From Micromonospora sp. WMMD1120 (GTDB lineage: Bacteria; Actinomycetota; Actinomycetes; Mycobacteriales; Micromonosporaceae), in assembly GCF_029626235.1 (NCBI RefSeq), contig NZ_JARUBO010000005.1, forward strand, positions 2,388,501-2,452,500: 64,000 nt of DNA, written 5' to 3'. Shown piece after piece: positions 1-64,000 of the stretch. A program made the position numbers and the translations under genes. Each line of letters starts with the position of its first letter. The first letter of the stretch is position 1. A model generated the notes under the pieces. It was not told the DNA's origin. It was given only the letters and a program-made list of their open reading frames with translations, and made no database searches.

Positions 1-1
1 C

Positions 2-496
2 GAGGCGCGGCGTCGCCGCCGTCGGCAACGCGGCATGGACCGGCGTCGCTACGCCCTCATCACCCTGGCCGCCGCCGGGTTGGCCCTGGTCGTTGGCGTC
101 GGCACCGCCGCGGTGCTGCCCCGACAGGTGGCGCCGCCCCCGTCGCCGGGAGCGCAGAGCGCCCGCCCCGGCCCGCAGGTCTCGATGGTCGCCATGCGGC
201 CGGTGGCCCTCGCCGGGCCGGTGCACGCCGAGATCGGGCTGACCGGCAGCAAGTGGGGCACCCAGGTGACCATGCACTGCGGGTACGACGCCCGCACCAG
301 CTACGGCAAGGCGTACCCGTTCCGGCTGGTGGCGAAGGGACCGAACGGCAGCAGCGAGCAGATCGGCTCCTGGCTCGCCGCGCCGGGCGACGACCTCCGG
401 TTCACCGGTGTCACCCGCTTCACCGACGCCGAACTGGTCGGTGTCGAACTCCAACGAGCCGACGGCACCCCCCTCCTCACCTACGCCGTCCCGTAA
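2..496 (+). CDS. Anti-sigma factor, C-terminal part (5' end outside window)
   Basis: The reading frame is open from the window edge, and an arginine-rich stretch precedes the first ATG at 35, so the gene probably starts upstream. A single membrane segment (ALITLAAAGLALVVGVGTAA) is followed by a Pro-rich linker and an extracytoplasmic domain of about 100 residues that ends in a ...LLTYAVP-like strand. This arrangement matches the C-terminal half of actinobacterial zf-HC2 anti-sigma factors, where a cytoplasmic zinc-binding sigma-inhibiting domain precedes one membrane helix. The zinc domain itself cannot be seen, so the function is inferred from the C-terminal half only. It would hold an ECF sigma factor, presumably encoded just upstream, at the membrane. 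Confidence 0.55.
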   Translation, partial: EARRRRRRQRGMDRRRYALITLAAAGLALVVGVGTAAVLPRQVAPPPSPGAQSARPGPQVSMVAMRPVALAGPVHAEIGLTGSKWGTQVTMHCGYDARTSYGKAYPFRLVAKGPNGSSEQIGSWLAAPGDDLRFTGVTRFTDAELVGVELQRADGTPLLTYAVP

Positions 497-557
497 CCCC
501 CGCCCGCCCCACCCCGCTGCACCCGCCCCGCCCCCGCCCCCGCGCCCCCGTTCTCGG

Positions 558-627
558 CGATCTTGCAGTTCCTGTCGGTGCGAAAGGGGCGTAGGGGGTG
601 ATTTCGACAGCCGAAACTGCAAGATCG
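558..627. repeat. Intergenic inverted repeat (GATC-type), 13-bp perfect arms
   Basis: Arms CGATCTTGCAGTT (558-570) and AACTGCAAGATCG (615-627) are perfectly complementary, and inner CTGTCG/CGACAG segments pair as well. It lies between the convergent anti-sigma and rarD genes. A G/T-rich degenerate repeat with GGGTTCGGGCCTTGG-like units fills about 635-730. It may act as a bidirectional terminator, but other gaps in this window carry similar repeats. Confidence 0.6.
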
Positions 628-752
628 TCGCAGCTTTTGGGGTTCGGGCCTTGGGGTTTGGGGTTCGGGCCTTGGGGTTCGGGGTTCGGGCTTGCGGGGT
701 TGGGCCTTGGGGCTCGGGGGTTCCAGGTCCGGGCTTCCCGGGGGAGCGGGGT

Positions 753-1679
753 TCAGGGTGTGGGAGCGGGGACGGCCAGCTCGCGGGCGCGCGACTCGGC
801 GCGGGTGTGGCGCGAGGTGCGGACGGCGTCGAACGTGAAGACCACCAGAGCCAGCCAGACCAGCGCGAAGCCGGCGAGGCGGGCCGGTGGCATCGGCTCG
901 TGAAAGATCAGCACGCCGCAGGCGAGCTGGAGGATCGGCGCCAGGTACTGGATCATGCCGAGGCCGCTCAGCGGCAGCCGGTTGGCCGCGCCGGCGAACA
1001 TGAGCAGCGGGATCGCCGTTGCCACGCCGGCCAGCACCAGCAGCGCGGTGTGCGCGGCCGAGACGTGTCCGAAGGTCAGGTCGCCCAGGGCGGTCAGCCA
1101 GCCGAGGTAACCGAGCGCCGGCAGCGCCAGCACCGCCGACTCGACGAAGAGTCCCTCCGCGGCGGGTAGGCCGAGCCGCTTCTTGACCAGCCCGTAGCCG
1201 GCGAAGCTGAACGCCAGGGTCAACGCCAGCCAGGGTGGCCGGCCGTAGTCGACGGCGAGCACCGCCACCGCTGCCGCGCCGATCCCCAGCGCCACCCACT
1301 GGGCGGGGCGCAACCGTTCCCGGAGCACCGTCACCCCGAGCAGCACCACGACCAGCGGATTGATGAAGTAGCCGAGCGCTGTCTCCACCACCCGCTCAGA
1401 GCTGACGCCGTAGATGTAGGTGCCCCAGTTGACAGCGATCAGCGCGGCGGCGGTGACGATCCCGGCGAGCGCCCAGGGTCGGCGCAGCAGCGCCCGCAGG
1501 AAGCCGACGTTACGCAGCGCGCCCAACAGCAGTGCCACGAACACCACCGACCAGACGACCCGGTGAGCCAGGATCTCCAGCGGCCCGGACGGCCGCAGCA
1601 GCTTGAAGTAGAGCGGAAAGAAACCCCAGAGCAGGTACGCGCCGAGGCCGTAGAGATATCCCAGGCGGAGTGGTGTCAC
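753..1679 (-). CDS. rarD: EamA-family transporter RarD
   Basis: A 308-residue, very hydrophobic protein with about ten membrane helices. The N-terminus (GLGAYLLWGFFPLYFKLL) is the classic RarD opening, and the length is typical of the family. RarD proteins belong to the drug/metabolite transporter superfamily (EamA); E. coli RarD is linked to chloramphenicol sensitivity, but the substrate is unproven. The start ATG overlaps the stop of the upstream acetyltransferase gene by four bases (ATGA), so the two form an operon and are translationally coupled. Identity as RarD is firm; the transported substrate is unknown. Confidence 0.9.
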   Translation of the reverse strand: MTPLRLGYLYGLGAYLLWGFFPLYFKLLRPSGPLEILAHRVVWSVVFVALLLGALRNVGFLRALLRRPWALAGIVTAAALIAVNWGTYIYGVSSERVVETALGYFINPLVVVLLGVTVLRERLRPAQWVALGIGAAAVAVLAVDYGRPPWLALTLAFSFAGYGLVKKRLGLPAAEGLFVESAVLALPALGYLGWLTALGDLTFGHVSAAHTALLVLAGVATAIPLLMFAGAANRLPLSGLGMIQYLAPILQLACGVLIFHEPMPPARLAGFALVWLALVVFTFDAVRTSRHTRAESRARELAVPAPTP

Positions 1680-2173
1680 GCCTCCACCGTAAGGGGCATT
1701 TCGTTATCTTGTTCCTTTCCGGTGATCGGGGTCACCGGAGGCCGCTTGTCGAACTGCATCCACTTCTGCGGCGCGTCCAGCGGCGTGAAGCCGACCCGCT
1801 CGTACACCTGGTGCGCGTCGTTGGTGATCAGCAGGATCCGGCGTACGCCCAGCTCGGCCAGGTGGTCGCGGGCCGCCGCGGCCAACCAGCCACCCAGGCC
1901 GTTGCCGCGGGCGGGGCGGTCGACGTACACGTCGCAGAGCCAGGCGAAGGTGGCGCCGTCGGTGACCACCCGGGCCACCGCGACCTGGCGGCCGTCCTCC
2001 GGCCGGTAGACGCCGAACGGCAGCGAGCCCGCGAATGCCCGGGCGGTGGTCTCCCGGGCCCGACCGAGCGCCCAGTAGGCGTCGGTGGACAGCCACCGGT
2101 GGACCAGGTCGAGGTCGATCCGCTCCGGGTCGGTGCTCAGCAGGTGCCCGTCAGCGCGGGTGAGGGAGAACAT
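1676..2173 (-). CDS. GNAT-family N-acetyltransferase
   Basis: A 165-residue protein with the GNAT fold: a central strand ending in CDVYVDRPARGNGLGGWL, which carries the R/Q-x-x-G-x-G/A-type acetyl-CoA loop (RGNGLG), followed by RRILLITNDAHQVYERVGF, the usual C-terminal strand and the Y-x-x-x-GF motif. It resembles the small acetyltransferases often encoded alone in actinobacteria, with an unknown small-molecule acceptor. A TAGCGT -10 box ends six bases before the ATG and no ribosome binding site is visible, so the message is probably leaderless. It is the first gene of an operon with rarD. Confidence 0.85.
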   Translation of the reverse strand: MFSLTRADGHLLSTDPERIDLDLVHRWLSTDAYWALGRARETTARAFAGSLPFGVYRPEDGRQVAVARVVTDGATFAWLCDVYVDRPARGNGLGGWLAAAARDHLAELGVRRILLITNDAHQVYERVGFTPLDAPQKWMQFDKRPPVTPITGKEQDNEMPLTVEA

Positions 2174-2179
2174 ACGGCG

Positions 2180-2185
2180 ACGCTA
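2180..2185 (-). promoter_or_regulatory. -10 box of leaderless acetyltransferase gene
   Basis: TAGCGT on the minus strand, six bases from the ATG at 2173; no Shine-Dalgarno sequence lies in between. Confidence 0.5.
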
Positions 2186-2302
2186 ACCGCCGGGGTGGTC
2201 ACAGCGGGCAGCCAATTCCCGAACTCTGGTCCCCGGCCGGCCCGGGCCCGCCCGTCGTCGTGACGGCCTGGGCGGCCCGGGGCGGCACCGGCCGGCGGTC
2301 GG

Positions 2303-2689
2303 TCAGTCCCGGTCGAGGATGGCGCCGAGGAGCCAGGTCACGATGCTCACGAAGAGGGCGCCGAGCACCGCGGCGGGCCAGAATCCGTCCACCGAGAACG
2401 GCAGGCCGGCCTGATCCGCGATCCAACTGGTGAGCAGGAACAGCAACCCGTTCACCACCAGCGCGATGAGGCCGAGGGTCAGCAGGTAGAAGCCGCAGCC
2501 GACGGTCTTGATGACCGGCTGCAGCACCGCGTTGACCACACCGAAGATGACCGCCACCAGGAGCAGCGTGGTCACCGTCTCGGTGGCCGAGTTCGAATCC
2601 AGCGAGATGCCCGGGATGAGGAGCGTGGCCAGCCAGAACGCCAGAGCTGTGCTGGCCAGCCTGATCAGCAGACCCTTCAGAAAACCCAT
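2303..2689 (-). CDS. Phage holin family 4 (YvlD-like) membrane protein
   Basis: A 128-residue protein with four predicted membrane helices and the VVNAVLQPVIK motif followed by LLTLGLIALVVNGLLF, characteristic of the Phage_holin_4_2/YvlD family (PF04020). Despite the name, chromosomal members are widespread small integral membrane proteins, not proven holins; B. subtilis YvlD belongs to a cell-envelope stress operon. It stands alone on the minus strand, downstream of eccE with a 60-base gap. Nothing around it suggests a prophage. Its function is unknown. Confidence 0.8.
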   Translation of the reverse strand: MGFLKGLLIRLASTALAFWLATLLIPGISLDSNSATETVTTLLLVAVIFGVVNAVLQPVIKTVGCGFYLLTLGLIALVVNGLLFLLTSWIADQAGLPFSVDGFWPAAVLGALFVSIVTWLLGAILDRD

Positions 2690-2749
2690 GGCGGGGATCG
2701 TGCCACGCGGCGGCCACCGGCGTAACCCGCGGCCGCCCGCCAGTGTGGA

Positions 2750-4659
2750 TCAGCCGCGCGCCGGGCGTCCGACCAGTTGCGACTCGATCGGCGTGGGAGA
2801 GAGCAGGACCCACCGGAGCGCACGCCGGTTGACCACTGCCACCATGTCGTCCCGGATCCGGGTCAACCACTCGGCCGAGCCGCCCAACCCCAGGGCCGTA
2901 CCGGCCAGGCTGGCCTCGGCGGCGGTCAGCGGCTGGAGCACCGCCAGATCGGCGCGGCTCAACGCGTCCACGTCCGCCGAGGTCAGCTCGTCACGGAGCA
3001 CCATCGTGGCCCGCCACGGCGGTCCCGGCTCGGCGTCGGCCGGCACCGGCCCGGCGTCGACGACGAGCAGCAGCGGCCGAAGGGCGGTGCCCACACTCTC
3101 GGCGACGGACCGGCCGGGTGGGAGCAACGGGATCGTCAGACCCGGCGCGCCGACCCCGCGTACGAAGGGCTCCCAGACCCGCGGCCGCGCTGTCTGCACC
3201 ACCACCAGCGCGCCGACAGCCAGGGCGCGCAGGGCGACCAGCTGCGCCGCGCGTACGCCACCGACGAGCAGCACCCGGGTGCTCTCCGGTCGGAACAGGC
3301 GTACGGTGACGGCCGCGCCGTGCCGGTTGGTGCCGACCATCAGCCCCGCCGTGCCCAGCGACAGCTCCCAGTCGTCCATCGGGTGGGGCTGCGCCCCGGG
3401 CGTGATCGACGCCAGCGGCAGCGTGCCAGCCAACCCACCCAGGTGTGCGCCGTCGAGCCGACGCAGCCGGCCGCCGAGGTCGGTCACCAGGCGGAGCAGC
3501 GCCTCGGTGGCAGTGGCCAGCTCGGTCGTCGTCCCGGCGGCCAGGCGTACGGTCATCTCGGTCGGCGCGGCCGACGCGCCGGTGGCCGACGACGGGCCCG
3601 CTGTGATCGACACGGTGGTCGCGGTGGCCGGCAGCACCAGGAGCCGGGCCGCCAGTCGGTGACCGGCGGTGGCGCCCGCGTCCGGCCACTGGACCAGCCG
3701 GAAGGTGGCCTGGAGCAGCTCGCCGGATCGCAGCGTCGACCAAAACTCCCGGATCGGCTCGCCCTCGTGGTGGGCCAGCTCGGCCAGGACCCGTAGCGCC
3801 GCTGGCTCGCCGAGCGGTCGCGCGGCCAGCGAGCTGAGCCGGCGGACGATCCGGCGTACCGTGCCGGCGAGCACGCGGCGCAGGTCCTCCTCGGACCAGC
3901 CGTCCACCCGCAGCACCCGGACCGCGACCACCGCCCGTTCCCGCCCGGCGAGCCGGCCGTCGGCCAGTTGGCGGTACGACGTGCCGACCGTCCCGGCCGC
4001 CCCGGGCACCGGGGCAGGTCCCCCGGCGAGTAGCAGTTGGACGAGCAGTGGCGGCTGGTCCGGCCCGGCCGCCGGCAGCAGGGCGGTCGGGGCGGGTATC
4101 GCCCGGGCCGCGTCGCCGAGCAGGTCGCCGGGATCGCCCACCTCGAGCAGCGCCACCAGGCCGGCGGTGTCCTCCAGCACGGCCGCCGGCCCGCCCGGCA
4201 ACTCCGTCGAGCGGACGACGGTGCCCGGGGCGACCAGGTCGAGCAACTCGGCCGCTCCGGCTGGCCCGGTCAGCGCCCGCCGGCGGGTGAGGTGCCCGAT
4301 GGCGGTGCCGGTCCATTCGTAGAGCCATCGACCCCGGACCGGTACCCAGCAGACCGCCAGCAGCAGCGCACCCACCAGCGCGGCCGCCGTGACGACCGGC
4401 GCGGGCCGGCCGAGGGTGGCCAGGACGAGCGCCGCCGCGACCTGCGTGGTGACAAGTTGGCCGGCGCGGACCCGGACGCCAGCTTCGCGGCCCAGCCAGG
4501 CGCGGAGGTCGGTGAGCGACCGGCGCCGGGCGGGACGTGGGCCGGCGGAGCCGAGGCCGTGGCCGGCCGGCCGGGCCGGCCCGGTCACCGGTGCGGTTGC
4601 GTCCACCCGGGGCCCGAGCGCGGTCGCCGGAGGTGGCTCTCCGGTGGTCATCGCCGGCA
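2750..4659 (-). CDS. eccE: Type VII secretion protein EccE
   Basis: Two adjacent membrane helices lie near the N-terminus (about residues 70-115, VAAALVLATLGRPAPVVTAA and LVGALLLAVCWVPV), followed by WLYEWTGTAIGHLTRRR and a long cytoplasmic alpha/beta region containing TSYRQLADGRLAGRERAVVA. This matches EccE of actinobacterial ESX systems, a membrane component at the edge of the secretion complex. The open frame reaches 4780, but a GTG at 4659 preceded by GAGGAG at five bases fits better and removes an implausible Arg-rich head. It is divergent from the WXG100 genes. EccB, EccC and EccD genes are absent from the window. Confidence 0.8.
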
Positions 4660-4948
4660 CCGCGCCTCCTCGACCGGTGGGGACGTGCCGGGCGTGCCGC
4701 CGTGTTCGTCGGCGGCCCGTCACGCGTCGCGACATGGCTGCGGCACATCGTAAGCGACCGATGGCTGCCCCGTTGTCCACAGGGGAGCCGGTTGGGGTAG
4801 CAGAAACGCAATGAGGTAGCTACCGTCAGCCACGAAGTCCTTCGCTGACCCGCGTCTCAGTGCTCGTCGACCGGGCCAAGCGACGACGCGGCCCCAGAGC
4901 GGCCGCGTTGACGGCCAGGTGCGATCAGAGAGACGGGGTGACGTCCGG
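4660..4948. promoter_or_regulatory. Divergent promoter region eccE / WXG100 genes with a DnaA-box-like site
   Basis: A 289-base gap between oppositely oriented type VII genes, presumably holding both promoters. It contains one TTGTCCACA nonamer (4773-4781), identical to the Streptomyces DnaA box consensus. No clear -35/-10 pair could be assigned. Confidence 0.35.
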
Positions 4949-5269
4949 GTGTCCCAAACCAAGGCAGAAGCCGCGGTGATGCAGCAGACTGCCGCGAAGT
5001 TCGAGCAGGTGGACCAGTCGTTGCAGTCCATGCTGACCGGCCTGCTGGCCGAGCTGGAGGTGTTGCAGCAGGCGTGGCGTGGTGCCGGTGGCCGATCGTT
5101 CGAGCAGGTCAAGCAGCAGTGGTCACAGGACCAGGCGGCGCTGCACCGGGCGCTGCGGGAGACCGCCGGCGCGATCCGCACGGCCGGTCGGCAGTACGAC
5201 GTGTCCGACGACGAGGCGGCCAGCCGGGTGGCCGGCGCCAACCGTGGCGGCATCCAACTGCCGCTCTGA
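4949..5269 (+). CDS. WXG100 family type VII secretion target (first of pair)
   Basis: A 106-residue helical-hairpin protein with the turn motif W43-R44-G45 in LQQAWRGAGG, long amphipathic helices on both sides and the downstream FEQVKQQW segment. WXG100 proteins are secreted as dimers by type VII systems. The GTG at 4949 (MSQTKAEAAV...) is preferred to the ATG at 4919 because it gives the usual family length. The gene lies 22 bases before a second WXG100 gene, the EsxB/EsxA-like tandem arrangement. The C-terminal YDVSDDEAASR fits the YxxxD/E secretion signal (Y-D-V-S-D). Neighbouring eccE and mycosin genes support a role as substrate. Confidence 0.85.
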   Translation: MSQTKAEAAVMQQTAAKFEQVDQSLQSMLTGLLAELEVLQQAWRGAGGRSFEQVKQQWSQDQAALHRALRETAGAIRTAGRQYDVSDDEAASRVAGANRGGIQLPL

Positions 5270-5291
5270 TCCCACCGGGGAGGGGAATCCG

Positions 5292-5585
5292 ATGGACAAT
5301 GGTGTGCTGGTTGTCAACTTCGCCGCGTTGCAGCAGGCGGGCGCGGACATCAACAAGGCGCTCAACACCCTCGACTCGCAGCTCGGCCAGCTCGAACGCG
5401 ACGCGGCCCCGCTCGTCGCGAGTTGGACCGGCGAGGCGCAGCAGGCCTACGAGCAGCGGCAGGCACGGTGGCGCGCCGCCGCCCAGGACCTCCAGGCGAT
5501 GCTGCGCGACATCAGGCTGGCGGTGAACGACTCCGCCAGCGACTATCTCGACACCGAGAAGAAGAACACCGGGCTGTTCCAGTGA
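5292..5585 (+). CDS. WXG100 family type VII secretion target (second of pair)
   Basis: A 97-residue protein of canonical ESAT-6 size, with W45-T46-G47 in VASWTGEAQQAYEQRQARW and two long helices. AGGGGA lies a few bases before the ATG. It would form a heterodimer with the preceding WXG100 protein and be exported through a type VII channel. It is the last gene before a convergent terminator shared with the mycosin gene. Confidence 0.9.
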   Translation: MDNGVLVVNFAALQQAGADINKALNTLDSQLGQLERDAAPLVASWTGEAQQAYEQRQARWRAAAQDLQAMLRDIRLAVNDSASDYLDTEKKNTGLFQ

Positions 5586-5625
5586 CCGTCGTGGGTCGGG
5601 AGCGCTGACCGTGTCCGGCCCAGCG

Positions 5626-5670
5626 CCCCGACCGCGACCGCCGCATGCTCGCGGTGGTGGGCGGTCGGGG
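5626..5670. terminator. Convergent terminator, WXG100 genes / mycosin
   Basis: CCCCGACCGC (5626-5635) pairs perfectly with GCGGTCGGGG (5661-5670), and further pairing occurs inside the loop. It lies between two convergent stop codons. Confidence 0.6.
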
Positions 5671-6891
5671 TCAGACCTGGCCGGCGGGGCGCCAGCGGCG
5701 GCGGGTGCCACGGGGCACCACCAGGGCGAGCAGCGCCACGGCCAGCACCGCCGTGCCGATCACCGTGGCGACCAGCAGAGCCCGGTCCCGCGCGGCGGCT
5801 CGGCGGGCCTGACGAGCCAGCAGCACCGGGTCGGCGCGGTCGTCGGCGAGCGCGGCGACCGGTCGCCGGCCGACCACCTGGCCGCCTGTGGTCTCGGTGA
5901 CCGCCCGGTACGGATTCAGCACTCCCGCGCCGTAGCCGCCGCCGCGACCCGCTCCCGGGGCCGGATCGGCGGTGGTGATGATCCGCTGCGCCACCTCGGT
6001 GGCGGTCAACTCCGGTCGATACTCGCGCAGCAGCGCGGCGGTGGCGGCCACGAACGGCGCCGCATAACTGGTGCCCTCGACCCGGAGGTGACCCGCGCCG
6101 GGCGCGGCGGTCAACACCTCGCTGCCCGGCGCGACCAGGTCGACGTAGGGGCCGGTCTGGGAGAAGGCGGCCCGGTCACCGCCCGCGGCGATGGCTCCCA
6201 CACCGAGCACCCCGTCGTAGCTGGCGGGGAACGGCCGGGGGTTGCCGCTGTCGTTCAGATTGCCGGCGGCGGCCACCAGCACCACGTTCCGGTCGACGGC
6301 GTACCGCACCGCCGAACGGACGTCGGCGTCGTCGGCGTACAGCACCACGGACAGGTTCACCACGTCGGCGCCGTGGTCGACCGCCCACCGGATGGCCCTG
6401 GCGAACTCGGCGGCGCTGACCGTACGCCCCGACTCGCGCCCCTGCACCACCTGCTGCTCGCTGACCCGCACCGGCAGGATCCGGGCACCGGGCGCCAGAC
6501 CGCGGAAGGCGACGTCGGGGCGTGGTGCCGCCGCGATGATGCTCGCCACACCGGTGCCGTGACCGGCGCAGTCCCAACCGCCGTCCCCGCCCGCGTCGAG
6601 CAGGTCAGCGCCGGGGAGCACCCGGCCGGCCAGTTGCGGGTGTCTCCGGTCCACCCCGGAGTCGACCACCGCGACGGTCACCCCGGCGCCGGTGGCCAGT
6701 GGCGCGAGCCGCGCGGGGTCGTACCGTCGCTGTGGCCACGGGGTGGCCGCGACCGGCCGGCTCGGGGCGAGCGGCGTGGCGCAGGTCGGTGCCGCCCGGA
6801 GCCCGGCGGCGGCGACGGTCGGCAGGGCCGGCACGGTCAGCAGGCTGGCAGCCAGACCTGCGAGAACCGGTCGCGTGATCGATCGAGACAT
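5671..6891 (-). CDS. mycP: Type VII secretion-associated serine protease mycosin (S8)
   Basis: A 406-residue subtilisin-like protease. The sequence begins with a signal peptide. The triad is visible as D77 (VAVVDSGVD), H111 (GHGTGVAS) and S275 (GTSYAAPF), with oxyanion N211 in AAAGN. A C-terminal membrane helix (LLVATVIGTAVLAVALLALVV) and a basic tail complete the mycosin layout. Mycosins are membrane-anchored periplasmic proteases needed for type VII complex stability. The ATG at 6891 is chosen because GGAGG precedes it by six bases; the frame stays open to 7188 but that extension is Arg/Pro-rich and lacks a signal peptide. Confidence 0.9.
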   Translation of the reverse strand: MSRSITRPVLAGLAASLLTVPALPTVAAAGLRAAPTCATPLAPSRPVAATPWPQRRYDPARLAPLATGAGVTVAVVDSGVDRRHPQLAGRVLPGADLLDAGGDGGWDCAGHGTGVASIIAAAPRPDVAFRGLAPGARILPVRVSEQQVVQGRESGRTVSAAEFARAIRWAVDHGADVVNLSVVLYADDADVRSAVRYAVDRNVVLVAAAGNLNDSGNPRPFPASYDGVLGVGAIAAGGDRAAFSQTGPYVDLVAPGSEVLTAAPGAGHLRVEGTSYAAPFVAATAALLREYRPELTATEVAQRIITTADPAPGAGRGGGYGAGVLNPYRAVTETTGGQVVGRRPVAALADDRADPVLLARQARRAAARDRALLVATVIGTAVLAVALLALVVPRGTRRRWRPAGQV

Positions 6892-7043
6892 CGACGGCCT
6901 CCGTATCGTGTCGGCTCCGGAACGGGATGTTATCGCCTCCCCCGCGCCTCGGCGGGCCACCGACGGCCAGCCATTGTGATCTTGGTACCACCTTGTAGGT
7001 TGTACGCGATACCTGTGGCCTGTTCTCGGAAGGGGAGGTGGCC

Positions 7044-10022
7044 GTGACCGCATGGGAGCCGGCCACGGAGGCCGAGGTGGCGATGCGCGACGCGTTGCGC
7101 GCCAACGACCAGGAGCTCTACTTCCGGCTCCTGTCCCGCACCGACGTGTTGTTGCCGGTCTCCGCCCCGGCGCAGCCCGGCCAGCCACCCACTGGTTGGG
7201 GCACCTGGACGACCGCCGGTCGCACCCATGTCCTGGCCTTCACCTCCACCTCCGCGCTGCGGGCCTGCCTCGGCGACAACGCCGGCAGCACCCGGCGCGT
7301 GCCCTTCACCGACCTCGCCTCCGGTTGGCCGAACCAGGAGTGGTGGCTCGCCGTCAACCCGGGTCTCCCGGTCGAGGGCTACCTGCCGGCCTGGTTCGTG
7401 TCCCAGCTCTCCCGGGGCGACGTGCGACTGCCCGGCCGCGCCATGGGCGCTCGCGCCCGGCTGGAACGTGCCGAGACGCTGGCCCGCAGCCGGCCCGGCG
7501 CGGCACACCGGGAGACCACGGTCGCCGCCGGATCGCCCCCGCCGACGGCCCCGGCGTCGTTCGCGCCCGACCCGGTGGGCCCGCCGGCTGCGGTGCCGCC
7601 GGCTGCGGTGCCGCCGGCTGCGGTGCCGCCGGCTGCGGTGCCGCCGGCTGCGGTGCCGCCCCGAGGACCGGCGCCAGGCCCGGTGTCCCGGGCGGGCACG
7701 CCCTCGACGCCGTGGACGCCGAGCGCCGCCGAGCCGTCACGGCGATCCGGCGTGGAGGACCAGCCCGGCGCCGCCCAGCGGCATCCGACCGGCCCGACCC
7801 GGCCCGGCAGCGGAGCTGTGCCGCGCACCGGCCGACCGTCACGGTTCACCCCCCTGGCATCCAACGGTCCCGCTGCCGACCAGCCGGGGGCGGGGTGGCC
7901 GGCGGCGCAGCGGCCGGGCGAGGGCGACGCCACCGCCAACGGCGGTCCGCAACAGACCGGCCGGCGCTCCTTCTTCGAGCCCAACCCGGTCCGCGACCGG
8001 GTCGCCGAGCCGGCCCCGGGCGGTCGCTTGGCCGACCGCGCGACACCACCGAGCCGGTTCGCTCGCGGCAGCCAGCCCTTCCCACGGCGCCGTCCGGCCG
8101 ACGCGCCCGCCGACGACTCCGCGACACGGGCCTTCCCGATGACGGACCCGGACGCGACCCGGCCGATCCGGCCGCCAGCCGGCGACCTCGGCGCGTCCCA
8201 CGGGCTGCGCGCCCCGGCCGCCGAGGACGAGGTCACCCAGCCGCTGCCGCCGCGTCGGCACAACCCGCTGGCGGAGGAGGCCACCCGCGCGTTCCGGGTG
8301 CCCGGTGAGCCCGCACCGGTCCAGCCCTCCGGCCAACCCACTTCGCCGGCGGAGGAGACCCAGGCGACTCCCCAGGACCGGTCGCGCCGGTTCGAGCCGG
8401 TGGACGACCTGCCCGCCTCTGTCGCGGAACCGGTCTCCGGGCCGCCCGCGCCGCGCCGGGGCTTCACGCCCATCGTCATCGAGGGCACCATCATCGAGTC
8501 CCGCGACCTCGCCGACCTGACCGGGAGCAACGGGTCGGCCGCCACGCCCCGGGAGCCCAGCCCCGCCGACGCCGCCCCGCCCCCGTTCGGCGCGACGACG
8601 TCCGCGCCGCCGCCCTTCGGTGCTGCGCCTTCCGCTCCGCCGTCGTTGGATGCGACGTCGACCGCGCCGCCGTCGTTCGGTGCTGCGCCTTCCGCGCCGC
8701 CGTCCTTCGGCGAAGCACCTTCCGCCCCGCCGTCGTTCGGTGAGGTGTCCGCCGCGCCGCCGTCGTTCGGCGCGGGCTCGACCCCGCCGCCGTCGTTCGG
8801 TGAGGTGTCCGCCGCCCCGCCGTCGTTCGGCACGTCGCCCTCCGGTCCGGACCTGTTCACGCCCTCGTCGGACGTCCCGGGTCGGCCCGCGCCGAGCCCG
8901 TACGTTCCGTACACTCCGCCGCACGCCGGTCGCTCCGATGGCGTACGCCCTGACGATCCCCTCGACACGCTGGTCGGTGCGGCTGGCGCGGACAGCGTGA
9001 CCGACACGGGGAAGCCCGCCGAGCCGCCGCCCGCCGAGCCGGCGCCCGCCGAGTTCGAGCCGGCCAACACGGTCGAGGAGGACCTGCTCGCCGCCGCTGG
9101 CTCCGGCAGCACCGACACGTTCCTGTCCACCCTGCTCCTGGCCCGGGTGCTGCTGCCGGCGGCACCGGACTCGGCGCGGGGGAGCCGCCCCGGCGACTCC
9201 GGCTTCGTCTGGCAGACGGCGCAACTCGACGGCGAGACGTACGTGGTGGTCTACACGTCGCCGGAGCGCCTGGCCGACCACATCGACGGTGACGTCGACA
9301 CGGTACGGGTCAAGTTCGCCCAACTGATCCGGCGCTGGCCCGACGAGGACTGGTCGTTCGCCGTCAACCCGGGCACACCTGTCGGCGCCAAGCTGCCCGG
9401 CGAACAGATCGTCGCCCTGGCCAACTGGGCCGCCGAGGTGGGGCTCGGAGACGACCTGGAGGTGGACCAGGAGGCCCCGCCGCCCGCCGCGGAACCCGCG
9501 GTCCGCCCCCGGTACGCGCCAGCGGCGGTCGACCCGACCCGACCGACGGTCATGCAGAAGGCGATCGCGCCGAGTCAGCTCGCGTACTACCTGGACCGGG
9601 GTTACGACAGGGTCTCCGGCTTCGTGCACCGGGCCGGCGAGCTGGCCCATCTGACCACGCCGGCCCAGCTGCACGACGCGCTCGGGCTCAACTACCCCGG
9701 CTCCCCGTTCGCCCCGGACGCCGAGGAGATCTACGTCCTGCGCTGGCCCGCGCACCGGCCGAGCCTCTACCGGATCCCCTACGGCGGTCAGAACGAGCCG
9801 GCGATGCGGGCCATGGAGGGCTGGGTCATCGAGCGCCCGCCCTTCCGGGGCAACGGCTTCGCCCCGGGCGAGAGCAGCGACGTGGTGGCCGAGTTCAAGG
9901 TGGACAGCGCGCGGCTGCCGCACGGGGCACGGCTCTGGCGCATCGGTGCGGACGGCACCGAACGGGTGGTCGCGGAACTGGACACCGACACGGTGGTCTG
10001 GCGACGGGTCGGTGAGGCGTGA
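7044..10022 (+). CDS. Large SseB-like multi-domain protein of the type VII locus
   Basis: A protein of about 992 residues. Residues ~5-130 form an SseB N-terminal-like domain (LLPVS...TSTSALRACLGD...EWWLAVNPGLPVEGYLP). A ~540-residue Pro/Ala/Ser-rich linker holds five PPAAV repeats and nine ~10-residue APPSFG-type repeats. A second SseB-like domain follows at about 660-790 with the parallel SFAVNPGTPVGAKLPG, then a third C-terminal globular domain of ~180 residues that I do not recognise. GTG at 7044 follows AGGGGAGG by five bases and is preferred to the GTG at 7038. It is divergent from mycP and overlaps the next gene. The role is probably connected with type VII secretion or its substrates, but this is inferred from position. 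Confidence 0.7.
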   Translation: MTAWEPATEAEVAMRDALRANDQELYFRLLSRTDVLLPVSAPAQPGQPPTGWGTWTTAGRTHVLAFTSTSALRACLGDNAGSTRRVPFTDLASGWPNQEWWLAVNPGLPVEGYLPAWFVSQLSRGDVRLPGRAMGARARLERAETLARSRPGAAHRETTVAAGSPPPTAPASFAPDPVGPPAAVPPAAVPPAAVPPAAVPPAAVPPRGPAPGPVSRAGTPSTPWTPSAAEPSRRSGVEDQPGAAQRHPTGPTRPGSGAVPRTGRPSRFTPLASNGPAADQPGAGWPAAQRPGEGDATANGGPQQTGRRSFFEPNPVRDRVAEPAPGGRLADRATPPSRFARGSQPFPRRRPADAPADDSATRAFPMTDPDATRPIRPPAGDLGASHGLRAPAAEDEVTQPLPPRRHNPLAEEATRAFRVPGEPAPVQPSGQPTSPAEETQATPQDRSRRFEPVDDLPASVAEPVSGPPAPRRGFTPIVIEGTIIESRDLADLTGSNGSAATPREPSPADAAPPPFGATTSAPPPFGAAPSAPPSLDATSTAPPSFGAAPSAPPSFGEAPSAPPSFGEVSAAPPSFGAGSTPPPSFGEVSAAPPSFGTSPSGPDLFTPSSDVPGRPAPSPYVPYTPPHAGRSDGVRPDDPLDTLVGAAGADSVTDTGKPAEPPPAEPAPAEFEPANTVEEDLLAAAGSGSTDTFLSTLLLARVLLPAAPDSARGSRPGDSGFVWQTAQLDGETYVVVYTSPERLADHIDGDVDTVRVKFAQLIRRWPDEDWSFAVNPGTPVGAKLPGEQIVALANWAAEVGLGDDLEVDQEAPPPAAEPAVRPRYAPAAVDPTRPTVMQKAIAPSQLAYYLDRGYDRVSGFVHRAGELAHLTTPAQLHDALGLNYPGSPFAPDAEEIYVLRWPAHRPSLYRIPYGGQNEPAMRAMEGWVIERPPFRGNGFAPGESSDVVAEFKVDSARLPHGARLWRIGADGTERVVAELDTDTVVWRRVGEA
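7581..7655 (+). repeat. Five perfect 15-bp tandem repeats (PPAAV)
   Basis: Unit CCGCCGGCTGCGGTG is repeated five times without a mismatch inside the SseB-like gene. The unit keeps the frame, so copy-number changes would only alter linker length by five residues each. The perfect identity suggests recent slippage expansion. Confidence 0.9.
8573..8832 (+). repeat. Degenerate ~30-bp repeats encoding APPSFG units
   Basis: About nine units of ten residues (A/S-APPSFG-x-x-x) in the linker of the SseB-like protein, with nucleotide units of roughly 30 bp that vary mainly at the last three codons. It is a disordered Pro/Ser spacer. Confidence 0.8.
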
Positions 10023-10384
10023 TGCGCGACGGTTACGTGGCTCGCTGGCAGGGCCGGGAATACCAGGCCAGCCCGGACGGTGACGACATCCGGCTCTACC
10101 AGCCCGAACCGGGCGAGGGCTTCGAGCAGGTCCGCCCGGGTCGCTACGTCCGGGTGCTGCCCGCGACCGAGATCGAGGATCTCGCGTACGTGCGGACGAC
10201 CTGCACCTGGAAGGGGCAACCGTTCATCGTGCTCGGCGAGCACGACGCCTGGCTGCGGGTGGAGTACACGGGTGGCCGTTGGCCGGTCGCCGAGGCGATG
10301 CGGCTGGAGGTCTTCGACTTCGGTGTCTACCAGGGCTGGGCACCGGCCACCGAGGTCACCGACCTGCGGGAGCAGCGGGTCTGA
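10022..10384 (+). CDS. Conserved hypothetical protein, downstream of SseB-like gene
   Basis: A 120-residue protein rich in aromatic and acidic residues, without membrane or signal segments. The ATG overlaps the stop codon of the large SseB-like gene (TGATG), so the two are translationally coupled and probably work together. The sequence (ARWQGREYQASPDGDDIRLY...GRYVRVLP...VLGEHDAWLRVEYTGG) looks like an all-beta fold with internal repeats of a W/Y-x-G strand pattern. I do not recognise a family. A role as partner or immunity-like protein for the C-terminal domain of the upstream gene is possible but unproven. Confidence 0.75.
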   Translation: MRDGYVARWQGREYQASPDGDDIRLYQPEPGEGFEQVRPGRYVRVLPATEIEDLAYVRTTCTWKGQPFIVLGEHDAWLRVEYTGGRWPVAEAMRLEVFDFGVYQGWAPATEVTDLREQRV

Positions 10385-10388
10385 CCGG

Positions 10389-11321
10389 TCACGACTTCGT
10401 CCACCGCAGCACCTCGCCGAGCACCAACTCCGGTGCCTCCAGGTGCGGGAAGTGCCCGACCCCGTCGAGCAGTCGCCACTCGTACGGGGCGACGACGTAC
10501 CGGCCGGAACCCAGTGCGGTCCGGGGCAGGGAGGCCGAGTCCTGCGCGCCGTGCAGTTGCAGGGTCGGGGTGGCCAGCGGTTTCTGCATCAGGCGGACGA
10601 ACCGGTAACCGTGCAGCCGCAGCACCGAGCGGAACGCCCAGCGGTATCCCTCGAGCGCGCAGAAGGCGGCCTGCGGGATGCGCATCGCCTCCCGGCACCG
10701 CTCGGCGTACGCCGCGAAGTCCGGCCGCGTCACCCAGCGTGGGCCGCTCCAGCGGCGCATGATGTCCTCGACGGCCGCCGCCCCGTCCCGGGTCAGCACG
10801 TGCTCGTACCTTGGTAGCTGGAACTTCAGCGCCGGGGTGGAGGCGGCGAACTGCCCGCGGGGGTCGGCGAAGATGGCGGCCCGCAGGCGCAGCGGGTGCG
10901 GTGCGCCCAGCACCACCAGTCGCCGCACCAGGGACGGGTGGAACGAGGCCACCGTCCAGGCCACCATCCCGCCGAGGCCGGTGCCGACGACTGTGGCGGA
11001 CCGCTCACCGAGCGCGCGGATCAGGCCGGCGATGTCGGCGGCGAGGGTGTAGCCGTCGTACCCCCGGGGTGGTTTGTCGCTGGCCCCGTAGCCGCGCAGA
11101 TCGACGGCGACCGCCCGGAACCCGGCGTCGGCGACCGCCGGCAGCATCTGGTGCCAGGCCCACCAGTGCTCGGGGAAACCGTGCAGGAAGAGCACCATCG
11201 GCCCGGTGCCGGCCTCGACGACGTGGAACCGGCTGCCGTTCGCGCCGACGAAGCGGTGCGTCCACGGCCCCTCCGTGAGGACACAGGACTCGTCGACGGC
11301 TCCGTCGCGCTGGTCGGTCAT
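10389..11321 (-). CDS. Alpha/beta hydrolase (epoxide-hydrolase-like) lacking the nucleophile
   Basis: A 310-residue protein of epoxide hydrolase type: the oxyanion motif HGFPEHW (res. 47-53), AVDLRGYGASDKP, a cap region, and the C-terminal GVGHFPHLEAPE carrying the catalytic histidine. At the nucleophile elbow, where G-x-D/S-x-G is expected, the sequence reads V-V-G-T-G115-L-G-G, so glycine replaces Asp/Ser. The codons are unambiguous in the given sequence. Either the protein is not a conventional hydrolase or it belongs to a subgroup with altered chemistry. A TAGGCT -10 box six bases before the ATG indicates a leaderless message. It ends four bases from the convergent upstream gene. Confidence 0.8.
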   Translation of the reverse strand: MTDQRDGAVDESCVLTEGPWTHRFVGANGSRFHVVEAGTGPMVLFLHGFPEHWWAWHQMLPAVADAGFRAVAVDLRGYGASDKPPRGYDGYTLAADIAGLIRALGERSATVVGTGLGGMVAWTVASFHPSLVRRLVVLGAPHPLRLRAAIFADPRGQFAASTPALKFQLPRYEHVLTRDGAAAVEDIMRRWSGPRWVTRPDFAAYAERCREAMRIPQAAFCALEGYRWAFRSVLRLHGYRFVRLMQKPLATPTLQLHGAQDSASLPRTALGSGRYVVAPYEWRLLDGVGHFPHLEAPELVLGEVLRWTKS

Positions 11322-11327
11322 GCTGAC

Positions 11328-11333
11328 AGCCTA
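11328..11333 (-). promoter_or_regulatory. -10 box of leaderless hydrolase gene
   Basis: TAGGCT on the minus strand, six bases before the ATG at 11321. Confidence 0.5.
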
Positions 11334-11409
11334 GGACCCGATCGCCGGCCCACCGCATCGCCTTCGTCGCAGTCGGCGCGGGGGCGGGACGTGGCCGGTT
11401 CCCGATACG

Positions 11410-11446
11410 GGCGATGCCCGGGCAGGTGACCTGCCCGGGCATCGCC
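11410..11446 (-). terminator. Terminator after first immune inhibitor A gene
   Basis: An 18-bp perfect inverted repeat (11410-11427 with 11429-11446), GC-rich at the base, just past the stop codon at 11478 on the minus strand. Confidence 0.75.
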
Positions 11447-11477
11447 GTGTGGTGCGGGTGTTGCTCCGACCGAAGGA

Positions 11478-13928
11478 TCAGTTGAAGCGGACGTTGGTGT
11501 AGATGCCGTCCTGCGACACGACCTTGATCTTTCGGCCGGTGGCGGGGAGCTTGACGCCGTGGTTCGGCAGCTCCTCGTACCAGTACTTCTGGGTGTCGTC
11601 GAACAGCGGCTGCGCGGCCTGGCCACGAACGTAGTTGGCCTGGCCGTTGATGTGCAGCGTGAACGAGTCGGCCTTCTTGAGGCTGAACGGCGCGTCGTAG
11701 ACCTGGACGCGGGCCCGCCAGGGGGCGCCGGTCAGGTTGTAGAGCGGCCGCGGGTGCGCGTCGATGATCAGGTTCCGACCCTCACCCGGGTGCTCGAACG
11801 TGTCGTTGTCGTCCCACCGCAGGTTCCAGTAGGAGATGAGCAGACCCTCCTGGTAGGAGTAGTGGTCGACCCAGTCCGGGCGGGTGTTCTGGTAGCCGAA
11901 GAAGTACGGGCCGGTCTTGAGGTACTTGTCGTACGAGGTGTACGAACGGGTGCCGGCGATGTAGTAGTTGGCGAACGGCTTGGTGTAGGTCTCCGCGACG
12001 ATCTCGAACTTGTCCGTGAAGGTCCAGCCGTTGGCACCCGCCTCGGCGCCGTCGGTGAACACGGTCTGACCGTCGGCGGTCACGGTGATCGCGTCACCGT
12101 AGAAGCCGCCCCGGGACAGGCCGCCGTCGGTCTGGTAGCGCAGCCGGAACTGCACGACCTTGCCCGCCACGGAGTTCATCGGGATGTTGATGTCGACCCA
12201 CTTGCCGCCGCTGGAGCCGTCCAGGGCGAAGCGCCCGGGGGAGATCTCCTTCAGCGGGTTTCCGTTGGCGGTGCCGGGCAGGGTCGCCCAGGTCTTGCCG
12301 CCGTCGGCCGAGGCCTCGAAGAACAGGTAGTCGAAGTTGGCCTCGATGCTGTAGCGGCCCTTCATGGTCAGGGCGGCCGACGACTTCCCGGTCAGGTCGA
12401 GCGTCCGGGTCATCGTGCTGTTCAGGTCGTCCTCGTTACCGCTGAAGAACTGCTTGGTGCCCGCGAACGGCGCGCCGTTGGAGAAGGTGTAGTCCCGGGG
12501 CGGGAGCACGACGACGGCGGCCTGCGCCTCCGGCGAGTTGTACTCCTGCGGGCCGAGCTTCACGGTGCGCTTCTCGTCCAGCCCGATGGTGTCGTAGTCG
12601 AGCCAGCCGAGCTGGAGCTTGTTCCACGCGCCGAGGTCACCGCCGCGCTCACCGATGCCACCGTCGTTCTTGGCACCGAGCCGGCTCTGGGCCATCAGGG
12701 TCCAGTGCTCGTTGTTGTTGTCGCCACCGTTGAGCACGTTGTAGTCGTCCGGCAGACCGAGATCGTGACCGTACTCGTGGTAGAAGACGCTCCGGCCGCC
12801 GTTCTCCGGCTGGATGGTGTAGTCGCCGATCCACACGCCGGTGTCGCCGATCTGGGTGCCGCCGGCCGGGAAGTTCTCCGGGCCGGTGTTGCCCTGGTCC
12901 GAGGCGAACGCGTACCAGCGGTGGCTCCAGATGGCGTCCTCACCCTGGATCGGGTCACCGTCGGCCTGGTCACCGCCGGAGTGGACGATCTGGAAGTGGT
13001 CGATGTAGCCGTCCGACTCGTTGAAGTCGCCGTCACCGTCGAAGTCGTACCGGTCGTACTGGTCCATCGACCGGACGTCGGCGGCGATCTCCTCGTCGGT
13101 GCGGCCGGCGGCCTTCTGGTCGGCGACCCACTGGTTGGCCGCGTCGCGGACCAGGTCCCAGGTGTTGTCGCAGACGTTGCTGTCGCAGACCGCCAGGTCG
13201 TTGGCCGGGTTCTTCGGCTCGTCGTCCGGGATCGGGTCGTCGGACCGGCCGTAGCGGGCCTCGTTGTACCTGACCTTGACCCAGTCGGTGACCTCGCCCT
13301 CGACGCTGTAGCGACCCGAGGACTGGGCCTCGTAGTACTGCTTCAGCGACTCGTCACCCGGGTTGGTGCCGAAGTAGAGCTGCCGGTAGTGGTCGGCGTT
13401 GTAGTCCGGCTGCCAGACGGTGGAGTTGTCCACCGCCCGGTTGGGCGCCGGGATCTCGTTGTGCAGCGGGCCGTCAAACTTGGTCGGCCCGGCCGTGTCG
13501 GGGTCGATGTTCTTGTCCGGGAAGTCCGGGTGCCGCTCGTTACCGAACTCGGCGAGGATCACGAAGATCTTGTCCGTGCGCTCGCGGGAGAGTTCGACGT
13601 ACTGGTCCTCGGTCTGGACCACGCCCGTTCCGGTGGTGCGGGCGGCGGCTCCGTCGGCCTGGGTCCGGCCGACCTTGGCGACGGTGCTGCCGTTGATCCG
13701 TTCTGCCTTGACCTTGCCAGAGAGGACCTCGCTCAGGCCCTGCTGGCGCAGCGCGCGCCGCTTCTCTTCCAGCGGGTTCGGCAGGTCGTGGTCCGCATGA
13801 GCGGGCTCGGCGACCGACGGAGCGGCCGTCGGCAGTTTGGGCTGCGGGGCCGCCGAGGCGGACGGGCCGAAAGCCAGGCCTGTCGCCGTCAGTGAGAGCC
13901 CGAGCAGACCCACTGCGACTTTGCGCAC
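11478..13928 (-). CDS. Immune inhibitor A-type M6 metalloprotease (first copy)
   Basis: An 816-residue secreted protein. A Sec signal peptide (LLGLSLTATGLAFGPSASA) is followed by a propeptide and the peptidase M6 domain with zinc motif HEYGHDLGLPDD starting near residue 384. Downstream beta-rich regions carry carbohydrate-binding/MAM-like features (SAALTMKGRYSIEANFDYLFFEAS and the Asp-rich calcium-type loop FDGDGDFNESDG). InhA proteases of Bacillus degrade host antibacterial proteins; in soil actinomycetes such enzymes are general secreted proteases. A paralogue with the same layout lies directly upstream, with its own terminator between, so the two are separate transcription units. Confidence 0.9.
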   Translation of the reverse strand: MRKVAVGLLGLSLTATGLAFGPSASAAPQPKLPTAAPSVAEPAHADHDLPNPLEEKRRALRQQGLSEVLSGKVKAERINGSTVAKVGRTQADGAAARTTGTGVVQTEDQYVELSRERTDKIFVILAEFGNERHPDFPDKNIDPDTAGPTKFDGPLHNEIPAPNRAVDNSTVWQPDYNADHYRQLYFGTNPGDESLKQYYEAQSSGRYSVEGEVTDWVKVRYNEARYGRSDDPIPDDEPKNPANDLAVCDSNVCDNTWDLVRDAANQWVADQKAAGRTDEEIAADVRSMDQYDRYDFDGDGDFNESDGYIDHFQIVHSGGDQADGDPIQGEDAIWSHRWYAFASDQGNTGPENFPAGGTQIGDTGVWIGDYTIQPENGGRSVFYHEYGHDLGLPDDYNVLNGGDNNNEHWTLMAQSRLGAKNDGGIGERGGDLGAWNKLQLGWLDYDTIGLDEKRTVKLGPQEYNSPEAQAAVVVLPPRDYTFSNGAPFAGTKQFFSGNEDDLNSTMTRTLDLTGKSSAALTMKGRYSIEANFDYLFFEASADGGKTWATLPGTANGNPLKEISPGRFALDGSSGGKWVDINIPMNSVAGKVVQFRLRYQTDGGLSRGGFYGDAITVTADGQTVFTDGAEAGANGWTFTDKFEIVAETYTKPFANYYIAGTRSYTSYDKYLKTGPYFFGYQNTRPDWVDHYSYQEGLLISYWNLRWDDNDTFEHPGEGRNLIIDAHPRPLYNLTGAPWRARVQVYDAPFSLKKADSFTLHINGQANYVRGQAAQPLFDDTQKYWYEELPNHGVKLPATGRKIKVVSQDGIYTNVRFN

Positions 13929-14186
13929 GTGGTACCTCCGGTGTGAGGGAACCGGCCCAACGGGGGTACGGGCCGGTGAAGATCGATCCCACTAGTGGGA
14001 CCAATGGTGAACTTAGACACTGGCGGGACGGGTGGGAAGACGCCCGCGTCGATTTGTTGCAAGATTTTGTTGGGAATGCTTTTCACCGTCACACCCCGCC
14101 GGTTCATCAGCCATGCTGACCAGCAGCGACCTGGACGGCAACGTATACAACGACATTTTTCGATCAATGTGATCGTACATACGACA

Positions 14187-14220
14187 GTGGGGCCGGCGGC
14201 GTCTCCGCCGTCGGCCCCAC
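14187..14220 (-). terminator. Terminator after second immune inhibitor A gene
   Basis: GTGGGGCCGGCGG pairs with CCGCCGTCGGCCCCAC with one G-T type mismatch, 37 bases beyond the stop of the 14258-17053 gene. The remainder of the 13929-14257 gap is comparatively AT-rich and presumably holds the promoter of the first copy. Confidence 0.65.
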
Positions 14221-14257
14221 CGGTACCGCTGTTGTCAGTTGTCGCTACGTGAAACCG

Positions 14258-17053
14258 TTACTTCGTCGCCGGGGTGACGAAGATCGTGGCCGACGAGTTG
14301 TCCTTCGCCGCCTTCTTGATGGTGAGCGAGACGCCGTAGTTCACGTCCTGGTCGCCGGGGTTGCCGGTGCCCAGCACGATCGCGCCGCCGCCCAGGGTCA
14401 GGCCGTAGAACTCCGGCGCGGGGCTGCCGTCCGGGTGGGTGACCCGGGTGGTGTACGGCACGTTGTTCCGCGACGGCACCACCACCGACGCGTCGTTGTC
14501 GCGGGCGTAGGCGGCGCCGTCGCGCATCTCGATACCCGGGTACCAGCCCTTGGCGTCGGTGAACGACTTCACCGGCGCCTGCGCCTTGAACTTCGTGCAG
14601 TACTCGCTGTACGGCTCGTCGGCCGCCTCGAGGCACTCGGTGAAGGGGTACGTCCGCTGCAGCGAGAACGCCGCGTTCGACGACTGCGGACGGCTGGGCA
14701 GGTTGTCGGTCACCGACGGGTCCTTGACGGCCGCCTCGCCGGTCCGGCGGTACGGGTCGAAGTGCGAGTCGACGATGAGCAGCCCGCCCTTCGCTCCGTA
14801 GCTGGGCAGCGCGGTCATCTGACCGGTGACGTGGTTGACGTCGCCGAGCGCGGTGTCCCGGTACCACACCAGCATGCCCGGGGCGTTGTAGGAGATCCGG
14901 TCGACCTTCCACGCCTCGTGCGAGTAGATGGTGTCGTAGGCGTACTTCAGGCCCTTGTCGAAGCCGTCGAAGTTGCGCCACTCCGCCAGGTAGTACTGGG
15001 CGTGCACCTCGGTGCCGCCGGAGACCTTCCAGCCCTCGCCGGTGCTGTCGACGAAGGTGCCGCCGGTGGCCGTCCAGCCGTTGGCGCCGCCCTCCACGTC
15101 GTCACTCCACGTGGTGGCGCCGCCGCCGGTGACCGAGAAGTCGTCGACGAACCAGTTGCGCTCCTCGAACGCCTCGTCGGTGGCCAGGCGCAGCCGCAGC
15201 TGGACCGTCGTGCCCGCGTACGCCGACAGGTCGACGTAGTCGTGCCGCCAACCGTCGGTGCTGCCGGTCAGGCCGTACTTCTTGCCGCCGAAGTCGGCCA
15301 TCCGGCCGTTCGGGTCACCGTAGTTGTCCGGCGTGGTGACGACAGCGCCGGCCTCGTCGTACACCTTCTGCTCGGTCCAGGTCGTACCGCCGTCCGTCGA
15401 CAGCTCGACGAAGCCGTAGTCCCAGTCCTCCTCGATGATGTAGTTGTTCCACATCCAGAACTTGGCGTCCGCCGCCGCCGGCACGTCGACAGAGCGGCTC
15501 AGCTTGACGTCGGCCCACTCCTGGTCGTTGTTGCTGTGCCACATCTTCGTGCCGCTGTGCGGCGTGGCGAGCGTCGTGACCTTGTCCGGCAGGTCGACCT
15601 TGATGCCGTCCTCGGAGTCGATCGGCGTACGCGAGGTCTGGCCCAGCTTCACCTCACGCGGGTTCGACCCGGGGCGGATGGTCAGCGGGTCGGCCCAGCC
15701 GAGGACCCACTTGTCCCAGATGCCCATGTGCGTGGGCAGCGCCTGGAAGATCTCGCCCGAGTGCGAGCCCGAGGCCATCAGGTCCCAGAAGTCCACGTCG
15801 GAGTCGGCGTTGCCGGACGTGTCGTAGAGGTCCGGGAGCCCGAGGTCGTGGCCGAACTCGTGGGCGAACACGCCGACACCGGCGTCCTCCGGCTGCACGA
15901 TGTAGTTCGACACCTTCAGCTCGGTGCCGGGGATGGTGTAGCCGCCCGGAACCGAGGAGGAGTGCGCCCAGACGGCGTACACGCCCTGGTCGCCGCCACC
16001 ACGGGACTTGCCCTGGCCGGCGTGCACCAGCACCAGGTGGTCGATCACGCCGTCCGGCTCGAAGACGTTGCCGTCACCGTCGCGGTCGGCCTGGTCCTCG
16101 ATGTCGTAGTCGGCCCACGGGAAGTCCGGGTCCTTCGCCGCCAGCGCGTCGATCGCGTCGGTCGCCAGGCGACCCGCGCCGGCCGGGTTGTCGGGGTGGC
16201 CGTTCATCGACTGCTCCCGGCCCGGCACCCAGTTGCCGTTCTCGTCCTGGGTGCAGCGGTTGGCCGCGTACCAGCCCTCCGAGTGCGGCACGGTGATCCA
16301 CGGGCTGGCCTGCCCGTCCACCGTGTACGCGTTCTTCGACATCTCCAGGTACATGTTGTGCATGGTGCGCCCGGAGATGTCGATGCCCTTCTTGCCGTCC
16401 GGGCCGCGCAGGTCGGTGCGGATCCGCTCGGTGATGCCCCTCTTGCTGTACAGCATCTTGTTGTAGTGCGACGGCGAGAAGTCCGGCACCCACATCGAGT
16501 TGTTGTCCTCGTGCGGCAGGCGCGACGGGTCCGGGATCTTGTTGTGCTTCGGGCCGTTCTGCACCGTGCCGGGCACGCAGGTGCGGTCCTCGAACACCGT
16601 CTTGGGGACCATGACGTTGGTGAAGTCGTCGTTGGCCTTGTCGTTGAACTCCACCAGCAGCGTGAGCAGCTTCGCCGTCTGGGTGGTGGGCGCCTTCTTG
16701 AACTGGCGCGGGTTCTTGCCGGTCTTCAGTGACTGGGCCTCGGCCTTGGCCAGCTGTCGCGCGGTGACCGGGTTGCCCCGGGCGTGCTTCTGGTCGAACT
16801 GACGTGCGGACTCCATGGCAGGGGTGTAGACGCCGCCCTTGCCCTTGACCTCACGGCCGGTGGTGTCCGGCTGCACCTCGGGCTCGGCGTAGTTGATGTA
16901 GTACTCGTCCGCCCCGATCACCGCCCGGGGGGTGCCGGACGCCGACTGAGCAGCCGCGCTGCCACTCACGGTCAGTGACGTGGCCGCGAGGGCGATGACG
17001 GGCAGCGCGACGAGTAGTCGTCGGCGCGACCCCGGATGGGAGTTTCTGTTCAT
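14258..17053 (-). CDS. Immune inhibitor A-type M6 metalloprotease (second copy)
   Basis: A 931-residue secreted protease with a signal peptide after a basic N-terminus (RRRLLVALPVIALAATSLTVSG). The M6 zinc motif HEFGHDLGLPDLYD lies near residue 398, preceded by an Asp-rich loop (DRDGDGNVFEPDG), and two MAM-like beta domains follow (DWDYGFVELSTDGG and W-x-DDVEGGANGW). It is a diverged tandem paralogue of the preceding gene; both share the order signal-propeptide-M6-beta domains. Secretion and zinc proteolysis follow from the family. The natural substrate is unknown. Confidence 0.9.
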   Translation of the reverse strand: MNRNSHPGSRRRLLVALPVIALAATSLTVSGSAAAQSASGTPRAVIGADEYYINYAEPEVQPDTTGREVKGKGGVYTPAMESARQFDQKHARGNPVTARQLAKAEAQSLKTGKNPRQFKKAPTTQTAKLLTLLVEFNDKANDDFTNVMVPKTVFEDRTCVPGTVQNGPKHNKIPDPSRLPHEDNNSMWVPDFSPSHYNKMLYSKRGITERIRTDLRGPDGKKGIDISGRTMHNMYLEMSKNAYTVDGQASPWITVPHSEGWYAANRCTQDENGNWVPGREQSMNGHPDNPAGAGRLATDAIDALAAKDPDFPWADYDIEDQADRDGDGNVFEPDGVIDHLVLVHAGQGKSRGGGDQGVYAVWAHSSSVPGGYTIPGTELKVSNYIVQPEDAGVGVFAHEFGHDLGLPDLYDTSGNADSDVDFWDLMASGSHSGEIFQALPTHMGIWDKWVLGWADPLTIRPGSNPREVKLGQTSRTPIDSEDGIKVDLPDKVTTLATPHSGTKMWHSNNDQEWADVKLSRSVDVPAAADAKFWMWNNYIIEEDWDYGFVELSTDGGTTWTEQKVYDEAGAVVTTPDNYGDPNGRMADFGGKKYGLTGSTDGWRHDYVDLSAYAGTTVQLRLRLATDEAFEERNWFVDDFSVTGGGATTWSDDVEGGANGWTATGGTFVDSTGEGWKVSGGTEVHAQYYLAEWRNFDGFDKGLKYAYDTIYSHEAWKVDRISYNAPGMLVWYRDTALGDVNHVTGQMTALPSYGAKGGLLIVDSHFDPYRRTGEAAVKDPSVTDNLPSRPQSSNAAFSLQRTYPFTECLEAADEPYSEYCTKFKAQAPVKSFTDAKGWYPGIEMRDGAAYARDNDASVVVPSRNNVPYTTRVTHPDGSPAPEFYGLTLGGGAIVLGTGNPGDQDVNYGVSLTIKKAAKDNSSATIFVTPATK

Positions 17054-17234
17054 GCCGCTCCGTTTCTCGGGCAGAGAGGACGTCGGCCGGACCCGGTGGC
17101 ATGGCGCCCATCGGCCGCCCGACGAGCGTGAAACTAGATGACGAACAACCCCGATTGGTCGGATCGTGATCGATGCGTTATCTGTTTACGGACGTGTCTC
17201 ATCGATGTTTCGGGCGTACCTCCATAAAAGACAA

Positions 17235-17270
17235 CGGTGGGTGACGGCCCGTCCGGACCGTCACCCACCG
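17235..17270 (-). terminator. Terminator after acs
   Basis: CGGTGGGTGACGG (17235-17247) and CCGTCACCCACCG (17258-17270) form a perfect 13-bp stem with a ten-base loop, 18 bases past the acs stop codon. Confidence 0.75.
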
Positions 17271-17287
17271 ATGGGGTACGCCTACCG

Positions 17288-19252
17288 TCAGTCCTCGTCG
17301 GACTTGGCCCCACTCATCCCCGAGGAGATCAGCTCCATCACCGAGGAGTCCTGCAACGTGGTCACGTCGCCGAGCGACCGGTTCTCCGCGACGTCCCGCA
17401 GCAACCGCCGCATGATCTTGCCGGAGCGGGTCTTCGGCAGCTCCGGCACCAGCATGATCTGCCGCGGCTTCGCGATCGGCCCCAGCGTCTTCGCCACGTG
17501 GTTGCGCAGGTCGGCGATCAGTTGCTCGCCCGCCTCGCCGCCGGTGTCCGCGCTGCCGCGCGGGATGGCGAACGCGACGATCGCCTGACCGGTGGTCGGG
17601 TCGGTGGCGCCGACCACCGCCGCCTCGGCCACCGAGGGGTGCGACACCAACGCGGACTCCACCTCGGTCGTGGAGATGTTGTGCCCGGACACCAGCATCA
17701 CGTCGTCGACCCGGCCGAGCAGCCAGATGTGCCCGTCGTCGTCCTTCTTGGCGCCGTCACCGGCGAAGTACATGCCCTGGAAACGGGACCAGTACGTCTC
17801 GATGAACCGGTCGTCGTCGCCCCAGATCGTGCGCAGCATCGACGGCCAGGGCTCGCGCAGCACCAGGTAGCCGCCGCCACCGTTGGGCACGGACTGACCC
17901 TGGTCGTCCACGACGTCGGCCACGATGCCCGGCAGCGGGGTCATCGCCGACCCCGGCTTGGCAGCGGTCACGCCCGGCAGCGGCGAGATCATGATCGACC
18001 CGGTCTCGGTCTGCCACCAGGTGTCCACCACCGGCAGCTCGCCCCGGCCGATGTGCTGCCGGTACCAGATCCACGCCTCCGGATTGATCGGCTCACCCAC
18101 GCTGCCGAGCAGGCGCAGCGACGACAGGTCGAAGCCGGCCGGAATGTCCTCGCCCCACTTCATCATCGTGCGGATCAGGGTGGGGGCGGTGTAGAGGATG
18201 CTGACCTTGTACCTGTCGACGATCTCCCAGAACCGGCCCTTGTGCGGGGTGTCCGGGGTGCCCTCGTACATCACCTGGGTGGCGCCGTTGGAGAGCGGGC
18301 CGTACACGATGTAGGAGTGCCCGGTGACCCAGCCGATGTCGGCGGTGCACCAGTAGACGTCCGTCTCCGGCTTCAGGTCGAACACCGCGTGCGTCGTGTA
18401 CGACGCCTGGGTCAGGTAGCCGCCGGTGGTGTGCAGGATGCCCTTCGGCCGGGCCGTGGTGCCGCTCGTGTAGAGGATGAACAGCGGGTGCTCCGCGTCG
18501 AACGGCTGCGCGGTGTGCTCGGCCGACGCGGTCTCCACCGTCTCGTGCCACCAGTGGTCCTTCTCCGACCAGGCCACGTCCTCGCCGGTGCGGCGGACCA
18601 CCAGCACGTGCTCCACCGACGGGCAGCTCGCCACCGCCTCGTCCACTGTGGGCTTCAACGCCGACGGCTTGCCCCGCCGGTAACCCCCGTCCGCGGTGAT
18701 CACCACCTTGGCGCTGGCGTCCTGGATCCGGTTGCTCAGCGAGTCGGCGGAGAAGCCACCGAACACGACGCTGTGCGCCGCGCCGATCCGGGCGCAGGCC
18801 AGCATCGCCACCGCCGCCTCGGGGATCATCGGCAGGTAGATGGCCACCCGGTCACCGGCGGTCACCCCCAGGTCGGTGAGCGCGTTCGCCGCCCGGCAGG
18901 TCAGCTCGTGCAGGTCGGCGTACGTGATGGTGCGGGTGTCGCCCGGCTCGCCCTCCCAGTGGATCGCCACCTTGTCGCCCCGGCCCGCCTCGACGTGCCG
19001 GTCCAGGCAGTTGTAGGCGACGTTGAGCTGCCCACCGACGAACCACTTCGCGAACGGCGGGTTCGACCAGTCCAGCACCTCGTCCCACGTCTTCGACCAG
19101 GCCAGCCGCTCGGCCTGCTTCGCCCAGAAGGCGAGCCGGTCGGCCTCGGCCTCGGCGTACGCGTCGATGGTGACGTTGGCGTGCGCGGCGAGTTCGGCCG
19201 GCGGCGGGAACTGGCGCGTCTCGTTCAGCAGATTGGCCAATGCCTCGCTCAT
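17288..19252 (-). CDS. acs: Acetyl-CoA synthetase (acetate--CoA ligase)
   Basis: A 654-residue enzyme, the usual length for Acs. It converts acetate, ATP and CoA to acetyl-CoA through acetyl-AMP. The AMP-binding P-loop is visible as [12 protein letters not shown], the substrate-pocket WWQTETG motif follows, and the C-terminal [13 protein letters not shown] holds the lysine that protein acetyltransferases modify in this family. The start at 19252 ([11 protein letters not shown]...) is preceded by GAGGAG at seven bases; the frame runs to 19327 but with a non-homologous head. It stands alone with its own terminator. Confidence 0.95.
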
Positions 19253-19424
19253 GCCGTGACTCCTCGTCCTCGGGGTGACCTGCGTCTCGATGGCACGAGG
19301 GTAGTCGCGAGGCCCCCGACCGGCCATGGCTGCCCACCGCGTCGCGCCGAGTGGCCTCCGCCGCGCGCCCGACGGCCCGCCGGCCTCTCGGCGCGGCTCT
19401 GGCCGGACGTCGACCCCGACGCTT

Positions 19425-19499
19425 GATCAACACGGGTTCCCTGAAGTCGCGGCTTCGAACCGGCCTGGATGCCCCGACTTCCAAGAACGCGTGTTGACC
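19425..19499. repeat. Intergenic inverted repeat (GATC-type), ~26-bp imperfect arms
   Basis: Positions 19427-19452 pair with 19472-19497 with about five mismatches; the outer ends read GATCAACACG and CGTGTTGACC. It lies between the divergent acs and Fic-like genes (gap 19253-19618), so it is unlikely to be a simple terminator. Confidence 0.55.
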
Positions 19500-19606
19500 A
19501 TGCCGATCCGAGGGAGTGCGCGCGTCGGGCGGGGACGGGCGGGCCGGGGCGGGTGGTGCCGGTCGCGTTGCGGGCGGGTGCGACCCGCCGCTCCCGGTGG
19601 GGTCGC

Positions 19607-19612
19607 TAGCGT
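19607..19612 (+). promoter_or_regulatory. -10 box of leaderless Fic-like gene
   Basis: TAGCGT, six bases before the GTG start at 19619; no Shine-Dalgarno sequence. Confidence 0.5.
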
Positions 19613-19618
19613 GAACTG

Positions 19619-20365
19619 GTGACCACCGACCCGCTCGCGCCCCTGCTCGCGCTCGCCGACATCGCCGCCGCCGTCGAGCAGGCGCGCCAGCGGTTCGACC
19701 AGGCGCTCGGTCACCGGGCCCTGCGCCGCAACGGCGGCCAGGTCGCGGCCGAGGTCAGCCTCCGCTCGGCGGTCGCCAGCGCCGCGCTGGAGGGGGCCGC
19801 GCACGACCGCGAGGCGGTTCGCGCCGGCACCGTCACCGACCCGGTTCTCCAGGGCGCGCTGCGGGTCGCCGGGGCCCTTCCCGGCCTGAGCGAGCTGTGG
19901 CCGAAGGCGCCCCGCCAGGCCCTCGCGAAGCTGCACGTCCTCGCCGCCCGCGACATCGTGCCGGAAGCCGAGCTGGGCCGCCCGGTCACCGACCCGGTGG
20001 TCGCCACCCGACTCGACGGGCTCGCCGGGCTGGTGGTCGGCGGCACGAAGGTGTCCCCGCTGGTGCTGGCCGCCGTCGTCCACGGGGAGCTGCTGAACCT
20101 GCGCCCGTTCGCCGGTCCGTCCGGGCTGGTGGCCCGGGGCGCCGCCCGCCTGGTGCTGCTCGCCAGCGGCCTCGACCCGCGCGGCCTGCTCGCCGTCGAC
20201 GTGGGTCACCGCGAGCGCGAGCCCGAGTACGTCGGCGCGGCGGGCGCGTTCGCCACCGGCACCCCGGACGGGCTGCGCTCCTGGCTGCGCCACTACATGT
20301 CAGCGGTCGAGGTCGGAGCCGACCAGCTCACCACCATCGGTGACGAGATCATCGCCGCCGCCTGA
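19619..20365 (+). CDS. Degenerate Fic/DOC-like protein (often annotated oxidoreductase)
   Basis: A 248-residue helical protein. Around residue 160 the stretch LNLRPFAGPSGLVARGAARLVL lines up with the Fic active site HPFxxGNGRxxR, but the catalytic His is replaced by Arg and GNGR by PSGLVAR, so AMP transfer is unlikely. The N-terminus has the Fic-type SLRSAVASAALEGA (compare S-x-x-S-S-x-I-E-G). Homologues beside a HAD phosphatase are common in actinobacteria and usually called oxidoreductases without evidence. The GTG start is leaderless. It is convergent with the HAD gene. A structural or regulatory role is possible. Confidence 0.6.
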   Translation: MTTDPLAPLLALADIAAAVEQARQRFDQALGHRALRRNGGQVAAEVSLRSAVASAALEGAAHDREAVRAGTVTDPVLQGALRVAGALPGLSELWPKAPRQALAKLHVLAARDIVPEAELGRPVTDPVVATRLDGLAGLVVGGTKVSPLVLAAVVHGELLNLRPFAGPSGLVARGAARLVLLASGLDPRGLLAVDVGHREREPEYVGAAGAFATGTPDGLRSWLRHYMSAVEVGADQLTTIGDEIIAAA

Positions 20366-20382
20366 GCCTGGCGTGCCCGCGG

Positions 20383-21186
20383 TCAGGCGGTGCTGGCGGC
20401 GCGGGTGCGGCGGTGCCGCCCGTACCAGGCGATGCCGATCGCCACACCCACCCCGACCCCGAGTGCCGCTGCGGCCACCGGAACCGCCGGCCGCTCCCGC
20501 AGGCGTCGACCCAGCGGGATCGGGTGCCGGAACTCCAGCACCGGCCAGGCGTTCTCCGAGGCCAACTTGCGCAGCTGGCGATCCGGGTTGACCACGCTCG
20601 GGTGGCCGACGCACTCCAGCAGCGGGCGGTCGCTGTACGAGTCGGAGTAGGCGTACGAATCGGCGAGGTCGTAGTCGCGGACGGCGGCCAGCTCGGTGAC
20701 CGCCTCGACCTTGCTCGGCCCGGCCGCGTAGAACTCGACCTCGCCGCTGTACCGGCCGTCGGTCACCGTCATCCGGGTGGCGATCACGTCGGTCACCCCG
20801 AGCAGCTCACCGATCGGCCGGACCATCTCCTCGCCGGACGCCGAGACCAGCACCACGTCCCGCCCGGCCGCCTGGTGCTCCTCGATCAGCGCGGCGGCCT
20901 CGGCGTACACATAGGGGTTGATCAGCTCGTGCAGCGTCTCCGCGACGATCTGGCGGACCTGCTCCACCTGCCAACCCTTGCAGAGTGCGGCCAGGTAGTC
21001 CCGTGTTCGGGCCATGGTCTGCTCGTCGGTGCCGCCCAGCCGGAACATCAGCTGCGCGTACGCCGACTTGACCACGTCACGCCGAGTGATCAACCCGTCC
21101 CGGTAGAACGGCCGACCAAACGCCAGAGCGCTCGACTTGGCGATGACGGTCTTGTCCAGATCGAAGAAAGCGGCACTTCGGCCCAC
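20383..21186 (-). CDS. HAD-IB family hydrolase (SerB-like phosphatase), membrane-anchored
   Basis: A 267-residue protein with all HAD motifs: D9-L-D11-K-T (motif I), VLVSASGEE (II), K in GPSKVEAV (III) and YSDSYSDRPLL (IV). This is the HAD-IB subgroup close to phosphoserine phosphatase, but the true substrate is unknown. A C-terminal helix (VPVAAAALGVGVGVAIGIAWYG) with a basic end anchors it to the membrane. In mycobacteria the homologue adjoins ssd with a 6C RNA between; here that order is kept but interrupted by an island. A TAGACT box eight bases before the GTG suggests a leaderless transcript. Confidence 0.85.
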   Translation of the reverse strand: MGRSAAFFDLDKTVIAKSSALAFGRPFYRDGLITRRDVVKSAYAQLMFRLGGTDEQTMARTRDYLAALCKGWQVEQVRQIVAETLHELINPYVYAEAAALIEEHQAAGRDVVLVSASGEEMVRPIGELLGVTDVIATRMTVTDGRYSGEVEFYAAGPSKVEAVTELAAVRDYDLADSYAYSDSYSDRPLLECVGHPSVVNPDRQLRKLASENAWPVLEFRHPIPLGRRLRERPAVPVAAAALGVGVGVAIGIAWYGRHRRTRAASTA

Positions 21187-21194
21187 GGCGCGAA

Positions 21195-21200
21195 AGTCTA
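21195..21200 (-). promoter_or_regulatory. -10 box of leaderless HAD gene
   Basis: TAGACT on the minus strand, eight bases before the GTG at 21186. Confidence 0.45.
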
Positions 21201-21384
21201 GCCGGATGGTCTATCGTCGGCGGGTGCCCGGGGTCGAGCAACCCCTCAGACCTGCGGGCTGGCACCACCACCTCCTCTCCGCGTGATCGTGCTCACACTC
21301 CGCGAGGAGATTTTCGCAGTGAGTGGAGGCGGCACCACTCGACGTGACGGGCGCGCTCAGGCAGACTTGTCCGTACGACGAGAT

Positions 21385-21513
21385 TTCACAACCTCGACAA
21401 AGACCAGACCCTCGGCGGTTGCACCCCCCGTGGCCGCTGAGTGGTTCGGCTCGACCCCCCCGGAGCCGAACCTTCGACGACCCCCGTCTCCCCCCGACGG
21501 GGGTCGTCCCTTT
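21385..21513 (+). ncRNA. 6C small RNA (three C-loop hairpins)
   Basis: Three consecutive hairpins each expose a run of six or seven C in the loop: 21411-21441 (12 pairs including G-U, loop ACCCCCC), 21443-21472 (GGTTCGGCTC/GAGCCGAACC, loop with seven C) and 21476-21508 (13 perfect pairs, loop TCCCCCC) followed by CCTTTG, probably the terminator. C-rich loops are the definition of the actinobacterial 6C RNA (Rfam 6C), which in Mycobacterium binds G-rich sites in mRNAs. The position beside a HAD phosphatase gene, and on the ssd side of it, also fits. The 5' end is approximate; no clear -10 box was found. The C runs set the strand as plus. Confidence 0.85.
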
Positions 21514-21514
21514 G
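21489..21514 (+). repeat. Left direct repeat (putative attL core) within 6C RNA 3' end
   Basis: A 26-base sequence from TCCCCCC to CCCTTTG, covering the loop and 3' arm of the last 6C hairpin. It is repeated at 24216-24241 with a single G-to-A change. Confidence 0.7.
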
Positions 21515-21537
21515 CGCCGTGAGCACTCCGCCGCAGA

Positions 21538-22038
21538 TCACAGGTCATCTGCGTCGCCGTCGAGCAGGCTCCCCGAGGGCGTTTCTCTGGTCGGAGGCAG
21601 CAGAGAGGCAGCAGAGCCGTTGAACGTCTCCAGGACGCGGGCGGCGTAGTCGTCCGGGGTGTGGGTGTAGCGGTTGAGAGTCCTCGACGCCTGTTCGTGG
21701 CCCATCACCCGCTGCACCAGGTTAACCGGAACGCCGTCGGTGACCAGCCAGGTGGCGTAGGCGTGCCGCAGATCGTGGAAGCGCATCCCGCCGGAAGCCT
21801 TGGCCGCCAGGCAGGCGACGGCCTCCCGTTCGGTGGTGAACTCAGCCGACCACTCGATGCCCTCTCGATCGGGCCACGTGGCGCGGTACCGATGCGGACC
21901 GGTGTTGGCGACCTGGCCGAGCAGACCAGCGCGGACGAGCGATGGCAACCAGACCGGACGGCGGAAGTTCGACCGGCGCAGTAGGCGGCCTACCTTGTCG
22001 CGAAAGACCAGATCACCTGGCGGACGCGTGTCGCACAT
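21538..22038 (-). pseudogene. Tyrosine recombinase (integrase), C-terminal fragment
   Basis: About 166 residues covering only the C-terminal half of the catalytic domain. The second active-site block H-D-L-R-H (MRFHDLRHAYATW) and the final block GHEQASRTLNRYTH with the nucleophilic Tyr are present. The first catalytic Arg and the N-terminal core-binding domain are missing; the upstream sequence (22039-22501) is GC-rich and does not continue the protein in any frame I can follow. Typical integrases of this group are about 380-420 residues. The gene is therefore inactive unless complemented. Its 3' end faces the left repeat 24 bases away, the usual position of int beside its attachment site. 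Confidence 0.8.
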
Positions 22039-22501
22039 CAGCCGACGGAGGACAGCCGGCCGCCGGCCGGCGTGGGAGGACTTTCTGTACGTCTATCAAG
22101 GCGGCCCGCAACGGGCCGCACGCGCCGCCGCCTGGGCGCGCGTCCGTCGCTCCGCTGGCGCTCCGACTCCGGCCACGCAACACGGCCCGCCGGCTGGCGC
22201 GGAGAGCGGAAAGCCCAGGGGCCGCCGCCATAGCGCGAGTCCCTGCCGGCCGTGGTGGGGATGCGGCGCGGAGGATGCGGGGCCGCCCCTCCGACCTCAA
22301 GGGCGCTTCGCGTCGCTGCGCGACGGCCCTGCGGGCCGCCCTTGACCCCGGAGCCTCTGCGACCCCTCGGGCCGGCGTTGCCGGCAGGCGGGGGCCTGCC
22401 CGTGATGCTCGCGCCGCATTCCCACCACGGCCTCATCGCGCGGCCCGGTCGACTCAAGCAGCGTTCGTCGTCAAGGATTGCTTGACGTGGGTGCCGCGCC
22501 T
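22039..22501. other. 463-base gap with no supportable gene
   Basis: GC-rich sequence with many short palindromes of the GCGGGCCGCCC kind. Frames on both strands are Arg/Pro/Gly-rich, as expected for non-coding high-GC DNA. It should have contained the N-terminal half of the integrase gene; that segment appears to be replaced or decayed. Confidence 0.5.
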
Positions 22502-23182
22502 TCAGCCCGGGTTGCTGTCGTCGGAAGGCTCGTTCTCCGCGCTTGACCTGGGCGGAACGTCGAACACACTGCTACCTCTAGTGTCGATCTTCTCAGCCTG
22601 GTTGAGGACTTCAAGCAGTGACTCGACGACCTCGATGAAGTCCAGGGCTTGAGCCTCCGTGAGATTGTCTGATGGGCGGTGCACGGCAAGGTTCCGGAGA
22701 CGACGAACAGCGTCGAACGCTCTGAAGGTTCTTTGGCTGATGACGCCATTTACCAACAGCGTCTGAACCTGCGCATAAAGCCCTGGCCGGTATGTCTCGA
22801 TATCCAGTGCCTGGCAGACCTCATTGACCCTGACCTCTAACAGCTTGGCAGCTTTGAAGATCGCGGCAGTTGGATCTATAGAGGCTGTAAGACGAAGAGT
22901 TTCAGCCTGAGAGCGAACCTCCTCATCCGGCTGCTCCACGCCCAGACCAGGATCCGGGTCAATCTCCTCATCTACAGCAATCTGGGCCTCTAGGGTAGTC
23001 CTGTTCCATTCCGCCTCGAAGGGTCCCGCTTTGATCCGGCTAAGACTCGTGCCGATGAGGTCAGACACATGCTTCCGTAGCACCACGACTAAAATCAGGA
23101 CCGTCAGTGGCCAGATGGCGGCGGGTATGACCTTCGCGAGGAACTCAAGCCAGCTCACGGTTTCGCACCGTATCGCGGTCAT
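22502..23182 (-). CDS. Membrane-anchored hypothetical protein (DUF4145-like C-terminus)
   Basis: A protein of about 226 residues. One membrane helix near the N-terminus (IPAAIWPLTVLILVVVL) precedes a cytoplasmic helical domain with acidic segments. The C-terminal part (FRAFDAVRRLRNLAVHRPSDNLTEAQALDFIEVVESLLEVL) resembles the R-N-x-x-x-H plus long helix pattern of DUF4145-type domains found in defence and mobile-element proteins. Codon use is less G/C-biased than the flanking housekeeping genes, consistent with transfer. The ATG at 23182 is chosen because the longer frame (to 23524) adds a non-hydrophobic, compositionally odd head; the start is uncertain. Function unknown. Confidence 0.6.
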   Translation of the reverse strand: MTAIRCETVSWLEFLAKVIPAAIWPLTVLILVVVLRKHVSDLIGTSLSRIKAGPFEAEWNRTTLEAQIAVDEEIDPDPGLGVEQPDEEVRSQAETLRLTASIDPTAAIFKAAKLLEVRVNEVCQALDIETYRPGLYAQVQTLLVNGVISQRTFRAFDAVRRLRNLAVHRPSDNLTEAQALDFIEVVESLLEVLNQAEKIDTRGSSVFDVPPRSSAENEPSDDSNPG

Positions 23183-23942
23183 GCAAGCAACCCAGAGCAG
23201 GACGCGCGGAGAGCGTGCTGCTGTCCACGGTCCACACGTTGAGTCTGTCGCACATCGCTGGGTGACCAATTGGGTGACGACGGGCGCGAGCGGCTCCGGA
23301 CGTCCGTGGAACCCGGTGGACTGTTGGACGGCCCGGCTGTGCCGCCAGCGAAGCTCACCGACGTTCGGTAGTTCCTTTGGGACGAAGGGGTCAAGCTCCG
23401 CCAGGAGCCGGTCGACGGAGCTTCGCATCCGTAGGGGCATCGGGATGGGCGCAGCCTTTCGGTCGTTGAACCTCCGTGCGATATCAACGCATTTGAGAGG
23501 GTAGCCCAACGTGATTTGCGTCACTCTGACTTGTTGTCTTGGCCCGGCTTCCTACACGCGCGCCCGCGCGCGCACCCGCGCGCGCGTCGGGGCGCGCGCC
23601 CGCTATTAGATTGTGCAAGGTGCCGCTCCCGGCGCTTCGGTTGCTAAGCAACAAGGCTTCGGGGGCATTCGTCGGCCTGTTTTCGAGGCTTCCGATTGGA
23701 ATTCGGGTGACGCGCCGGACACGCCGGCCAACTTGACCCTTGCTCACGTGTCGGCTGAGACTGATGTCGACCTCGGCGAGTTACAAGGGTGAAGTTCACT
23801 CAAAAGCAAGCGACGCCCGGGGCCTAGACCGGGCGTCGCTGGTGACTCTCCACTCAAGTGCGGCTACACAAGGGGGTGTCGTCAATTGGCGACGGTATCA
23901 GGGGCGCAAGCAGGGGACAACGGTGGTAGGGACCGACACGCG
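23183..23942. other. 760-base region without a clear gene; contains a CG-alternating tract
   Basis: No convincing coding frame. Positions 23554-23602 are almost pure alternating C/G, a sequence able to form Z-DNA. A strong hairpin lies at 23810-23839. Base composition is otherwise lower in GC than the flanks, fitting foreign origin. Confidence 0.5.
23810..23839. terminator. Terminator-like hairpin inside the element
   Basis: GCGACGCCCGG (23810-23820) pairs perfectly with CCGGGCGTCGC (23829-23839), loop eight bases. On the minus strand it is followed by TTGCTTTTGAG, so it could stop minus-strand transcription, but no gene feeding into it was identified. Confidence 0.45.
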
Positions 23943-24041
23943 GTGATCCTGGCCTACCTGAAGACAGCGCCCGGGGTGTTGGGCGGGGTCGCGGCGACGC
24001 TTGCCGCCCTGACGGGATTGTTGACCATGGTTCTGAAATAG
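23943..24041 (+). CDS. Possible 32-residue single-helix membrane peptide
   Basis: GTG-initiated frame of 32 codons encoding a peptide with a short polar head (MILAYLKTAPG), a hydrophobic helix (VLGGVAATLAALTGLLTMVL) and a final Lys. A perfect 11-bp hairpin begins seven bases after the stop codon, as for a compact transcription unit, and this is the main support. The ribosome binding site is weak (TAGGGA, rather distant). Small membrane peptides of this size occur as type I toxins or as membrane regulators, but no antisense RNA or partner could be identified. The call is tentative. Confidence 0.35.
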   Translation: MILAYLKTAPGVLGGVAATLAALTGLLTMVLK

Positions 24042-24047
24042 GTCGTT

Positions 24048-24075
24048 AGGAGGGGCGGTGATGGCCGCCCCTCCT
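24048..24075 (+). terminator. Terminator after the possible membrane peptide
   Basis: AGGAGGGGCGG (24048-24058) pairs perfectly with CCGCCCCTCCT (24065-24075), six-base loop. Confidence 0.6.
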
Positions 24076-24215
24076 ATGCCCCTTGCGGCGAGGCAGCGAG
24101 AAGGCAGCGCGAGCTTTGATACGGGCCGAGCCCGGACGTCAGGCGACGACGACCGCGACCCGCTCGTCGACGCGATGCGCCACCGCCTGGCACTGACCGA
24201 CAGCTTGCGTCCGCA

Positions 24216-24241
24216 TCCCCCCGACGGAGGTCGTCCCTTTG
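24216..24241 (+). repeat. Right direct repeat (putative attR core)
   Basis: Identical to 21489-21514 except A for G at 24228. Upstream sequence cannot form the 6C hairpin here, so this is not a second RNA gene. Confidence 0.7.
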
Positions 24242-24311
24242 TCGGCGTGTGCGCTACCGGGCAGGTGGCGGCGTGTCCGACTGATCAACTGGTCGGGGCG
24301 GCGGCGATTAG

Positions 24312-24542
24312 TCAGCGGATCGCCAGCTTGCTCGCTCGAATCAGGAATCGTGCCTGGGAGCCGCGACGGCCCGACGGGGAGAGCCTGACGCCCTCGATCC
24401 AGATCCACTCATCCTCGGGAGCGCGGTTGGCCACCAGTCGTACCCCGGTCACCCACAACCGCACCGGCCCGTCCGACGGCAGGAGGCGATCCGCCGCGTC
24501 TATGTCCAGCACTGCTCCCAGTCGTACCCGAACGTCAAACAC
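24312..24542 (-). CDS. Small hypothetical protein, paralogue of its upstream neighbour
   Basis: A 76-residue protein with the pattern RLWVTGVRLVANRAPEDEWIWIEGVRL followed by R-x-FLIRASKLAI. The adjacent upstream protein has LWLRVTSVCDKPTYDGWVWLTGYSI and RREVF at equivalent places, so the two are diverged duplicates of one small beta-rich family that I cannot name. GTG at 24542 follows AAGGGGG by four bases and overlaps the upstream stop by eight bases, better than the ATG at 24569. Similar small proteins often sit beside HTH-TPR regulators in actinomycetes, as here; their function is unknown. Confidence 0.6.
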   Translation of the reverse strand: MFDVRVRLGAVLDIDAADRLLPSDGPVRLWVTGVRLVANRAPEDEWIWIEGVRLSPSGRRGSQARFLIRASKLAIR

Positions 24543-24897
24543 CGCGCCCCCTTGTGCGTGGCGCCGCATTGGCGGGAGACGGCGCGTTCTTGGTCGTGTG
24601 CCGTTGAATCTGGAGGCCGGCGGTCTGCGCGAAGACCTCCCGCCGCGTCAGAGCCTTGCCGGTAATCGGTTCGATGGAATAGCCCGTCAACCACACCCAG
24701 CCGTCGTACGTCGGCTTGTCGCAGACCGAGGTCACCCGCAGCCACAGCGTTCGGTCGCCGCCGAACTGCACTGACGCCCGGCCGTCGATCAGCACCAGGT
24801 CGCCTGGAGCGGGCACACCTGGCCGACGGGGCCTGGCTGAGCAAGTCGGGCTATTAACGGGTGGTCGTTCAGGTCGCGTTCCCGTGCGGATAGCCAT
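24535..24897 (-). CDS. Small hypothetical protein (paralogue pair, upstream member)
   Basis: A 120-residue protein with a basic Pro-rich head, the core APGDLVLIDGRASVQFGGDR, TLWLRVTSV and DGWVWLTGYSIEP, and a basic tail. The W-V-W/L strand and surrounding spacing match the next gene, showing a shared small fold. It begins the two-gene unit on the minus strand, divergent from the HTH-TPR regulator at 25159. That divergent arrangement suggests control by the regulator, which is inference. No catalytic motif is seen. Confidence 0.6.
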   Translation of the reverse strand: MAIRTGTRPERPPVNSPTCSARPRRPGVPAPGDLVLIDGRASVQFGGDRTLWLRVTSVCDKPTYDGWVWLTGYSIEPITGKALTRREVFAQTAGLQIQRHTTKNAPSPANAAPRTRGRGV

Positions 24898-25158
24898 CGA
24901 GTCAGCCTCAGCAGGTCGCCGCGCGCCTAGAGCCCGCGCAGTTTAGGCGCAACCGGCACGCGATGGTGTGGACCCGCACTACGCCAGGTGTGATCGCTCC
25001 GACGGCTGTGCGGGTGAGGGCGTACCTCCAGCCCACGTCCAAGCAGGATGGGCAGTTGGTCATAGCGTTTAGCCCCGTCATGCACACAGGTTGTGGCACT
25101 CACCGGCCAGCTCCCCGGAAAATTTTTCCGGGGTCGGAACTGACCAAAGGGAGACGGT

Positions 25159-26388
25159 GTGCCGGTGCGCGGAAGAACCAACCACCTGACCATCGGCGAA
25201 CGCGTCGCCTGGTACCGCTACCGACGCGGCCTATCCCAGGAGGTGCTGGCCGGACTCATCGGTCGGACCGCCGACTGGTTGGGTAAGGTCGAGAACAACC
25301 GGATCGAGCTGGACCGGCTCTCCGTCATCAAGTCCCTCGCCGAAGTCCTGGACGTCTCCCTCGGCGAACTGCTCGGCGAACCCTCGTTGCTCGACTGGAA
25401 CGGCGACAGTGGCACCGCGACAGTCCCCGCCGTCCGTGCCGCCCTGATGGACTACCACGGCCTCGGCCCCTTCGGAAGCGGCACGGACGCGGAGCCAACG
25501 AGCGTCGCTGTGCTCAGGAAGGATGTGTGCGCCCTCTGGGATGCCTACCAGGACTCCCGCTTCGGGTACGTGACAGGCCGTCTGCCTGGGCTGCTACACC
25601 GCGCCCAGGCCGCCGCCGACCACCATGACGGCGACGACCAGGACCAGGCTCGTCGGCTTCTCGGCTTGGTGTATCAACTCGCCGCTACCCAGCTCACCAA
25701 ACTTGGAGAGAGCGACCTGGCATGGATCGCCGCCGACCGCGGCTTAGCCGCGGTCCGACCCACGGGTGATCCTCTCGTCACCGGTTCCCTGTTCCGGTCC
25801 GTCGGACATGCCCTGCATGCCAACGGCCGCTACAGCGAAGCTGTACGCCTCACCGTGGATGCCGCCAGGTACCTTGAACCCCACCTCACGCACGCCACAC
25901 CAGCGCTGCTCTCCGTCTACGGGACGCTGTTCCTGTCCGGTTCGATGGCCGCAGCCCGCTCCAACGACGCCCCCACCACCCGTACCCTCCTCGCCGCCGC
26001 CGACCAGGCCGCCAGCCGACTCGGGGCCGACGCCAACCACCTCTGGACCGCGTTCGGCCCGACCAACGTCGCCATCCACCGCGTCGCCACGGCCGCCGAG
26101 CTGGGCGATCTACAGGTCGCCATCGACCTCGGCCCGCGCGTCGATACCTCCGGACTACCGATGGAGCGCCGGGCACGGCACGCCCTCGAAGTCGCCCGCG
26201 TCTACAGCGCGTGGAACCGTGTTGACGACGCCCAGGCCGTCATCCTTGACGCCGAACAGATGGCACCCGAGCAGGTCCGCCACCACTTCCTCAGCCGCCA
26301 ACTCGCCCTGACCTGGCTACGCCGCCAGCGCGGCAAGCCCTCGGCCGAACTGGTCGGCCTGGCCCAGCGACTCAAGGTGCTCGACTGA
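25159..26388 (+). CDS. XRE-type HTH regulator with TPR-like sensor domain
   Basis: A 409-residue protein. Residues ~10-70 are a Cro/C1-type helix-turn-helix (IGERVAWYRYRRGLSQEVLAGLIGRTADWLGKVE), followed by about 300 residues of paired helices resembling tetratricopeptide repeats (HLTHATPALLSVYGTLFLSG... and RRARHALEVARVYSAWNRVDDA). This architecture is typical of actinobacterial regulators, many beside NUDIX or small-molecule genes. GTG start after AAAGGGAGA. The NUDIX gene follows 24 bases later but has its own -10 box. Ligand and targets are unknown; the divergent small-protein pair is the closest candidate target. Confidence 0.8.
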   Translation: MPVRGRTNHLTIGERVAWYRYRRGLSQEVLAGLIGRTADWLGKVENNRIELDRLSVIKSLAEVLDVSLGELLGEPSLLDWNGDSGTATVPAVRAALMDYHGLGPFGSGTDAEPTSVAVLRKDVCALWDAYQDSRFGYVTGRLPGLLHRAQAAADHHDGDDQDQARRLLGLVYQLAATQLTKLGESDLAWIAADRGLAAVRPTGDPLVTGSLFRSVGHALHANGRYSEAVRLTVDAARYLEPHLTHATPALLSVYGTLFLSGSMAAARSNDAPTTRTLLAAADQAASRLGADANHLWTAFGPTNVAIHRVATAAELGDLQVAIDLGPRVDTSGLPMERRARHALEVARVYSAWNRVDDAQAVILDAEQMAPEQVRHHFLSRQLALTWLRRQRGKPSAELVGLAQRLKVLD

Positions 26389-26400
26389 ACCTAGTCCATC

Positions 26401-26406
26401 TAGGCT
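26401..26406 (+). promoter_or_regulatory. -10 box of leaderless NUDIX gene
   Basis: TAGGCT, six bases before the GTG at 26413. Confidence 0.5.
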
Positions 26407-26412
26407 GCCCTG

Positions 26413-26886
26413 GTGACGGCCAACGAGATGCCACCTGTGGCAACCCCACGGGTTGCCGCCGGTGCCCTCTTCTTCGACGACGAAGGCCGCGTGCTCCTCG
26501 TACGCCCGAGCTACAAGAAGCACTGGGACATCCCCGGCGGCTACGTCGAACCAGGCGAGTCGCCCCGAGCCGCCTGCATACGCGAAATCCAAGAGGAACT
26601 GGGCCTTACCCCGGCAGTTGGACCGATGTTGGTCGTGGACTGGGCACCCGCCGAACACGAAGGCGACAAGCTCCTCTTCATCTTCGACGGCGGATCACTC
26701 GATACCGAGCAGGAGCGCAACATCCACTTCACGGACGGCGAACTCACTGAGTGGCGCTACGTAAGCGCAGAGTCCTTGGACCAGCACGGCCCACCCCGAC
26801 TCGCCCGTAGGATCCGCACCGCTATCGCAGCGCGCAATAAAGGCCTGTCCGTCTATGCCGAACACGGCAGAGGGTTGGCTCGCTAA
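26413..26886 (+). CDS. NUDIX hydrolase
   Basis: A 157-residue protein with a complete NUDIX box: GYVEPGE, seven residues, then REIQEELGL (pattern G-x5-E-x7-REUxEExGU). It hydrolyses a nucleoside diphosphate linked to some moiety; the substrate cannot be read from the sequence. The HWDIPGG lead-in is standard. It starts 24 bases after the HTH-TPR gene and has its own leaderless promoter, so it can be expressed independently. This regulator-NUDIX pair recurs in actinomycetes. Confidence 0.88.
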   Translation: MTANEMPPVATPRVAAGALFFDDEGRVLLVRPSYKKHWDIPGGYVEPGESPRAACIREIQEELGLTPAVGPMLVVDWAPAEHEGDKLLFIFDGGSLDTEQERNIHFTDGELTEWRYVSAESLDQHGPPRLARRIRTAIAARNKGLSVYAEHGRGLAR

Positions 26887-26952
26887 CGGCACCTCTCTTG
26901 TCAACCCGCCGGCAGCAGAGGTTTCCGTTAGATCCACACTCCCCAGCGTCGA

Positions 26953-27486
26953 TCAGTAGAGCCACCGGTCGAGCACCCCGGGCCAGAAGTGGGTCGTGTG
27001 GTCGCCGTGTCCGAACGCGGGTGGGTCAAGGTCCCTGATGCGCTCCAGCAGGTCGGCGAGTTCCGCGAGCGCCTGCTCCTCGGCCTGGCAGTCCTCGTCC
27101 CAGCGGTCGATGACTGTCGAGCTGGTCAGCCAGGCGCCGACCAGGTGCAACGAAGACAGCCAGTGGACGATCGTGGAGTTGACGAACCCGACGCTGCCGT
27201 CCGGCGACCAGATCCGCACCGCACCGGTCCCCGGCTCGGCGCCGTACACCCAGCTCGGGTCCTCGGAGTGCGCCAACCGGTACATCGTCGGCTCCGCGCC
27301 GAATGACACCGCGCCGACGAGATCATCGATCAGGGGTACGCCAGCGGAGACCAGCACGGCCTTCTGCGATTCGGGAAGTCGCCACGCCGCCACCTCCAGC
27401 TCGGTCGCGCGCACCACCCGCTCGCTGCCGGCCCAGGCCGTGAGCGCCTCGAACGTTGGCGGCAGCGAAAGATCATCGACCGGCAC
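26953..27486 (-). CDS. SUKH-4-like immunity protein
   Basis: A 177-residue protein resembling the SUKH-4 immunity family: LPPTFEALTAWAGSERVV, LPESQKAVLVSAGVPL, then YRLAHSEDPSWVYGAEPGTGAVRIWSPDG-like strands and VNSTIVHWLSSLHLVGAWL. SUKH proteins neutralise secreted or contact-dependent toxins by direct binding. The frame is open to 27783, but a TACCCT -10 box seven bases before GTG 27486 points to a leaderless start there, giving normal family length. No toxin gene is next to it. It is divergent from another SUKH-superfamily gene. Confidence 0.7.
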   Translation of the reverse strand: MPVDDLSLPPTFEALTAWAGSERVVRATELEVAAWRLPESQKAVLVSAGVPLIDDLVGAVSFGAEPTMYRLAHSEDPSWVYGAEPGTGAVRIWSPDGSVGFVNSTIVHWLSSLHLVGAWLTSSTVIDRWDEDCQAEEQALAELADLLERIRDLDPPAFGHGDHTTHFWPGVLDRWLY

Positions 27487-27493
27487 CCGGATG

Positions 27494-27499
27494 AGGGTA
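27494..27499 (-). promoter_or_regulatory. -10 box of leaderless SUKH-4-like gene
   Basis: TACCCT on the minus strand, seven bases before the GTG at 27486. Confidence 0.5.
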
Positions 27500-27603
27500 G
27501 TCCGGGCAGGGCCCTTTCGTCGGCGGTAACCTGCCGCCAGGCAGACCAAGGACATCGCCGGCCGACGACTGTCCGCGGGCAGCGGCCGGGCTGACCGGCG
27601 ACG

Positions 27604-27609
27604 GATACT
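27604..27609 (+). promoter_or_regulatory. -10 box of leaderless SMI1/KNR4-like gene
   Basis: GATACT, six bases before the ATG at 27616. Confidence 0.4.
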
Positions 27610-27615
27610 GCCCGG

Positions 27616-28227
27616 ATGCGCGAAGACGACGTGTTCCGGGGCATCGCCGCCCGCGTGGCGGCCCGCGAGTACAGCGACGACCTCTACATCCACCCTGGCT
27701 CCCTCGACGCGGACGGCACGTGGGTGGTGGCTCCCTCGCCCGGGACGACCCGCTGGCTGGTGGAACGCGGGTCGCCGGAACACCTCGCCGCGCTGGCGGC
27801 CGGCGCCGTCGACCCGCTGCCACCGCTCGAACCCGCCACTCCGGAAGCCGTGAACGAGGCTGAGCGGGTGCTCGGGTATCCGCTACCGCCGCTGCTGCGA
27901 CGCCTCTACCTGGAGGTCGCCAACGGCGGCTTCGGCCCGGTGCTGGGCGTCGCGGGCGGGTGCACCGACGATCTCGGGCGTACCGCTGTCGATCGGCTCA
28001 ACTCCCGCGATCCCGCCGGCCTGCTGCCGCTCGCCTACTGGGGATGCGCGATCTACTCGTACGTCGACTGTGCGGGGCGGGGAGCGATGACGTGGGGCTT
28101 CGACCCCAACTCGGGCCTGGGCGAAGACTCGTTCTACGCGGAAGGGATCTCTCTCGTGGACTGGCTCGCCGGGTGGCTCGACGGCTCGCTCGAGCAACCG
28201 CGCCTCTATCCCGACGAGCGCCGGTAG
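27616..28227 (+). CDS. SMI1/KNR4 (SUKH-1) family protein
   Basis: A 203-residue protein. The core at about residues 75-190 has the SUKH-1 pattern: an acidic-to-hydrophobic helix ATPEAVNEAERVLGYPLPPLLRRLYLEVANGGFGP, then a loop ending with the Asp/Gly-rich GFDPNSGLGEDSFY and DWLAGWLDG. SUKH-1 proteins include bacterial immunity proteins against nuclease-type toxins, and also housekeeping homologues. The divergent neighbour is another SUKH-type gene, and no toxin or polymorphic toxin gene is recognised nearby, so an orphan-immunity role is plausible but unproven. The transcript looks leaderless. Confidence 0.75.
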   Translation: MREDDVFRGIAARVAAREYSDDLYIHPGSLDADGTWVVAPSPGTTRWLVERGSPEHLAALAAGAVDPLPPLEPATPEAVNEAERVLGYPLPPLLRRLYLEVANGGFGPVLGVAGGCTDDLGRTAVDRLNSRDPAGLLPLAYWGCAIYSYVDCAGRGAMTWGFDPNSGLGEDSFYAEGISLVDWLAGWLDGSLEQPRLYPDERR

Positions 28228-28824
28228 AGCGCGAACGGCCCCAGTACCCCTCTGTCGCTGCCCAGGCTGCTGCAAAAGCCGAGCGCGCCGGCGGACAGGC
28301 GCAGGTCGGTGAGCGCGTTGACGACGAGGGTTTCCCGAACTGCACGATCAGGTTGAAGGTGAAGGCTTCCCGGCAGATCACCCCAGGGTGGCGTTCGGTC
28401 GCCACGAGGCGTCCACCTTCCTTGGTGCACCTGGTCGCGGCCGCGCGGCCGTCGGTGGTGGTCCGACGTCCGGCCTCGCCTCGCGCTTTGTCGCGGTGCC
28501 GGAGCCGGCGCAGGGTGATCGCGGCCACCGTGTAACCGAGCCCGGTGACCAGAGGGTGACCCGCCACAAGGAGCGCCGCGGTCAGGTTCCGGGTGACGAG
28601 CGGTAGGCGAAGTTCGAAGGTCGCCTGCTTCGGTGGTGGCCTCGTCCTTCCTGCGACAACCGGTTGACCTGCGGAATCGCTCGCGCCCGTAGCAGATCAA
28701 CTGCCTGCGGGGGCGTTGTCCACAGGCGACCGGGTTGTCCACAGGCGAGGCGATCGGGGAGGCCCTCGGTGCGGATTCCGAGCACTGTCGGCGGCATACC
28801 AGAGCCCGACCGCTGGAGGCCGCG
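28228..28824. other. Gap of ~600 bases before ssd; no gene supported
   Basis: Open frames on the minus strand (for example starting at 28567 or 29045) overlap neighbouring genes antisense and show no recognisable protein. The gap ends with two TTGTCCACA boxes and presumably the tad operon promoter. Confidence 0.45.
28716..28743 (+). promoter_or_regulatory. Two DnaA-box-like nonamers upstream of ssd
   Basis: TTGTCCACA at 28716-28724 and again at 28735-28743, each followed by GGCGA, 19 bases apart in the same orientation and 82 bases before the ssd start. The nonamer equals the Streptomyces DnaA box consensus. Whether DnaA binds here is untested. Confidence 0.5.
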
Positions 28825-29928
28825 ATGCCACCCCGTACCTCGGTTCCGCCGATCCGCCGGCTCCCGCTGGTCGTCACCGGCGACGACGACCTGCTCGACG
28901 ACGTGCTCCGACTCGCGGCCGCCGGCGGGGTCGAGGTGGAGCTCGCCCGCGATGCGGCGGCCGCCCGCACCCGCTGGCTACCCGCCCCGTTCGTGGTGCT
29001 CGGCGCCGACCAGGCGCAGGCGTGCCTCCGTGCCCGCCTGGCCAAGCGGCCCAGGCTGGTGCTTGTCGGCCGAGCGGGTCAGCTCGACCCCGGGTGGCAG
29101 ATCGCCGACCTGATCGGGGCCGAGCACGTCGCCGTGCTGCCCGCCGCCGAGTCGTGGCTCGTCGATCGGTTCGCCGAGCACGACCCGGACCGCCCGGACG
29201 GCGTCGGCGCCCGAATAGTCGCCGTCTTCGGCGGTCGCGGCGGCGCGGGTGCGAGTGTGTTCGCCGGTGGTCTCGCCGTCACCGCCGCCCGGACCCGGCT
29301 GCGGACACTGCTCGTCGACGCCGACCCGCTCGGCGGGGGCCTCGACCTCGTGCTCGGTTGGGAGCAGTTGGAGGGTCTGCGTTGGCCGTCGCTCACCGCT
29401 GCGGACGGTCGGGTGGACGCCCCGGCGCTGGTGCGGGCGCTGCCCAGTCGGGGTGACCTGGTGGTGCTGTCCTGGGATCGGGGCGAGATGCTCGCCCTGC
29501 CGGCGGCGGCGATGGCGGCGACCGTCGACGCCGCCCGTCGTGGGCGGGACTTCGTGGTCATCGACCTGCCCCGACAACTGGACGACGCGGCGGTGGTGGC
29601 GTTGCAGGCGACCGACCACGCGTTCGTCGTCGTGCCGGCGGAGCTGCGTGCCACAGCGGCGGCCGCCCGGGTGGTGGCCGCCGCCGCCCCGCACTGTGCC
29701 GCGCTCTCGGTGGTGGTCCGTGGGCCGGCCCCGGGTCGGCTACGCGCTACCGAGGTGGCCCGCGCCCTCGGCCTACCCCTGGCCGGCACGTTGCGCCCCG
29801 AGCCGGGGCTCTGCCGTGGGCTGGAGCGGGGCGAAGCCCCGGCCGCCGCCGGCAAGGGCCCGCTCGCCGCGCTGTGCCAACGGATCGTCGCCGACCTCAC
29901 CGGCGCGCCGGCGACGGGCGCGGCATGA
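28825..29928 (+). CDS. ssd: Septum site-determining protein Ssd (MinD/CpaE-like ATPase)
   Basis: A 367-residue protein with an N-terminal response-regulator-like region and a C-terminal MinD/CpaE-type P-loop domain. The deviant Walker A reads FGGRGGAGASVF, with S in place of the usual Lys/Thr, followed by TLLVDADPLGGGLD and VVIDLPRQLDD. Actinobacterial Ssd (Mycobacterium Rv3660c) is linked to septum placement and heads tad pilus operons, where CpaE-like proteins place the pilus machine. The ATG at 28825 is preceded by GGAGG; longer starts lack this. The ATGA overlap couples it to tadA. Confidence 0.88.
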   Translation: MPPRTSVPPIRRLPLVVTGDDDLLDDVLRLAAAGGVEVELARDAAAARTRWLPAPFVVLGADQAQACLRARLAKRPRLVLVGRAGQLDPGWQIADLIGAEHVAVLPAAESWLVDRFAEHDPDRPDGVGARIVAVFGGRGGAGASVFAGGLAVTAARTRLRTLLVDADPLGGGLDLVLGWEQLEGLRWPSLTAADGRVDAPALVRALPSRGDLVVLSWDRGEMLALPAAAMAATVDAARRGRDFVVIDLPRQLDDAAVVALQATDHAFVVVPAELRATAAAARVVAAAAPHCAALSVVVRGPAPGRLRATEVARALGLPLAGTLRPEPGLCRGLERGEAPAAAGKGPLAALCQRIVADLTGAPATGAA

Positions 29929-31136
29929 GCGCCCGGCCGGAGGACGGCACTCTCGCCGCTCGGGTACGGCAGCGGATCGCCGCCTCGGCTGACCCGGTGA
30001 CGTCCGCGGCGATCGTCTCCGCGGTACGGGCCGAATCCACCGCCGCGGTTCTCGGGGACACCACTGTGCTACGGATCGCCGACCGGGTGCGTGACGACCT
30101 CGTTGGCGCCGGTCCGCTGGCGCCGCTGCTCGCCGACCCGGAGGTGACCGACGTCCTCGTCAACGGCGTCCGGGTCTGGGTCGACCGGGGGTCGGGGCTG
30201 CACCAGGTCGCCGTTCCGGTGGGCACCGTGGAGGACGTCCGCCGGTTGGCGCAGCGCCTGATCGCCGGTGCCGGGCGGCGGCTCGACGACGGCTCGCCGT
30301 ACGCGGACGCGCGGCTGCCCGACGGCACCCGACTGCACGCCGTGTTGCCTCCGGTGGCGACCGACGGGCCGTACCTGTCCCTGCGGACGTTCCGGCACCG
30401 GCCCTACACCCTCGACGAGCTGGTACGTCAGGGGACCGTGCCGCGACCGGTGGCGCCACTGCTGTCCGCCGTCGTCGCGGCACGGTTGGCGTACCTGGTC
30501 ACCGGGGGCACCGGCTCGGGCAAGACCACCCTGCTCAACACACTGCTGGGAATGGTGCCGGCCACTGAACGGATCGTGGTGGTGGAGGACGCCGCCGAGC
30601 TGCGCCCGGGGCATCCACACGTGCTGGGGCTTCAGGCGCGTACCGCCAATGTGGAGGGCAGCGGCGTGGTCAGCCTCGCCGACCTGGTCCGCCAGGCGCT
30701 GCGGATGCGCCCGGACCGCCTGGTGATCGGGGAGTGCCGGGGCGGTGAGGTGGTCGACCTGCTGGCCGCGCTGAACACCGGTCACGACGGGGGCGCTGGC
30801 ACGCTGCACGCCAACACACCGTCCGACGTGCCGGCCCGGTTGGAGGCGCTGGGGATGTTGGGCGGGCTGCCGCGCGCCGCGCTGCACGCCCAGGTGGCCG
30901 CCGCGCTACAGGTGCTCTTCCAGGTACGACGTGGCGACCGGGGTCGTGTCCTGGAGTCGGTCTGTCTGCTGCTGCCCGAGGGGCCGGAACGGCTGGTGAC
31001 AGTGGTGCCCGCCTGGGTGCGTGGCAAGGGGCTCGGGTTGGCCGCGCGGGCACTCGGAGCGTTGCTGCGCGAGCGCGGGGTGGCGGTGCCGCCGATCCTC
31101 AGCGCCCCGTGGCCGGGATCGGCGGGACCGGCATGA
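29925..31136 (+). CDS. tadA: Pilus assembly ATPase TadA/CpaF
   Basis: A 403-residue secretion ATPase of the type II/IV family. Walker A GGTGSGKTTLLN, the Asp box VVVEDAAELR, Walker B-type RPDRLVIGECRGGEVVDLL and the His box GTLHANTPSD are all present. It powers assembly of Flp/Tad pili at the inner face of the membrane. Its ATG overlaps the ssd stop, and its stop overlaps the tadB start (both ATGA), so the operon is translationally coupled. Length and motifs are complete. Confidence 0.95.
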   Translation: MSARPEDGTLAARVRQRIAASADPVTSAAIVSAVRAESTAAVLGDTTVLRIADRVRDDLVGAGPLAPLLADPEVTDVLVNGVRVWVDRGSGLHQVAVPVGTVEDVRRLAQRLIAGAGRRLDDGSPYADARLPDGTRLHAVLPPVATDGPYLSLRTFRHRPYTLDELVRQGTVPRPVAPLLSAVVAARLAYLVTGGTGSGKTTLLNTLLGMVPATERIVVVEDAAELRPGHPHVLGLQARTANVEGSGVVSLADLVRQALRMRPDRLVIGECRGGEVVDLLAALNTGHDGGAGTLHANTPSDVPARLEALGMLGGLPRAALHAQVAAALQVLFQVRRGDRGRVLESVCLLLPEGPERLVTVVPAWVRGKGLGLAARALGALLRERGVAVPPILSAPWPGSAGPA

Positions 31137-32272
31137 CCGGCGCGACGATGCTCGTGGCAGCGCTGCTCCTGGCGGCCGCCGCCCTGGTGGCGTGGCCCGT
31201 GCGGAGTGTCCGGCTCCGTCGACGCCGCGTCCTGGGGAGCTGCCGGACGAGCGGGGTCGACCCGGATGACGCCCTCGTCGAGTGGATCAGAGAGCTGGGC
31301 CGCACGCCGGACGCTCCGGCTGACGGCCCGACCGCCGCCTCGACCCCGGGTCACCCGGTCGGCGGCGCCCCAGCCGTGCGGACCACCGCGCAGGCCGATC
31401 GGAGCAGGACGGTGCTCGGGTGGCCCAGCCGGAACGTCACCGGCAGCCCGAGCTGGCCGGCGGCGGCGGTCCGGCTCACCCGTCCGGAAGGCCCGATCCG
31501 CCCACCGACCCGCCGCGATCCGCGACGACCCGCCGGTGCGGCTCGCGGGGACGTGCTCGCCGTGGCGGTGGCCGAGGATCGCGGTGGTTCCGAGCACCGG
31601 GAGGCCGTCGACGCGGCAGACCGAGCGCCCGACGAGGTGGGGTCGCCGGCGCGGGTTCGTACGCCGCGCATGTCGTCCCGGCTGCTGCTGCCGCTTGTCG
31701 GCCTGGTCGGCGGCGGTGTCGGCGCCGTGCTCGGTGGTCCGGTGGCGGCGGTCGCGATGTCCGGGTACGGCACGTTGATGGTGCGGGCGGTGCGGCGCTG
31801 GCGGGTGAACCGGCAGGTGGAGCGGGTCCGACGGGGTGAGCTCGACCGCCTGTGTGGCCTCGCGGCGGACCTCCGGGCGGGTCTGCCTGCTCCGCACCTC
31901 ATCGAGGTCACCACCGAGAGCCGGGACGGGTCGGACCGGCTGCGCCACCTCACCGCTGCGGCGGTGCGGCTGGCCGACCGGACCGGCGCGCCCCTGGCTG
32001 AGCTCGTCGAGCGGATCGAGGCGGACGCTCGGGCGACCGACCGGGGTATGGCCGCCGCGGCGGCGCAGGCCGCCGGTGCGCGGGCCACGGCGTGGCTGCT
32101 GGCGGCGCTCCCGGTCGGCGGTATCGGGCTCGGCTACGGGATCGGCGTCGACCCGATGGCGGTGCTGTTGCACAGCGCGGTCGGTGGCGCGTGCGCCGTT
32201 GCCGCCGTCGCCCTCCAGGTCGTGGGCCTTCTCTGGGCGGAGCGACTCGGCGCGACACCGGGGCGGGCCTGA
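31133..32272 (+). CDS. tadB: Type II secretion F-domain protein TadB
   Basis: A 379-residue membrane protein. A short N-terminal helix (MLVAALLLAAAALVAW) and a polar, poorly conserved insert of about 130 residues precede two helices (LLPLVGLVGGGVGAVLGGPVAAVAM), the T2SSF domain (ELDRLCGLAADLRAGLPAPHLI... APLAELVERIEAD) and two terminal helices (WLLAALPVGGIGLGYGIGVDP, CAVAAVALQVVGLLW). It forms the inner-membrane platform of the Tad pilus with TadC. The ATG at 31133 overlaps the tadA stop. Confidence 0.88.
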   Translation: MTGATMLVAALLLAAAALVAWPVRSVRLRRRRVLGSCRTSGVDPDDALVEWIRELGRTPDAPADGPTAASTPGHPVGGAPAVRTTAQADRSRTVLGWPSRNVTGSPSWPAAAVRLTRPEGPIRPPTRRDPRRPAGAARGDVLAVAVAEDRGGSEHREAVDAADRAPDEVGSPARVRTPRMSSRLLLPLVGLVGGGVGAVLGGPVAAVAMSGYGTLMVRAVRRWRVNRQVERVRRGELDRLCGLAADLRAGLPAPHLIEVTTESRDGSDRLRHLTAAAVRLADRTGAPLAELVERIEADARATDRGMAAAAAQAAGARATAWLLAALPVGGIGLGYGIGVDPMAVLLHSAVGGACAVAAVALQVVGLLWAERLGATPGRA

Positions 32273-33063
32273 TGACGGCCGCCCGGAGCCCGGCGGGCCG
32301 GAACCCGATGAGCGACAGCGGCTCGACGCGTGGCCGCGGCCCGGTCGCCGAAGGCGGTGCGGGACACGGAGGCCGGCCGGGAGGCACGTATTCACAAGCT
32401 GACCAGCGCGGTTCGCGGAGCGCGCCCGACCCGACGCGCCACGACGGGCGAACCCGGGCCGTAAGGCGGCGGCTGGACACGATCCGGCTCGCGGCGGCCT
32501 TCGGTGGTCTCGCCGTAACCGTCGTGGTCGGGGGTTGGTTCGGGCTGCTCGCCGCGCTCCCGACCGCGTTCCTGCTGGACGTCATGCTGCGGCGGATCGA
32601 GGCACCCGGTGCGCGGAGGCGACGGTACCGGGAGGCCGCTGACCTGCCCCTCGCCGCCGACCTCCTGGCCGCCGCGATGCGGGCGGGCGCGCCGGTGGAC
32701 CGTTCGGTGCTGGCCGTCGCCGAGGCGCTGGACGGGCCGCTCGCGGATCGGTTGGCCCGGGTCGGCCGCACGCTGCTGCTCGGCGGTGGACCGGCGGAGG
32801 CGTGGTCCGCGCTGGACGGGGTGTCCGGCGCGGAGCGCCTGACAGCCGCGGCGTTGCGCTCGGCAAACAGCGGTGCCGCACTGACCGGCGCGCTCACCCG
32901 GCTCGCCGACGACCTTCGCTCCGACCGGGCCACCGCTGCCGAGGCGTCAGCCCGACGGGCCGGCGTGCTCATCGTCCTGCCGTTGGGGCTCTGCTTCCTG
33001 CCGGCGTTCATTCTCGCCGGTCTGGTGCCGGTGATCGTCGCCGTCCTGGGCGACGTGCTCTGA
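32272..33063 (+). CDS. tadC: Type II secretion F-domain protein TadC
   Basis: A 263-residue membrane protein: a polar head of about 60 residues, a helical pair (LAAAFGGLAVTVVVGGWFGLLAALPTA), the T2SSF-type helical domain (EAADLPLAADLLAAAMRAGAPVDRSVLAVA) and a C-terminal helix pair (GVLIVLPLGLCFLPAFILAGLVPVIVAVLG). It partners TadB in the Tad platform. ATG 32272 overlaps the tadB stop (TGATG). A longer frame upstream is the shadow of tadB. Confidence 0.88.
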   Translation: MTAARSPAGRNPMSDSGSTRGRGPVAEGGAGHGGRPGGTYSQADQRGSRSAPDPTRHDGRTRAVRRRLDTIRLAAAFGGLAVTVVVGGWFGLLAALPTAFLLDVMLRRIEAPGARRRRYREAADLPLAADLLAAAMRAGAPVDRSVLAVAEALDGPLADRLARVGRTLLLGGGPAEAWSALDGVSGAERLTAAALRSANSGAALTGALTRLADDLRSDRATAAEASARRAGVLIVLPLGLCFLPAFILAGLVPVIVAVLGDVL

Positions 33064-33086
33064 CCCATCGAGAAGGGGAAACAACA

Positions 33087-33254
33087 GTGCGTAAACTCCT
33101 CGGTCGCCTGCGTGGCGACGCCGGAATGAACACCGCCGAGTACGCCGTCGGCACACTGGCCGCCGTCGCCTTCGCCGGGATCCTGTTGAAGGTGCTGACG
33201 TCCGGCAACGTCCAGTCGGCGTTGACCGCCGTCATCGACAGGGCACTGAAGTGA
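33087..33254 (+). CDS. DUF4244 small protein, putative pilin of the tad locus
   Basis: A 55-residue protein: basic head RKLLGRLRGDAGMNTAEYAVGTLAAVAFAGILLKVL-type layout, with a charged Gly-containing stretch, a conserved T-A-E-Y and one hydrophobic helix. This is the actinobacterial DUF4244 (PF14029) family, structurally like Flp pilins, with processing expected after the Gly before MNTAEY. GTG start after AAGGGGAAAC. It is the likely major pilin. Its stop overlaps the next start. Confidence 0.85.
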   Translation: MRKLLGRLRGDAGMNTAEYAVGTLAAVAFAGILLKVLTSGNVQSALTAVIDRALK

Positions 33255-33730
33255 TCGAGCGCCGGTGGGCCGGCCGCGAGCCGACGTCGACCACACCGTC
33301 CAGTCGCCCGGCGCGGCCCGGTTCGGGCCTCGAACGGGGAGACACCGTCGGGCGGATCTGGCGGCCCGCCCGGTGGGCCGGTGGGGGCGATCGTGGGTCG
33401 TTCACCGCCGAACTGGCGGCCGGCCTGCCGGCGCTACTCCTGCTCCTGCTGGCCGGTCTGACCGCTGTCAACGCCGTCAGCGCGCAGGCGGGTTGCCTGC
33501 ACGCGGCCCGGGAGGCGGCGCTGGCCGCCGCGCGGGGCGGGGACGGCAGCGCGGGAGGCGGGCGGGCGTCGCCACCGGGGGCAGCTGTCTCGGTGGCCGT
33601 CGACGGCGACCGGGTGCGGGCGACGGTACGCGCGCCCGTCCGGACGTTGGGCAGTCGACTCCCCAGGATCACAGTGGTCGCCACCGCCGTCGCCGCCGTC
33701 GAACCGGGCGTTGGAGAAGGTGGTTGGTAG
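33251..33730 (+). CDS. tadE: TadE-like minor pilin
   Basis: A 159-residue protein. After about 45 polar residues comes the TadE signature DRGSFTAELAAGLPALLLLLLAGLTAVNAVSAQAGCLHAAREAA, with conserved E five residues into the hydrophobic helix, followed by a beta-rich extracytoplasmic domain (VSVAVDGDRVRATVRAPV). TadE-type pseudopilins are processed by the Tad prepilin peptidase, which is not encoded in this locus. GTG start overlaps the previous stop (GTGA). Confidence 0.8.
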   Translation: MIERRWAGREPTSTTPSSRPARPGSGLERGDTVGRIWRPARWAGGGDRGSFTAELAAGLPALLLLLLAGLTAVNAVSAQAGCLHAAREAALAAARGGDGSAGGGRASPPGAAVSVAVDGDRVRATVRAPVRTLGSRLPRITVVATAVAAVEPGVGEGGW

Positions 33731-34149
33731 TGCGCCGAACTGTCGGTACGTCAGCTCGCACCTGCCACGGACCCGCCGCCGATCGACCCGATCGGGGCCG
33801 CCCCGACGCGGAGCGAGGCGGTGCGACTCTGCTGTTGCTGGCGCTCGGGCTCGGCTTCGTCCTGTTCGGTACGTTCGGGGCCGCCATCGCCGCCGCCGGG
33901 CTGGCCGGCCAGCGGGCGGCGGTAGCGGCCGATCTCGGGGCGTTGGCCGGGGCCGCCCGGGCGCTCGGCGGCGACGCGTCCGCGTGCGCGTCCGCGTCCG
34001 ACATCGCCGCGAGCAACGATGGTCGCTTGATCGGCTGTCGCCTCGACGGGTTGGACGTGCTGGTGACCGTCGAGGTGGCGTTCACGCCACTTCCCGGTCT
34101 GCACCGTGTGGCGACCTCGACCGCCCGCGCCGGCCGGGTACGCGGTTGA
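33730..34149 (+). CDS. TadE/TadG-like pilus-associated protein (Rv3654c type)
   Basis: A 139-residue protein: polar head, RGGATLLLLALGLGFVLFGTFGAAIAAAGLAGQRAAVAADLGALAGAARAL, then a Cys-containing pair (DASACASA... RLIGCRLDG) and strands. The head and helix with downstream R-A-A-V-A-A-D-L-A-A-L-A-type stretch match the actinobacterial Rv3654c/TadG-like family at the end of tad loci. GTG 33730 shares its G with the tadE stop (TAGTG). It is the last gene of the operon. Confidence 0.75.
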   Translation: MRRTVGTSARTCHGPAADRPDRGRPDAERGGATLLLLALGLGFVLFGTFGAAIAAAGLAGQRAAVAADLGALAGAARALGGDASACASASDIAASNDGRLIGCRLDGLDVLVTVEVAFTPLPGLHRVATSTARAGRVRG

Positions 34150-34180
34150 GGGGGTGCGTTTGATGCCCCGACGGTGGGTG

Positions 34181-34239
34181 CTGTGGAGCTGAGCCGGTTG
34201 CGACATCGGCGCGATGCGGTGACGACATCAGCTCCACAG
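34181..34239. repeat. Intergenic inverted repeat, 12-bp perfect arms
   Basis: CTGTGGAGCTGA (34181-34192) pairs with TCAGCTCCACAG (34228-34239) around a 35-base spacer. It lies between the last tad gene and the strong terminator. Confidence 0.5.
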
Positions 34240-34297
34240 GGCACGCGAACCCCCACCTCGACGGGCCCGCCGAGCCACCGTCGGCGGGCGATACCGA

Positions 34298-34345
34298 CGG
34301 CCTCCGGCCGGGACCGGGCTCAGGGCCTGTCCCGGCCGGAGGCCG
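34298..34345. terminator. Bidirectional terminator between tad operon and LURP-like gene
   Basis: A 16-bp perfect stem (34298-34313 with 34330-34345, CGGCCTCCGGCCGGGA and its complement) between convergent genes. Confidence 0.75.
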
Positions 34346-34375
34346 AGGAGCGGACAACCAGTGGGGCCGGGTGGG

Positions 34376-34954
34376 TCAGCGAGCCTGGAGCGCGTCGAGG
34401 GCGACGGCCATCGCGATGACCAGGCGGCGGTCGATCTGCGGGTGCCGCACCTCGACCACGTACCTGTCGCGCAGGCCCCACTTCTTCACCACGGAGAAGA
34501 CGGTCTGACCGTCGGCGGTGAAATCGAAGTGGTACGGCAGCCAGGACAGCGAGTCGACGAACCGGCGCAGCAGCGCCACCGGCAGGCTGCGCTCCTGGCC
34601 CGTCACCTGCGGCAGGCCGGCCTGCTCGACGTGCCAGGTGGACCGCAGCAGCGACTGGGCGAAGTCCTTGCGGAACAAGCCGATCGGGTTGCCGGTGGCG
34701 TCCGTGACGTCGTACGTGGCGCCGAGGTCGATGCGCTGGCGGGCCTTGAAGCCGAGCAGGGGCTGCTGCTTGGAGTCGTCGGTGTAGATGGTCACCTGCT
34801 CCTTGAAGGCGAGCCGCTTCTGCTGCGCGAACGCCAGCAGCTCACCTTCGGTGCCGTCCGGGGCGACCGCCCGGACCTCGTACTGGTTGACCATCATGCG
34901 CAGGCGCTGACGGACGTAGAACTGGTGCTGACCCTGCACGTTGTCGAGCTGCAT
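34376..34954 (-). CDS. LURP-one-related / phospholipid scramblase-like protein
   Basis: A 192-residue protein of the LOR/tubby-like beta-barrel fold: YVRQRLRMMVNQYEV, KEQVTIYTDDSKQQPLLGFKARQRIDLGATYDVTDATGNPIGLFRKDF, then WHVEQAG...YHFDFTADGQTVFSVVKKWGLRDRYVVEV. Bacterial members are of unknown function; the fold is shared with plant LURP1 and scramblases. ATG 34954 is preceded by GGAGGAG; a longer frame to 35176 has no such site. No membrane segment. It stands alone on the minus strand. Confidence 0.85.
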   Translation of the reverse strand: MQLDNVQGQHQFYVRQRLRMMVNQYEVRAVAPDGTEGELLAFAQQKRLAFKEQVTIYTDDSKQQPLLGFKARQRIDLGATYDVTDATGNPIGLFRKDFAQSLLRSTWHVEQAGLPQVTGQERSLPVALLRRFVDSLSWLPYHFDFTADGQTVFSVVKKWGLRDRYVVEVRHPQIDRRLVIAMAVALDALQAR

Positions 34955-35052
34955 CAGAACTCCTCCGGGATTGGTGCGCCGGAGTCTCGCACAGCCCGCC
35001 GACCGTCGCGCTCCCGCTGCCCGGAACCGAGCCCCGCTGGTCATGATCAGTT

Positions 35053-35096
35053 GATGGTGGGTAGTCGTCGGGGCGGTCGGACGACTACCCGGCATC
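35053..35096 (-). terminator. Hairpin after small gene 35137-35346
   Basis: GGGTAGTCGTC (35059-35069) and GACGACTACCC (35080-35090) pair perfectly, with outer GATG/CATC pairs across a two-base internal loop. Confidence 0.6.
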
Positions 35097-35136
35097 ACGT
35101 GCTCGCGGTGCCCGTGTCGGATCGGAGGGTGCGGTG

Positions 35137-35346
35137 TCAGCGTCCGTCGACCGTGGTCGCCGCCCGTAGCGCCCACGTGTTCAGGACCTGGTGGATGCCG
35201 CGAAGCCGCTCGTTGATCTGCTCCAGCCGTTCCGCCTGAGCCAGGGCGGCGAGCGCTGACCCGAGCGCGATCTGCTGGTCGAGAGTGAGGTTGTCCTGGT
35301 CAATGGTGTAGAGCAGGTCGACGGTCTCGGCGATGGTGTCGGCCAC
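35137..35346 (-). CDS. Small helical hypothetical protein
   Basis: A 69-residue, Ala/Leu/Gln-rich protein likely to be all-helical (LLYTIDQDNLTLDQQIALGSALAALAQAERLEQINERLRGIHQVLNTWALRA). GTG start after GAGGAG five bases upstream, and a terminator hairpin follows. No family recognised; no membrane segment. Coiled-coil pairing is possible from the ERLEQINERLRGI heptads. Its own ribosome binding site and terminator make it a credible single gene. Confidence 0.65.
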   Translation of the reverse strand: MADTIAETVDLLYTIDQDNLTLDQQIALGSALAALAQAERLEQINERLRGIHQVLNTWALRAATTVDGR

Positions 35347-35444
35347 GATTTCTCCTCGGGAACGGAAACGATCAGCAGCATGGGCATCGATGGAAGCGCT
35401 CCCACATCATTGTGCCCCGTGCCGTGCCGGTTCATGCAAGCCGC

Positions 35445-37874
35445 TCATCCGGGCAGGTTCGCCAGCACCACGTCGAGCACCCGGATCGCGTCCGGCTTGG
35501 AGAGCGGGTTGTTGCCGTTACCGCACTTCGGTGACTGCACGCACGACGGGCAGCCGGTCTCGCAGCCGCACTCGGCGATCGCGTCGCGGGTGGCCCGCAG
35601 CCACGCCGACGCCGTGCCGTACGCCCGCTCGGCGAACCCGGCGCCACCCGGGTGCCCGTCGTAGACGAACACCGTCGGCGCCTCGGTGTCCGGGTGTACG
35701 GCGGTGGAGAGCCCGCCGATGTCCCAGCGGTCGCAGGTGGCCATCAGCGGCAGCAGACCGATCGCCGCGTGCTCGGCGGCGTGCAGCGCACCCGGCACGT
35801 CGGCCGTCTGCACGCCGGCCTGCGCCAACGACTGCGGCGACAGGGTGAACCAGACCGCCACCGTACGCAGCTCCCGGGTGGGCAGGTCGAGCGGCCGCGT
35901 GTCGATCACCTCGCCGGTGGCGATGCGTCGCCGCTGGTACGACACCACCTGACTGGTCACGTCCACCTCGCCGAGGAACATGCCGACCGGCCCGGCGTCC
36001 ACGTACGAGCGCACCGACACCACCGACAGGTCGGTGACGTCACGGGCGTGGGTGGACCAGTCGGGCTCCTCGGCGTGCACCAGCGCGCACCCGTCGGCGA
36101 GGTCGAGGTCGTCGACCACGTACGAGACGCCCTGGTGCAGGTAGACCGCGCCGGGGTGGAGCAGGAAGTGCGCCGAGCCGCCGTCGACGGTGCCGAGCAG
36201 CCGGCCGGTCGACGCCTCCACCACGCAGACCGGGGCGCCGCCCTCGCCGCGCAGGTCCACCTCCGGCCGCTCCCGGTGCCGCCAGTACCAACCGGTGGGC
36301 CGCTGCCGCAGCGCCCCGGCCGCCACCAGCTCGTCGACCGCCTCCTTCGCGCCGTCGCCGAAGAGCGCCAGGTCGGCAGGGGTGAGCGGGGCCTCCACCG
36401 CCGCGCAGGCGAGCTGCGGCGCCAGCACGTACGGGTTGGCCGGGTCGAGCACCGTCGCCTCCACCGGCGCGCCGAAGATCGCCTCGGGGTGGTGCACCAG
36501 GTAGGTGTCCAGCGGATCGTCCCGGGCCACCAGCACCGCCAGGGCCTCCTGCCCGGAGCGCCCGGCCCGGCCCGCCTGCTGCCACAGCGACGCGCGGGTG
36601 CCCGGGTATCCGCAGATCAGCACCGCGTCCAGCCCGACCAGGTCCACGCCCAGCTCCAGCGCGTTGGTGGAGGCCAGGCCGAGCAGGTCTCCGTGCAGCA
36701 GGGCGCGTTCCAGCTCCCGGCGCTCCTCGCGCAGGTAGCCGCCCCGGTAGGCGGCCACCCGGCTGCCGAGCCCCGGCACCGCGTCGTCGAGTGCCCGGCG
36801 GGCGTTGGCGGCCACCACCTCGGCGCCCTTGCGGGAGCGGACGAACGCGAGGGTGCGTACCCCCTCGGCGACAGTGTCGGCGAGCAGGTCGGCGGTCTCC
36901 CGCAGCGCCGACCGGCGGACCTGCCGCAGGTCGTCGTGGTCGCCCGTCGCCTGCGGTGGCACCAGGGAGGCGGGGCCCGCGTCCGGCGGCAGCAGCGGCG
37001 GCTCCCAGAGCGCGAAGGTCACCCCGCCCCGGGGGGAGGCGTCCTCGGTGACCGCCGTCACCGGCAGGCCGGTCAGCCGCCCGGCGGCGGTCGCCGGGTC
37101 ACCGGAGGTGGCCGAGGCGAGCACGAACACCGGGGTGGCCCCGAAGCGGGCACACTGCCGGCGAAGCCGGCGCAGCACGTGCGCCACGTGCGAGCCGAAC
37201 ACCCCCCGGTACGTGTGGCACTCGTCGATCACCACGTACGCGAGTCGGCGCAGGAAGCCGGACCACTGGGCGTGCCCGGGCAGGATGCCGTGGTGCAGCA
37301 TGTCCGGGTTGGTCAGCACGAACCGGGAGTGCCGGCGGATCCACTCCCGCTCGGCGCGCGGAGTGTCCCCGTCGTAGCAGGCCGGGCGTACCCCCTCCAG
37401 GTCCAACGCGGCGACGGCGCGCAACTGGTCCGCGGCGAGCGCCTTGGTCGGCGCCAGGTAGAGCACCGTGGCCCGGGGGTCGGCGAGCACTGTCGCCAGG
37501 GCCGGAAGCTGGTACGCCAGGGACTTGCCGGATGCGGTGCCGGTAGCGACCACCACGTGCGTCCCCTCGTACGCCAGGGTGGCCGCCTCGGCCTGGTGCT
37601 GCCAGGGCGCGACCACGCCGCGTCGGGTGAACGCCGCGCGCAGCTCCGGCGGCGCCCACTGCGGCCAGGGCGCGGGCACCCCGGCGCGGGCCGGGACCCG
37701 TTCGACGTGGGTGACCGGGTCGGCGGCGGCCCGGGCGCGCAGCCGGCGCAACAGGTCGGTCGGCGTTGACCGGGGGCCGGAGTCAGCGGATACGGTGGCC
37801 GCGGACGTCGACTCCAGGTCGGGGCGCGGCACGGGCCGCGCTGCGCCGAAGTCGTTGGAGGTCACGCCCTGCAC
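35445..37874 (-). CDS. DEAD/DEAH-box helicase, YprA/MrfA (SftH) type with DUF1998
   Basis: An 809-residue superfamily 2 helicase. Walker A ATGTASGKSLAYQL, DExH box VIDECHTYRG, motif III LASATSGDP, and in the second RecA domain ATTNALELGVD-like (LASTNALELGVDLVGLD) and QQAGRAGRSGQ are present. The C-terminal DUF1998/MZB region ends with a four-Cys cluster (CGCETGCPSCVQSPKCGNGNN) that binds zinc in B. subtilis MrfA. MrfA works in excision of mitomycin-induced DNA damage; Mycobacterium SftH is a 3'-5' helicase. Start GTG at 37874. Divergent from bldG. Confidence 0.9.
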   Translation of the reverse strand: MQGVTSNDFGAARPVPRPDLESTSAATVSADSGPRSTPTDLLRRLRARAAADPVTHVERVPARAGVPAPWPQWAPPELRAAFTRRGVVAPWQHQAEAATLAYEGTHVVVATGTASGKSLAYQLPALATVLADPRATVLYLAPTKALAADQLRAVAALDLEGVRPACYDGDTPRAEREWIRRHSRFVLTNPDMLHHGILPGHAQWSGFLRRLAYVVIDECHTYRGVFGSHVAHVLRRLRRQCARFGATPVFVLASATSGDPATAAGRLTGLPVTAVTEDASPRGGVTFALWEPPLLPPDAGPASLVPPQATGDHDDLRQVRRSALRETADLLADTVAEGVRTLAFVRSRKGAEVVAANARRALDDAVPGLGSRVAAYRGGYLREERRELERALLHGDLLGLASTNALELGVDLVGLDAVLICGYPGTRASLWQQAGRAGRSGQEALAVLVARDDPLDTYLVHHPEAIFGAPVEATVLDPANPYVLAPQLACAAVEAPLTPADLALFGDGAKEAVDELVAAGALRQRPTGWYWRHRERPEVDLRGEGGAPVCVVEASTGRLLGTVDGGSAHFLLHPGAVYLHQGVSYVVDDLDLADGCALVHAEEPDWSTHARDVTDLSVVSVRSYVDAGPVGMFLGEVDVTSQVVSYQRRRIATGEVIDTRPLDLPTRELRTVAVWFTLSPQSLAQAGVQTADVPGALHAAEHAAIGLLPLMATCDRWDIGGLSTAVHPDTEAPTVFVYDGHPGGAGFAERAYGTASAWLRATRDAIAECGCETGCPSCVQSPKCGNGNNPLSKPDAIRVLDVVLANLPG

Positions 37875-38005
37875 TCTCGCACTGGTGTTCGGAGATGAAA
37901 AGTCGGACCTGCGGGTAAGGGGAAGCCTCCGCTGGCGTCCGCAGGCCGCACCGGCGGTAGTGGTTAGATGCCCACGAGAGTTTACGGCTCTGGCGAGGAG
38001 GACCG

Positions 38006-38362
38006 ATGGAGCTGTTGCTGGCGACGCGCACCGAGGGCGAGCACACGGTGCTCGAGGTCGGTGGTGAGGTGGACGTCTACACCGCGCCCCGGCTTCGTGA
38101 ACGGCTCCTCGAGTTGATCGACGGTGGCGCCCGTCACGTCGTGGTCGACCTCGGTCGCGTCGACTTCCTCGACTCCACCGGGTTGGGTGTGCTGGTCGGC
38201 GCGCTCAAGCGGCTCCGCTCGGCCGGCGGTTCGTTCGCGCTGGTCTGTGACAAGGAGCCGTTGCTCAAGATCTTCCGGATCACCGCCCTGGACCAGGTGT
38301 TCCCGTTGCACCCGACGGTCGACGCGGCGATCAGCGCCGACTCGGCGGGCGCCGGCGCGTGA
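38006..38362 (+). CDS. bldG: Anti-sigma factor antagonist BldG (STAS domain)
   Basis: A 118-residue STAS protein. The N-terminus and [17 protein letters not shown] match Streptomyces BldG, and the phosphorylatable Ser is S57 in [13 protein letters not shown], the same number as in BldG. BldG binds anti-sigma factors when unphosphorylated and controls morphological differentiation, antibiotic production and osmotic stress through partner switching. GAGGAGG precedes the ATG. The next gene, overlapping by TGATG, encodes the ATP-binding anti-sigma partner, as in Streptomyces. Confidence 0.92.
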
Positions 38363-38796
38363 TGGCGACGGTCAAGCTCTCGTTCTCGCCCGCCCCGGTG
38401 CACGTGCGCACCGCCCGCCTGGTCGGCGTCGCCGTCGCCCGGCGGGCCGGGGTCCGCGAGGACCTGCTGGACGAGGTACGCCTGGCCATCGGTGAGGCGT
38501 GCACCCGCGCGGTGGCCCTGCACCGGCAGTACGGTCTGCCCGACCCGGTGCTGGTGGAGATGTCCGACGGCGGTTCGTACGCGGTGCGGGTGGTGGACCG
38601 CGCGCCGATCGAGGCGGGCATCGGTCTGGCCGCGCTGCCGCCGGACGAACTGGCGAACGAGTCGCTCACCGACGAGGCGTTGACCACCGGTGTCGGTTTC
38701 GCGCTGCTCGCCGGCTTCGTGGAGGACCTGCAGGTGCGCCCGGTCGACGAGGGCATCGGCACCGAGGTGCGGATGGTGTGGCCGGTCGGCCGCTGA
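38362..38796 (+). CDS. ATP-binding anti-sigma factor of the bldG operon (RsbW/SpoIIAB type)
   Basis: A 144-residue HATPase_c_2-type protein. The N box appears as LLDEVRLAIGEACTRAVALH, with E and A but His/Leu where the kinase Asn usually stands, so kinase activity may be reduced; the C-terminal DEALTTGVGFALLAGFVEDLQV corresponds to the G2 region. In Streptomyces the gene directly after bldG encodes the anti-sigma ApgA. The ATG overlaps the bldG stop (TGATG), giving tight coupling. A terminator follows. Confidence 0.85.
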   Translation: MATVKLSFSPAPVHVRTARLVGVAVARRAGVREDLLDEVRLAIGEACTRAVALHRQYGLPDPVLVEMSDGGSYAVRVVDRAPIEAGIGLAALPPDELANESLTDEALTTGVGFALLAGFVEDLQVRPVDEGIGTEVRMVWPVGR

Positions 38797-38813
38797 CCCG
38801 TCCGCCCGTCGTA

Positions 38814-38844
38814 GGCCGCGTCCCACTGGGGATGCGGCCTTTTC
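38814..38844 (+). terminator. Terminator of the bldG operon
   Basis: GGCCGCGTCCC pairs with GGGGATGCGGCC (one wobble) and is followed by TTTTCCTC, a classic intrinsic terminator. Confidence 0.75.
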
Positions 38845-39114
38845 CTCATGGACCGGTCCCTATATCAGATTTGGTTTCATAACACAGCGACGAAGATCAT
38901 CACGACACGGTGGCACCTGGGTGTGACCTCCAACACTGCGGAGGGCTACAGTACCCGGGTTGTCAGCAAGTGATCCATCCCGCAGCCAGCGGGTATGGGT
39001 GGTCATCGCTGGTCCGCTGGGGTGGGTTGGCGCGGCGCTTGCGAGTCCGCATCCAGGCGCCGGTCGGTGCGTCTCCACTCACCGGCGCGAGTGTTCGGTA
39101 ACAGGAGGACACAG
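38845..39114. promoter_or_regulatory. Upstream region of hppA
   Basis: A 270-base leader region. TACAGT at 38945-38950 is a possible -10 box, but no firm -35 is seen. The ribosome binding site AGGAGG lies at 39103-39108. Confidence 0.3.
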
Positions 39115-41475
39115 ATGTCCGAGACCTTGGCCGCCGACGGCGGCGGGCTTTCCCTTACCGGAAGCAATGTCACCTACGTCGTCATAGCCGCGGTGATCGC
39201 GCTGGTGGCGCTCGCCTTCGCCGCCGCGCTCACCAAGGCGGTGTTGGCTGCCGGTAAGGGCACCACCAACATGCAGGAGATTTCGGGGGCGGTCCAGGAG
39301 GGCGCCTCCGCCTACCTGCTCCGTCAGTTCCGTACCCTCGCGATCTTCGTCGTCATCGCCGTGGTGCTGCTCTTCCTGCTGCCGGTGCACGACACCGACG
39401 GCAGCGAGATCGCGGTGAAAATCGGCCGTTCGCTCTTCTTCGTGGTGGGCGCGCTGTTCAGCGCGTTCATCGGCGGCGCCGGCATGTGGCTGGCCACCCG
39501 TGCCAACCTGCGGGTGGCCGCCGCCGCCCGGGAGCGCGAAGGTGGCCGCGAGGGCGCCATGAAGATCGCCTTCCGCACCGGTGGCGTGGTCGGCTTCCTC
39601 ACCGTGGGCCTCGGCCTCTTCGGCGCCGCGCTCGTCGTCCTGGTCTACCGGGGTGACGCGCCCACGGTGCTGGAGGGCTTCGGCTTCGGCGCCGCGCTGC
39701 TCGCCATGTTCATGCGGGTCGGCGGTGGCATCTTCACCAAGGCCGCCGACGTCGGCGCCGACCTCGTCGGCAAGGTCGAGCAGGGCATCCCCGAGGACGA
39801 CCCGCGCAACGCCGCCACCATCGCCGACAACGTGGGCGACAACGTCGGTGACTGCGCCGGCATGGCCGCCGACCTGTTCGAGTCCTACGCGGTGACGCTG
39901 GTCGCCGCGCTGATCCTCGGCCGGGCCGCGTTCGGCGAGGAGGGCCTGGTCTTCCCGCTGATCATCTCCACCATCGGGGTGCTGATCGCGATCGTCGGCG
40001 TCTTCATCACCCGGCTGCGCACCTCCGACCGCAACGGTCTGACCGCGATCAACAGGGCCTTCTACATCTCGGCGGTGCTCTCCGCGGTGCTGGTGGCGGT
40101 CGCCGCCTACGCGTACCTGCCGGCGACCTTCGGCGAGTTCGACAGCGGCCTGACCGACGCGCCCGGCAACCCGCGGGTGATGGCGATCGGCGCGGTCGTG
40201 ATCGGTATCGTGCTGGCCGCCGCGATCCAGGCGCTGACCGGCTACTTCACCGAGACCAACCGGCGTCCGGTGCAGGACATCGGCAAGAGCTCGCAGACCG
40301 GCCCGGCCACCGTCATCCTGGCCGGCATCAGCATCGGTCTGGAGTCGGCCGTCTACTCGGCGCTGCTCATCGGCGCCGGCGTCTTCGGCGCGTTCCTGCT
40401 CGGCGGCAGCTCCATCACGTTGTCGCTGTTCGCCGTGGCGCTGGCCGGCACCGGCCTGCTCACCACCGTCGGCGTGATCGTCGCGATGGACACCTTCGGG
40501 CCGATCTCCGACAACGCGCAGGGCGTCGCGGAGATGTCCGGCGACATCGACGAGCACGGCGCGCGTACGCTCACCGAGCTGGACGCGGTCGGCAACACCA
40601 CCAAGGCGATCACCAAGGGCATCGCGATCGCCACCGCGGTCCTCGCCGCCACCGCGCTGTTCGGCTCGTACACCGACACCCTGAGCAGCGCGTACGCCAG
40701 CGCGGGCGTGCAGGACGTCGGCTCGGAGATCCTCAACTCGCTGAACGTGGCGAACCCGCGCAACCTGGTCGGCCTGATCATCGGCGCGGCGGTGGTCTTC
40801 CTCTTCTCCGGCCTGGCCATCAACGCGGTGTCCCGCTCGGCCGGGGCCGTGGTGATGGAGGTCCGCCGGCAGTTCCGGGAACTGCCCGGCATCATGGACC
40901 GCACCCAGCGCCCGGAGTACGGCAAGGTCGTCGACATCTGCACCCGGGACGCGCAGCGCGAGCTGATGACCCCCGGCCTGCTCGCCATCATGGCGCCGAT
41001 CGCCGTCGGCTTCGGCCTCGGCCCGGGTGCGCTCGCCGCGTACCTGGCCGGTGCGATCGGTGCCGGCACCCTGATGGCGGTCTTCCTGTCCAACTCCGGT
41101 GGGGCCTGGGACAACGCCAAGAAGCTGGTCGAGGACGGCGCGTACGGCGGCAAGGGCTCCGAGTCGCACTCCGCCACCGTCATCGGTGACACCGTCGGTG
41201 ACCCGTTCAAGGACACCGCCGGCCCGGCGATCAACCCGCTGATCAAGGTGATGAACCTGGTCTCGCTGCTGATCGCGCCGGCAGTGGTGGCCTGGAGCGT
41301 CGGCGACGACCGCAACGTGGGCCTGCGAATCGGCATCGCGCTCGTCGCGACGCTGGTCATCGCGGCGTCCATCGTGTTCAGCAAGCGCAAGGGCATCGCG
41401 ATGTCCGACTCCGACGCCGGTGGCAGCACCGGCGCGGGTAGCGCCGACCACCGGCCGGAGACGGTCAACGCCTGA
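39115..41475 (+). CDS. hppA: K+-independent proton-pumping membrane pyrophosphatase
   Basis: A 786-residue protein with about 16 membrane helices. It couples pyrophosphate hydrolysis to proton export at the cytoplasmic membrane. Signatures: DVGADLVGKVEQGIPEDDPRN, the Asp-rich DNVGDNVGDCAGMAADLFESY, and a C-terminal DTVGDPFKDTAGPAINPLIK loop. The sequence GNTTKAITKG has Lys where K+-dependent enzymes have Ala, which places it in the K+-independent class known from Streptomyces. ATG 39115 follows ACAGGAGGACACAG; the frame to 38995 lacks homology. A strong terminator follows. Confidence 0.95.
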   Translation: MSETLAADGGGLSLTGSNVTYVVIAAVIALVALAFAAALTKAVLAAGKGTTNMQEISGAVQEGASAYLLRQFRTLAIFVVIAVVLLFLLPVHDTDGSEIAVKIGRSLFFVVGALFSAFIGGAGMWLATRANLRVAAAAREREGGREGAMKIAFRTGGVVGFLTVGLGLFGAALVVLVYRGDAPTVLEGFGFGAALLAMFMRVGGGIFTKAADVGADLVGKVEQGIPEDDPRNAATIADNVGDNVGDCAGMAADLFESYAVTLVAALILGRAAFGEEGLVFPLIISTIGVLIAIVGVFITRLRTSDRNGLTAINRAFYISAVLSAVLVAVAAYAYLPATFGEFDSGLTDAPGNPRVMAIGAVVIGIVLAAAIQALTGYFTETNRRPVQDIGKSSQTGPATVILAGISIGLESAVYSALLIGAGVFGAFLLGGSSITLSLFAVALAGTGLLTTVGVIVAMDTFGPISDNAQGVAEMSGDIDEHGARTLTELDAVGNTTKAITKGIAIATAVLAATALFGSYTDTLSSAYASAGVQDVGSEILNSLNVANPRNLVGLIIGAAVVFLFSGLAINAVSRSAGAVVMEVRRQFRELPGIMDRTQRPEYGKVVDICTRDAQRELMTPGLLAIMAPIAVGFGLGPGALAAYLAGAIGAGTLMAVFLSNSGGAWDNAKKLVEDGAYGGKGSESHSATVIGDTVGDPFKDTAGPAINPLIKVMNLVSLLIAPAVVAWSVGDDRNVGLRIGIALVATLVIAASIVFSKRKGIAMSDSDAGGSTGAGSADHRPETVNA

Positions 41476-41489
41476 TCCACCGACGGCAC

Positions 41490-41528
41490 CGGGTCCCCGG
41501 TCGACGTACCGCGTCGGCCGGGGACCCG
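41490..41528 (+). terminator. Terminator after hppA
   Basis: A 17-bp stem (41490-41506 with 41512-41528) with one G-U pair and a five-base loop. Confidence 0.75.
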
Positions 41529-41564
41529 GCCGTCCGGCCCGGTGCCACACCTGGCCGAAGGCCG

Positions 41565-41570
41565 TACGCT
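41565..41570 (+). promoter_or_regulatory. -10 box of leaderless lipoprotein gene
   Basis: TACGCT, seven bases before the ATG at 41578. Confidence 0.5.
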
Positions 41571-41577
41571 GCAACGC

Positions 41578-42117
41578 ATGCGTACGTGCCGGGCGTCTGC
41601 CGCCGGAAAGCTCACGGTGGTCCTGGCCACGCTCGTCGTCCTCGCCGGCTGCGGCGGGGGTCCCAGCCCACGGGCCTGGGCGGCGTCGGTCTGCGGCGCG
41701 CTGACCCCGTGGCGTTCCGAGATCAGCAAATTGACCAGCAGCACCGACGAGCAGATGACCGCGCAGACCACACCGGCGCAGGCCAAGGAGAACCTGGTGC
41801 GGCTCTTCGGTGGGGCGGAGCAGGCCAGCGAGACCGCGCGCCGCAAGGTCGAGCAGGCGGGCGTGCCGGAAACCGACAACGGGGCCGCCATCTCCGACGG
41901 TTTCCGCAGCTCGCTGGGGAAGATGCGGGACGCCTACGGCCGCGCCCGGGACACCATCGACGGGTTGGACACCGGCGAGCCGACAGTGTTCTACGACGGC
42001 GTCCGGGCCGCCGTGGAGACCCTGAACAAGGAGTACGACGCCAGCGCGCTGGACACCAGCAAGCTCAACTCCGAGGAGTTGAAACAGGCATTCGACGAGG
42101 TGCCGGAGTGTCGCTGA
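41578..42117 (+). CDS. Putative lipoprotein
   Basis: A 179-residue protein with a lipoprotein signal peptide: basic MRTCRASAAGK, hydrophobic LTVVLATLVV and lipobox L-A-G-C. The mature part is helical and polar (SVCGALTPWRSEISKLTSSTDEQMTAQT... GGAEQASETARRKVEQAGVP) and ends with VPECR. I recognise no family beyond a general actinobacterial lipoprotein pattern. The transcript appears leaderless. It overlaps the following gene by ten bases, so the two are an operon. Confidence 0.75.
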   Translation: MRTCRASAAGKLTVVLATLVVLAGCGGGPSPRAWAASVCGALTPWRSEISKLTSSTDEQMTAQTTPAQAKENLVRLFGGAEQASETARRKVEQAGVPETDNGAAISDGFRSSLGKMRDAYGRARDTIDGLDTGEPTVFYDGVRAAVETLNKEYDASALDTSKLNSEELKQAFDEVPECR

Positions 42118-42827
42118 GCGGGCTCGGTGACACCGGGGAGGCGCAGCCCACCCCGGCGCTGTTCCCCGCGCCCGAACCCGAGGCGCCCGCACCCACCCGC
42201 CGCCGCGGCGGCGCGACAGCCAACGCCCCCGTCCGGGACGCGCAGACGGATCGGCAACTGGTCTTCTTCGGCGCGGATGCCGCCGAACCGGCGGTCGCCG
42301 ACCTGGCCGGGCTGCTCGCCGGCCCGGGTGAGGTGGTCCGGATGGGCGGCACCGCCCGCCTCTCCATCCAGGTGGACGCCGCCTGGCGGGTGCACGTGCT
42401 GGTAGCCGAGCTGGCGTCCCGCGGGCTGGCCGCGAGCTGGGAGCCGACGGAGGGTGAGCGGCACACCGTGCGGACGTCGTACACCAGAATCTTGAAACCG
42501 CTCGCCGTGGCGTGGCTGGACGGTCCGGTGAAACGCCCGCCGGCCACCTTCCACCTGACCGGCCGCCGGTTGCGGTTGTGGCTCGCCGCCGCCGGGACAC
42601 CGGAGCCCGGCGGCTTCCTGCTCGGGCTCGGCGTCGACGACCGGGAGCACTGGGAGTCGATCGCCGTCGCGCTCGCCGCGGCCGGGCTCGCCGGGGCGCT
42701 GGTCAGCCCGGACGAGGGCGGGCCGGCGTACCGGATCACCGGCCGGCGCCGGCTGGCCCGGCTCGCCGAACTGGTCGGTGGACCGCCGCCCGCGGCACCG
42801 GCCGACGCCTGGCCGACGCATCACTGA
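42108..42827 (+). CDS. Hypothetical protein coupled to lipoprotein gene
   Basis: A 239-residue protein. After a Pro-rich disordered head (to about residue 40) the rest is alpha/beta: DRQLVFFGADAAEPAVADLAGLLAGPGEVVRMGGTARLSIQVD, TSYTRILKPLAVAWLDGPVKRPP, TGRRLRLWLAAAGTPEPGGFLLGLGVDD, and a final YRITGRRRLARLAELVG. The GTG at 42108 lies within the end of the lipoprotein gene and gives normal coupling; longer frames are antisense-like shadows. I recognise the protein as a conserved actinobacterial hypothetical but cannot assign a function. Confidence 0.7.
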   Translation: MSLSGLGDTGEAQPTPALFPAPEPEAPAPTRRRGGATANAPVRDAQTDRQLVFFGADAAEPAVADLAGLLAGPGEVVRMGGTARLSIQVDAAWRVHVLVAELASRGLAASWEPTEGERHTVRTSYTRILKPLAVAWLDGPVKRPPATFHLTGRRLRLWLAAAGTPEPGGFLLGLGVDDREHWESIAVALAAAGLAGALVSPDEGGPAYRITGRRRLARLAELVGGPPPAAPADAWPTHH

Positions 42828-42860
42828 ACCGGGCATTCCGCCCACCTCCGCACGGACCTT

Positions 42861-42884
42861 CGGGTGTCCGGTGCCGGACACCCG
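42861..42884 (+). terminator. Terminator after 42108-42827
   Basis: CGGGTGTCCG and CGGACACCCG form a perfect ten-bp stem with a GTGC loop. Confidence 0.65.
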
Positions 42885-43177
42885 GCCGGCCCATCCAGGT
42901 GAAAAACGGGCGGGTCCAACCTCGCCCGTAGGCCCACCATCGTCACAGTGACCCGCTTCAAGCCCTACCCACGGTGTACGGTGACGCCGTCCGGCAGTGC
43001 CGAGCGCGGCGGGGCGGTGTCCGTCGCCGTGTCGAAGCGGTTTGCCGCCCGCGAAACCCGAAACGCGGACGGCGCGTTACGTTGGACATCCGGACCGCCG
43101 GTGCGACGGCGGGTTCGAAAGCGGTCACTGTCGCAGGCGCCGGCAGGCCACGAGCAGGAGTGAGGTCGGGGAGAGAC

Positions 43178-46033
43178 GTGCCGAGCAACGCCGCAACCAC
43201 CCGTCTGGTCATCGTCGAGTCACCGGCGAAGGCCAAGACGATCTCGGGCTACCTCGGCCCGGGGTACGTCGTGGAGGCCAGCTTCGGTCACGTCCGCGAC
43301 CTGCCCCGCAACGCCGCCGACGTGCCGGCCAAGTACAAGGGCGAGTCCTGGGCCCGGCTCGGGGTGGATGTCGACAACGGCTTCCACGCGCTCTACGTCG
43401 TCTCCGCCGACCGGAAGCAGCAGATCAGCAAGCTGGTGAAGCTGGCCAAGGAGGTCGACGAGATCTTCCTGGCGACGGATGAGGACCGCGAGGGCGAGGC
43501 GATCGCCTGGCACCTGGTCGAGACGCTCAAGCCCAAGGTCCCGGTCAAGCGGATGGTCTTCCACGAGATCACCAAGCCGGCGATCCAGGCGGCGGTGGCC
43601 AACCCCCGGGAGATCGACCGCGACCTCGTCGACGCCCAGGAGGCCCGGCGCATCCTCGACCGGCTCTACGGCTACGAGGTCTCCCCGGTGCTGTGGAAGA
43701 AGGTCATGCCCCGGCTGTCGGCCGGCCGGGTGCAGTCCGTGGCGACCCGCATCGTGGTCGAGCGGGAACGGCAGCGGATGGCCTTCCGCACCGCCGAATA
43801 CTGGGACATCCTGGCCACTCTCGCCGTCGCCGAGGCCGGCGAGGGTCCGCGCGCGTTCAACGCCACGCTCATCGCGTTGAACGGCGACCGGATCGCCACC
43901 GGCAAGGACTTCGAGCCCACGACGGGTCGGGTCCGGGCCGGCGCCGGTGTCGTCCACCTCGACGAGGGCGGTGCCCGGGGTCTCGCGGCCCGGCTGGAGG
44001 GGCGGCCGTTCACCGTCACCCGGGTCGAGGAGAAGCCCTACCGCCGCCGCCCGTACGCGCCGTTCATCACCTCGACCCTCCAGCAGGAGGCAGCCCGCAA
44101 GCTACGCCTGTCCTCGCAGCAGACGATGCGCACCGCGCAGCGCCTCTACGAGAACGGCTACATCACCTATATGCGTACCGACTCGGTCAACCTGTCGGAG
44201 ACCGCCATCTCCGCGGCCCGCCGGCAGATCGTCGAACTGTACGGCGAGCGCAGCGTGCCACCGGAGCCGCGCCGCTACACCGGCAAGGTGAAGAACGCGC
44301 AGGAGGCGCACGAGGCGATCCGCCCGGCGGGGGACAACTTCCGCACCCCGGGCGAGGTCGCCAAGGAGTTGTCCGCCGAGGAGTTCAAGCTCTACGAGCT
44401 GATCTGGCGGCGCACCATCGCCTCGCAGATGACCGACGCGGTCGGTTCCAGCGTGTCGGTGCGCATCCGGGCGGTCTCCACCTCGCAGGAGGAGGCCGAC
44501 TTCGGCGCGACCGGCAAGACCATCACCGACCCGGGCTTCTTGCGCGCGTACGTCGAGTCCAGCGACGACGAGAACGCCGAGGCCGAGGACGCCGAGCGCC
44601 GCCTGCCCACCCTGGTCAAGGACCAGCCGCTGACCGCCGACGAGCTGGCCGCGCAGGGCCACCACACCCAGCCGCCGTCGCGCTACACCGAGGCGTCGCT
44701 GGTCAAGGCCCTGGAGGAGCTGGGCATCGGCCGGCCGTCCACCTACGCGTCGATCATGCAGACGATCCAGGACCGGGGGTACGTCACCAAGCGCGGCCAG
44801 GCGATGATCCCGACCTTCCTCGCGTTCGCGGTGATCGGGCTGATGGAGCGGCACTATCCCCGCCTGATCGACTACGACTTCACCGCCAGCATGGAGAACG
44901 AGCTGGACGAGATCGCCGGCGGGGACCACGCCGCCGTCGACTTCCTCACCGCGTTCTACTTCGGCAGCACCAACGGGGCCGGCGACCAGGACATCGCCCG
45001 CTCCGGTGGGCTCAAGAAGCTGGTCACCGAGAACCTGAGCGACATCGACGCCCGCAGCGTCAACTCGATCCCGCTCTTCACCGACGACGAGGGCCGCGAG
45101 GTCGTCGTACGCGTCGGCCGGTACGGGCCGTACCTGCAGCGCGCGGTGCCCGGCGAGACTCCGGCGACGCCGGCCGAGGGCGAGGAGGGGAGCGCCCAGG
45201 GCGACCGCGCGCCGATCCCCGAGGGGCTGGCCCCGGACGAGCTGACCCCGGAGAAGGTGCACGAGCTGTTCCTCGGCGGCGGCGGGGAGCGCAAGCTCGG
45301 CGACGACCCCGCGACCGGCGAGCCGATCGTGCTCAAGTCCGGCCGGTTCGGCCCGTACGTGTCCAGCGGCGAGCGCAAGTCGTCGCTGCTGCGGACGCAG
45401 ACGCCGGACACGCTGACCCTCCAGGAGGCGCTGAAACTGCTCAGCCTGCCCCGGCTGGTCGGTGTCGCGCCGGACGGCGTGGAGGTCTTCGCCAACAACG
45501 GTCGCTACGGCCCCTACGTCAAGCGGGGCGAGGAGTTCCGGTCGCTGGAGTCCGAAGAGCAGATGTTCACCGTCGGCCTGGACGAGGCGTTGGCTCTGCT
45601 CGCCGCCCCGAAGACCCGGGGGCGGCGGGTCGCCGCTCCGCCGCTGCGCGAGATGGGCGTCGACCCGTTGACCGAGAAGCCGCTGGTGATCAAGGACGGC
45701 CGGTTCGGGCCGTACGTCACCGACGGTGAGGTCAACGCGTCGCTGCGGCGCGGCCAGACGCCGGAGGCGCTGAGCATCGAGGAAGCCTCGGAGATGCTCG
45801 CCGAGAAGCGGGCCAAGGGCCCGGCGCCCCGGAAGAAGGCGGCGAAGAAGGCTCCCGCGAAGAAGGCCGCGACCAAGGCCACAGCGAAGAAGGCTTCGAC
45901 CACGGCGAAGAAGACGGCCGCCGCCAGCAAGTCCACCGCCGCGAAGAAGACCACCACCGCGAAGGCGACGACGGCGAAGAAGGCCCCGGCCAAGAAGGCC
46001 GCCCCGCGCAAGGCCGCGACCAGCACCGAGTAG
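43178..46033 (+). CDS. topA: DNA topoisomerase I
   Basis: A 951-residue type IA topoisomerase that relaxes negative supercoils. The Toprim domain opens with RLVIVESPAKAKTI and contains DEDREGEAIAWH; the catalytic Tyr is Y331 in GYITYMRTDSVN. The C-terminus has the repeated GRFGPYV topoisomerase repeats (three visible) without zinc fingers, and ends in a ~75-residue lysine/alanine tail (KKAPAKKAATKA-type), known in actinobacteria to increase processivity. GTG 43178 (MPSNAATTRLVIVE) follows GGGGAGAGAC; the longer frame to 42974 is not homologous. Confidence 0.95.
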   Translation: MPSNAATTRLVIVESPAKAKTISGYLGPGYVVEASFGHVRDLPRNAADVPAKYKGESWARLGVDVDNGFHALYVVSADRKQQISKLVKLAKEVDEIFLATDEDREGEAIAWHLVETLKPKVPVKRMVFHEITKPAIQAAVANPREIDRDLVDAQEARRILDRLYGYEVSPVLWKKVMPRLSAGRVQSVATRIVVERERQRMAFRTAEYWDILATLAVAEAGEGPRAFNATLIALNGDRIATGKDFEPTTGRVRAGAGVVHLDEGGARGLAARLEGRPFTVTRVEEKPYRRRPYAPFITSTLQQEAARKLRLSSQQTMRTAQRLYENGYITYMRTDSVNLSETAISAARRQIVELYGERSVPPEPRRYTGKVKNAQEAHEAIRPAGDNFRTPGEVAKELSAEEFKLYELIWRRTIASQMTDAVGSSVSVRIRAVSTSQEEADFGATGKTITDPGFLRAYVESSDDENAEAEDAERRLPTLVKDQPLTADELAAQGHHTQPPSRYTEASLVKALEELGIGRPSTYASIMQTIQDRGYVTKRGQAMIPTFLAFAVIGLMERHYPRLIDYDFTASMENELDEIAGGDHAAVDFLTAFYFGSTNGAGDQDIARSGGLKKLVTENLSDIDARSVNSIPLFTDDEGREVVVRVGRYGPYLQRAVPGETPATPAEGEEGSAQGDRAPIPEGLAPDELTPEKVHELFLGGGGERKLGDDPATGEPIVLKSGRFGPYVSSGERKSSLLRTQTPDTLTLQEALKLLSLPRLVGVAPDGVEVFANNGRYGPYVKRGEEFRSLESEEQMFTVGLDEALALLAAPKTRGRRVAAPPLREMGVDPLTEKPLVIKDGRFGPYVTDGEVNASLRRGQTPEALSIEEASEMLAEKRAKGPAPRKKAAKKAPAKKAATKATAKKASTTAKKTAAASKSTAAKKTTTAKATTAKKAPAKKAAPRKAATSTE

Positions 46034-46394
46034 CCCCACGCGGCGCAGCCCCGCCTCGATGCTCCGGGCCGGTGGGTCGGTTAAGACCTTTGGGTTGGTC
46101 CGGGCCTGCGGGTCGGTTCGGGCGTTTGGGTTGTCCGGGCCGGTTGGTTCGGGCCTGCGGGTCGGTTCAAGCTTCCGGACTATGTCCGACCTTTTCCGGA
46201 TTGATCGGCCCTCTAAGCCGTGCGATCCTAGGGATCTTGGACACTTTCCGTTCCGTGAGGACGGAAACTGTCCAAGATCTCCATCCGGCGGCTGTCTGCG
46301 CGGCTTCGCCGCTCGCGTCATCGATCCGGCCTGGATCCAGGTGTTCCCTGTCACGCTCGCCGTGTCGGCGTTCGTCGCTTCATCGGTATGGCCG
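46034..46394. other. Intergenic region topA-tetR with G-rich repeats
   Basis: Contains a 19-bp direct repeat (46101-46119 and 46150-46168) of GGGCCTGCGGGTCGG-type units and, further on, the inverted repeat at 46233-46279. No gene is supported. Confidence 0.6.
46233..46279. repeat. Intergenic inverted repeat (GATC-type), 19-bp arms
   Basis: Positions 46233-46251 (GATCTTGGACACTTTCCGT) and 46261-46279 pair with a single mismatch across a nine-base loop. The outer ends are GATC, like the repeats at 558-627 and 58958-59018. Confidence 0.65.
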
Positions 46395-46400
46395 TACCGT
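46395..46400 (+). promoter_or_regulatory. -10 box of leaderless tetR gene
   Basis: TACCGT, six bases before the ATG at 46407. Confidence 0.5.
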
Positions 46401-46406
46401 ATGTGC

Positions 46407-47024
46407 ATGCCAGTCAGCCGGAAGAGGCGCGCGGGCGGGGAGAGGCGGATGGCCGTGCTCGAGGCCGTGGCCGACGTGCTCGCCACGCGTGGTTACGAGA
46501 ACACCCGCTTCGCGGACGTCGCGGCTGCCGGAGGCGTCGCGATCAGCACCCTGCAGACCTACTTCGGCTCGCGCGAAGACATGATCATCGAGGCGATGCG
46601 GCTCTCCACCGACCGGGAGGTAGCCGCGCTGCAGTCGGCGTCCGCCGCCGAGGCCGACCCGTGGCGACGGCTTGTCACTCTCGTCGACCGCAGCCTGCAC
46701 AACTCGGAGAGCACCCGGCAGGTTCTCGTCGAGTTCTGGCGGTCGGCGATGCGCGACGACGAACTCCGCGAACACAGCGCCGAGGTGTGGACGCGGTACC
46801 GGGCACCCTTCCTGTCCGCCGTGCGCGAAGGCGTGGCGCGCGGTGTGTTCACGCCGACGCACGACGCGGATGCGGTGACGGACTTCCTGCTGACGGCCCT
46901 GGCCGGTCTGATCATCTCCCGCGTCCAGCACCATCCCACGCCAACCCCCACGGATTTTCGGGTAGTCCTGCTGGCCCAGCTCAGGCTGATGCTGGGCGTC
47001 ACGTCGAAAGTCGAGGAACGATGA
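46407..47024 (+). CDS. TetR family transcriptional regulator
   Basis: A 205-residue protein with the TetR DNA-binding domain: VLEAVADVLATRGYENTRFADVAAAGGVAISTLQTYFGSREDMIIEAM. The C-terminal ligand domain resembles TetR_C groups with WRSAMRDDELREHSAEVW. The ATG at 46407 is six bases from a -10 box, so it is preferred to the ATG at 46401 which would lie at the transcription start. It overlaps the next gene by ATGA, and probably autoregulates the three-gene operon. The inducer is unknown. Confidence 0.85.
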   Translation: MPVSRKRRAGGERRMAVLEAVADVLATRGYENTRFADVAAAGGVAISTLQTYFGSREDMIIEAMRLSTDREVAALQSASAAEADPWRRLVTLVDRSLHNSESTRQVLVEFWRSAMRDDELREHSAEVWTRYRAPFLSAVREGVARGVFTPTHDADAVTDFLLTALAGLIISRVQHHPTPTPTDFRVVLLAQLRLMLGVTSKVEER

Positions 47025-47320
47025 CCACAGTCGAGATGACCCGTTTCCGGGTGCCAGCGGAGCGCGCCGACGCGCTGCTCGCCGCCCGGCCGGCGATGGT
47101 GCGGGACTTCCGGGCCGACCGTGCTGGCTTCCTCGAAGCCCGACTGATCAGGGTGTCAGCCGACGAGTGGCTGGACATCGTCTTCTGGGCCTCGTCCGAG
47201 GACTTCGCCGAGTCCCGGCGCCGGGGCGCGAACCGACCCGGCATCCAGACCTTCTTCTCCCTGATCGACGAGGTGGTCAGCGTCGAGGAGGGCACCACCA
47301 CCGAGTTGGCGGGCGTCTGA
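47021..47320 (+). CDS. Antibiotic biosynthesis monooxygenase-like (ABM) protein
   Basis: A 99-residue protein with the ferredoxin-like ABM/dimeric alpha-beta barrel pattern: VEMTRFRVPAERADALLAARPAMVRDFRADRAGFLEARLIRVSADEWLDIVFWASSEDFAES. Such proteins may act as small cofactor-free oxygenases or structural dimers. Overlaps with genes on both sides (ATGA and TGATG) place it in a tight operon with the TetR regulator and a quinone oxidoreductase, suggesting a role in handling a redox-active small molecule. Confidence 0.75.
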   Translation: MTTVEMTRFRVPAERADALLAARPAMVRDFRADRAGFLEARLIRVSADEWLDIVFWASSEDFAESRRRGANRPGIQTFFSLIDEVVSVEEGTTTELAGV

Positions 47321-48300
47321 TGCGCGCGGCGTGGTACGACAGGCAGGGCCCGGCACGCGAGGTGCTTCAGGTCGGTGAGCTGCCCGATCCGCAGCCGGGT
47401 ACGGGCGAGGTGCGGGTTCGCGTCTCAGTCTCCGGCATCCACGTGGGTGACCTGGGTAAACGGCAGGGCTGGTGGGGGTCGACGATGTCGTTCCCGCGGG
47501 TCGTCCCGCACGGTGACGGCGCCGGAAAGATCGACGCCGTCGGCCCGGGTGTGGACAAATCCCGGGTCGGCGAACGGGTGTGGGTCTACCTCGCCCAGTC
47601 GTACCGCCCGTTCGGCACCGCCGCCGAGTACACGGTGGTGCCGGCCCGGCACGCCGTGCCGCTGCCCGCCGGGGTGCCGGAGGAGCAGGCGGCCGGCCTC
47701 GGCATCCCGGGCATCACCGCCCATCGGGCGATCTTCGCCGACGGTCCCGTGGGCGGGCAGCGGATCGTCGTCACCGGCGCGCTCGGCGCGGTCGGACGGG
47801 CCGCGTTGGCGGTGGCCCGGCGCGGCGGCGCCACAGTGATCGCGACGGTCCGTACGCCGGAGCAGATCGACGAGGCGCTGGCGGCGGGCGCGCACCACGC
47901 TGTCGACACCACCGGCGGCGACGTCGGGACTCGGATCCTCGACCACACCGGCGGGGAGCCTGTCGACCGGGTCGCCGAACTCGCCTTCGACACGAACCTG
48001 GCGACCAACCTGGAGATCCTCCGGATCGGTGGCGTGATCGCCACCTATGCGACCGGGGCGGCCGAGCCCACCATCCCCTACTGGCCGCTCGGCTTCCAGA
48101 ACATCACGGTCCGGTTCCTCAGCAACGACGACTTCCCCGAGTCGGCGAACGAGGCCGCCGCCACCGAACTGACCGCCGCGCTGGTCGCCGGTGACCTGCG
48201 CTACCCGATCGCCGCACGGATGCCGCTGACGGAGATCGCCGAGGCGCACGAGTTGGTCGAGCGCGGGTCGTCCCGGGGCCGGGTCGTCCTGGACATCTGA
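47320..48300 (+). CDS. NADPH:quinone oxidoreductase (zinc-free MDR family)
   Basis: A 326-residue medium-chain dehydrogenase/reductase. GroES-like N-terminus with VRVSVSGIHVGDLGKRQG and VPHGDGAGKIDAVG, then the Rossmann domain VVTGALGAVGRAALAVARRGGATVIATV. The zinc-binding Cys/His set is absent, as in quinone reductases. Likely NADPH-dependent reduction of a quinone or enone. It ends the TetR-ABM operon through TGATG coupling. Confidence 0.88.
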   Translation: MRAAWYDRQGPAREVLQVGELPDPQPGTGEVRVRVSVSGIHVGDLGKRQGWWGSTMSFPRVVPHGDGAGKIDAVGPGVDKSRVGERVWVYLAQSYRPFGTAAEYTVVPARHAVPLPAGVPEEQAAGLGIPGITAHRAIFADGPVGGQRIVVTGALGAVGRAALAVARRGGATVIATVRTPEQIDEALAAGAHHAVDTTGGDVGTRILDHTGGEPVDRVAELAFDTNLATNLEILRIGGVIATYATGAAEPTIPYWPLGFQNITVRFLSNDDFPESANEAAATELTAALVAGDLRYPIAARMPLTEIAEAHELVERGSSRGRVVLDI

Positions 48301-48325
48301 GGAGTGGCGACCGAGCACCTGGCCG

Positions 48326-49642
48326 TCAGGCCCCGAGCACGTGGGTGAGGTGCGGGTTGGTGAAGACCCGGTGCGGGTCGAGCCGGTCGCGGACGGCCTG
48401 GAAGTCGGCGAAGCGGGGGTACGCGTCGGCCAGCGAGGCCGCGTCGCGGTAGTGCAGCTTGCCCCAGTGCGGTCGGCCTCCCAAGCTGGCCGTCACCTGC
48501 TCGAACGCCCGGAAGTACGGCTCGTACGGCATGCCGACGTACTGGTGTACGGCGATGTACGCGTTGTCCCGGCCGTAGCCGTGCGACAGCCAGATGTCGT
48601 CGGCGGCGGTGAACCGCACCTCCACCGGGAACAGCACCTTGAACGGCAGCCCGGTCACGATGCGCTGCAACGCGGCGAGCGCCTCGGGTAGCGCCTCGCG
48701 CGGTATGCCGTACTCCATCTCCACGAAGCGGACCCGGCGCGGCGTGCAGAAGACCCGGTCGGAGCGGCCGGTGTAGTGGCGTTCGGTGAGCGCGCGGGCG
48801 GACACGGCGCTGATCGTCGGCGCCAGCGCGGGCACGGTCCGGCCGAGGCGGCACGCGCCGGCGAAGACGGTGTTGGACAGGAAGTCGTCGTCCAGCCAGC
48901 CGCGCCAGCGGGGCAGCGGCCGGTCGTCGGCGGGTACCCGGTCGTTGGTCTTGACCTGGACCCTTTCGGTGTACGGGAACCAGTAGAACTCGACGTGGTC
49001 GTGGCCGCCAATCAGCGCGGGCAGGTCGCCGAGCACGTCGGCCAGGGGGGCGGGGCGTTCGTGGGCGTGCAGCACGAACGCGTCAACGCAACGCAGTGTC
49101 ACCTCGACCAGGACGCCGAGCGCGCCGAGCGACACCCGGGCGGCGGCGAGGACGTCGGGGTGCTCGTCGGCGGAGCAGCGCAGCACCTCGCCGGTGCCGG
49201 TGACGACGGTGACCGCCTCGACGAAGGTGGACAGACAGCCGTACCCTGCCCCGGTGCCGTGGGTGCCGGTGGAGATCGCCCCAGCGACCGTCTGCGCGTC
49301 GATGTCGCCGAGGTTGGGCAGGGCGAGCCCGTGTCGGGCGAGCAGGCCGTTGAGGGTGTGCAGGGTCATCCCCGCCGGCACGGTGACCAGTCGGTTCGCG
49401 ACGTCCACGCGGGCGGGGGTGTCCAGCCCGGACAGGTCCATCCGGCGGTCGTCGGCGACCGCGACGGCGGTGAACGAGTGTCCGCTGCCCGTCACGCGGA
49501 TCCGACCGCCCGCCGACACGGCGGCGCGGACGGCTTCCGCGACGTCGGCCGGCGAGCCGGGGCGCAGGACTGTGCTGGCGCTGCCACGCTGGTTGCCGGC
49601 CCAGTTGGACCAGTGAGCGGTGAGCGGTGCGGTGCCGACCAT
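48326..49642 (-). CDS. D-arabinono-1,4-lactone oxidase-type FAD oxidoreductase
   Basis: A 438-residue flavoprotein. An FAD-binding (PCMH) domain contains RVTGSGHSFTAVAVADD, whose His in the G-H-S motif is the covalent flavin site in aldonolactone oxidases, followed by AGAISTGTHGTG. The C-terminal ALO domain ends with RPHWGKLHYRDA and HRVFTNPHLTHVL. It oxidises a sugar lactone, alditol or related polyol; the exact substrate is not readable. GAGGAG lies five bases before the ATG. The gene is divergent from a TetR regulator, with a palindrome between them. Confidence 0.88.
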   Translation of the reverse strand: MVGTAPLTAHWSNWAGNQRGSASTVLRPGSPADVAEAVRAAVSAGGRIRVTGSGHSFTAVAVADDRRMDLSGLDTPARVDVANRLVTVPAGMTLHTLNGLLARHGLALPNLGDIDAQTVAGAISTGTHGTGAGYGCLSTFVEAVTVVTGTGEVLRCSADEHPDVLAAARVSLGALGVLVEVTLRCVDAFVLHAHERPAPLADVLGDLPALIGGHDHVEFYWFPYTERVQVKTNDRVPADDRPLPRWRGWLDDDFLSNTVFAGACRLGRTVPALAPTISAVSARALTERHYTGRSDRVFCTPRRVRFVEMEYGIPREALPEALAALQRIVTGLPFKVLFPVEVRFTAADDIWLSHGYGRDNAYIAVHQYVGMPYEPYFRAFEQVTASLGGRPHWGKLHYRDAASLADAYPRFADFQAVRDRLDPHRVFTNPHLTHVLGA

Positions 49643-49661
49643 GCGCGCTCCTCATTCATGA

Positions 49662-49680
49662 ATATGAACTGACTTCATAT
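49662..49680. promoter_or_regulatory. Candidate TetR operator (palindrome)
   Basis: ATATGAA-CTGAC-TTCATAT, seven-bp perfect arms, 20 bases upstream of the oxidase ATG and in the intergenic region shared with the divergent tetR gene (49643-49790). It overlaps where the oxidase promoter should lie. Confidence 0.5.
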
Positions 49681-49790
49681 CAGGAACGTTCTAGCTGGTA
49701 AATACCGCAATTGCGATCCGCTCGTTGTACCGGTAGTCACGGAGTCGTGACGTGGAGATATGTTCATCCGTCGAAGGGGGGTGGCGCAGA

Positions 49791-50474
49791 GTGTCCACAC
49801 CAGCCGCCACGACCGGGCCGCTGCGCCGCGTACCGGTGCAAGGTCGAAGTGTCGCGCGGGTACAGCGCATGTTGGATGCCTGCGCCGAGCTCGTCGACGA
49901 GGTGGGGTACGAGGGCCTGACCACTACCCTGCTCGCCGAGCGTGCCGAAGTGGCGATCGGGTCCGTATACCAGTTCTTCCCGGACAAGCGGGCCATCGTG
50001 CAGGCGTTGACCCTGCGCACGATGGAGTCCTACCTGCAACGCCTCGACGAGCGGTTCGCCTCCGACGAGATGACCCACTGGTGGGACGGCGTCGACGCGG
50101 GGATCGACGAGTACATCACGATGCACCGCACCGTCCCCGGCTTCCGTACGCTGCACTTCGGCGACGTGGTCGACCTGCACCTGCTCGACGAGCAGCGGGA
50201 CAACAACGGGGTGATCGCCGACCAGTTGGCCCGGGTGCTCACCGAACGTTTCGGGCTCACCGACGTGCCTCAGCTCCGCTTCGTGCTGGAGATCGCGGTC
50301 GAGGCGGCGGACGCGCTGATCAAGCTCGCGTTCCGGCGCAAGTCCGACGGCGACGAGCGGGTGCTCCAGGAGGCCAAGGCGCTGATCCGGGAGTACCTGC
50401 ACCGCCAGGTCGACGGTTCGGACGCCGACCGGTCCGCCACCGCGACGCCGGCCGAGGTGACACAGCCCGCCTGA
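49791..50474 (+). CDS. TetR family transcriptional regulator
   Basis: A 227-residue regulator with DNA-binding domain RVQRMLDACAELVDEVGYEGLTTTLLAERAEVAIGSVYQFFPDKRAIVQAL and a TetR_C_17-like ligand domain (TVPGFRTLHFGDVVD). The GTG at 49791 (VSTPAATTGPLRRVPVQ) is chosen for its closeness to a G-rich ribosome-binding stretch; the frame is open to 49752. Position opposite the sugar oxidase and the palindrome point to that gene as its target. Confidence 0.83.
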   Translation: MSTPAATTGPLRRVPVQGRSVARVQRMLDACAELVDEVGYEGLTTTLLAERAEVAIGSVYQFFPDKRAIVQALTLRTMESYLQRLDERFASDEMTHWWDGVDAGIDEYITMHRTVPGFRTLHFGDVVDLHLLDEQRDNNGVIADQLARVLTERFGLTDVPQLRFVLEIAVEAADALIKLAFRRKSDGDERVLQEAKALIREYLHRQVDGSDADRSATATPAEVTQPA

Positions 50475-50493
50475 GCTGTCGGGGTGCGGGGTC

Positions 50494-51699
50494 TCAGAGG
50501 AAGGCCTGCCCCTCGCCGCGGTAGGTGGGCACCGTCGCCACCACCACGTCCCCCTCGACCAGGTGCAACTCGTTGACCCGCTCGCACAGCTCACCAGCCT
50601 TCGCGTGGCGGAACCACACCCGGTCGCCGACGCGCAGGGTGGTCGCCGCCGCACCGGACAGCGGGGTCTGCACCTCGCCGGCCCCCTCGGTGCCGACCAG
50701 CTTCAGCCCGGCCGGTAGCCACGGTCGGGGCAGCCGGCTGTCGGCAGCCGGGCCGGAGGCGATCCAGCCGCCGCCGAGCACCGTGACCAGGTCCGGCGTC
50801 GGCCGGCGGACCACCGCGCAGGCGAAGAACGCCGCCGGGGTGGGCCGCCAGGCGCGGTACGCGTCGAACAGCGTCGGCCCGTACAGGCCCGATCCCGCGG
50901 TGACCTCGGTGACCGCGGGATCGGCGCTGGTCGCGGCCACGCTGCCGGTGCCGCCGCCGTTGACGAACTCCAGGTCGGCGTGCTCGCGTACCGCGGCGAC
51001 CGCCGCACCACGGCGGGCCAGCAACTCGCGGTACGACCCGCGCTGGGCCAACCTGATCGCGCCGGCCAGCAGCGTCCGCCCCGGCGGCGCGTCGCCCAGG
51101 CCGGCGATCTGCGCCTCGTACGACATCAGGCCGACCAGCCGGAAGCCCGGCCGGCCGGCGATGGCGGCGGCGAGCGCGCCGGCGGCCCGCGCGCTGTGCA
51201 CCGGCGAGCGGCGGACGCCGACGTGCACCCCGCGTACCGGCCGCCAGGACGCGTCCAGGTCCAGGCAGAGTCGCAGCTCACAGCGCTGACCGGGAGCGCG
51301 CACGGAGTCCACGAGATCGAGTTGGCCGGTGCCGTCGATCATCAGGGTGATCGCGGCGGCGAGCGCGGGGTCGGCGCCGAGTTCGGCGATGGCGGCCCGG
51401 TCCGCGCTCGGGTACGCGACCAGCACGTCGTCGCTCACGCCGGAGCGGACCAGCCAGATCGCCTCGGGAACTGTGAACGCCATCACGCCCCGCCAGCCGG
51501 GCCGGGCGAGCGCCCGGTTGATCAGATCCCGGCTGCGCACCGACTTGCTGGCCAGGCGGATCGGCTTCCCGGCGGACCGCTCGGCCAGGGCGGCCGCGTT
51601 GGTGTCGAAGGCGGTGAGGTCGACCACGGCGTACGGCGGGTCGAGGTGCGCTGTCGCCCGGTCGAGCCGGTCGCGAAGTTTGTCGCTTTCGATGGCCAC
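50494..51699 (-). CDS. PLP-dependent amino acid deaminase/aldolase (alanine racemase-like N-domain)
   Basis: A 401-residue fold type III PLP enzyme. An N-terminal alanine racemase-like barrel begins YAVVDLTAFDTNAAALAERSAGKPIRLASKSVRSRDL, where the Lys in ASKSVRS binds PLP. The middle FVNGGGTGS binds phosphate, and the C-terminal D-serine dehydratase-like domain (GDRVWFRHAKAGELCERVNELHLVEGD) carries His and Cys zinc ligands typical of D-threonine aldolase/D-serine dehydratases. Substrate unknown. GTG start at 51699. Confidence 0.82.
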   Translation of the reverse strand: MAIESDKLRDRLDRATAHLDPPYAVVDLTAFDTNAAALAERSAGKPIRLASKSVRSRDLINRALARPGWRGVMAFTVPEAIWLVRSGVSDDVLVAYPSADRAAIAELGADPALAAAITLMIDGTGQLDLVDSVRAPGQRCELRLCLDLDASWRPVRGVHVGVRRSPVHSARAAGALAAAIAGRPGFRLVGLMSYEAQIAGLGDAPPGRTLLAGAIRLAQRGSYRELLARRGAAVAAVREHADLEFVNGGGTGSVAATSADPAVTEVTAGSGLYGPTLFDAYRAWRPTPAAFFACAVVRRPTPDLVTVLGGGWIASGPAADSRLPRPWLPAGLKLVGTEGAGEVQTPLSGAAATTLRVGDRVWFRHAKAGELCERVNELHLVEGDVVVATVPTYRGEGQAFL

Positions 51700-51829
51700 G
51701 TGTGCACGCTAACTGTCCGAGGAAGAATGCGAAACACCCTCGCGTACGTCCGGGCTGCGGCCGGTGGCTCCGGCGGCCTAGGCTCAGCGAGCAGGCGAAT
51801 GTCGCCGGTGGGACGGTCCCCACCGGGTC

Positions 51830-51835
51830 TAGAGT
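51830..51835 (+). promoter_or_regulatory. -10 box of MFS-tmk gene
   Basis: TAGAGT, twelve bases before the GTG at 51848; leader would be about five bases. Confidence 0.4.
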
Positions 51836-51847
51836 GTTGCACCGGGG

Positions 51848-54106
51848 GTGCCCAGCGATGGGCCGGCACGTGGAGGTACGGCCATCGAAAGCCAGAACAG
51901 CGGCGAGTCGCCCGGCGTGTCGCACTCCGGCAACCAATCAGACAACGCCGCGACCCAGTCCGGCGGCGGTCAGGTGGACCCGTCCGGTTACGCCGCCATC
52001 AGGTCCGTGCTGCGCATCCAGCCGTTCCGCCGGCTCTGGATCGTGCTCGCCGCGGCCTCCTTCGGCGACTGGTTCGGCCTGCTGGCCACCTCGGTCTTCG
52101 CCGCCTCGCAGGTCCAGGGCAGCACCGCCCAGGGCGCGGCCTTCGGCGGCGTGATCGCGATCCGCCTGCTCCCCGCGCTGGTGCTCGGGCCGGTCGCCGG
52201 CGTGCTCGCCGACCGGTTCGACCGGCGCTGGACGATGGTCATCTGCGACCTGCTCCGGTTCGTGCTCTTCGCCTCCATCCCGATGGTGGCGTTGGCCGGC
52301 GCGAGCGGCGCGATGGTGGTGCTCTGGGCGACGGTCGCCACCTTCCTGATCGAGTCGATCACGCTGATCTGGATCCCGGCCAAGGAGGCCGCGGTTCCCA
52401 ACCTGATCCCGCGCGCCCGGCTGGAGGCGGCCAACCAGCTCACGCTGATCACCACGTACGGGCTGACCCCGGTGCTCGCCGCGGCCGTCAGCGCCGGCCT
52501 GGACCGCAGCGTCCGGGGCATCACCGGCGGCGACTTCCCGAACTGGGCCGAGCCGGCCCAGTTGGCCCTCTGGTTCAACGCCCTGTCCCGGCTGGCCACC
52601 GCGCTCGTCGTCGCGTTCGGCATCAAGGAGATCAGCCAGGGGCAGACCGCCGAGGCTGGCCGGCACGAGCAGAGCATGCTGCGCCAGTTCAAGGAGGGCT
52701 GGCAGTTCATCGGGCAGACGCCGCTGGTGCGCGGCCTGGTGCTCGGCATCCTCGGCGCGTTCGCCGGGGGCGGCATCGTCATCGGCACCGCGAAGTTCTT
52801 CGCCAGCTCGCTGGGCGCCGGTGACGCCGCGTTCTCACTGCTCTTCGGCGCCATCTTCGTCGGCCTGGCGCTCGGCATCGGGCTCGGCCCGATGATCGTG
52901 AAGGAGATGTCCCGACGCCGCTGGTTCGGCATGAGCATCGTGCTGGCCAGCGCCGCCGTGATGACCCTCGCCTTCGCCATCCACCTCTCCATGGCGATCG
53001 TCGGCGCGGTGCTGGTCGGTGCCGGCGCCGGCATGGCCTTCCTGGCCGGCACCACACTGCTCGGCGGCGAGATCAGGGACGAGGTCCGCGGCCGGGTCTT
53101 CGCCGTCGTGCAGATCGGCACCCGGCTGGTGCTGATCCTGGCCATCGCGCTGAGCAGCCTGCTCGCCGGTGTCGGCGGCTCCCGCAAGCTGGTGATCGCC
53201 GACCTGGGCGTGTCCATCTCCTCGACCCGGTTGCTGCTGCTCGCCGCCGGCGCCGCCGGCATCTTCGCCGGGATCAGCGCGTTCGGCCAGATGGACGACA
53301 AGAAGGGCGTCCCCGTCCTCGCCGACCTCTGGGGTTCGATCCGGGGTCGTCCGCTGATGCCCTCCGAGCCGTTCGTCTCCGCCGGGTTGTTCGTGGTCTT
53401 CGAGGGTGGCGAGGGCGCCGGCAAGTCCACCCAGTTGGCCGCGCTCGCCGAGCGGCTGCGCGGGCACGGGCGTGACGTGGTGGTCACCCGCGAGCCGGGC
53501 GCCACCGGGGTCGGCCGGCGCATCCGGTCGCTGGTGCTGGACACCTCCGGTGACGAGGCTCCGTCTCCCCGGGCCGAGGCGCTGCTCTACGCCGCCGACC
53601 GGGCGCACCACGTGGCCACCGTGGTCCGGCCCGCGCTGGCCCGGGGCGGTGTGGTGATCAGCGACCGGTACGTCGACTCGTCGCTCGCCTACCAGGGCGC
53701 GGGCCGGACACTGCCGGTGGACGAGGTCTCCTGGCTCTCGTCCTGGGCCACCGGTGGGCTCAAGCCCGACCTGGTGGTGCTGCTGGACGTCGAGCCGCGT
53801 ACCGGCCTGTCCCGGGTGGCCTCGCGCAACGCCGGCACCGACCGGCTGGAGGCCGAGTCGGTCACCTTCCACGAGCGCGTCCGGTACGCCTTCCTCGACC
53901 TCGCCGCCGCCGACCCGAAGCGCTACCTCGTGCTGGACGCCTCCCGGCCGGCCGACGAGATCACCGGGCAGGTGGTCCGGCGGGTCGAGGAGCTGCTGGG
54001 CAGCCCGGGTGGCATCGTGCACCCCCGGCCGGCGCAGGGCCCGGACACCTCGGTACAGCCCGAGTTATCCGACGCGGAGCTGGTGACGATGGAGCACAAG
54101 ACCTGA
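51848..54106 (+). CDS. tmk: Fusion of MFS transporter and thymidylate kinase
   Basis: A 752-residue fusion. Residues ~55-500 are an MFS permease of MFS_3 type with about 12 helices (VLAAASFGDWFGLLATSVFAA, VLADRFDRRWTMVICDL). From about 515 a complete dTMP kinase follows: P-loop FEGGEGAGKSTQ, the TREPG motif, DRYVDSSLAYQGAGR and a lid region. It phosphorylates dTMP to dTDP for DNA synthesis; the transporter's cargo is unknown. This fusion is known in actinobacteria. GTG 51848 is used but the N-terminus is uncertain; no good ribosome binding site is seen before any start. It is coupled to holB by TGATG. Confidence 0.9.
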   Translation: MPSDGPARGGTAIESQNSGESPGVSHSGNQSDNAATQSGGGQVDPSGYAAIRSVLRIQPFRRLWIVLAAASFGDWFGLLATSVFAASQVQGSTAQGAAFGGVIAIRLLPALVLGPVAGVLADRFDRRWTMVICDLLRFVLFASIPMVALAGASGAMVVLWATVATFLIESITLIWIPAKEAAVPNLIPRARLEAANQLTLITTYGLTPVLAAAVSAGLDRSVRGITGGDFPNWAEPAQLALWFNALSRLATALVVAFGIKEISQGQTAEAGRHEQSMLRQFKEGWQFIGQTPLVRGLVLGILGAFAGGGIVIGTAKFFASSLGAGDAAFSLLFGAIFVGLALGIGLGPMIVKEMSRRRWFGMSIVLASAAVMTLAFAIHLSMAIVGAVLVGAGAGMAFLAGTTLLGGEIRDEVRGRVFAVVQIGTRLVLILAIALSSLLAGVGGSRKLVIADLGVSISSTRLLLLAAGAAGIFAGISAFGQMDDKKGVPVLADLWGSIRGRPLMPSEPFVSAGLFVVFEGGEGAGKSTQLAALAERLRGHGRDVVVTREPGATGVGRRIRSLVLDTSGDEAPSPRAEALLYAADRAHHVATVVRPALARGGVVISDRYVDSSLAYQGAGRTLPVDEVSWLSSWATGGLKPDLVVLLDVEPRTGLSRVASRNAGTDRLEAESVTFHERVRYAFLDLAAADPKRYLVLDASRPADEITGQVVRRVEELLGSPGGIVHPRPAQGPDTSVQPELSDAELVTMEHKT

Positions 54107-55365
54107 TGCCCGACGTCTTCGCCGACCTGGTCGGCCAGGACGAGGCGGTGGCAGAGCTGCGTCGGGCGGCCGCCGCGGCGGCGGCCGTGCTGCGCGCGAG
54201 CGACCGGGCGTCCGCGCTGGTCGCCGCCGGTGCGACCGACGCCGCGTCCGCCGACGCCGCGCCCGGCGGGGTGGACCCGGCCGCCGGGATGACGCACGCG
54301 TGGATCTTCACCGGGCCGCCCGGCTCCGGTCGTTCGGTCGCCGCCCGCGCGTTCGCCGCCGCCCTCCAGTGCGTGCACGGCACCGGCTGCGGCGAGTGCC
54401 AGGGCTGCCGCACCACGATGGGTGGCACCCACGCCGACGTCCGGCTGGTGGTGCCGGAAGGGCTCTCCATCGGCGTCAACGAGATGCGCGCCCTGGTGCT
54501 CCGCGCGGCCAGCACCCCGTCCGGCGGGCGCTGGCAGGTGGTGGTCATCGAGGACGCCGACCGGCTCACCGAGGCCGCCGGCAACGCGCTGCTCAAGGCC
54601 ATCGAGGAGCCTCCGCCGCGTACTGTCTTCCTGCTCTGCGCCCCGTCCACCCACCCGGACGACATCTCGGTGACCATCCGGTCGCGCTGTCGGGTCGTAC
54701 CCCTGCGGCAGCCACCGGCCGGGGCGGTGGCCGAGGTGCTGGTCCGCCGGGACGGCATCGCGCCCGACGTGGCGCAGTGGGCGGCGGCGGCCGCGCAGGG
54801 TCACGTGGGCCGGGCCCGGCGGCTGGCGCGCGACCCGGAGGCCCGGAAGCGGCGTGAGGCGGTGCTGGCGGTGCCGCGTCGGTTGACCGGGGTGGGGGCG
54901 GCGTTCGACGCGGCGTCCGCGTTGATCGAGGCGGCCGAGGCGGAGGCCGAGGCGTCGGTCGTCGAGGCCGACGCGGCCGAGCGGGCGGCGCTGGAGACCG
55001 CGCTGGGCGCGGGCGGCACCGGCCGGGGTGCCGCCGGCGCGTTCCGGGGTGCCGCCGGTCAGCTCAAGGAGCTGGAAAAGCGGCAGAAATCCCGGGCCAC
55101 CCGGGCCCAGCGGGACGCGCTGGACCGCGCGCTCGTCGACCTGGCCGGCTTCTACCGGGACGCGCTGACGATGGCGCTGCGCGCGCCGGTCGCCCCGGTG
55201 CACACCGACACCGCCGCCCTGGCCGGCGCCGGCGCGCAGAAGTGGGACGCCGAGGGGGCGCTGCGCCGGTTGGAGGCCGTGCTCGCCTGCCGCGCGGCGA
55301 TCGAGGCGAACGTCAAGCCGCGGATCGCCGTCGAGGCGATGATGCTCGCCCTCTGGAAGGGCTGA
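54106..55365 (+). CDS. holB: DNA polymerase III delta' subunit
   Basis: A 419-residue clamp-loader subunit. AAA+ features: WIFTGPPGSGRSVAAR (degenerate P-loop with R in place of Lys), zinc module CVHGTGCGECQGC, VVIEDADRLTEAAGNALLKAIEEPPPRT and the SRC motif in TIRSRCRVV. It helps load the sliding clamp onto DNA. The sequence overlaps the tmk fusion stop (TGATG). An Ala-rich insertion lies near residues 22-62. Confidence 0.92.
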   Translation: MPDVFADLVGQDEAVAELRRAAAAAAAVLRASDRASALVAAGATDAASADAAPGGVDPAAGMTHAWIFTGPPGSGRSVAARAFAAALQCVHGTGCGECQGCRTTMGGTHADVRLVVPEGLSIGVNEMRALVLRAASTPSGGRWQVVVIEDADRLTEAAGNALLKAIEEPPPRTVFLLCAPSTHPDDISVTIRSRCRVVPLRQPPAGAVAEVLVRRDGIAPDVAQWAAAAAQGHVGRARRLARDPEARKRREAVLAVPRRLTGVGAAFDAASALIEAAEAEAEASVVEADAAERAALETALGAGGTGRGAAGAFRGAAGQLKELEKRQKSRATRAQRDALDRALVDLAGFYRDALTMALRAPVAPVHTDTAALAGAGAQKWDAEGALRRLEAVLACRAAIEANVKPRIAVEAMMLALWKG

Positions 55366-55385
55366 CCCGGACCCTTCGGCCGCCG

Positions 55386-55394
55386 TTGTCCACA
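55386..55394 (+). promoter_or_regulatory. DnaA-box-like nonamer after holB
   Basis: TTGTCCACA, in the gap (55366-55491) between holB and the YbaB-like gene. Only the sequence match supports it. Confidence 0.3.
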
Positions 55395-55491
55395 GGCATC
55401 GACACGCCCGATTGTGGTGCGGTACGGTCCGGTGTGCCGTGGTGACGGTGACAGCACACTGAGTGAGGGCTCACCCGGGAGGAGTCGGCCG

Positions 55492-55821
55492 ATGCCGCGG
55501 GGGGAGATCGACGAAGCCTGGATCGAGGAGGCGGTGCGGCGCTACCGCCGGATCGAGTCGCTCCAGGCCGAGTTCGACCAGGCGGTGTCGACCGTCGAGG
55601 TGACCGTCCGGTCACCGGACGGCCTGGTCGAGGTCGTGGTCACCGCCGGTGGGCGGATCACCGACGTCCGGTTCCTCGGGCCGCTGCACACCCGCAGCCC
55701 GCGCGACGTGGCCGGGTCCGTGCAGGCGGCGGTCACCGCCGCGGCCGACGCCGCGGAGTGGGCGCGGGAGAAGCTGCACAACGAGACGTTCGCCGCCTAC
55801 CGACCGCTCGCGGGAGCCTGA
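55492..55821 (+). CDS. YbaB/EbfC-like DNA-binding family protein
   Basis: A 109-residue protein: RRIESLQAEFDQAVSTVEVTVRSPDGLVEVVVTAGGRITDVRFLGPLHTRSPRDVAGSV-type layout, a helix followed by V-T-V-x-S-x-D-G-x-V-x-V-x-V strands, matching the YbaB/EbfC fold. In actinobacteria such proteins often lie with EspC/WXG-type genes of type VII systems, and are unlikely to be the recR-linked housekeeping YbaB. ATG 55492 follows GGGAGGAG. It begins a three-gene operon. Confidence 0.75.
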   Translation: MPRGEIDEAWIEEAVRRYRRIESLQAEFDQAVSTVEVTVRSPDGLVEVVVTAGGRITDVRFLGPLHTRSPRDVAGSVQAAVTAAADAAEWAREKLHNETFAAYRPLAGA

Positions 55822-55822
55822 G

Positions 55823-56128
55823 ATGGACACACTGCGCGCGCTCTCCGCCCGGCTCGACGAGGCGGGCGCCACGCTCACCGTCGTCTCCCACACCGTCACC
55901 GCCGGCGACCCGCCCCAGGCCGCCTTCGGCGCCGACGCGCCGGGCCGACCCGGCGAGATCGGTCGGGCGCTGCACCGGCAGTGGACGACAGCGACCGACG
56001 ACCGGGCCCGGGAGGCGCGTGCCGCCGCCGGTCGGCTGGCCGCCGCCGCGGCGGCCGTGCGGGAGGCCGCCGACCGCTACGCCGAGGTCGACAGGGCGGC
56101 CCGACGCCGGCTGGCCGGGGAGCCGTGA
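55823..56128 (+). CDS. EspC-like type VII secretion target
   Basis: A 101-residue helical protein: LRALSARLDEAGATLTVVSHTVTAGDPPQAAFGADAPGRPGEIGRALHRQWTTATDDRAREARAAAGRLAAAAAAVREAADRYAEVDR. The ADRYAEVDRAARRR tail carries the YxxxD/E export signal (Y-A-E-V-D), and the overall layout matches the T7SS_ESX_EspC family (PF10824). The ATG lies one base after the YbaB-like gene stop, so they are coupled. Confidence 0.72.
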   Translation: MDTLRALSARLDEAGATLTVVSHTVTAGDPPQAAFGADAPGRPGEIGRALHRQWTTATDDRAREARAAAGRLAAAAAAVREAADRYAEVDRAARRRLAGEP

Positions 56129-56808
56129 TGGACGCCCTGGACCGGCTCGCCGAGCCCGGCCTCGACCTGCTCCGCCGGGTGGACACGCTGATCGCCGCCG
56201 GGGTCCCCGAGGGGCACCGGGTCTGGCCGCTGCTGCGTCGGATGCAGGTGCTGCCGGGCGACGCCGTCCGGAGCTTCCTCGACCTGCACCCGGCGCCGCT
56301 CGCCGGCGCCGGGCACGCGGTGCGCCGGCTGGTCCGGGGGTACGACGATGTCTCCGCCGCGCTCACCGACACGGTGCTCTGGTCCGGTCCGGCCGCCACG
56401 GCGTACGGGCACCAGCGTGCCGCGCTGCTGCGTCACCTCGACGAGGGCCCGGACAGTCTGGTCGGCCGACTCGAGTCGACGGCCGGCTACGCCGACGCGC
56501 TCGCCGACTGGGTGGAGGGCAGCCGTCTCGCAGTGGCTCGGACGATCGCCGACGTGCTCCGCTCGGCCGAGGCGGTCGCCGTGGTCGCCGCCACCGGCGC
56601 CGGCGCGTCGACCCGTCCGGGACCGGTCGGGCCCGGTGTGGCCGACGCCGCCGAGATCGCCGCGCGGGTGCTGGCGGTGCTCTGCGTCGCGTACGACGGC
56701 GCGGAGACCCTGCTGCGGCAGTGGGCGCCGAGCCTGGCCGAGGTGCCGTGGCGTCCGCCGGTGGAGGGGCGACCCCACTACGACCAGCCCACCCGGGTCG
56801 GCTGGTGA
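56128..56808 (+). CDS. WXG-like helical protein of type VII type
   Basis: A 226-residue protein rich in Ala/Leu helices. W85-S-G in TVLWSGPAATAYGHQRAALL fits the WxG turn, and it is longer than a WXG100 protein, like WXG-containing toxin or partner proteins. The C-terminal part (ADAAEIAARVLAVLCVAYDGAETLLRQWAP) is helical without a recognised catalytic domain. TGATG overlap with the EspC-like gene. It is probably exported or binds an exported partner. Confidence 0.65.
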   Translation: MDALDRLAEPGLDLLRRVDTLIAAGVPEGHRVWPLLRRMQVLPGDAVRSFLDLHPAPLAGAGHAVRRLVRGYDDVSAALTDTVLWSGPAATAYGHQRAALLRHLDEGPDSLVGRLESTAGYADALADWVEGSRLAVARTIADVLRSAEAVAVVAATGAGASTRPGPVGPGVADAAEIAARVLAVLCVAYDGAETLLRQWAPSLAEVPWRPPVEGRPHYDQPTRVGW

Positions 56809-56857
56809 CCTGTGACCCGCCCGGCGTCGGCGGTCCGAGCCCCGGAACAGCCCACGG

Positions 56858-56900
56858 CGTCGCGCACGGGCACCTGACCTGAGCCGGTGCCCACGGCGAC
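56858..56900 (+). terminator. Possible terminator after the EspC/WXG genes
   Basis: GGGCACC/GGTGCCC with further imperfect pairing outside. The gap 56809-57111 otherwise holds only the ricT promoter. Confidence 0.4.
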
Positions 56901-57099
56901 GCCGTGGTCTTCCCCCTGCACCCCCCGCAGGTCTGCCTCCACTCAACGCCGCCGGGGCACGTCTTGTCTCCTACCCGACCCGGGATTCAACCGTCCGGGC
57001 GAGGGGCAACGGCACGACGGGCCGCCCGGCGATGGTCAAGTCGACGGCCGTGGATGCCATCGGGTGCGGCCGACATGCTCCTTCGGCGGCGGACCGTCG

Positions 57100-57105
57100 T
57101 AGGGT
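57100..57105 (+). promoter_or_regulatory. -10 box of leaderless ricT
   Basis: TAGGGT, six bases before the ATG at 57112. Confidence 0.5.
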
Positions 57106-57111
57106 GGGGGG

Positions 57112-57939
57112 ATGGGCATGCTCTGCGCGGTCAGCTTCAACCGGTACGGGCGCCTCTACTACTTCGACCCGGGCGAGTTGCGCCCGCAGGTGGGCGACCG
57201 GGTGCTGGTGCCCACCGACGACGGACCCGAGGTGGCGGAGTGTGTCTGGGCCGCCCAGTGGGTGACCGAGGAGACTGACGGTTTTCCCCGGCTGCTGGGG
57301 TTGGCCGGCGACGACGACCTGCGCCGGGACGAGGCGCTGCGGCGGCGCAAGGCGGAGGCGAAGGTGGCCGCGAAGCGGCTGATCCGCTCGCACGGCCTGC
57401 CGATGAAGGTGGTTGCCGTCGATCATGTGCTGGGCTCCGCCGAGAGCGGTGGCGAGCGCAGCACCGTGTACTTCACCGCCCCGCACCGGGTGGACTTCCG
57501 TTCGCTGGTCCGCGACCTGGGTGCGACCCTGCACTGTCGGGTCGAGCTGCGGCAACTGTCCGCCCGGGACTCGGCCCGGGTGCAGGGCGGCATCGGCTCC
57601 TGTGGTCGCGACCTGTGCTGCGCCACGTTCCTCACCGACTTCGAGCCGGTGACCATCCGGATGGCGAAGGACCAGGACCTGCCGCTGAACCCGCTGCGCA
57701 TCTCGGGCGCGTGCGGCAGGTTGATGTGTTGCCTGAAGTACGAGCATCCGCTCTATTCGGGAAGCAGCGACTACCCGGTGTCCGGCCAGCGGGTGGAGAC
57801 GCCGGAGGGGACAGCCAAGGTGGTGTCCCGTCATCCCCCGAGCGAGACGGTCACGGTCCGGCAGATCGCCGACGGTTCCACGAAGCGCTGTGCGCTCTCC
57901 GATGTCTGCGGGTCGCGCCAGGCGTACGAGAGCCGTTAA
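57112..57939 (+). CDS. ricT: PSP1-domain protein RicT/YaaT
   Basis: A 275-residue protein of the RicT/YaaT family: GELRPQVGDRVLVPTDDGPEVAECVW, YFTAPHRVDFRSLVRDLGATLHCRVELRQLSARDSARVQGGIGSCGRDLCC and CGRLMCCLKYEH. The two C-G-R-x-x-C-C motifs bind the iron-sulfur cluster in the B. subtilis RicAFT complex, which controls RNase Y and phosphorelay. Actinobacterial members usually lie beside holB, as here (holB is 1.7 kb upstream). The transcript is predicted leaderless. Confidence 0.9.
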   Translation: MGMLCAVSFNRYGRLYYFDPGELRPQVGDRVLVPTDDGPEVAECVWAAQWVTEETDGFPRLLGLAGDDDLRRDEALRRRKAEAKVAAKRLIRSHGLPMKVVAVDHVLGSAESGGERSTVYFTAPHRVDFRSLVRDLGATLHCRVELRQLSARDSARVQGGIGSCGRDLCCATFLTDFEPVTIRMAKDQDLPLNPLRISGACGRLMCCLKYEHPLYSGSSDYPVSGQRVETPEGTAKVVSRHPPSETVTVRQIADGSTKRCALSDVCGSRQAYESR

Positions 57940-57966
57940 CGCCGGCTGTGTGCCGAATACCACCGA

Positions 57967-58011
57967 CGGCTCCCGTACCGTCCGCCCGGAGGCGTCGGTG
58001 TGCGGGAGCCG
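57967..58011. terminator. Convergent terminator ricT / CPBP protease
   Basis: CGGCTCCCG (57967-57975) pairs with CGGGAGCCG (58003-58011). Confidence 0.5.
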
Positions 58012-58027
58012 CACGGCGTAACTCACC

Positions 58028-58843
58028 CTACGGCGTGACGCCGAGGATGATGGCGATGGTGCCGACGGTGGCCATGAGCAGGCAGGTGCCGGGATGCATG
58101 CCGATCGAGATCCGGAGGTCGTGCTTGCGCCAGACGAGCCAGACCGCCGGGAACAGGAAGACGATCTTCGACAGCGCCGTCCAGGGCGCCCAGAAGTGGT
58201 ACACCGAGAACAGGACCGTGTTGAGCACCGGTGCTCCCCACCGCAGGTGGGAGATGCGGGGCAGCAGGAACCCCCGGAAGTAGTACTCCTCGATGAGGGG
58301 GAGGGTGAAGCCGGTCAGCGGCAGGCAGATCAGCATCGTGACGACCAACTGCGCGTGGGAGTACCCGTCGATGTAGGTGGTGGCGCTGCCGCCCGCGCCC
58401 TCGAAGGGGACCCAGGTGAAGAAGGTGTCGAAGACGAGATTGTCCAGCGGGACGAGCGCGAGTGAGACAACCGTCATCCACGCGATGAGGCCAGCGACGA
58501 TGGCGATTATCTTTCCGCGTCCGATGGGCCTGTCCCGGTAGGCCGTCACCCCACGCAACGTGTAGCGACCGGTGCGTTCGCGGCCCAACCACAACAGGCC
58601 GAAAAGGAGCGGGGTCAGCACGATGACCAGGGCGATCGCCCAGGCGAGGAAGACCGGATAGTTGATCGTGCTGACGAACGGCTCGGCGAGGAGCAGGTAG
58701 GCGGCGACGATCAGGACGCCGGGCACGAGGTGCAGTGCGATCGACAGCGGCAGTGAGTGCCGCTCGGCGAGCAGTAGTTCGACAAGGCGGTTCGGTCGGG
58801 TGGTGGGCTTCGTGGCGACTGTGCGGGTCAGGGTGTTCTCCAT
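58028..58843 (-). CDS. CPBP family intramembrane metalloprotease
   Basis: A 271-residue membrane protein with about seven or eight helices. The CPBP (Abi) motifs are present: E-E-Y-Y-F-R-G-F in LPLIEEYYFRGFLLPRIS, then F-S-V-Y-H-F in NTVLFSVYHFWAP, and a final H-P-G-T (IGMHPGTCLLM). The family includes CAAX-type prenyl endopeptidases and bacteriocin self-immunity proteins. ATG 58843 (MENTLTRTVATKP) is chosen because the frame beyond it is a Gly-rich, non-homologous extension to 58966. Target unknown. Confidence 0.83.
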   Translation of the reverse strand: MENTLTRTVATKPTTRPNRLVELLLAERHSLPLSIALHLVPGVLIVAAYLLLAEPFVSTINYPVFLAWAIALVIVLTPLLFGLLWLGRERTGRYTLRGVTAYRDRPIGRGKIIAIVAGLIAWMTVVSLALVPLDNLVFDTFFTWVPFEGAGGSATTYIDGYSHAQLVVTMLICLPLTGFTLPLIEEYYFRGFLLPRISHLRWGAPVLNTVLFSVYHFWAPWTALSKIVFLFPAVWLVWRKHDLRISIGMHPGTCLLMATVGTIAIILGVTP

Positions 58844-58957
58844 GCCGCAAAGACTCAACCCACCCCCTGTCACCACCCTGTCAAGCCCCTGACACGCCCC
58901 CCACACCCCCCACACTCCCTCTACCCCACACCCCCTCCCCTCTCCCCCTGACGCCCC

Positions 58958-59018
58958 GTTGATCATGAAGTTATTGCCATCTGGATCGGCGTGTCCGGGT
59001 CATAACTTCATGATCAAC
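58958..59018. repeat. Intergenic inverted repeat (GATC-type), 17-bp perfect arms
   Basis: GTTGATCATGAAGTTAT (58958-58974) and its perfect complement (59002-59018), spacer 27 bases. The right arm contains the stop codon of the metallophosphoesterase gene. Poly-C/G tracts flank both sides. Confidence 0.7.
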
Positions 59019-60810
59019 TCAGAGGGGCGGGGGGTGGGGGGTGGGGTGGGGGGGTGGGTGGGAGGGTTACTGGGGGTTCGGAGAGGCGGGGGATTAGGCG
59101 GTCCTCGGGGGTCAACCAGCTTGCGGTGGGGGACTGGTCCGGGTTCACCTGCCAGTCGCGCGAGACGCGATCCACCGCCACCGGATAGATGGTCAGCGTC
59201 CCGTCCGGGTCGATGCGCAGCCGGAGGAACGACTTGGAGTCCTCGATGCCCTGGCCGGCGAAGAGTTCGTTGACGTTCACCCCGAACCAGCCGGCCACCA
59301 GCAGGTACGCCGCCACCAGTTGGCTGGCGACCAGGCCGATCACCGGGCCGTAGAGCACCACGGCGGCGGCCGCCGGCAGCGGCCACGGCCAGTAGTAGAA
59401 GGGCAGCGCCAACCACACCCAGGTGCCGGCAGCCGCCAGCGCCACGTGCGCCACGCCGTGGCCGACGCCGAGGAGCCAGTGCCGTACGTGCCGCTTGCCG
59501 CTCGCGCTGGGCGGCCGGGCGAAGAGGACCGCCGCCAGTACCGTCACGAGCACCATCAACACCAGCGGGACGGTGAACAGGCGCTGGTTGGTGCTGTCCG
59601 CCCAGTTCGCCGTAGCCCCGGCCATGGCCAGCATCAGCAGGGTGTGCAGGAGCCCGAGCAGCGAGGTGAAACCGGGGTTGCGGAACGGCAGCCGGGTGAA
59701 GATCCCCCAGCCGTAGCGGCGGGACCGGGCCACGTCCGGGTAGCGGGCCACCAGGTCGTACGGCTGGGTGGTGCTGGCCCGCCGGGCGAACGTGTCCCGT
59801 GGTGGCACCTCGAGCCGTTCCGGCAGCTTGTGCGTGGGGTAGAGGTACGCCCCGCCGCCGCCGCAGGTGATCAACTGGCGGTTCGGCCCGGAGTAGCGGG
59901 CGTAGTGGTGCAGGTCGCCGGAGAGCAGCAGGCGTACCTGGGCGCCGGTCGGGTCGATGATCGTCCGGATGAAGTAGTCGATCGAGTCGTACGCCGTGGG
60001 GTCGTCGGCAGCCTTGACCCAGGTCGGCGCCGGCGCCGCGATGATCACCTTGGCGTCCGGTCCGAGCCGTCGGGCCACCTCGTCGAAGTAGGCCAGCTGC
60101 GGGTCGTCAAGGTACGAGCCGGACTGGTCGTCGACGCCCAGGAACCACCAGCCCGCCGGCAGCTCCACGGCGAAGTACGACCGGGACTGCCCGGTGCCCC
60201 AGCCGGCGAAGTTCCGGTCCCGGGACCGCACGAACAGCCGCAGGAACGCGGTGAGTCCGTCGTACCAGTCGTGGTTGCCCGGCACCGCGAAGAGCGTCGG
60301 CTTCTCGGGCGGCGTCACCGGTAGCGCAGCCTGGTAGGGGCCCTTGCACCGGTCCTCGTACGACGCGTAGGCCGCCGACGGATACACCTGGTCGCCGCCC
60401 ATCACCAGGGTCTGCGCCCGGGGCAACCGGTGCCCGTCCACTGTCAGTTCCGGCTGCGCCAGCAGGTACGCGACCGAGTACGTGGCGTTGAAGCCGTCAC
60501 CGAGGTCGGCCACGTAGTCGAGCCACAACCCGCCGTCCGGCCCGACCTGGCGGAAGACGCCGTCGCCGAACGCGTTCTGCAGCTCCCGTTTGTCGAGGTA
60601 CGCCCCGAAGAGCGCCGCCAGCAGCGTCCGGATGCCGGTGCTGATCAGCAGGAACGGCGCCAGCCACGGCACCGGCTTGCGTGGCGTGAAGCCCAACTCC
60701 AGCGGGTCGGTGCTACGCGGCCGGCGGGCGGCCCGTGCACCGACGGGCCCAGGGTCAGGGCGTTCGTCGGCCTCGTCCGGGCGGTCGGGATGGTCCGGTT
60801 CGTCGCTCAC
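59014..60810 (-). CDS. Membrane metallophosphoesterase
   Basis: A 598-residue protein. Calcineurin-type motifs are ADLGDG (D-x-x-D/G), GGDQVYP (G-D), PGNHDWYDG (GNHD), VDDQSGS and SGDLHHYARY (GDLHHY). One helix precedes the phosphoesterase domain, and six or more helices follow it (about residues 400-520). The C-terminus is a Pro-rich tail that terminates inside an intergenic inverted repeat, so it may have been extended by the repeat. GTG 60810 lies seven bases from a TAGGCT -10 box; the ORF begins at 60828. Substrate unknown. Confidence 0.83.
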   Translation of the reverse strand: MSDEPDHPDRPDEADERPDPGPVGARAARRPRSTDPLELGFTPRKPVPWLAPFLLISTGIRTLLAALFGAYLDKRELQNAFGDGVFRQVGPDGGLWLDYVADLGDGFNATYSVAYLLAQPELTVDGHRLPRAQTLVMGGDQVYPSAAYASYEDRCKGPYQAALPVTPPEKPTLFAVPGNHDWYDGLTAFLRLFVRSRDRNFAGWGTGQSRSYFAVELPAGWWFLGVDDQSGSYLDDPQLAYFDEVARRLGPDAKVIIAAPAPTWVKAADDPTAYDSIDYFIRTIIDPTGAQVRLLLSGDLHHYARYSGPNRQLITCGGGGAYLYPTHKLPERLEVPPRDTFARRASTTQPYDLVARYPDVARSRRYGWGIFTRLPFRNPGFTSLLGLLHTLLMLAMAGATANWADSTNQRLFTVPLVLMVLVTVLAAVLFARPPSASGKRHVRHWLLGVGHGVAHVALAAAGTWVWLALPFYYWPWPLPAAAAVVLYGPVIGLVASQLVAAYLLVAGWFGVNVNELFAGQGIEDSKSFLRLRIDPDGTLTIYPVAVDRVSRDWQVNPDQSPTASWLTPEDRLIPRLSEPPVTLPPTPPPHPPPPAPLS

Positions 60811-60817
60811 CCGCCGC

Positions 60818-60823
60818 AGCCTA
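60818..60823 (-). promoter_or_regulatory. -10 box of leaderless metallophosphoesterase gene
   Basis: TAGGCT on the minus strand, seven bases before the GTG at 60810. Confidence 0.45.
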
Positions 60824-60949
60824 ATCACGCGCCGGATGATCCGCTGTCCGGTAATCGGCTAGATGGCAGACGATGTCCGGTTAGCGGGAGGTGCTGGGGG
60901 TATCCCGTGCGATCGAGGGCGCCGGGGTGCCGTACACTTGCTGATCGTT

Positions 60950-61023
60950 GCCGCCTTAGCTCAGTCGGCTAGAGCGACGCACTCGTAATGCGTAGGTCGA
61001 CGGTTCGATTCCGTCAGGCGGCT
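60950..61023 (+). tRNA. tRNA-Thr (anticodon CGT)
   Basis: A 74-base cloverleaf: acceptor arm GCCGCCT (60950-60956) with AGGCGGC (61016-61022) and discriminator T; D-arm TTAGCTCAGTCGG; anticodon loop CTCGTAA with CGT at 60984-60986, flanked by the GCA/TGC stem; T-arm GGTTCGATTCC. CCA is not encoded. CGT reads ACG (Thr). A terminator follows. Confidence 0.95.
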
Positions 61024-61030
61024 CGGTGTC

Positions 61031-61058
61031 GAAGCCCAGGTCACATGACCTGGGCTTC
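61031..61058 (+). terminator. Terminator after tRNA-Thr
   Basis: GAAGCCCAGGTCA and TGACCTGGGCTTC form a 13-bp perfect stem with a very short loop (CA), eight bases past the tRNA. Confidence 0.75.
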
Positions 61059-61162
61059 GCTGTTTCCAGGGCCGGCGGCGGTGCCGCTGGTTCGGCCGGG
61101 CGGACATCTCCGCCTGATCGCGCCCGGCCCGACGACGTGCCGGGCCGGGCGCGACGGGCGGG

Positions 61163-61879
61163 CTATGCCACGAAGCGGGACCGGCGTCGGCGTCCGATCA
61201 CGTAACCCACCCCGCCGAGGAGCAGAAGGGCGGCACCGATGCCGGCCACTGTCAGGGTGTTGGCACCGGTCACCGGCAGTCCGCCGCCGTTGCCGCCGGC
61301 AGCGCCCAAGCTGGCGGAGGGCGTGGCGGTCGGAGCGACCGTCGGCGTGGCGCTCGGCGTCGCGGTGGCCGTCGCGCTCGGCGTCGGCGTCGGCTGGGAC
61401 TTGCAGTCGAGCGCACGTGCCTCGTACAGGCCGTTGTTCAGGTAGGCCAGGTAGGTGTCGACGGACGAGGTGCCGAGCACCTTCTGTGCGGCTTCCTCGA
61501 CGTGCGGCCCGGCGTCGGTCAACGTGCGGACCACCGAGACCCGCAGCGCCACCGCCCAGGCTTTCTCCATGTCCGACTTGAGGAATTCACGCAGTTCCTC
61601 GGGGGTGCCGTCCAGCTCTTTCTGGATCACGTCAGGCAACACGGGCAACGATTCCACGTTCGCCCTGTGCAGGATCTGCGAGGTCAGCACCCGCAGCTCG
61701 GTGGTGCTGGCGGTGTCCAGGTCAATGGTGACGAGTTCGCGGATATCCGTATAGACCTTGCGCTCGACGGTCTGGCAGGCCGCGTCCAGGCCGGGCGCCG
61801 CGGCTTGCGCCGCCGCTGGTGCCGCCGGAATGAAGAGCGCCAACGCTATGAGGGCGCCGGCCGGAAACTTCCATCGCAT
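61163..61879 (-). CDS. Sortase-anchored surface protein with ALF-type repeats
   Basis: A 238-residue protein. Signal peptide (LIALALFIPAAPAAAQA), then a helical region with ALF-repeat-like segments (EELREFLKSDMEKAWAVALRVSVVRTLTDAGPHVEEAAQKVLG), a Pro/Thr/Ala spacer of about 35 residues, and the C-terminal sortase signal LPVTG, a hydrophobic helix (LTVAGIGAALLLLGGVGYVIG) and RRRRSR tail. It is thus expected to be cell-wall linked. The ligand or role of ALF repeats is unknown. The ATG at 61879 is preceded by GGGGAGGAAG. Confidence 0.8.
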   Translation of the reverse strand: MRWKFPAGALIALALFIPAAPAAAQAAAPGLDAACQTVERKVYTDIRELVTIDLDTASTTELRVLTSQILHRANVESLPVLPDVIQKELDGTPEELREFLKSDMEKAWAVALRVSVVRTLTDAGPHVEEAAQKVLGTSSVDTYLAYLNNGLYEARALDCKSQPTPTPSATATATPSATPTVAPTATPSASLGAAGGNGGGLPVTGANTLTVAGIGAALLLLGGVGYVIGRRRRSRFVA

Positions 61880-62034
61880 GTGGATCTTCCTCCCCGTTCT
61901 AGATCAGAGCGTGGAGATCTTACCGATGGTAATGAAGCAGCGATGTCCCCCAGCGGGTGCGATTCGTGGATCCGCGAGCGCCGCGTAGTGCGCCGATGGC
62001 CGCGAGCGGGGGCCCGGCGCGGAACCGGAGGCGA

Positions 62035-62040
62035 TAGCGT
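62035..62040 (+). promoter_or_regulatory. -10 box of short leader ORF / SGNH gene
   Basis: TAGCGT, six bases before the ATG at 62047. Confidence 0.45.
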
Positions 62041-62046
62041 CACTCC

Positions 62047-62121
62047 ATGATCGAGCTAGCAGTGCCGAACCTGGTCCGTGGCGAACAGGTCGCCGTGCTG
62101 GTGACGGGGGAGGCGCGATGA
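62047..62121 (+). CDS. Short leaderless upstream ORF (24 codons)
   Basis: MIELAVPNLVRGEQVAVLVT-GEAR: ATG six bases after a -10 box, ending in a TGA that overlaps the SGNH start by ATGA. It may be a leader that couples translation of the hydrolase to initiation on a leaderless message. Too short to judge as a functional protein; it could be a non-functional lead-in to the operon. Confidence 0.35.
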   Translation: MIELAVPNLVRGEQVAVLVTGEAR

Positions 62122-62960
62122 AACCCGGTTCCGGGCTGGTGGGTGTCGTCGCGGTCGTCCTCGTGGCAGTCGGCCTGTCCGTCCCTTCGGACACACCGGT
62201 CGCCGCCCAGACCACGGCGGTCGCCTGTCCCACGCCCGGTCGGCCGAAGACGAAGATTCTGACCGTCGGCGATTCGATCACCAGCGGCGCGACGATGACC
62301 GAGTCGGTGACCGCCGGATACCGCAAGGAGTTGGGGTGGCTGCTCGACCAATCCTGCGTACCGCACGAGTTCGTCGTCGCGGCGGTCGGAGGGGTGACCT
62401 GCAACTACTGGTCGTCGCGGATGGCCGACCTGGTCACCACGCACCGGCCCGACCTGATCCTGATCAACTGTGGGACCAACAACAACCTGTCGAACGCCAC
62501 CTCGGCGCAGATCACCGCCTTCGAGCGCACCTACCGCGCGCTCTTCGACACGGCGCTGGACCTGGACCCGGACGTCGTGATGTATCCGTCCTGGGTGCAG
62601 TACAGCTCCGGGCACGGCACCTACGGCTGCACGACCCCACCGGGACCGAGCCCGGCTTGGCTCCCGGCCAGCGAAGCCGTGGTCAATGACGCGATCTATC
62701 GCAGCATGTCGGTGATCGACGAGTACGGCGACCGGGTGCCGACCTGGATCGACTACCAGTCCATTCCGGAGAGCTATCTGGACCAGTGCGGCGTGCACCC
62801 CACGCCCGGTGGTTACGACGTGATGGGTCGGCTGGCCTACAACACCATCGCCCCCCGGCTGGGTGTGCCGCAGGTCGAGCTGCCGTGCGGGCTGGTGGGT
62901 CGTCGACCGGGCAAGGCGGTCGGTGAGTGGACCCCCTGCGACCGGATGAATCTCAACTGA
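62118..62960 (+). CDS. Secreted SGNH/GDSL hydrolase
   Basis: A 280-residue secreted esterase-type protein. Signal peptide (LVGVVAVVLVAVGLSVPSD), then GDS block G51-D52-S53 (TVGDSITSG), block III G-T-N-N in LINCGTNNN, and the Asp/His block DQCGVHPTPGGYDVMG. Catalytic Ser-Asp-His are therefore all present. Substrate could be an O-acetylated or acylated sugar polymer. GGGGGAGG precedes the ATG by four bases. Confidence 0.85.
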   Translation: MKPGSGLVGVVAVVLVAVGLSVPSDTPVAAQTTAVACPTPGRPKTKILTVGDSITSGATMTESVTAGYRKELGWLLDQSCVPHEFVVAAVGGVTCNYWSSRMADLVTTHRPDLILINCGTNNNLSNATSAQITAFERTYRALFDTALDLDPDVVMYPSWVQYSSGHGTYGCTTPPGPSPAWLPASEAVVNDAIYRSMSVIDEYGDRVPTWIDYQSIPESYLDQCGVHPTPGGYDVMGRLAYNTIAPRLGVPQVELPCGLVGRRPGKAVGEWTPCDRMNLN

Positions 62961-62965
62961 TGAGC

Positions 62966-62995
62966 CGGGTCGGGTCAGCACGCTGACCCGACCCG
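62966..62995. terminator. Terminator after SGNH hydrolase
   Basis: CGGGTCGGGTCAGC and GCTGACCCGACCCG, 14-bp perfect stem with a two-base loop, between convergent genes. Confidence 0.75.
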
Positions 62996-63018
62996 CGCCC
63001 CACCGGGATCGGCGACGA

Positions 63019-63636
63019 TCAGGAATAGATCGTCTTCACGTAGTCCGGCCCGTAGTACCGTTCCAGGTCCTCGAGGCTCTCCACCGGCGCCTCGACCTCC
63101 TTGATCAGGCGTGCGCGGGACGGCAGCGCCTCGGGCTGCCAGGTCTCCGGCCGCCACAGCGCGGAGCGCAGGAACGCCTTCGCGCAGTGGTAGAAGATCT
63201 GCTCGATCTCCACCACCACGGCGAGCACCGGCCGGTGGCCCTTGACCACCATGTCGTCGAACCACTGCGCGTCGCGGACCAGGCGCGCCCGCCCGTTGAT
63301 CCGTAGCGTGTCGGTGCGCCCCGGGATCAGGAAGAGCAACCCGACGTGCGGATTGTCGAGGATGTTGCGATAGCCGTCCGCCCGCCGGTTGCCCGGCCGC
63401 TCGGGCAGCGCGATGGTCCTGTCGTCCAGCACCATCGCGAATCCGGCCGGGTCGCCCTTGGGTGAGACGTCGCAACTGCCGTCCGCCCCGGCCGTGGCCA
63501 TCAGGCAGAACGGCGACGCGCCGAGCCAGTCACGGTCGCGCTGGTGCAGGCGGGCGCGGTCCTTGTTGGCGGCCCGCGCGTTCGGTACGCCCAGCAGCTC
63601 GCGCAGTTCCTCGTGGGAAGTGATCTCCACCGTCAC
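63019..63636 (-). CDS. PPOX-class FMN-binding protein (MSMEG_1061 type)
   Basis: A 205-residue protein of the pyridoxamine 5'-phosphate oxidase-like split beta-barrel: FCLMATAGADGSCDVSPKGDPAGFAMVLDDRTIALPERPGNRRADGYRNILDNPHVGLLFLIPGRTDTLRINGRARLV. The S-P-K-G-D and R-P-G-N-R segments match the FMN phosphate contacts. Length and C-terminal CAKAFLRSALW fit the MSMEG_1061 subfamily, for which no physiological reaction is established. GTG start after GAGGGAGG. Confidence 0.8.
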   Translation of the reverse strand: MTVEITSHEELRELLGVPNARAANKDRARLHQRDRDWLGASPFCLMATAGADGSCDVSPKGDPAGFAMVLDDRTIALPERPGNRRADGYRNILDNPHVGLLFLIPGRTDTLRINGRARLVRDAQWFDDMVVKGHRPVLAVVVEIEQIFYHCAKAFLRSALWRPETWQPEALPSRARLIKEVEAPVESLEDLERYYGPDYVKTIYS

Positions 63637-63801
63637 GTTGGTCCTCCCTCAGCCGTTGACCCGATGGCGGGGCCCACCGGTCGTCAGCCTAGGCCCCGGT
63701 GACCAGCGCGAGGTTTGCGACCGGTCGGCGGGGGTACGGCCTGACCCGACGCGCCCGCAACGACACCGTTCCGCAGGACGCCGACCAGTGGAGGCCGCGC
63801 G

Positions 63802-64000
63802 ATGGAGAGCCGACTCAAGGTGCTGGGCCACCCGGTCCATCCGATGCTGGTGATGTTCCCGGTCGCCCTGCTGGTCACCGCGGTGCTGTTCGACGTGGTG
63901 GACACCGTGGGCGGTCCCGACTTCCTCGGCGAGGTCGCGTACTGGAACATCACCGTCGGCCTGATCGGCGGTCTGCTGGCCGCGGCGGCCGGCTCGTTCG
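63802..64000 (+). CDS. DUF2231 membrane protein (3' end outside window)
   Basis: The visible 66 residues begin MESRLKVLGHPVHPMLVMFPVALLVTAVLF, with H-P-x-H-P-M, the signature of DUF2231 integral membrane proteins (normally about 150-200 residues and four helices). Function unknown. ATG after TGGAGG. The gene runs off the window edge. Confidence 0.8.
   Translation, partial: MESRLKVLGHPVHPMLVMFPVALLVTAVLFDVVDTVGGPDFLGEVAYWNITVGLIGGLLAAAAGSF

Follow-up and report, generated by a model that had tools for sequence, protein, structure and literature searches.

The 6C small RNA gene as a probable attachment site for a clade of AICEs in Micromonospora

One half of a hairpin of the 6C small RNA gene recurs 2.7 kb downstream in Micromonospora sp. 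WMMD1120, with a fragment of a tyrosine integrase gene beside the first copy, and this locus raises the question of whether a regulatory small RNA can serve as the chromosomal integration site of an element and, if so, which property of the RNA gene the integrase would recognize. The sequence-only reading of the window (the whole stretch of 64,000 nucleotides analyzed here) had proposed an integrative element at this position. From the comparison with other genomes, we consider it very likely that the 6C gene is the attB of a clade of AICEs (actinomycete integrative and conjugative elements) in Micromonospora, a genus known for its antibiotics, and near relatives, and we propose that integration proceeds by a tRNA-like loop mechanism; these elements of soil actinobacteria apparently insert at 6C because one of its hairpins resembles the tRNA anticodon arm used by related elements.

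The repeat and its surroundings in the window

The 6C RNA gene (21440..21512, plus strand) was identified by a covariance match to the full RF01066 model (1-75) that scored 77.9 bits against a gathering score of 47, and its 3' half forms the putative attachment site. Upstream of it is a host gene for a HAD-family hydrolase (20383..21186, minus strand; PF12710, 117 bits), and the downstream host gene encodes a CpaE-like ATPase (28735..29928, plus strand; weak ParA-type Pfam matches), which we take to be ssd and which sits 3' of 6C in most of the genus loci fetched. Hairpin 2 of the RNA (21476..21508, plus strand), delimited by sequence and folding and compared in its geometry with tRNA-targeting relatives, consists of a 5' arm (21476-21488), the 7-nt loop TCCCCCC (21489-21495), which is the proposed overlap, and a 3' arm (21496-21508). 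The sequence CCCTTT after hairpin 2 has a terminator-like look.

The repeat, TCCCCCCGACGG[G/A]GGTCGTCCCTTTG, is 26 bp long and its copies at 21489-21514 and 24216-24241 differ by one mismatch, as had been read from the sequence. The left copy, or attL core (21489..21514, plus strand), contributes the loop and the 3' arm to a 13-bp hairpin that pairs perfectly; folding bore this out, and it also bore out that the right copy has no matching 5' arm, the right-hand stretch folding about as well as its own shuffles (z = -0.73). When the 7.15-Mb genome was searched with the 25-base core (allowing 3 mismatches or fewer against the two-allele pattern), only the two places in the window were found, and the reversed-core control gave no occurrence in the same whole-genome search. 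Because the core was found only twice in the genome, the repeat is not a scattered terminator, an alternative that the sequence-only reading had itself raised. The integrase fragment reported by the left copy is the C-terminal part of a clade A tyrosine integrase (21538..22038, minus strand; 166 aa) that aligns to residues 250-423 of a complete 6C-type integrase at 81% identity. Its PF00589 match is confined to the C-terminal part of the domain (profile positions 121-168 of 172; 47.8 bits against 27.1); the catalytic domain is complete in its relatives, which are tyrosine recombinases by this measure. The frame reads towards 6C and stops 23 bases short of the left copy.

Between the two copies, segments at 22052..22441 are common with the interior of many larger 6C elements (blastn, 79-95% identity over 45-222 bp), and a reading frame with a DUF4145 domain (22502..23524, minus strand; PF13643, 36.6 bits) is probable cargo. 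The stretch 24085..24240 resembles a clade A distal arm with the core at its end (75-81% identity over ~150-180 bp at 14 other loci), and in most of these loci the match stops at their distal core. Only the integrase fragment, the shared segments and the cargo were found between the window cores. The integrative element proposed earlier is borne out as a predicted member of an AICE family, but its copy in the window (21489-24241) has neither rep nor tra and is, by its sequence, a deletion remnant of a clade A AICE.

The right repeat copy (24216..24241, plus strand) is marked by its flanks as the probable end of element A and start of element B: directly before it stands GCA, as at other clade A ends, and its right flank is similar to clade B right arms. 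The DNA at 24242..24327 is right-arm-like by similarity to three clade B elements, and with the 25-bp core counted in, the region 24216-24327 matched their right arms at 77% over 113 bp (G119) and 85% over 59-62 bp (G098, G128). Further on, 24325..26870 looks like internal DNA of a second element in the tandem, one of clade B type, with 83% identity over 2.4-2.6 kb to G098 and G149b, which are elements with clade B integrases, and 87.5% to G028; Pfam matches place an HTH_31 gene (25159-26388, plus strand) and a NUDIX gene (26413-26886, plus strand) within it. Because the DNA beyond the right copy resembles a clade B arm and interior, this copy is most likely the joint of two element remnants, not the joint with ssd-side host sequence that the sequence-only reading had supposed. 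A search of 24301-28800 in the window gave no distal core for element B, and host DNA most likely resumes at some point before ssd at 28735. On this reading the window holds two decayed elements in tandem, first one of clade A beside 6C and then one of clade B.

Integrases beside 6C in other genomes

A search for integrases near 6C in other genomes, which had been suggested from the sequence, was positive within the genus. Public genomes were scanned with the window fragment and 23 of 79 loci were examined; among the best 80 of 388 matches, 19 of the 23 examined loci were at least 70% identical, and 17 of these 19 have 6C directly beside the integrase. At one of the remaining two (L038) the contig ends, yet the core is present, and the other (L053), a short MAG match, lies at tRNA genes, as do the more distant integrase loci of Jiangella and Catellatospora. 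One 6C gene each was found in 150 of 151 genus genomes, with no match in the remaining one, and at least 40 of the 151 have an integrase of at least 60% identity within 70 nt of 6C, all facing it. Integrase matches were listed down to about E 2e-33, 52 of them with at least 60% identity and 98 below 60%; among these listed matches, none of the 98 lay within 70 nt of 6C, and for 76 of the 98 none was within 25 kb. A finer search recovered integrase remnants near 6C in 26 of 100 further genus loci, mostly within ~350 nt. A 6C-side integrase is also present outside the genus, in two genera of the same family (G248, G249) and in Plantactinospora endophytica, which may be identical with one of the two. 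In other families, 68 6C loci were tested with a related-integrase HMM on flanks of ~1.5-2 kb, which set the limits of this test; no integrase was found at 6C, and both control loci were recovered.

Not all family members of at least 60% identity sit at 6C, and this counts against the 6C-site model. Twelve of the 52 listed matches at this level were counted as exceptions to 6C adjacency: a contig end with a core copy present (G001), tandem elements (G090 C6 and the second G149 match), two integrases at tRNA-Ala (G147 C504 and G127), an integrase displaced by 667 kb (G124), two matches in G014 C213 with no site assigned, one match 349 nt from 6C (G084) and additional fragments on the 6C side (G070, G147 C83 and G020).

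The number of core copies was compared with the presence of integrases. At least two copies (up to 1 mismatch, whole genome) were found in 49 of 151 genus genomes, and 42 of these 49 have an integrase or remnant at 6C among the matches listed. In the other seven, integrase sequence lies at 6C on cut contigs (G001, G014), the integrase is displaced (G124), there is only a DNA-level remnant after 6C that is similar to a clade A right arm (G002), or a second core copy is present with no integrase trace at 6C (G026, G097, G144). The sequence-only reading had held that a second copy in genomes without the element would speak against it; the 42 genomes agree with the reading, but the last three count against it, as does the single core copy in 24 of 66 genomes with an integrase or remnant, which we read as cases in which the far end has decayed or diverged.

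At attL, the host stem is followed by the loop TCCCCCC and then by GACGGGGGTCGTC, and directly before the far copy stands one of three element-specific flanks (GCA, GGC or CTT). The shared block begins at the loop in 21 of 21 counted far ends (19 exactly, 2 one base into the stem), a count that includes the window copy with its one mismatch and omits the altered cores of G034, G102, G124 and the third G148 copy. Empty sites, which had been predicted for related genomes, were found for three occupied genomes: after removal of the insert, G119 (12.45 kb) aligned continuously with G045 (92.5%, 2984 bp), G149 (36.5-kb tandem) with G051 (92.1%, 3532 bp) and G061 (16.1 kb) with G129 (81.9%, 3954 bp), each alignment passing through a single 6C gene. 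No integrase match at E 1e-20 was found in G045 and G051, and the listed matches of G129 are away from 6C. In most other occupied genomes, the DNA past the far copy resembled another element's arm or matched nothing fetched. In the relatives, the integrase lies beside a complete RNA gene, the far end carries part of one and the empty sites contain a single copy, the pattern expected when an element integrates into an RNA gene and restores its end. Overall, the use of 6C as an integration site is supported by its recurrence in at least 40 of 151 genomes, the single integrase clade described below and the empty sites seen in three genome pairs.

G148 has a complete element with int, xis (TIGR01764, 60.3 bits), RepSA (PF20199, 483 bits), a gene for an FtsK/SpoIIIE protein (PF01580, 42.8 bits), HTH_31 and NUDIX genes, and the NCBIfam equivalog models for RepSA and TraB were matched with scores under their cut-offs. 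By this gene set between direct-repeat att sites, the 6C elements classify as predicted AICEs. Their core-to-core spans range from ~1.3 to 22.6 kb (single elements or remnants); the tandem of G149 joins a clade A to a clade B element and totals 36.5 kb, and the contigs of G090 give the same succession. A phage or plasmid origin was rejected, the closest phage and plasmid integrase relatives all being less than 60% identical. The single IMG/VR contig with the 19-base pattern was taken as chance, since the pattern lies inside overlapping reading frames and the contig gave no 6C match.

Loop geometry and the choice of target

A midpoint-rooted tree was built from 41 integrases, all free of stops and aligned over 340 residues or more, tandem members being labelled by the core that they carry. 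The 24 6C-type integrases fall into a single clade (100/99) next to that of the tRNA-Ala integrases (100/99), and the five target groups take four changes on the tree, which is the minimum possible and was reached by none of 200 shuffles. A single switch of target, from a tRNA gene to 6C, would be the simplest reading. Of 20 tRNA-side loci, 10 yielded a repeat and 6 a tRNA gene with no repeat in the fetched DNA; 4 had no tRNA gene, although repeats with the look of a tandem joint were read in two of these four (L213 and L215). Of 12 readable repeats in the tRNA relatives, five have their first base at the start of the anticodon loop and seven begin 1-3 bases ahead of it; elements at tRNA-Val and tRNA-Pro have the repeat start at the 7-nt loop, and those at tRNA-Ala nearly so. 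The 6C site, with its 13-7-13 geometry and its repeat boundary at the loop, has the same layout.

We propose that the 6C RNA gene would be the chromosomal attB for this clade of AICEs, whose tyrosine integrase would recombine a ~25-bp element core with the loop and 3' arm of hairpin 2. The loop TCCCCCC would form the overlap for strand exchange and the stem arms the two core-type integrase sites, an arrangement as for the related integrases at the tRNA anticodon arm. The host 6C gene would retain its 5' part and acquire an equivalent 3' half from the element, so that its function is probably preserved, and elements now decayed were presumably mobile in the past. The clade would have arisen when a tRNA-type integrase moved to the 6C hairpin, the direction of change that the tree suggests. 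We regard it as fairly probable that an anticodon-arm integrase switched to 6C because the 7-nt loop of this family mimics an anticodon arm, that it thereby founded an AICE clade that piles up in tandem, and that loop length limits the species that can be invaded.

The loop of hairpin 2 was surveyed in 137 genomes, out of 150 in the genus that have 6C; it is 7 nt long in 127 of these 137 genes, 8 nt in 9 and 6 nt in 1. In other families, a 7-nt loop was found in 1 of 68 6C genes, 9 and 12 nt being the commonest lengths there. All 63 genus genomes with integrase traces have the 7-nt loop, and other lengths occur in 10 of the 74 without traces (Fisher p = 0.0018, a value that ignores kinship). 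This association agrees with a possible restriction of host range by loop length, but falls short of proof because the loop belongs to the exchanged core.

Other explanations of these data were weighed. We give almost no credence to an ordinary terminator or repeat with an integrase beside 6C by chance: hairpin 2 with CCCTTT does resemble a terminator, but this explanation is refuted by the copy number of two in the genome, the recurrence in at least 40 of 151 genomes and the empty sites. It is also quite unlikely that the window holds, in place of two tandem remnants, one larger element with an internal core copy, extending from 21489 to about 28.6 kb. The clade A element G148 likewise contains HTH_31 and NUDIX genes, the clade B right-arm match past the core is short and 24301-28800 yielded no element B distal core; against this, the 155 bp before 24241 resemble clade A element ends, 24325-26870 matches clade B elements at 83% over 2.5 kb as compared with 73-78% over 137-310 bp for G148, and G149 has the A-then-B order intact, G090 in recognizable form.

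A selection of 6C for its conservation, its single copy and its safe interval, with recognition by sequence only and a coincidental geometry, is conceivable but doubtful. Since 6C is single-copy (150 of 151 genus genomes) and hairpin 2 near-invariant (identical in 121 of 137), sequence and geometry are inseparable within the genus, and both counts suit such a selection. However, the elements at tRNA-Val and tRNA-Pro, and nearly those at tRNA-Ala, start their repeat alike relative to a 7-nt loop, and no integrase traces occur in the 10 genomes of the genus whose loop is 6 or 8 nt long but whose stem is otherwise identical. We favor recognition of the 6C hairpin by its tRNA-like loop and stem. 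A regulatory small RNA would be added to the RNA genes that serve as actinobacterial integration sites, and the locus offers a concrete test of whether integrases choose tRNA genes for their loop-and-stem geometry, in that an unrelated RNA has the geometry and integrases follow. The 6C elements would also help account for the strong variation of the 6C-ssd interval in the genus, and 6C is suggested as a conserved single-copy landing site for Micromonospora integration vectors.

Comparison with known integration systems

Elements at tmRNA and at enterobacterial small RNA loci are known; like the 6C elements they target a non-tRNA RNA gene, but the RNA, the hosts and the element types are different. 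No report of 6C RNA as an integration or attachment site was found in the full-text literature, a search that subscription papers mostly fell outside, so that an earlier report is possible, and 6C RNA is not described as an integration site in the passages retrieved from PMC9569102, PMC3218068, PMC4046766, PMC8190616 and PMC8371274. In mycobacteria, extra 6C RNA genes occur on chromosomes and plasmids (PMC9569102), which resembles the present case in that 6C RNA lies on mobile or acquired DNA; these are whole genes, however, and the retrieved part of that paper makes no attachment-site claim for them.

The 6C elements resemble pSAM2-type AICEs in carrying int, xis, a RepSA-type rep, an FtsK/SpoIIIE tra, HTH and NUDIX genes. 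AICEs are described as having direct-repeat att sites and tandem arrays (PMC3218068), both of which the 6C elements have. The same paper reports that tyrosine-integrase AICEs overwhelmingly occupy the 3' ends of tRNA genes, whereas the 6C elements target a small regulatory RNA, and the window copy differs further in being without rep and tra.

According to PMC8371274, the 7-bp anticodon loop and its palindromic stem correspond to the overlap and core sites of the canonical attachment site; the sites described there are tRNA genes, whereas the 6C hairpin is not. A likeness is also seen to the tRNA-Ala, tRNA-Val and tRNA-Pro integrases of the genus itself, which are 50-60% identical to the 6C type and have a repeat starting within 3 bases of a stem-flanked 7-nt loop. 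They differ in that the tRNA relatives use a 5-bp anticodon stem and the 6C type a 13-bp hairpin, and the two fall in separate clades of the tree.

Probable decayed elements and a possible displaced one

In genome G121, DNA that matches window positions 26116-26867 at 87% begins about 30 bp past the 6C small RNA gene (locus L192). An integrase trace was looked for near this 6C gene and none was found; the DNA following the gene is probably another decayed element at 6C. In genome G124, a 6C-type integrase was located together with a copy of the core, the repeated loop and 3' arm of 6C hairpin 2, at L181:5512-6427, 667 kb away from the 6C gene. The left flank of this core is GGC-like. The pair may be the joint of a tandem array that has been displaced, or else it marks integration at a secondary site. 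At L207, L213, L214 and L215, related integrases adjoin a tRNA-Val or tRNA-Pro gene of which the 3' part is present but the 5' part is absent; each probably belongs to the second element in a tandem array integrated at a tRNA gene.

Cargo and neighbouring genes

The 6C-integrated element of genome G119 carries a DNA cytosine methyltransferase as cargo (L155:10953-12254; TIGR00675, 136.9 bits). In the window, two SUKH-superfamily frames (26953-27783, minus strand; 27616-28227, plus strand), which are immunity-type genes, are placed between the second element remnant and ssd. Their domain matches were SUKH-4 (84.7 bits) and SMI1_KNR4 (22.6 bits, below the cut-off), and no counterpart of these frames was found in the DNA of the fetched relatives. 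The end of the ssd-like gene is overlapped by a type II/IV secretion ATPase gene (29874-31136, plus strand; T2SSE, 174 bits), the same arrangement as in tad-type pilus loci.
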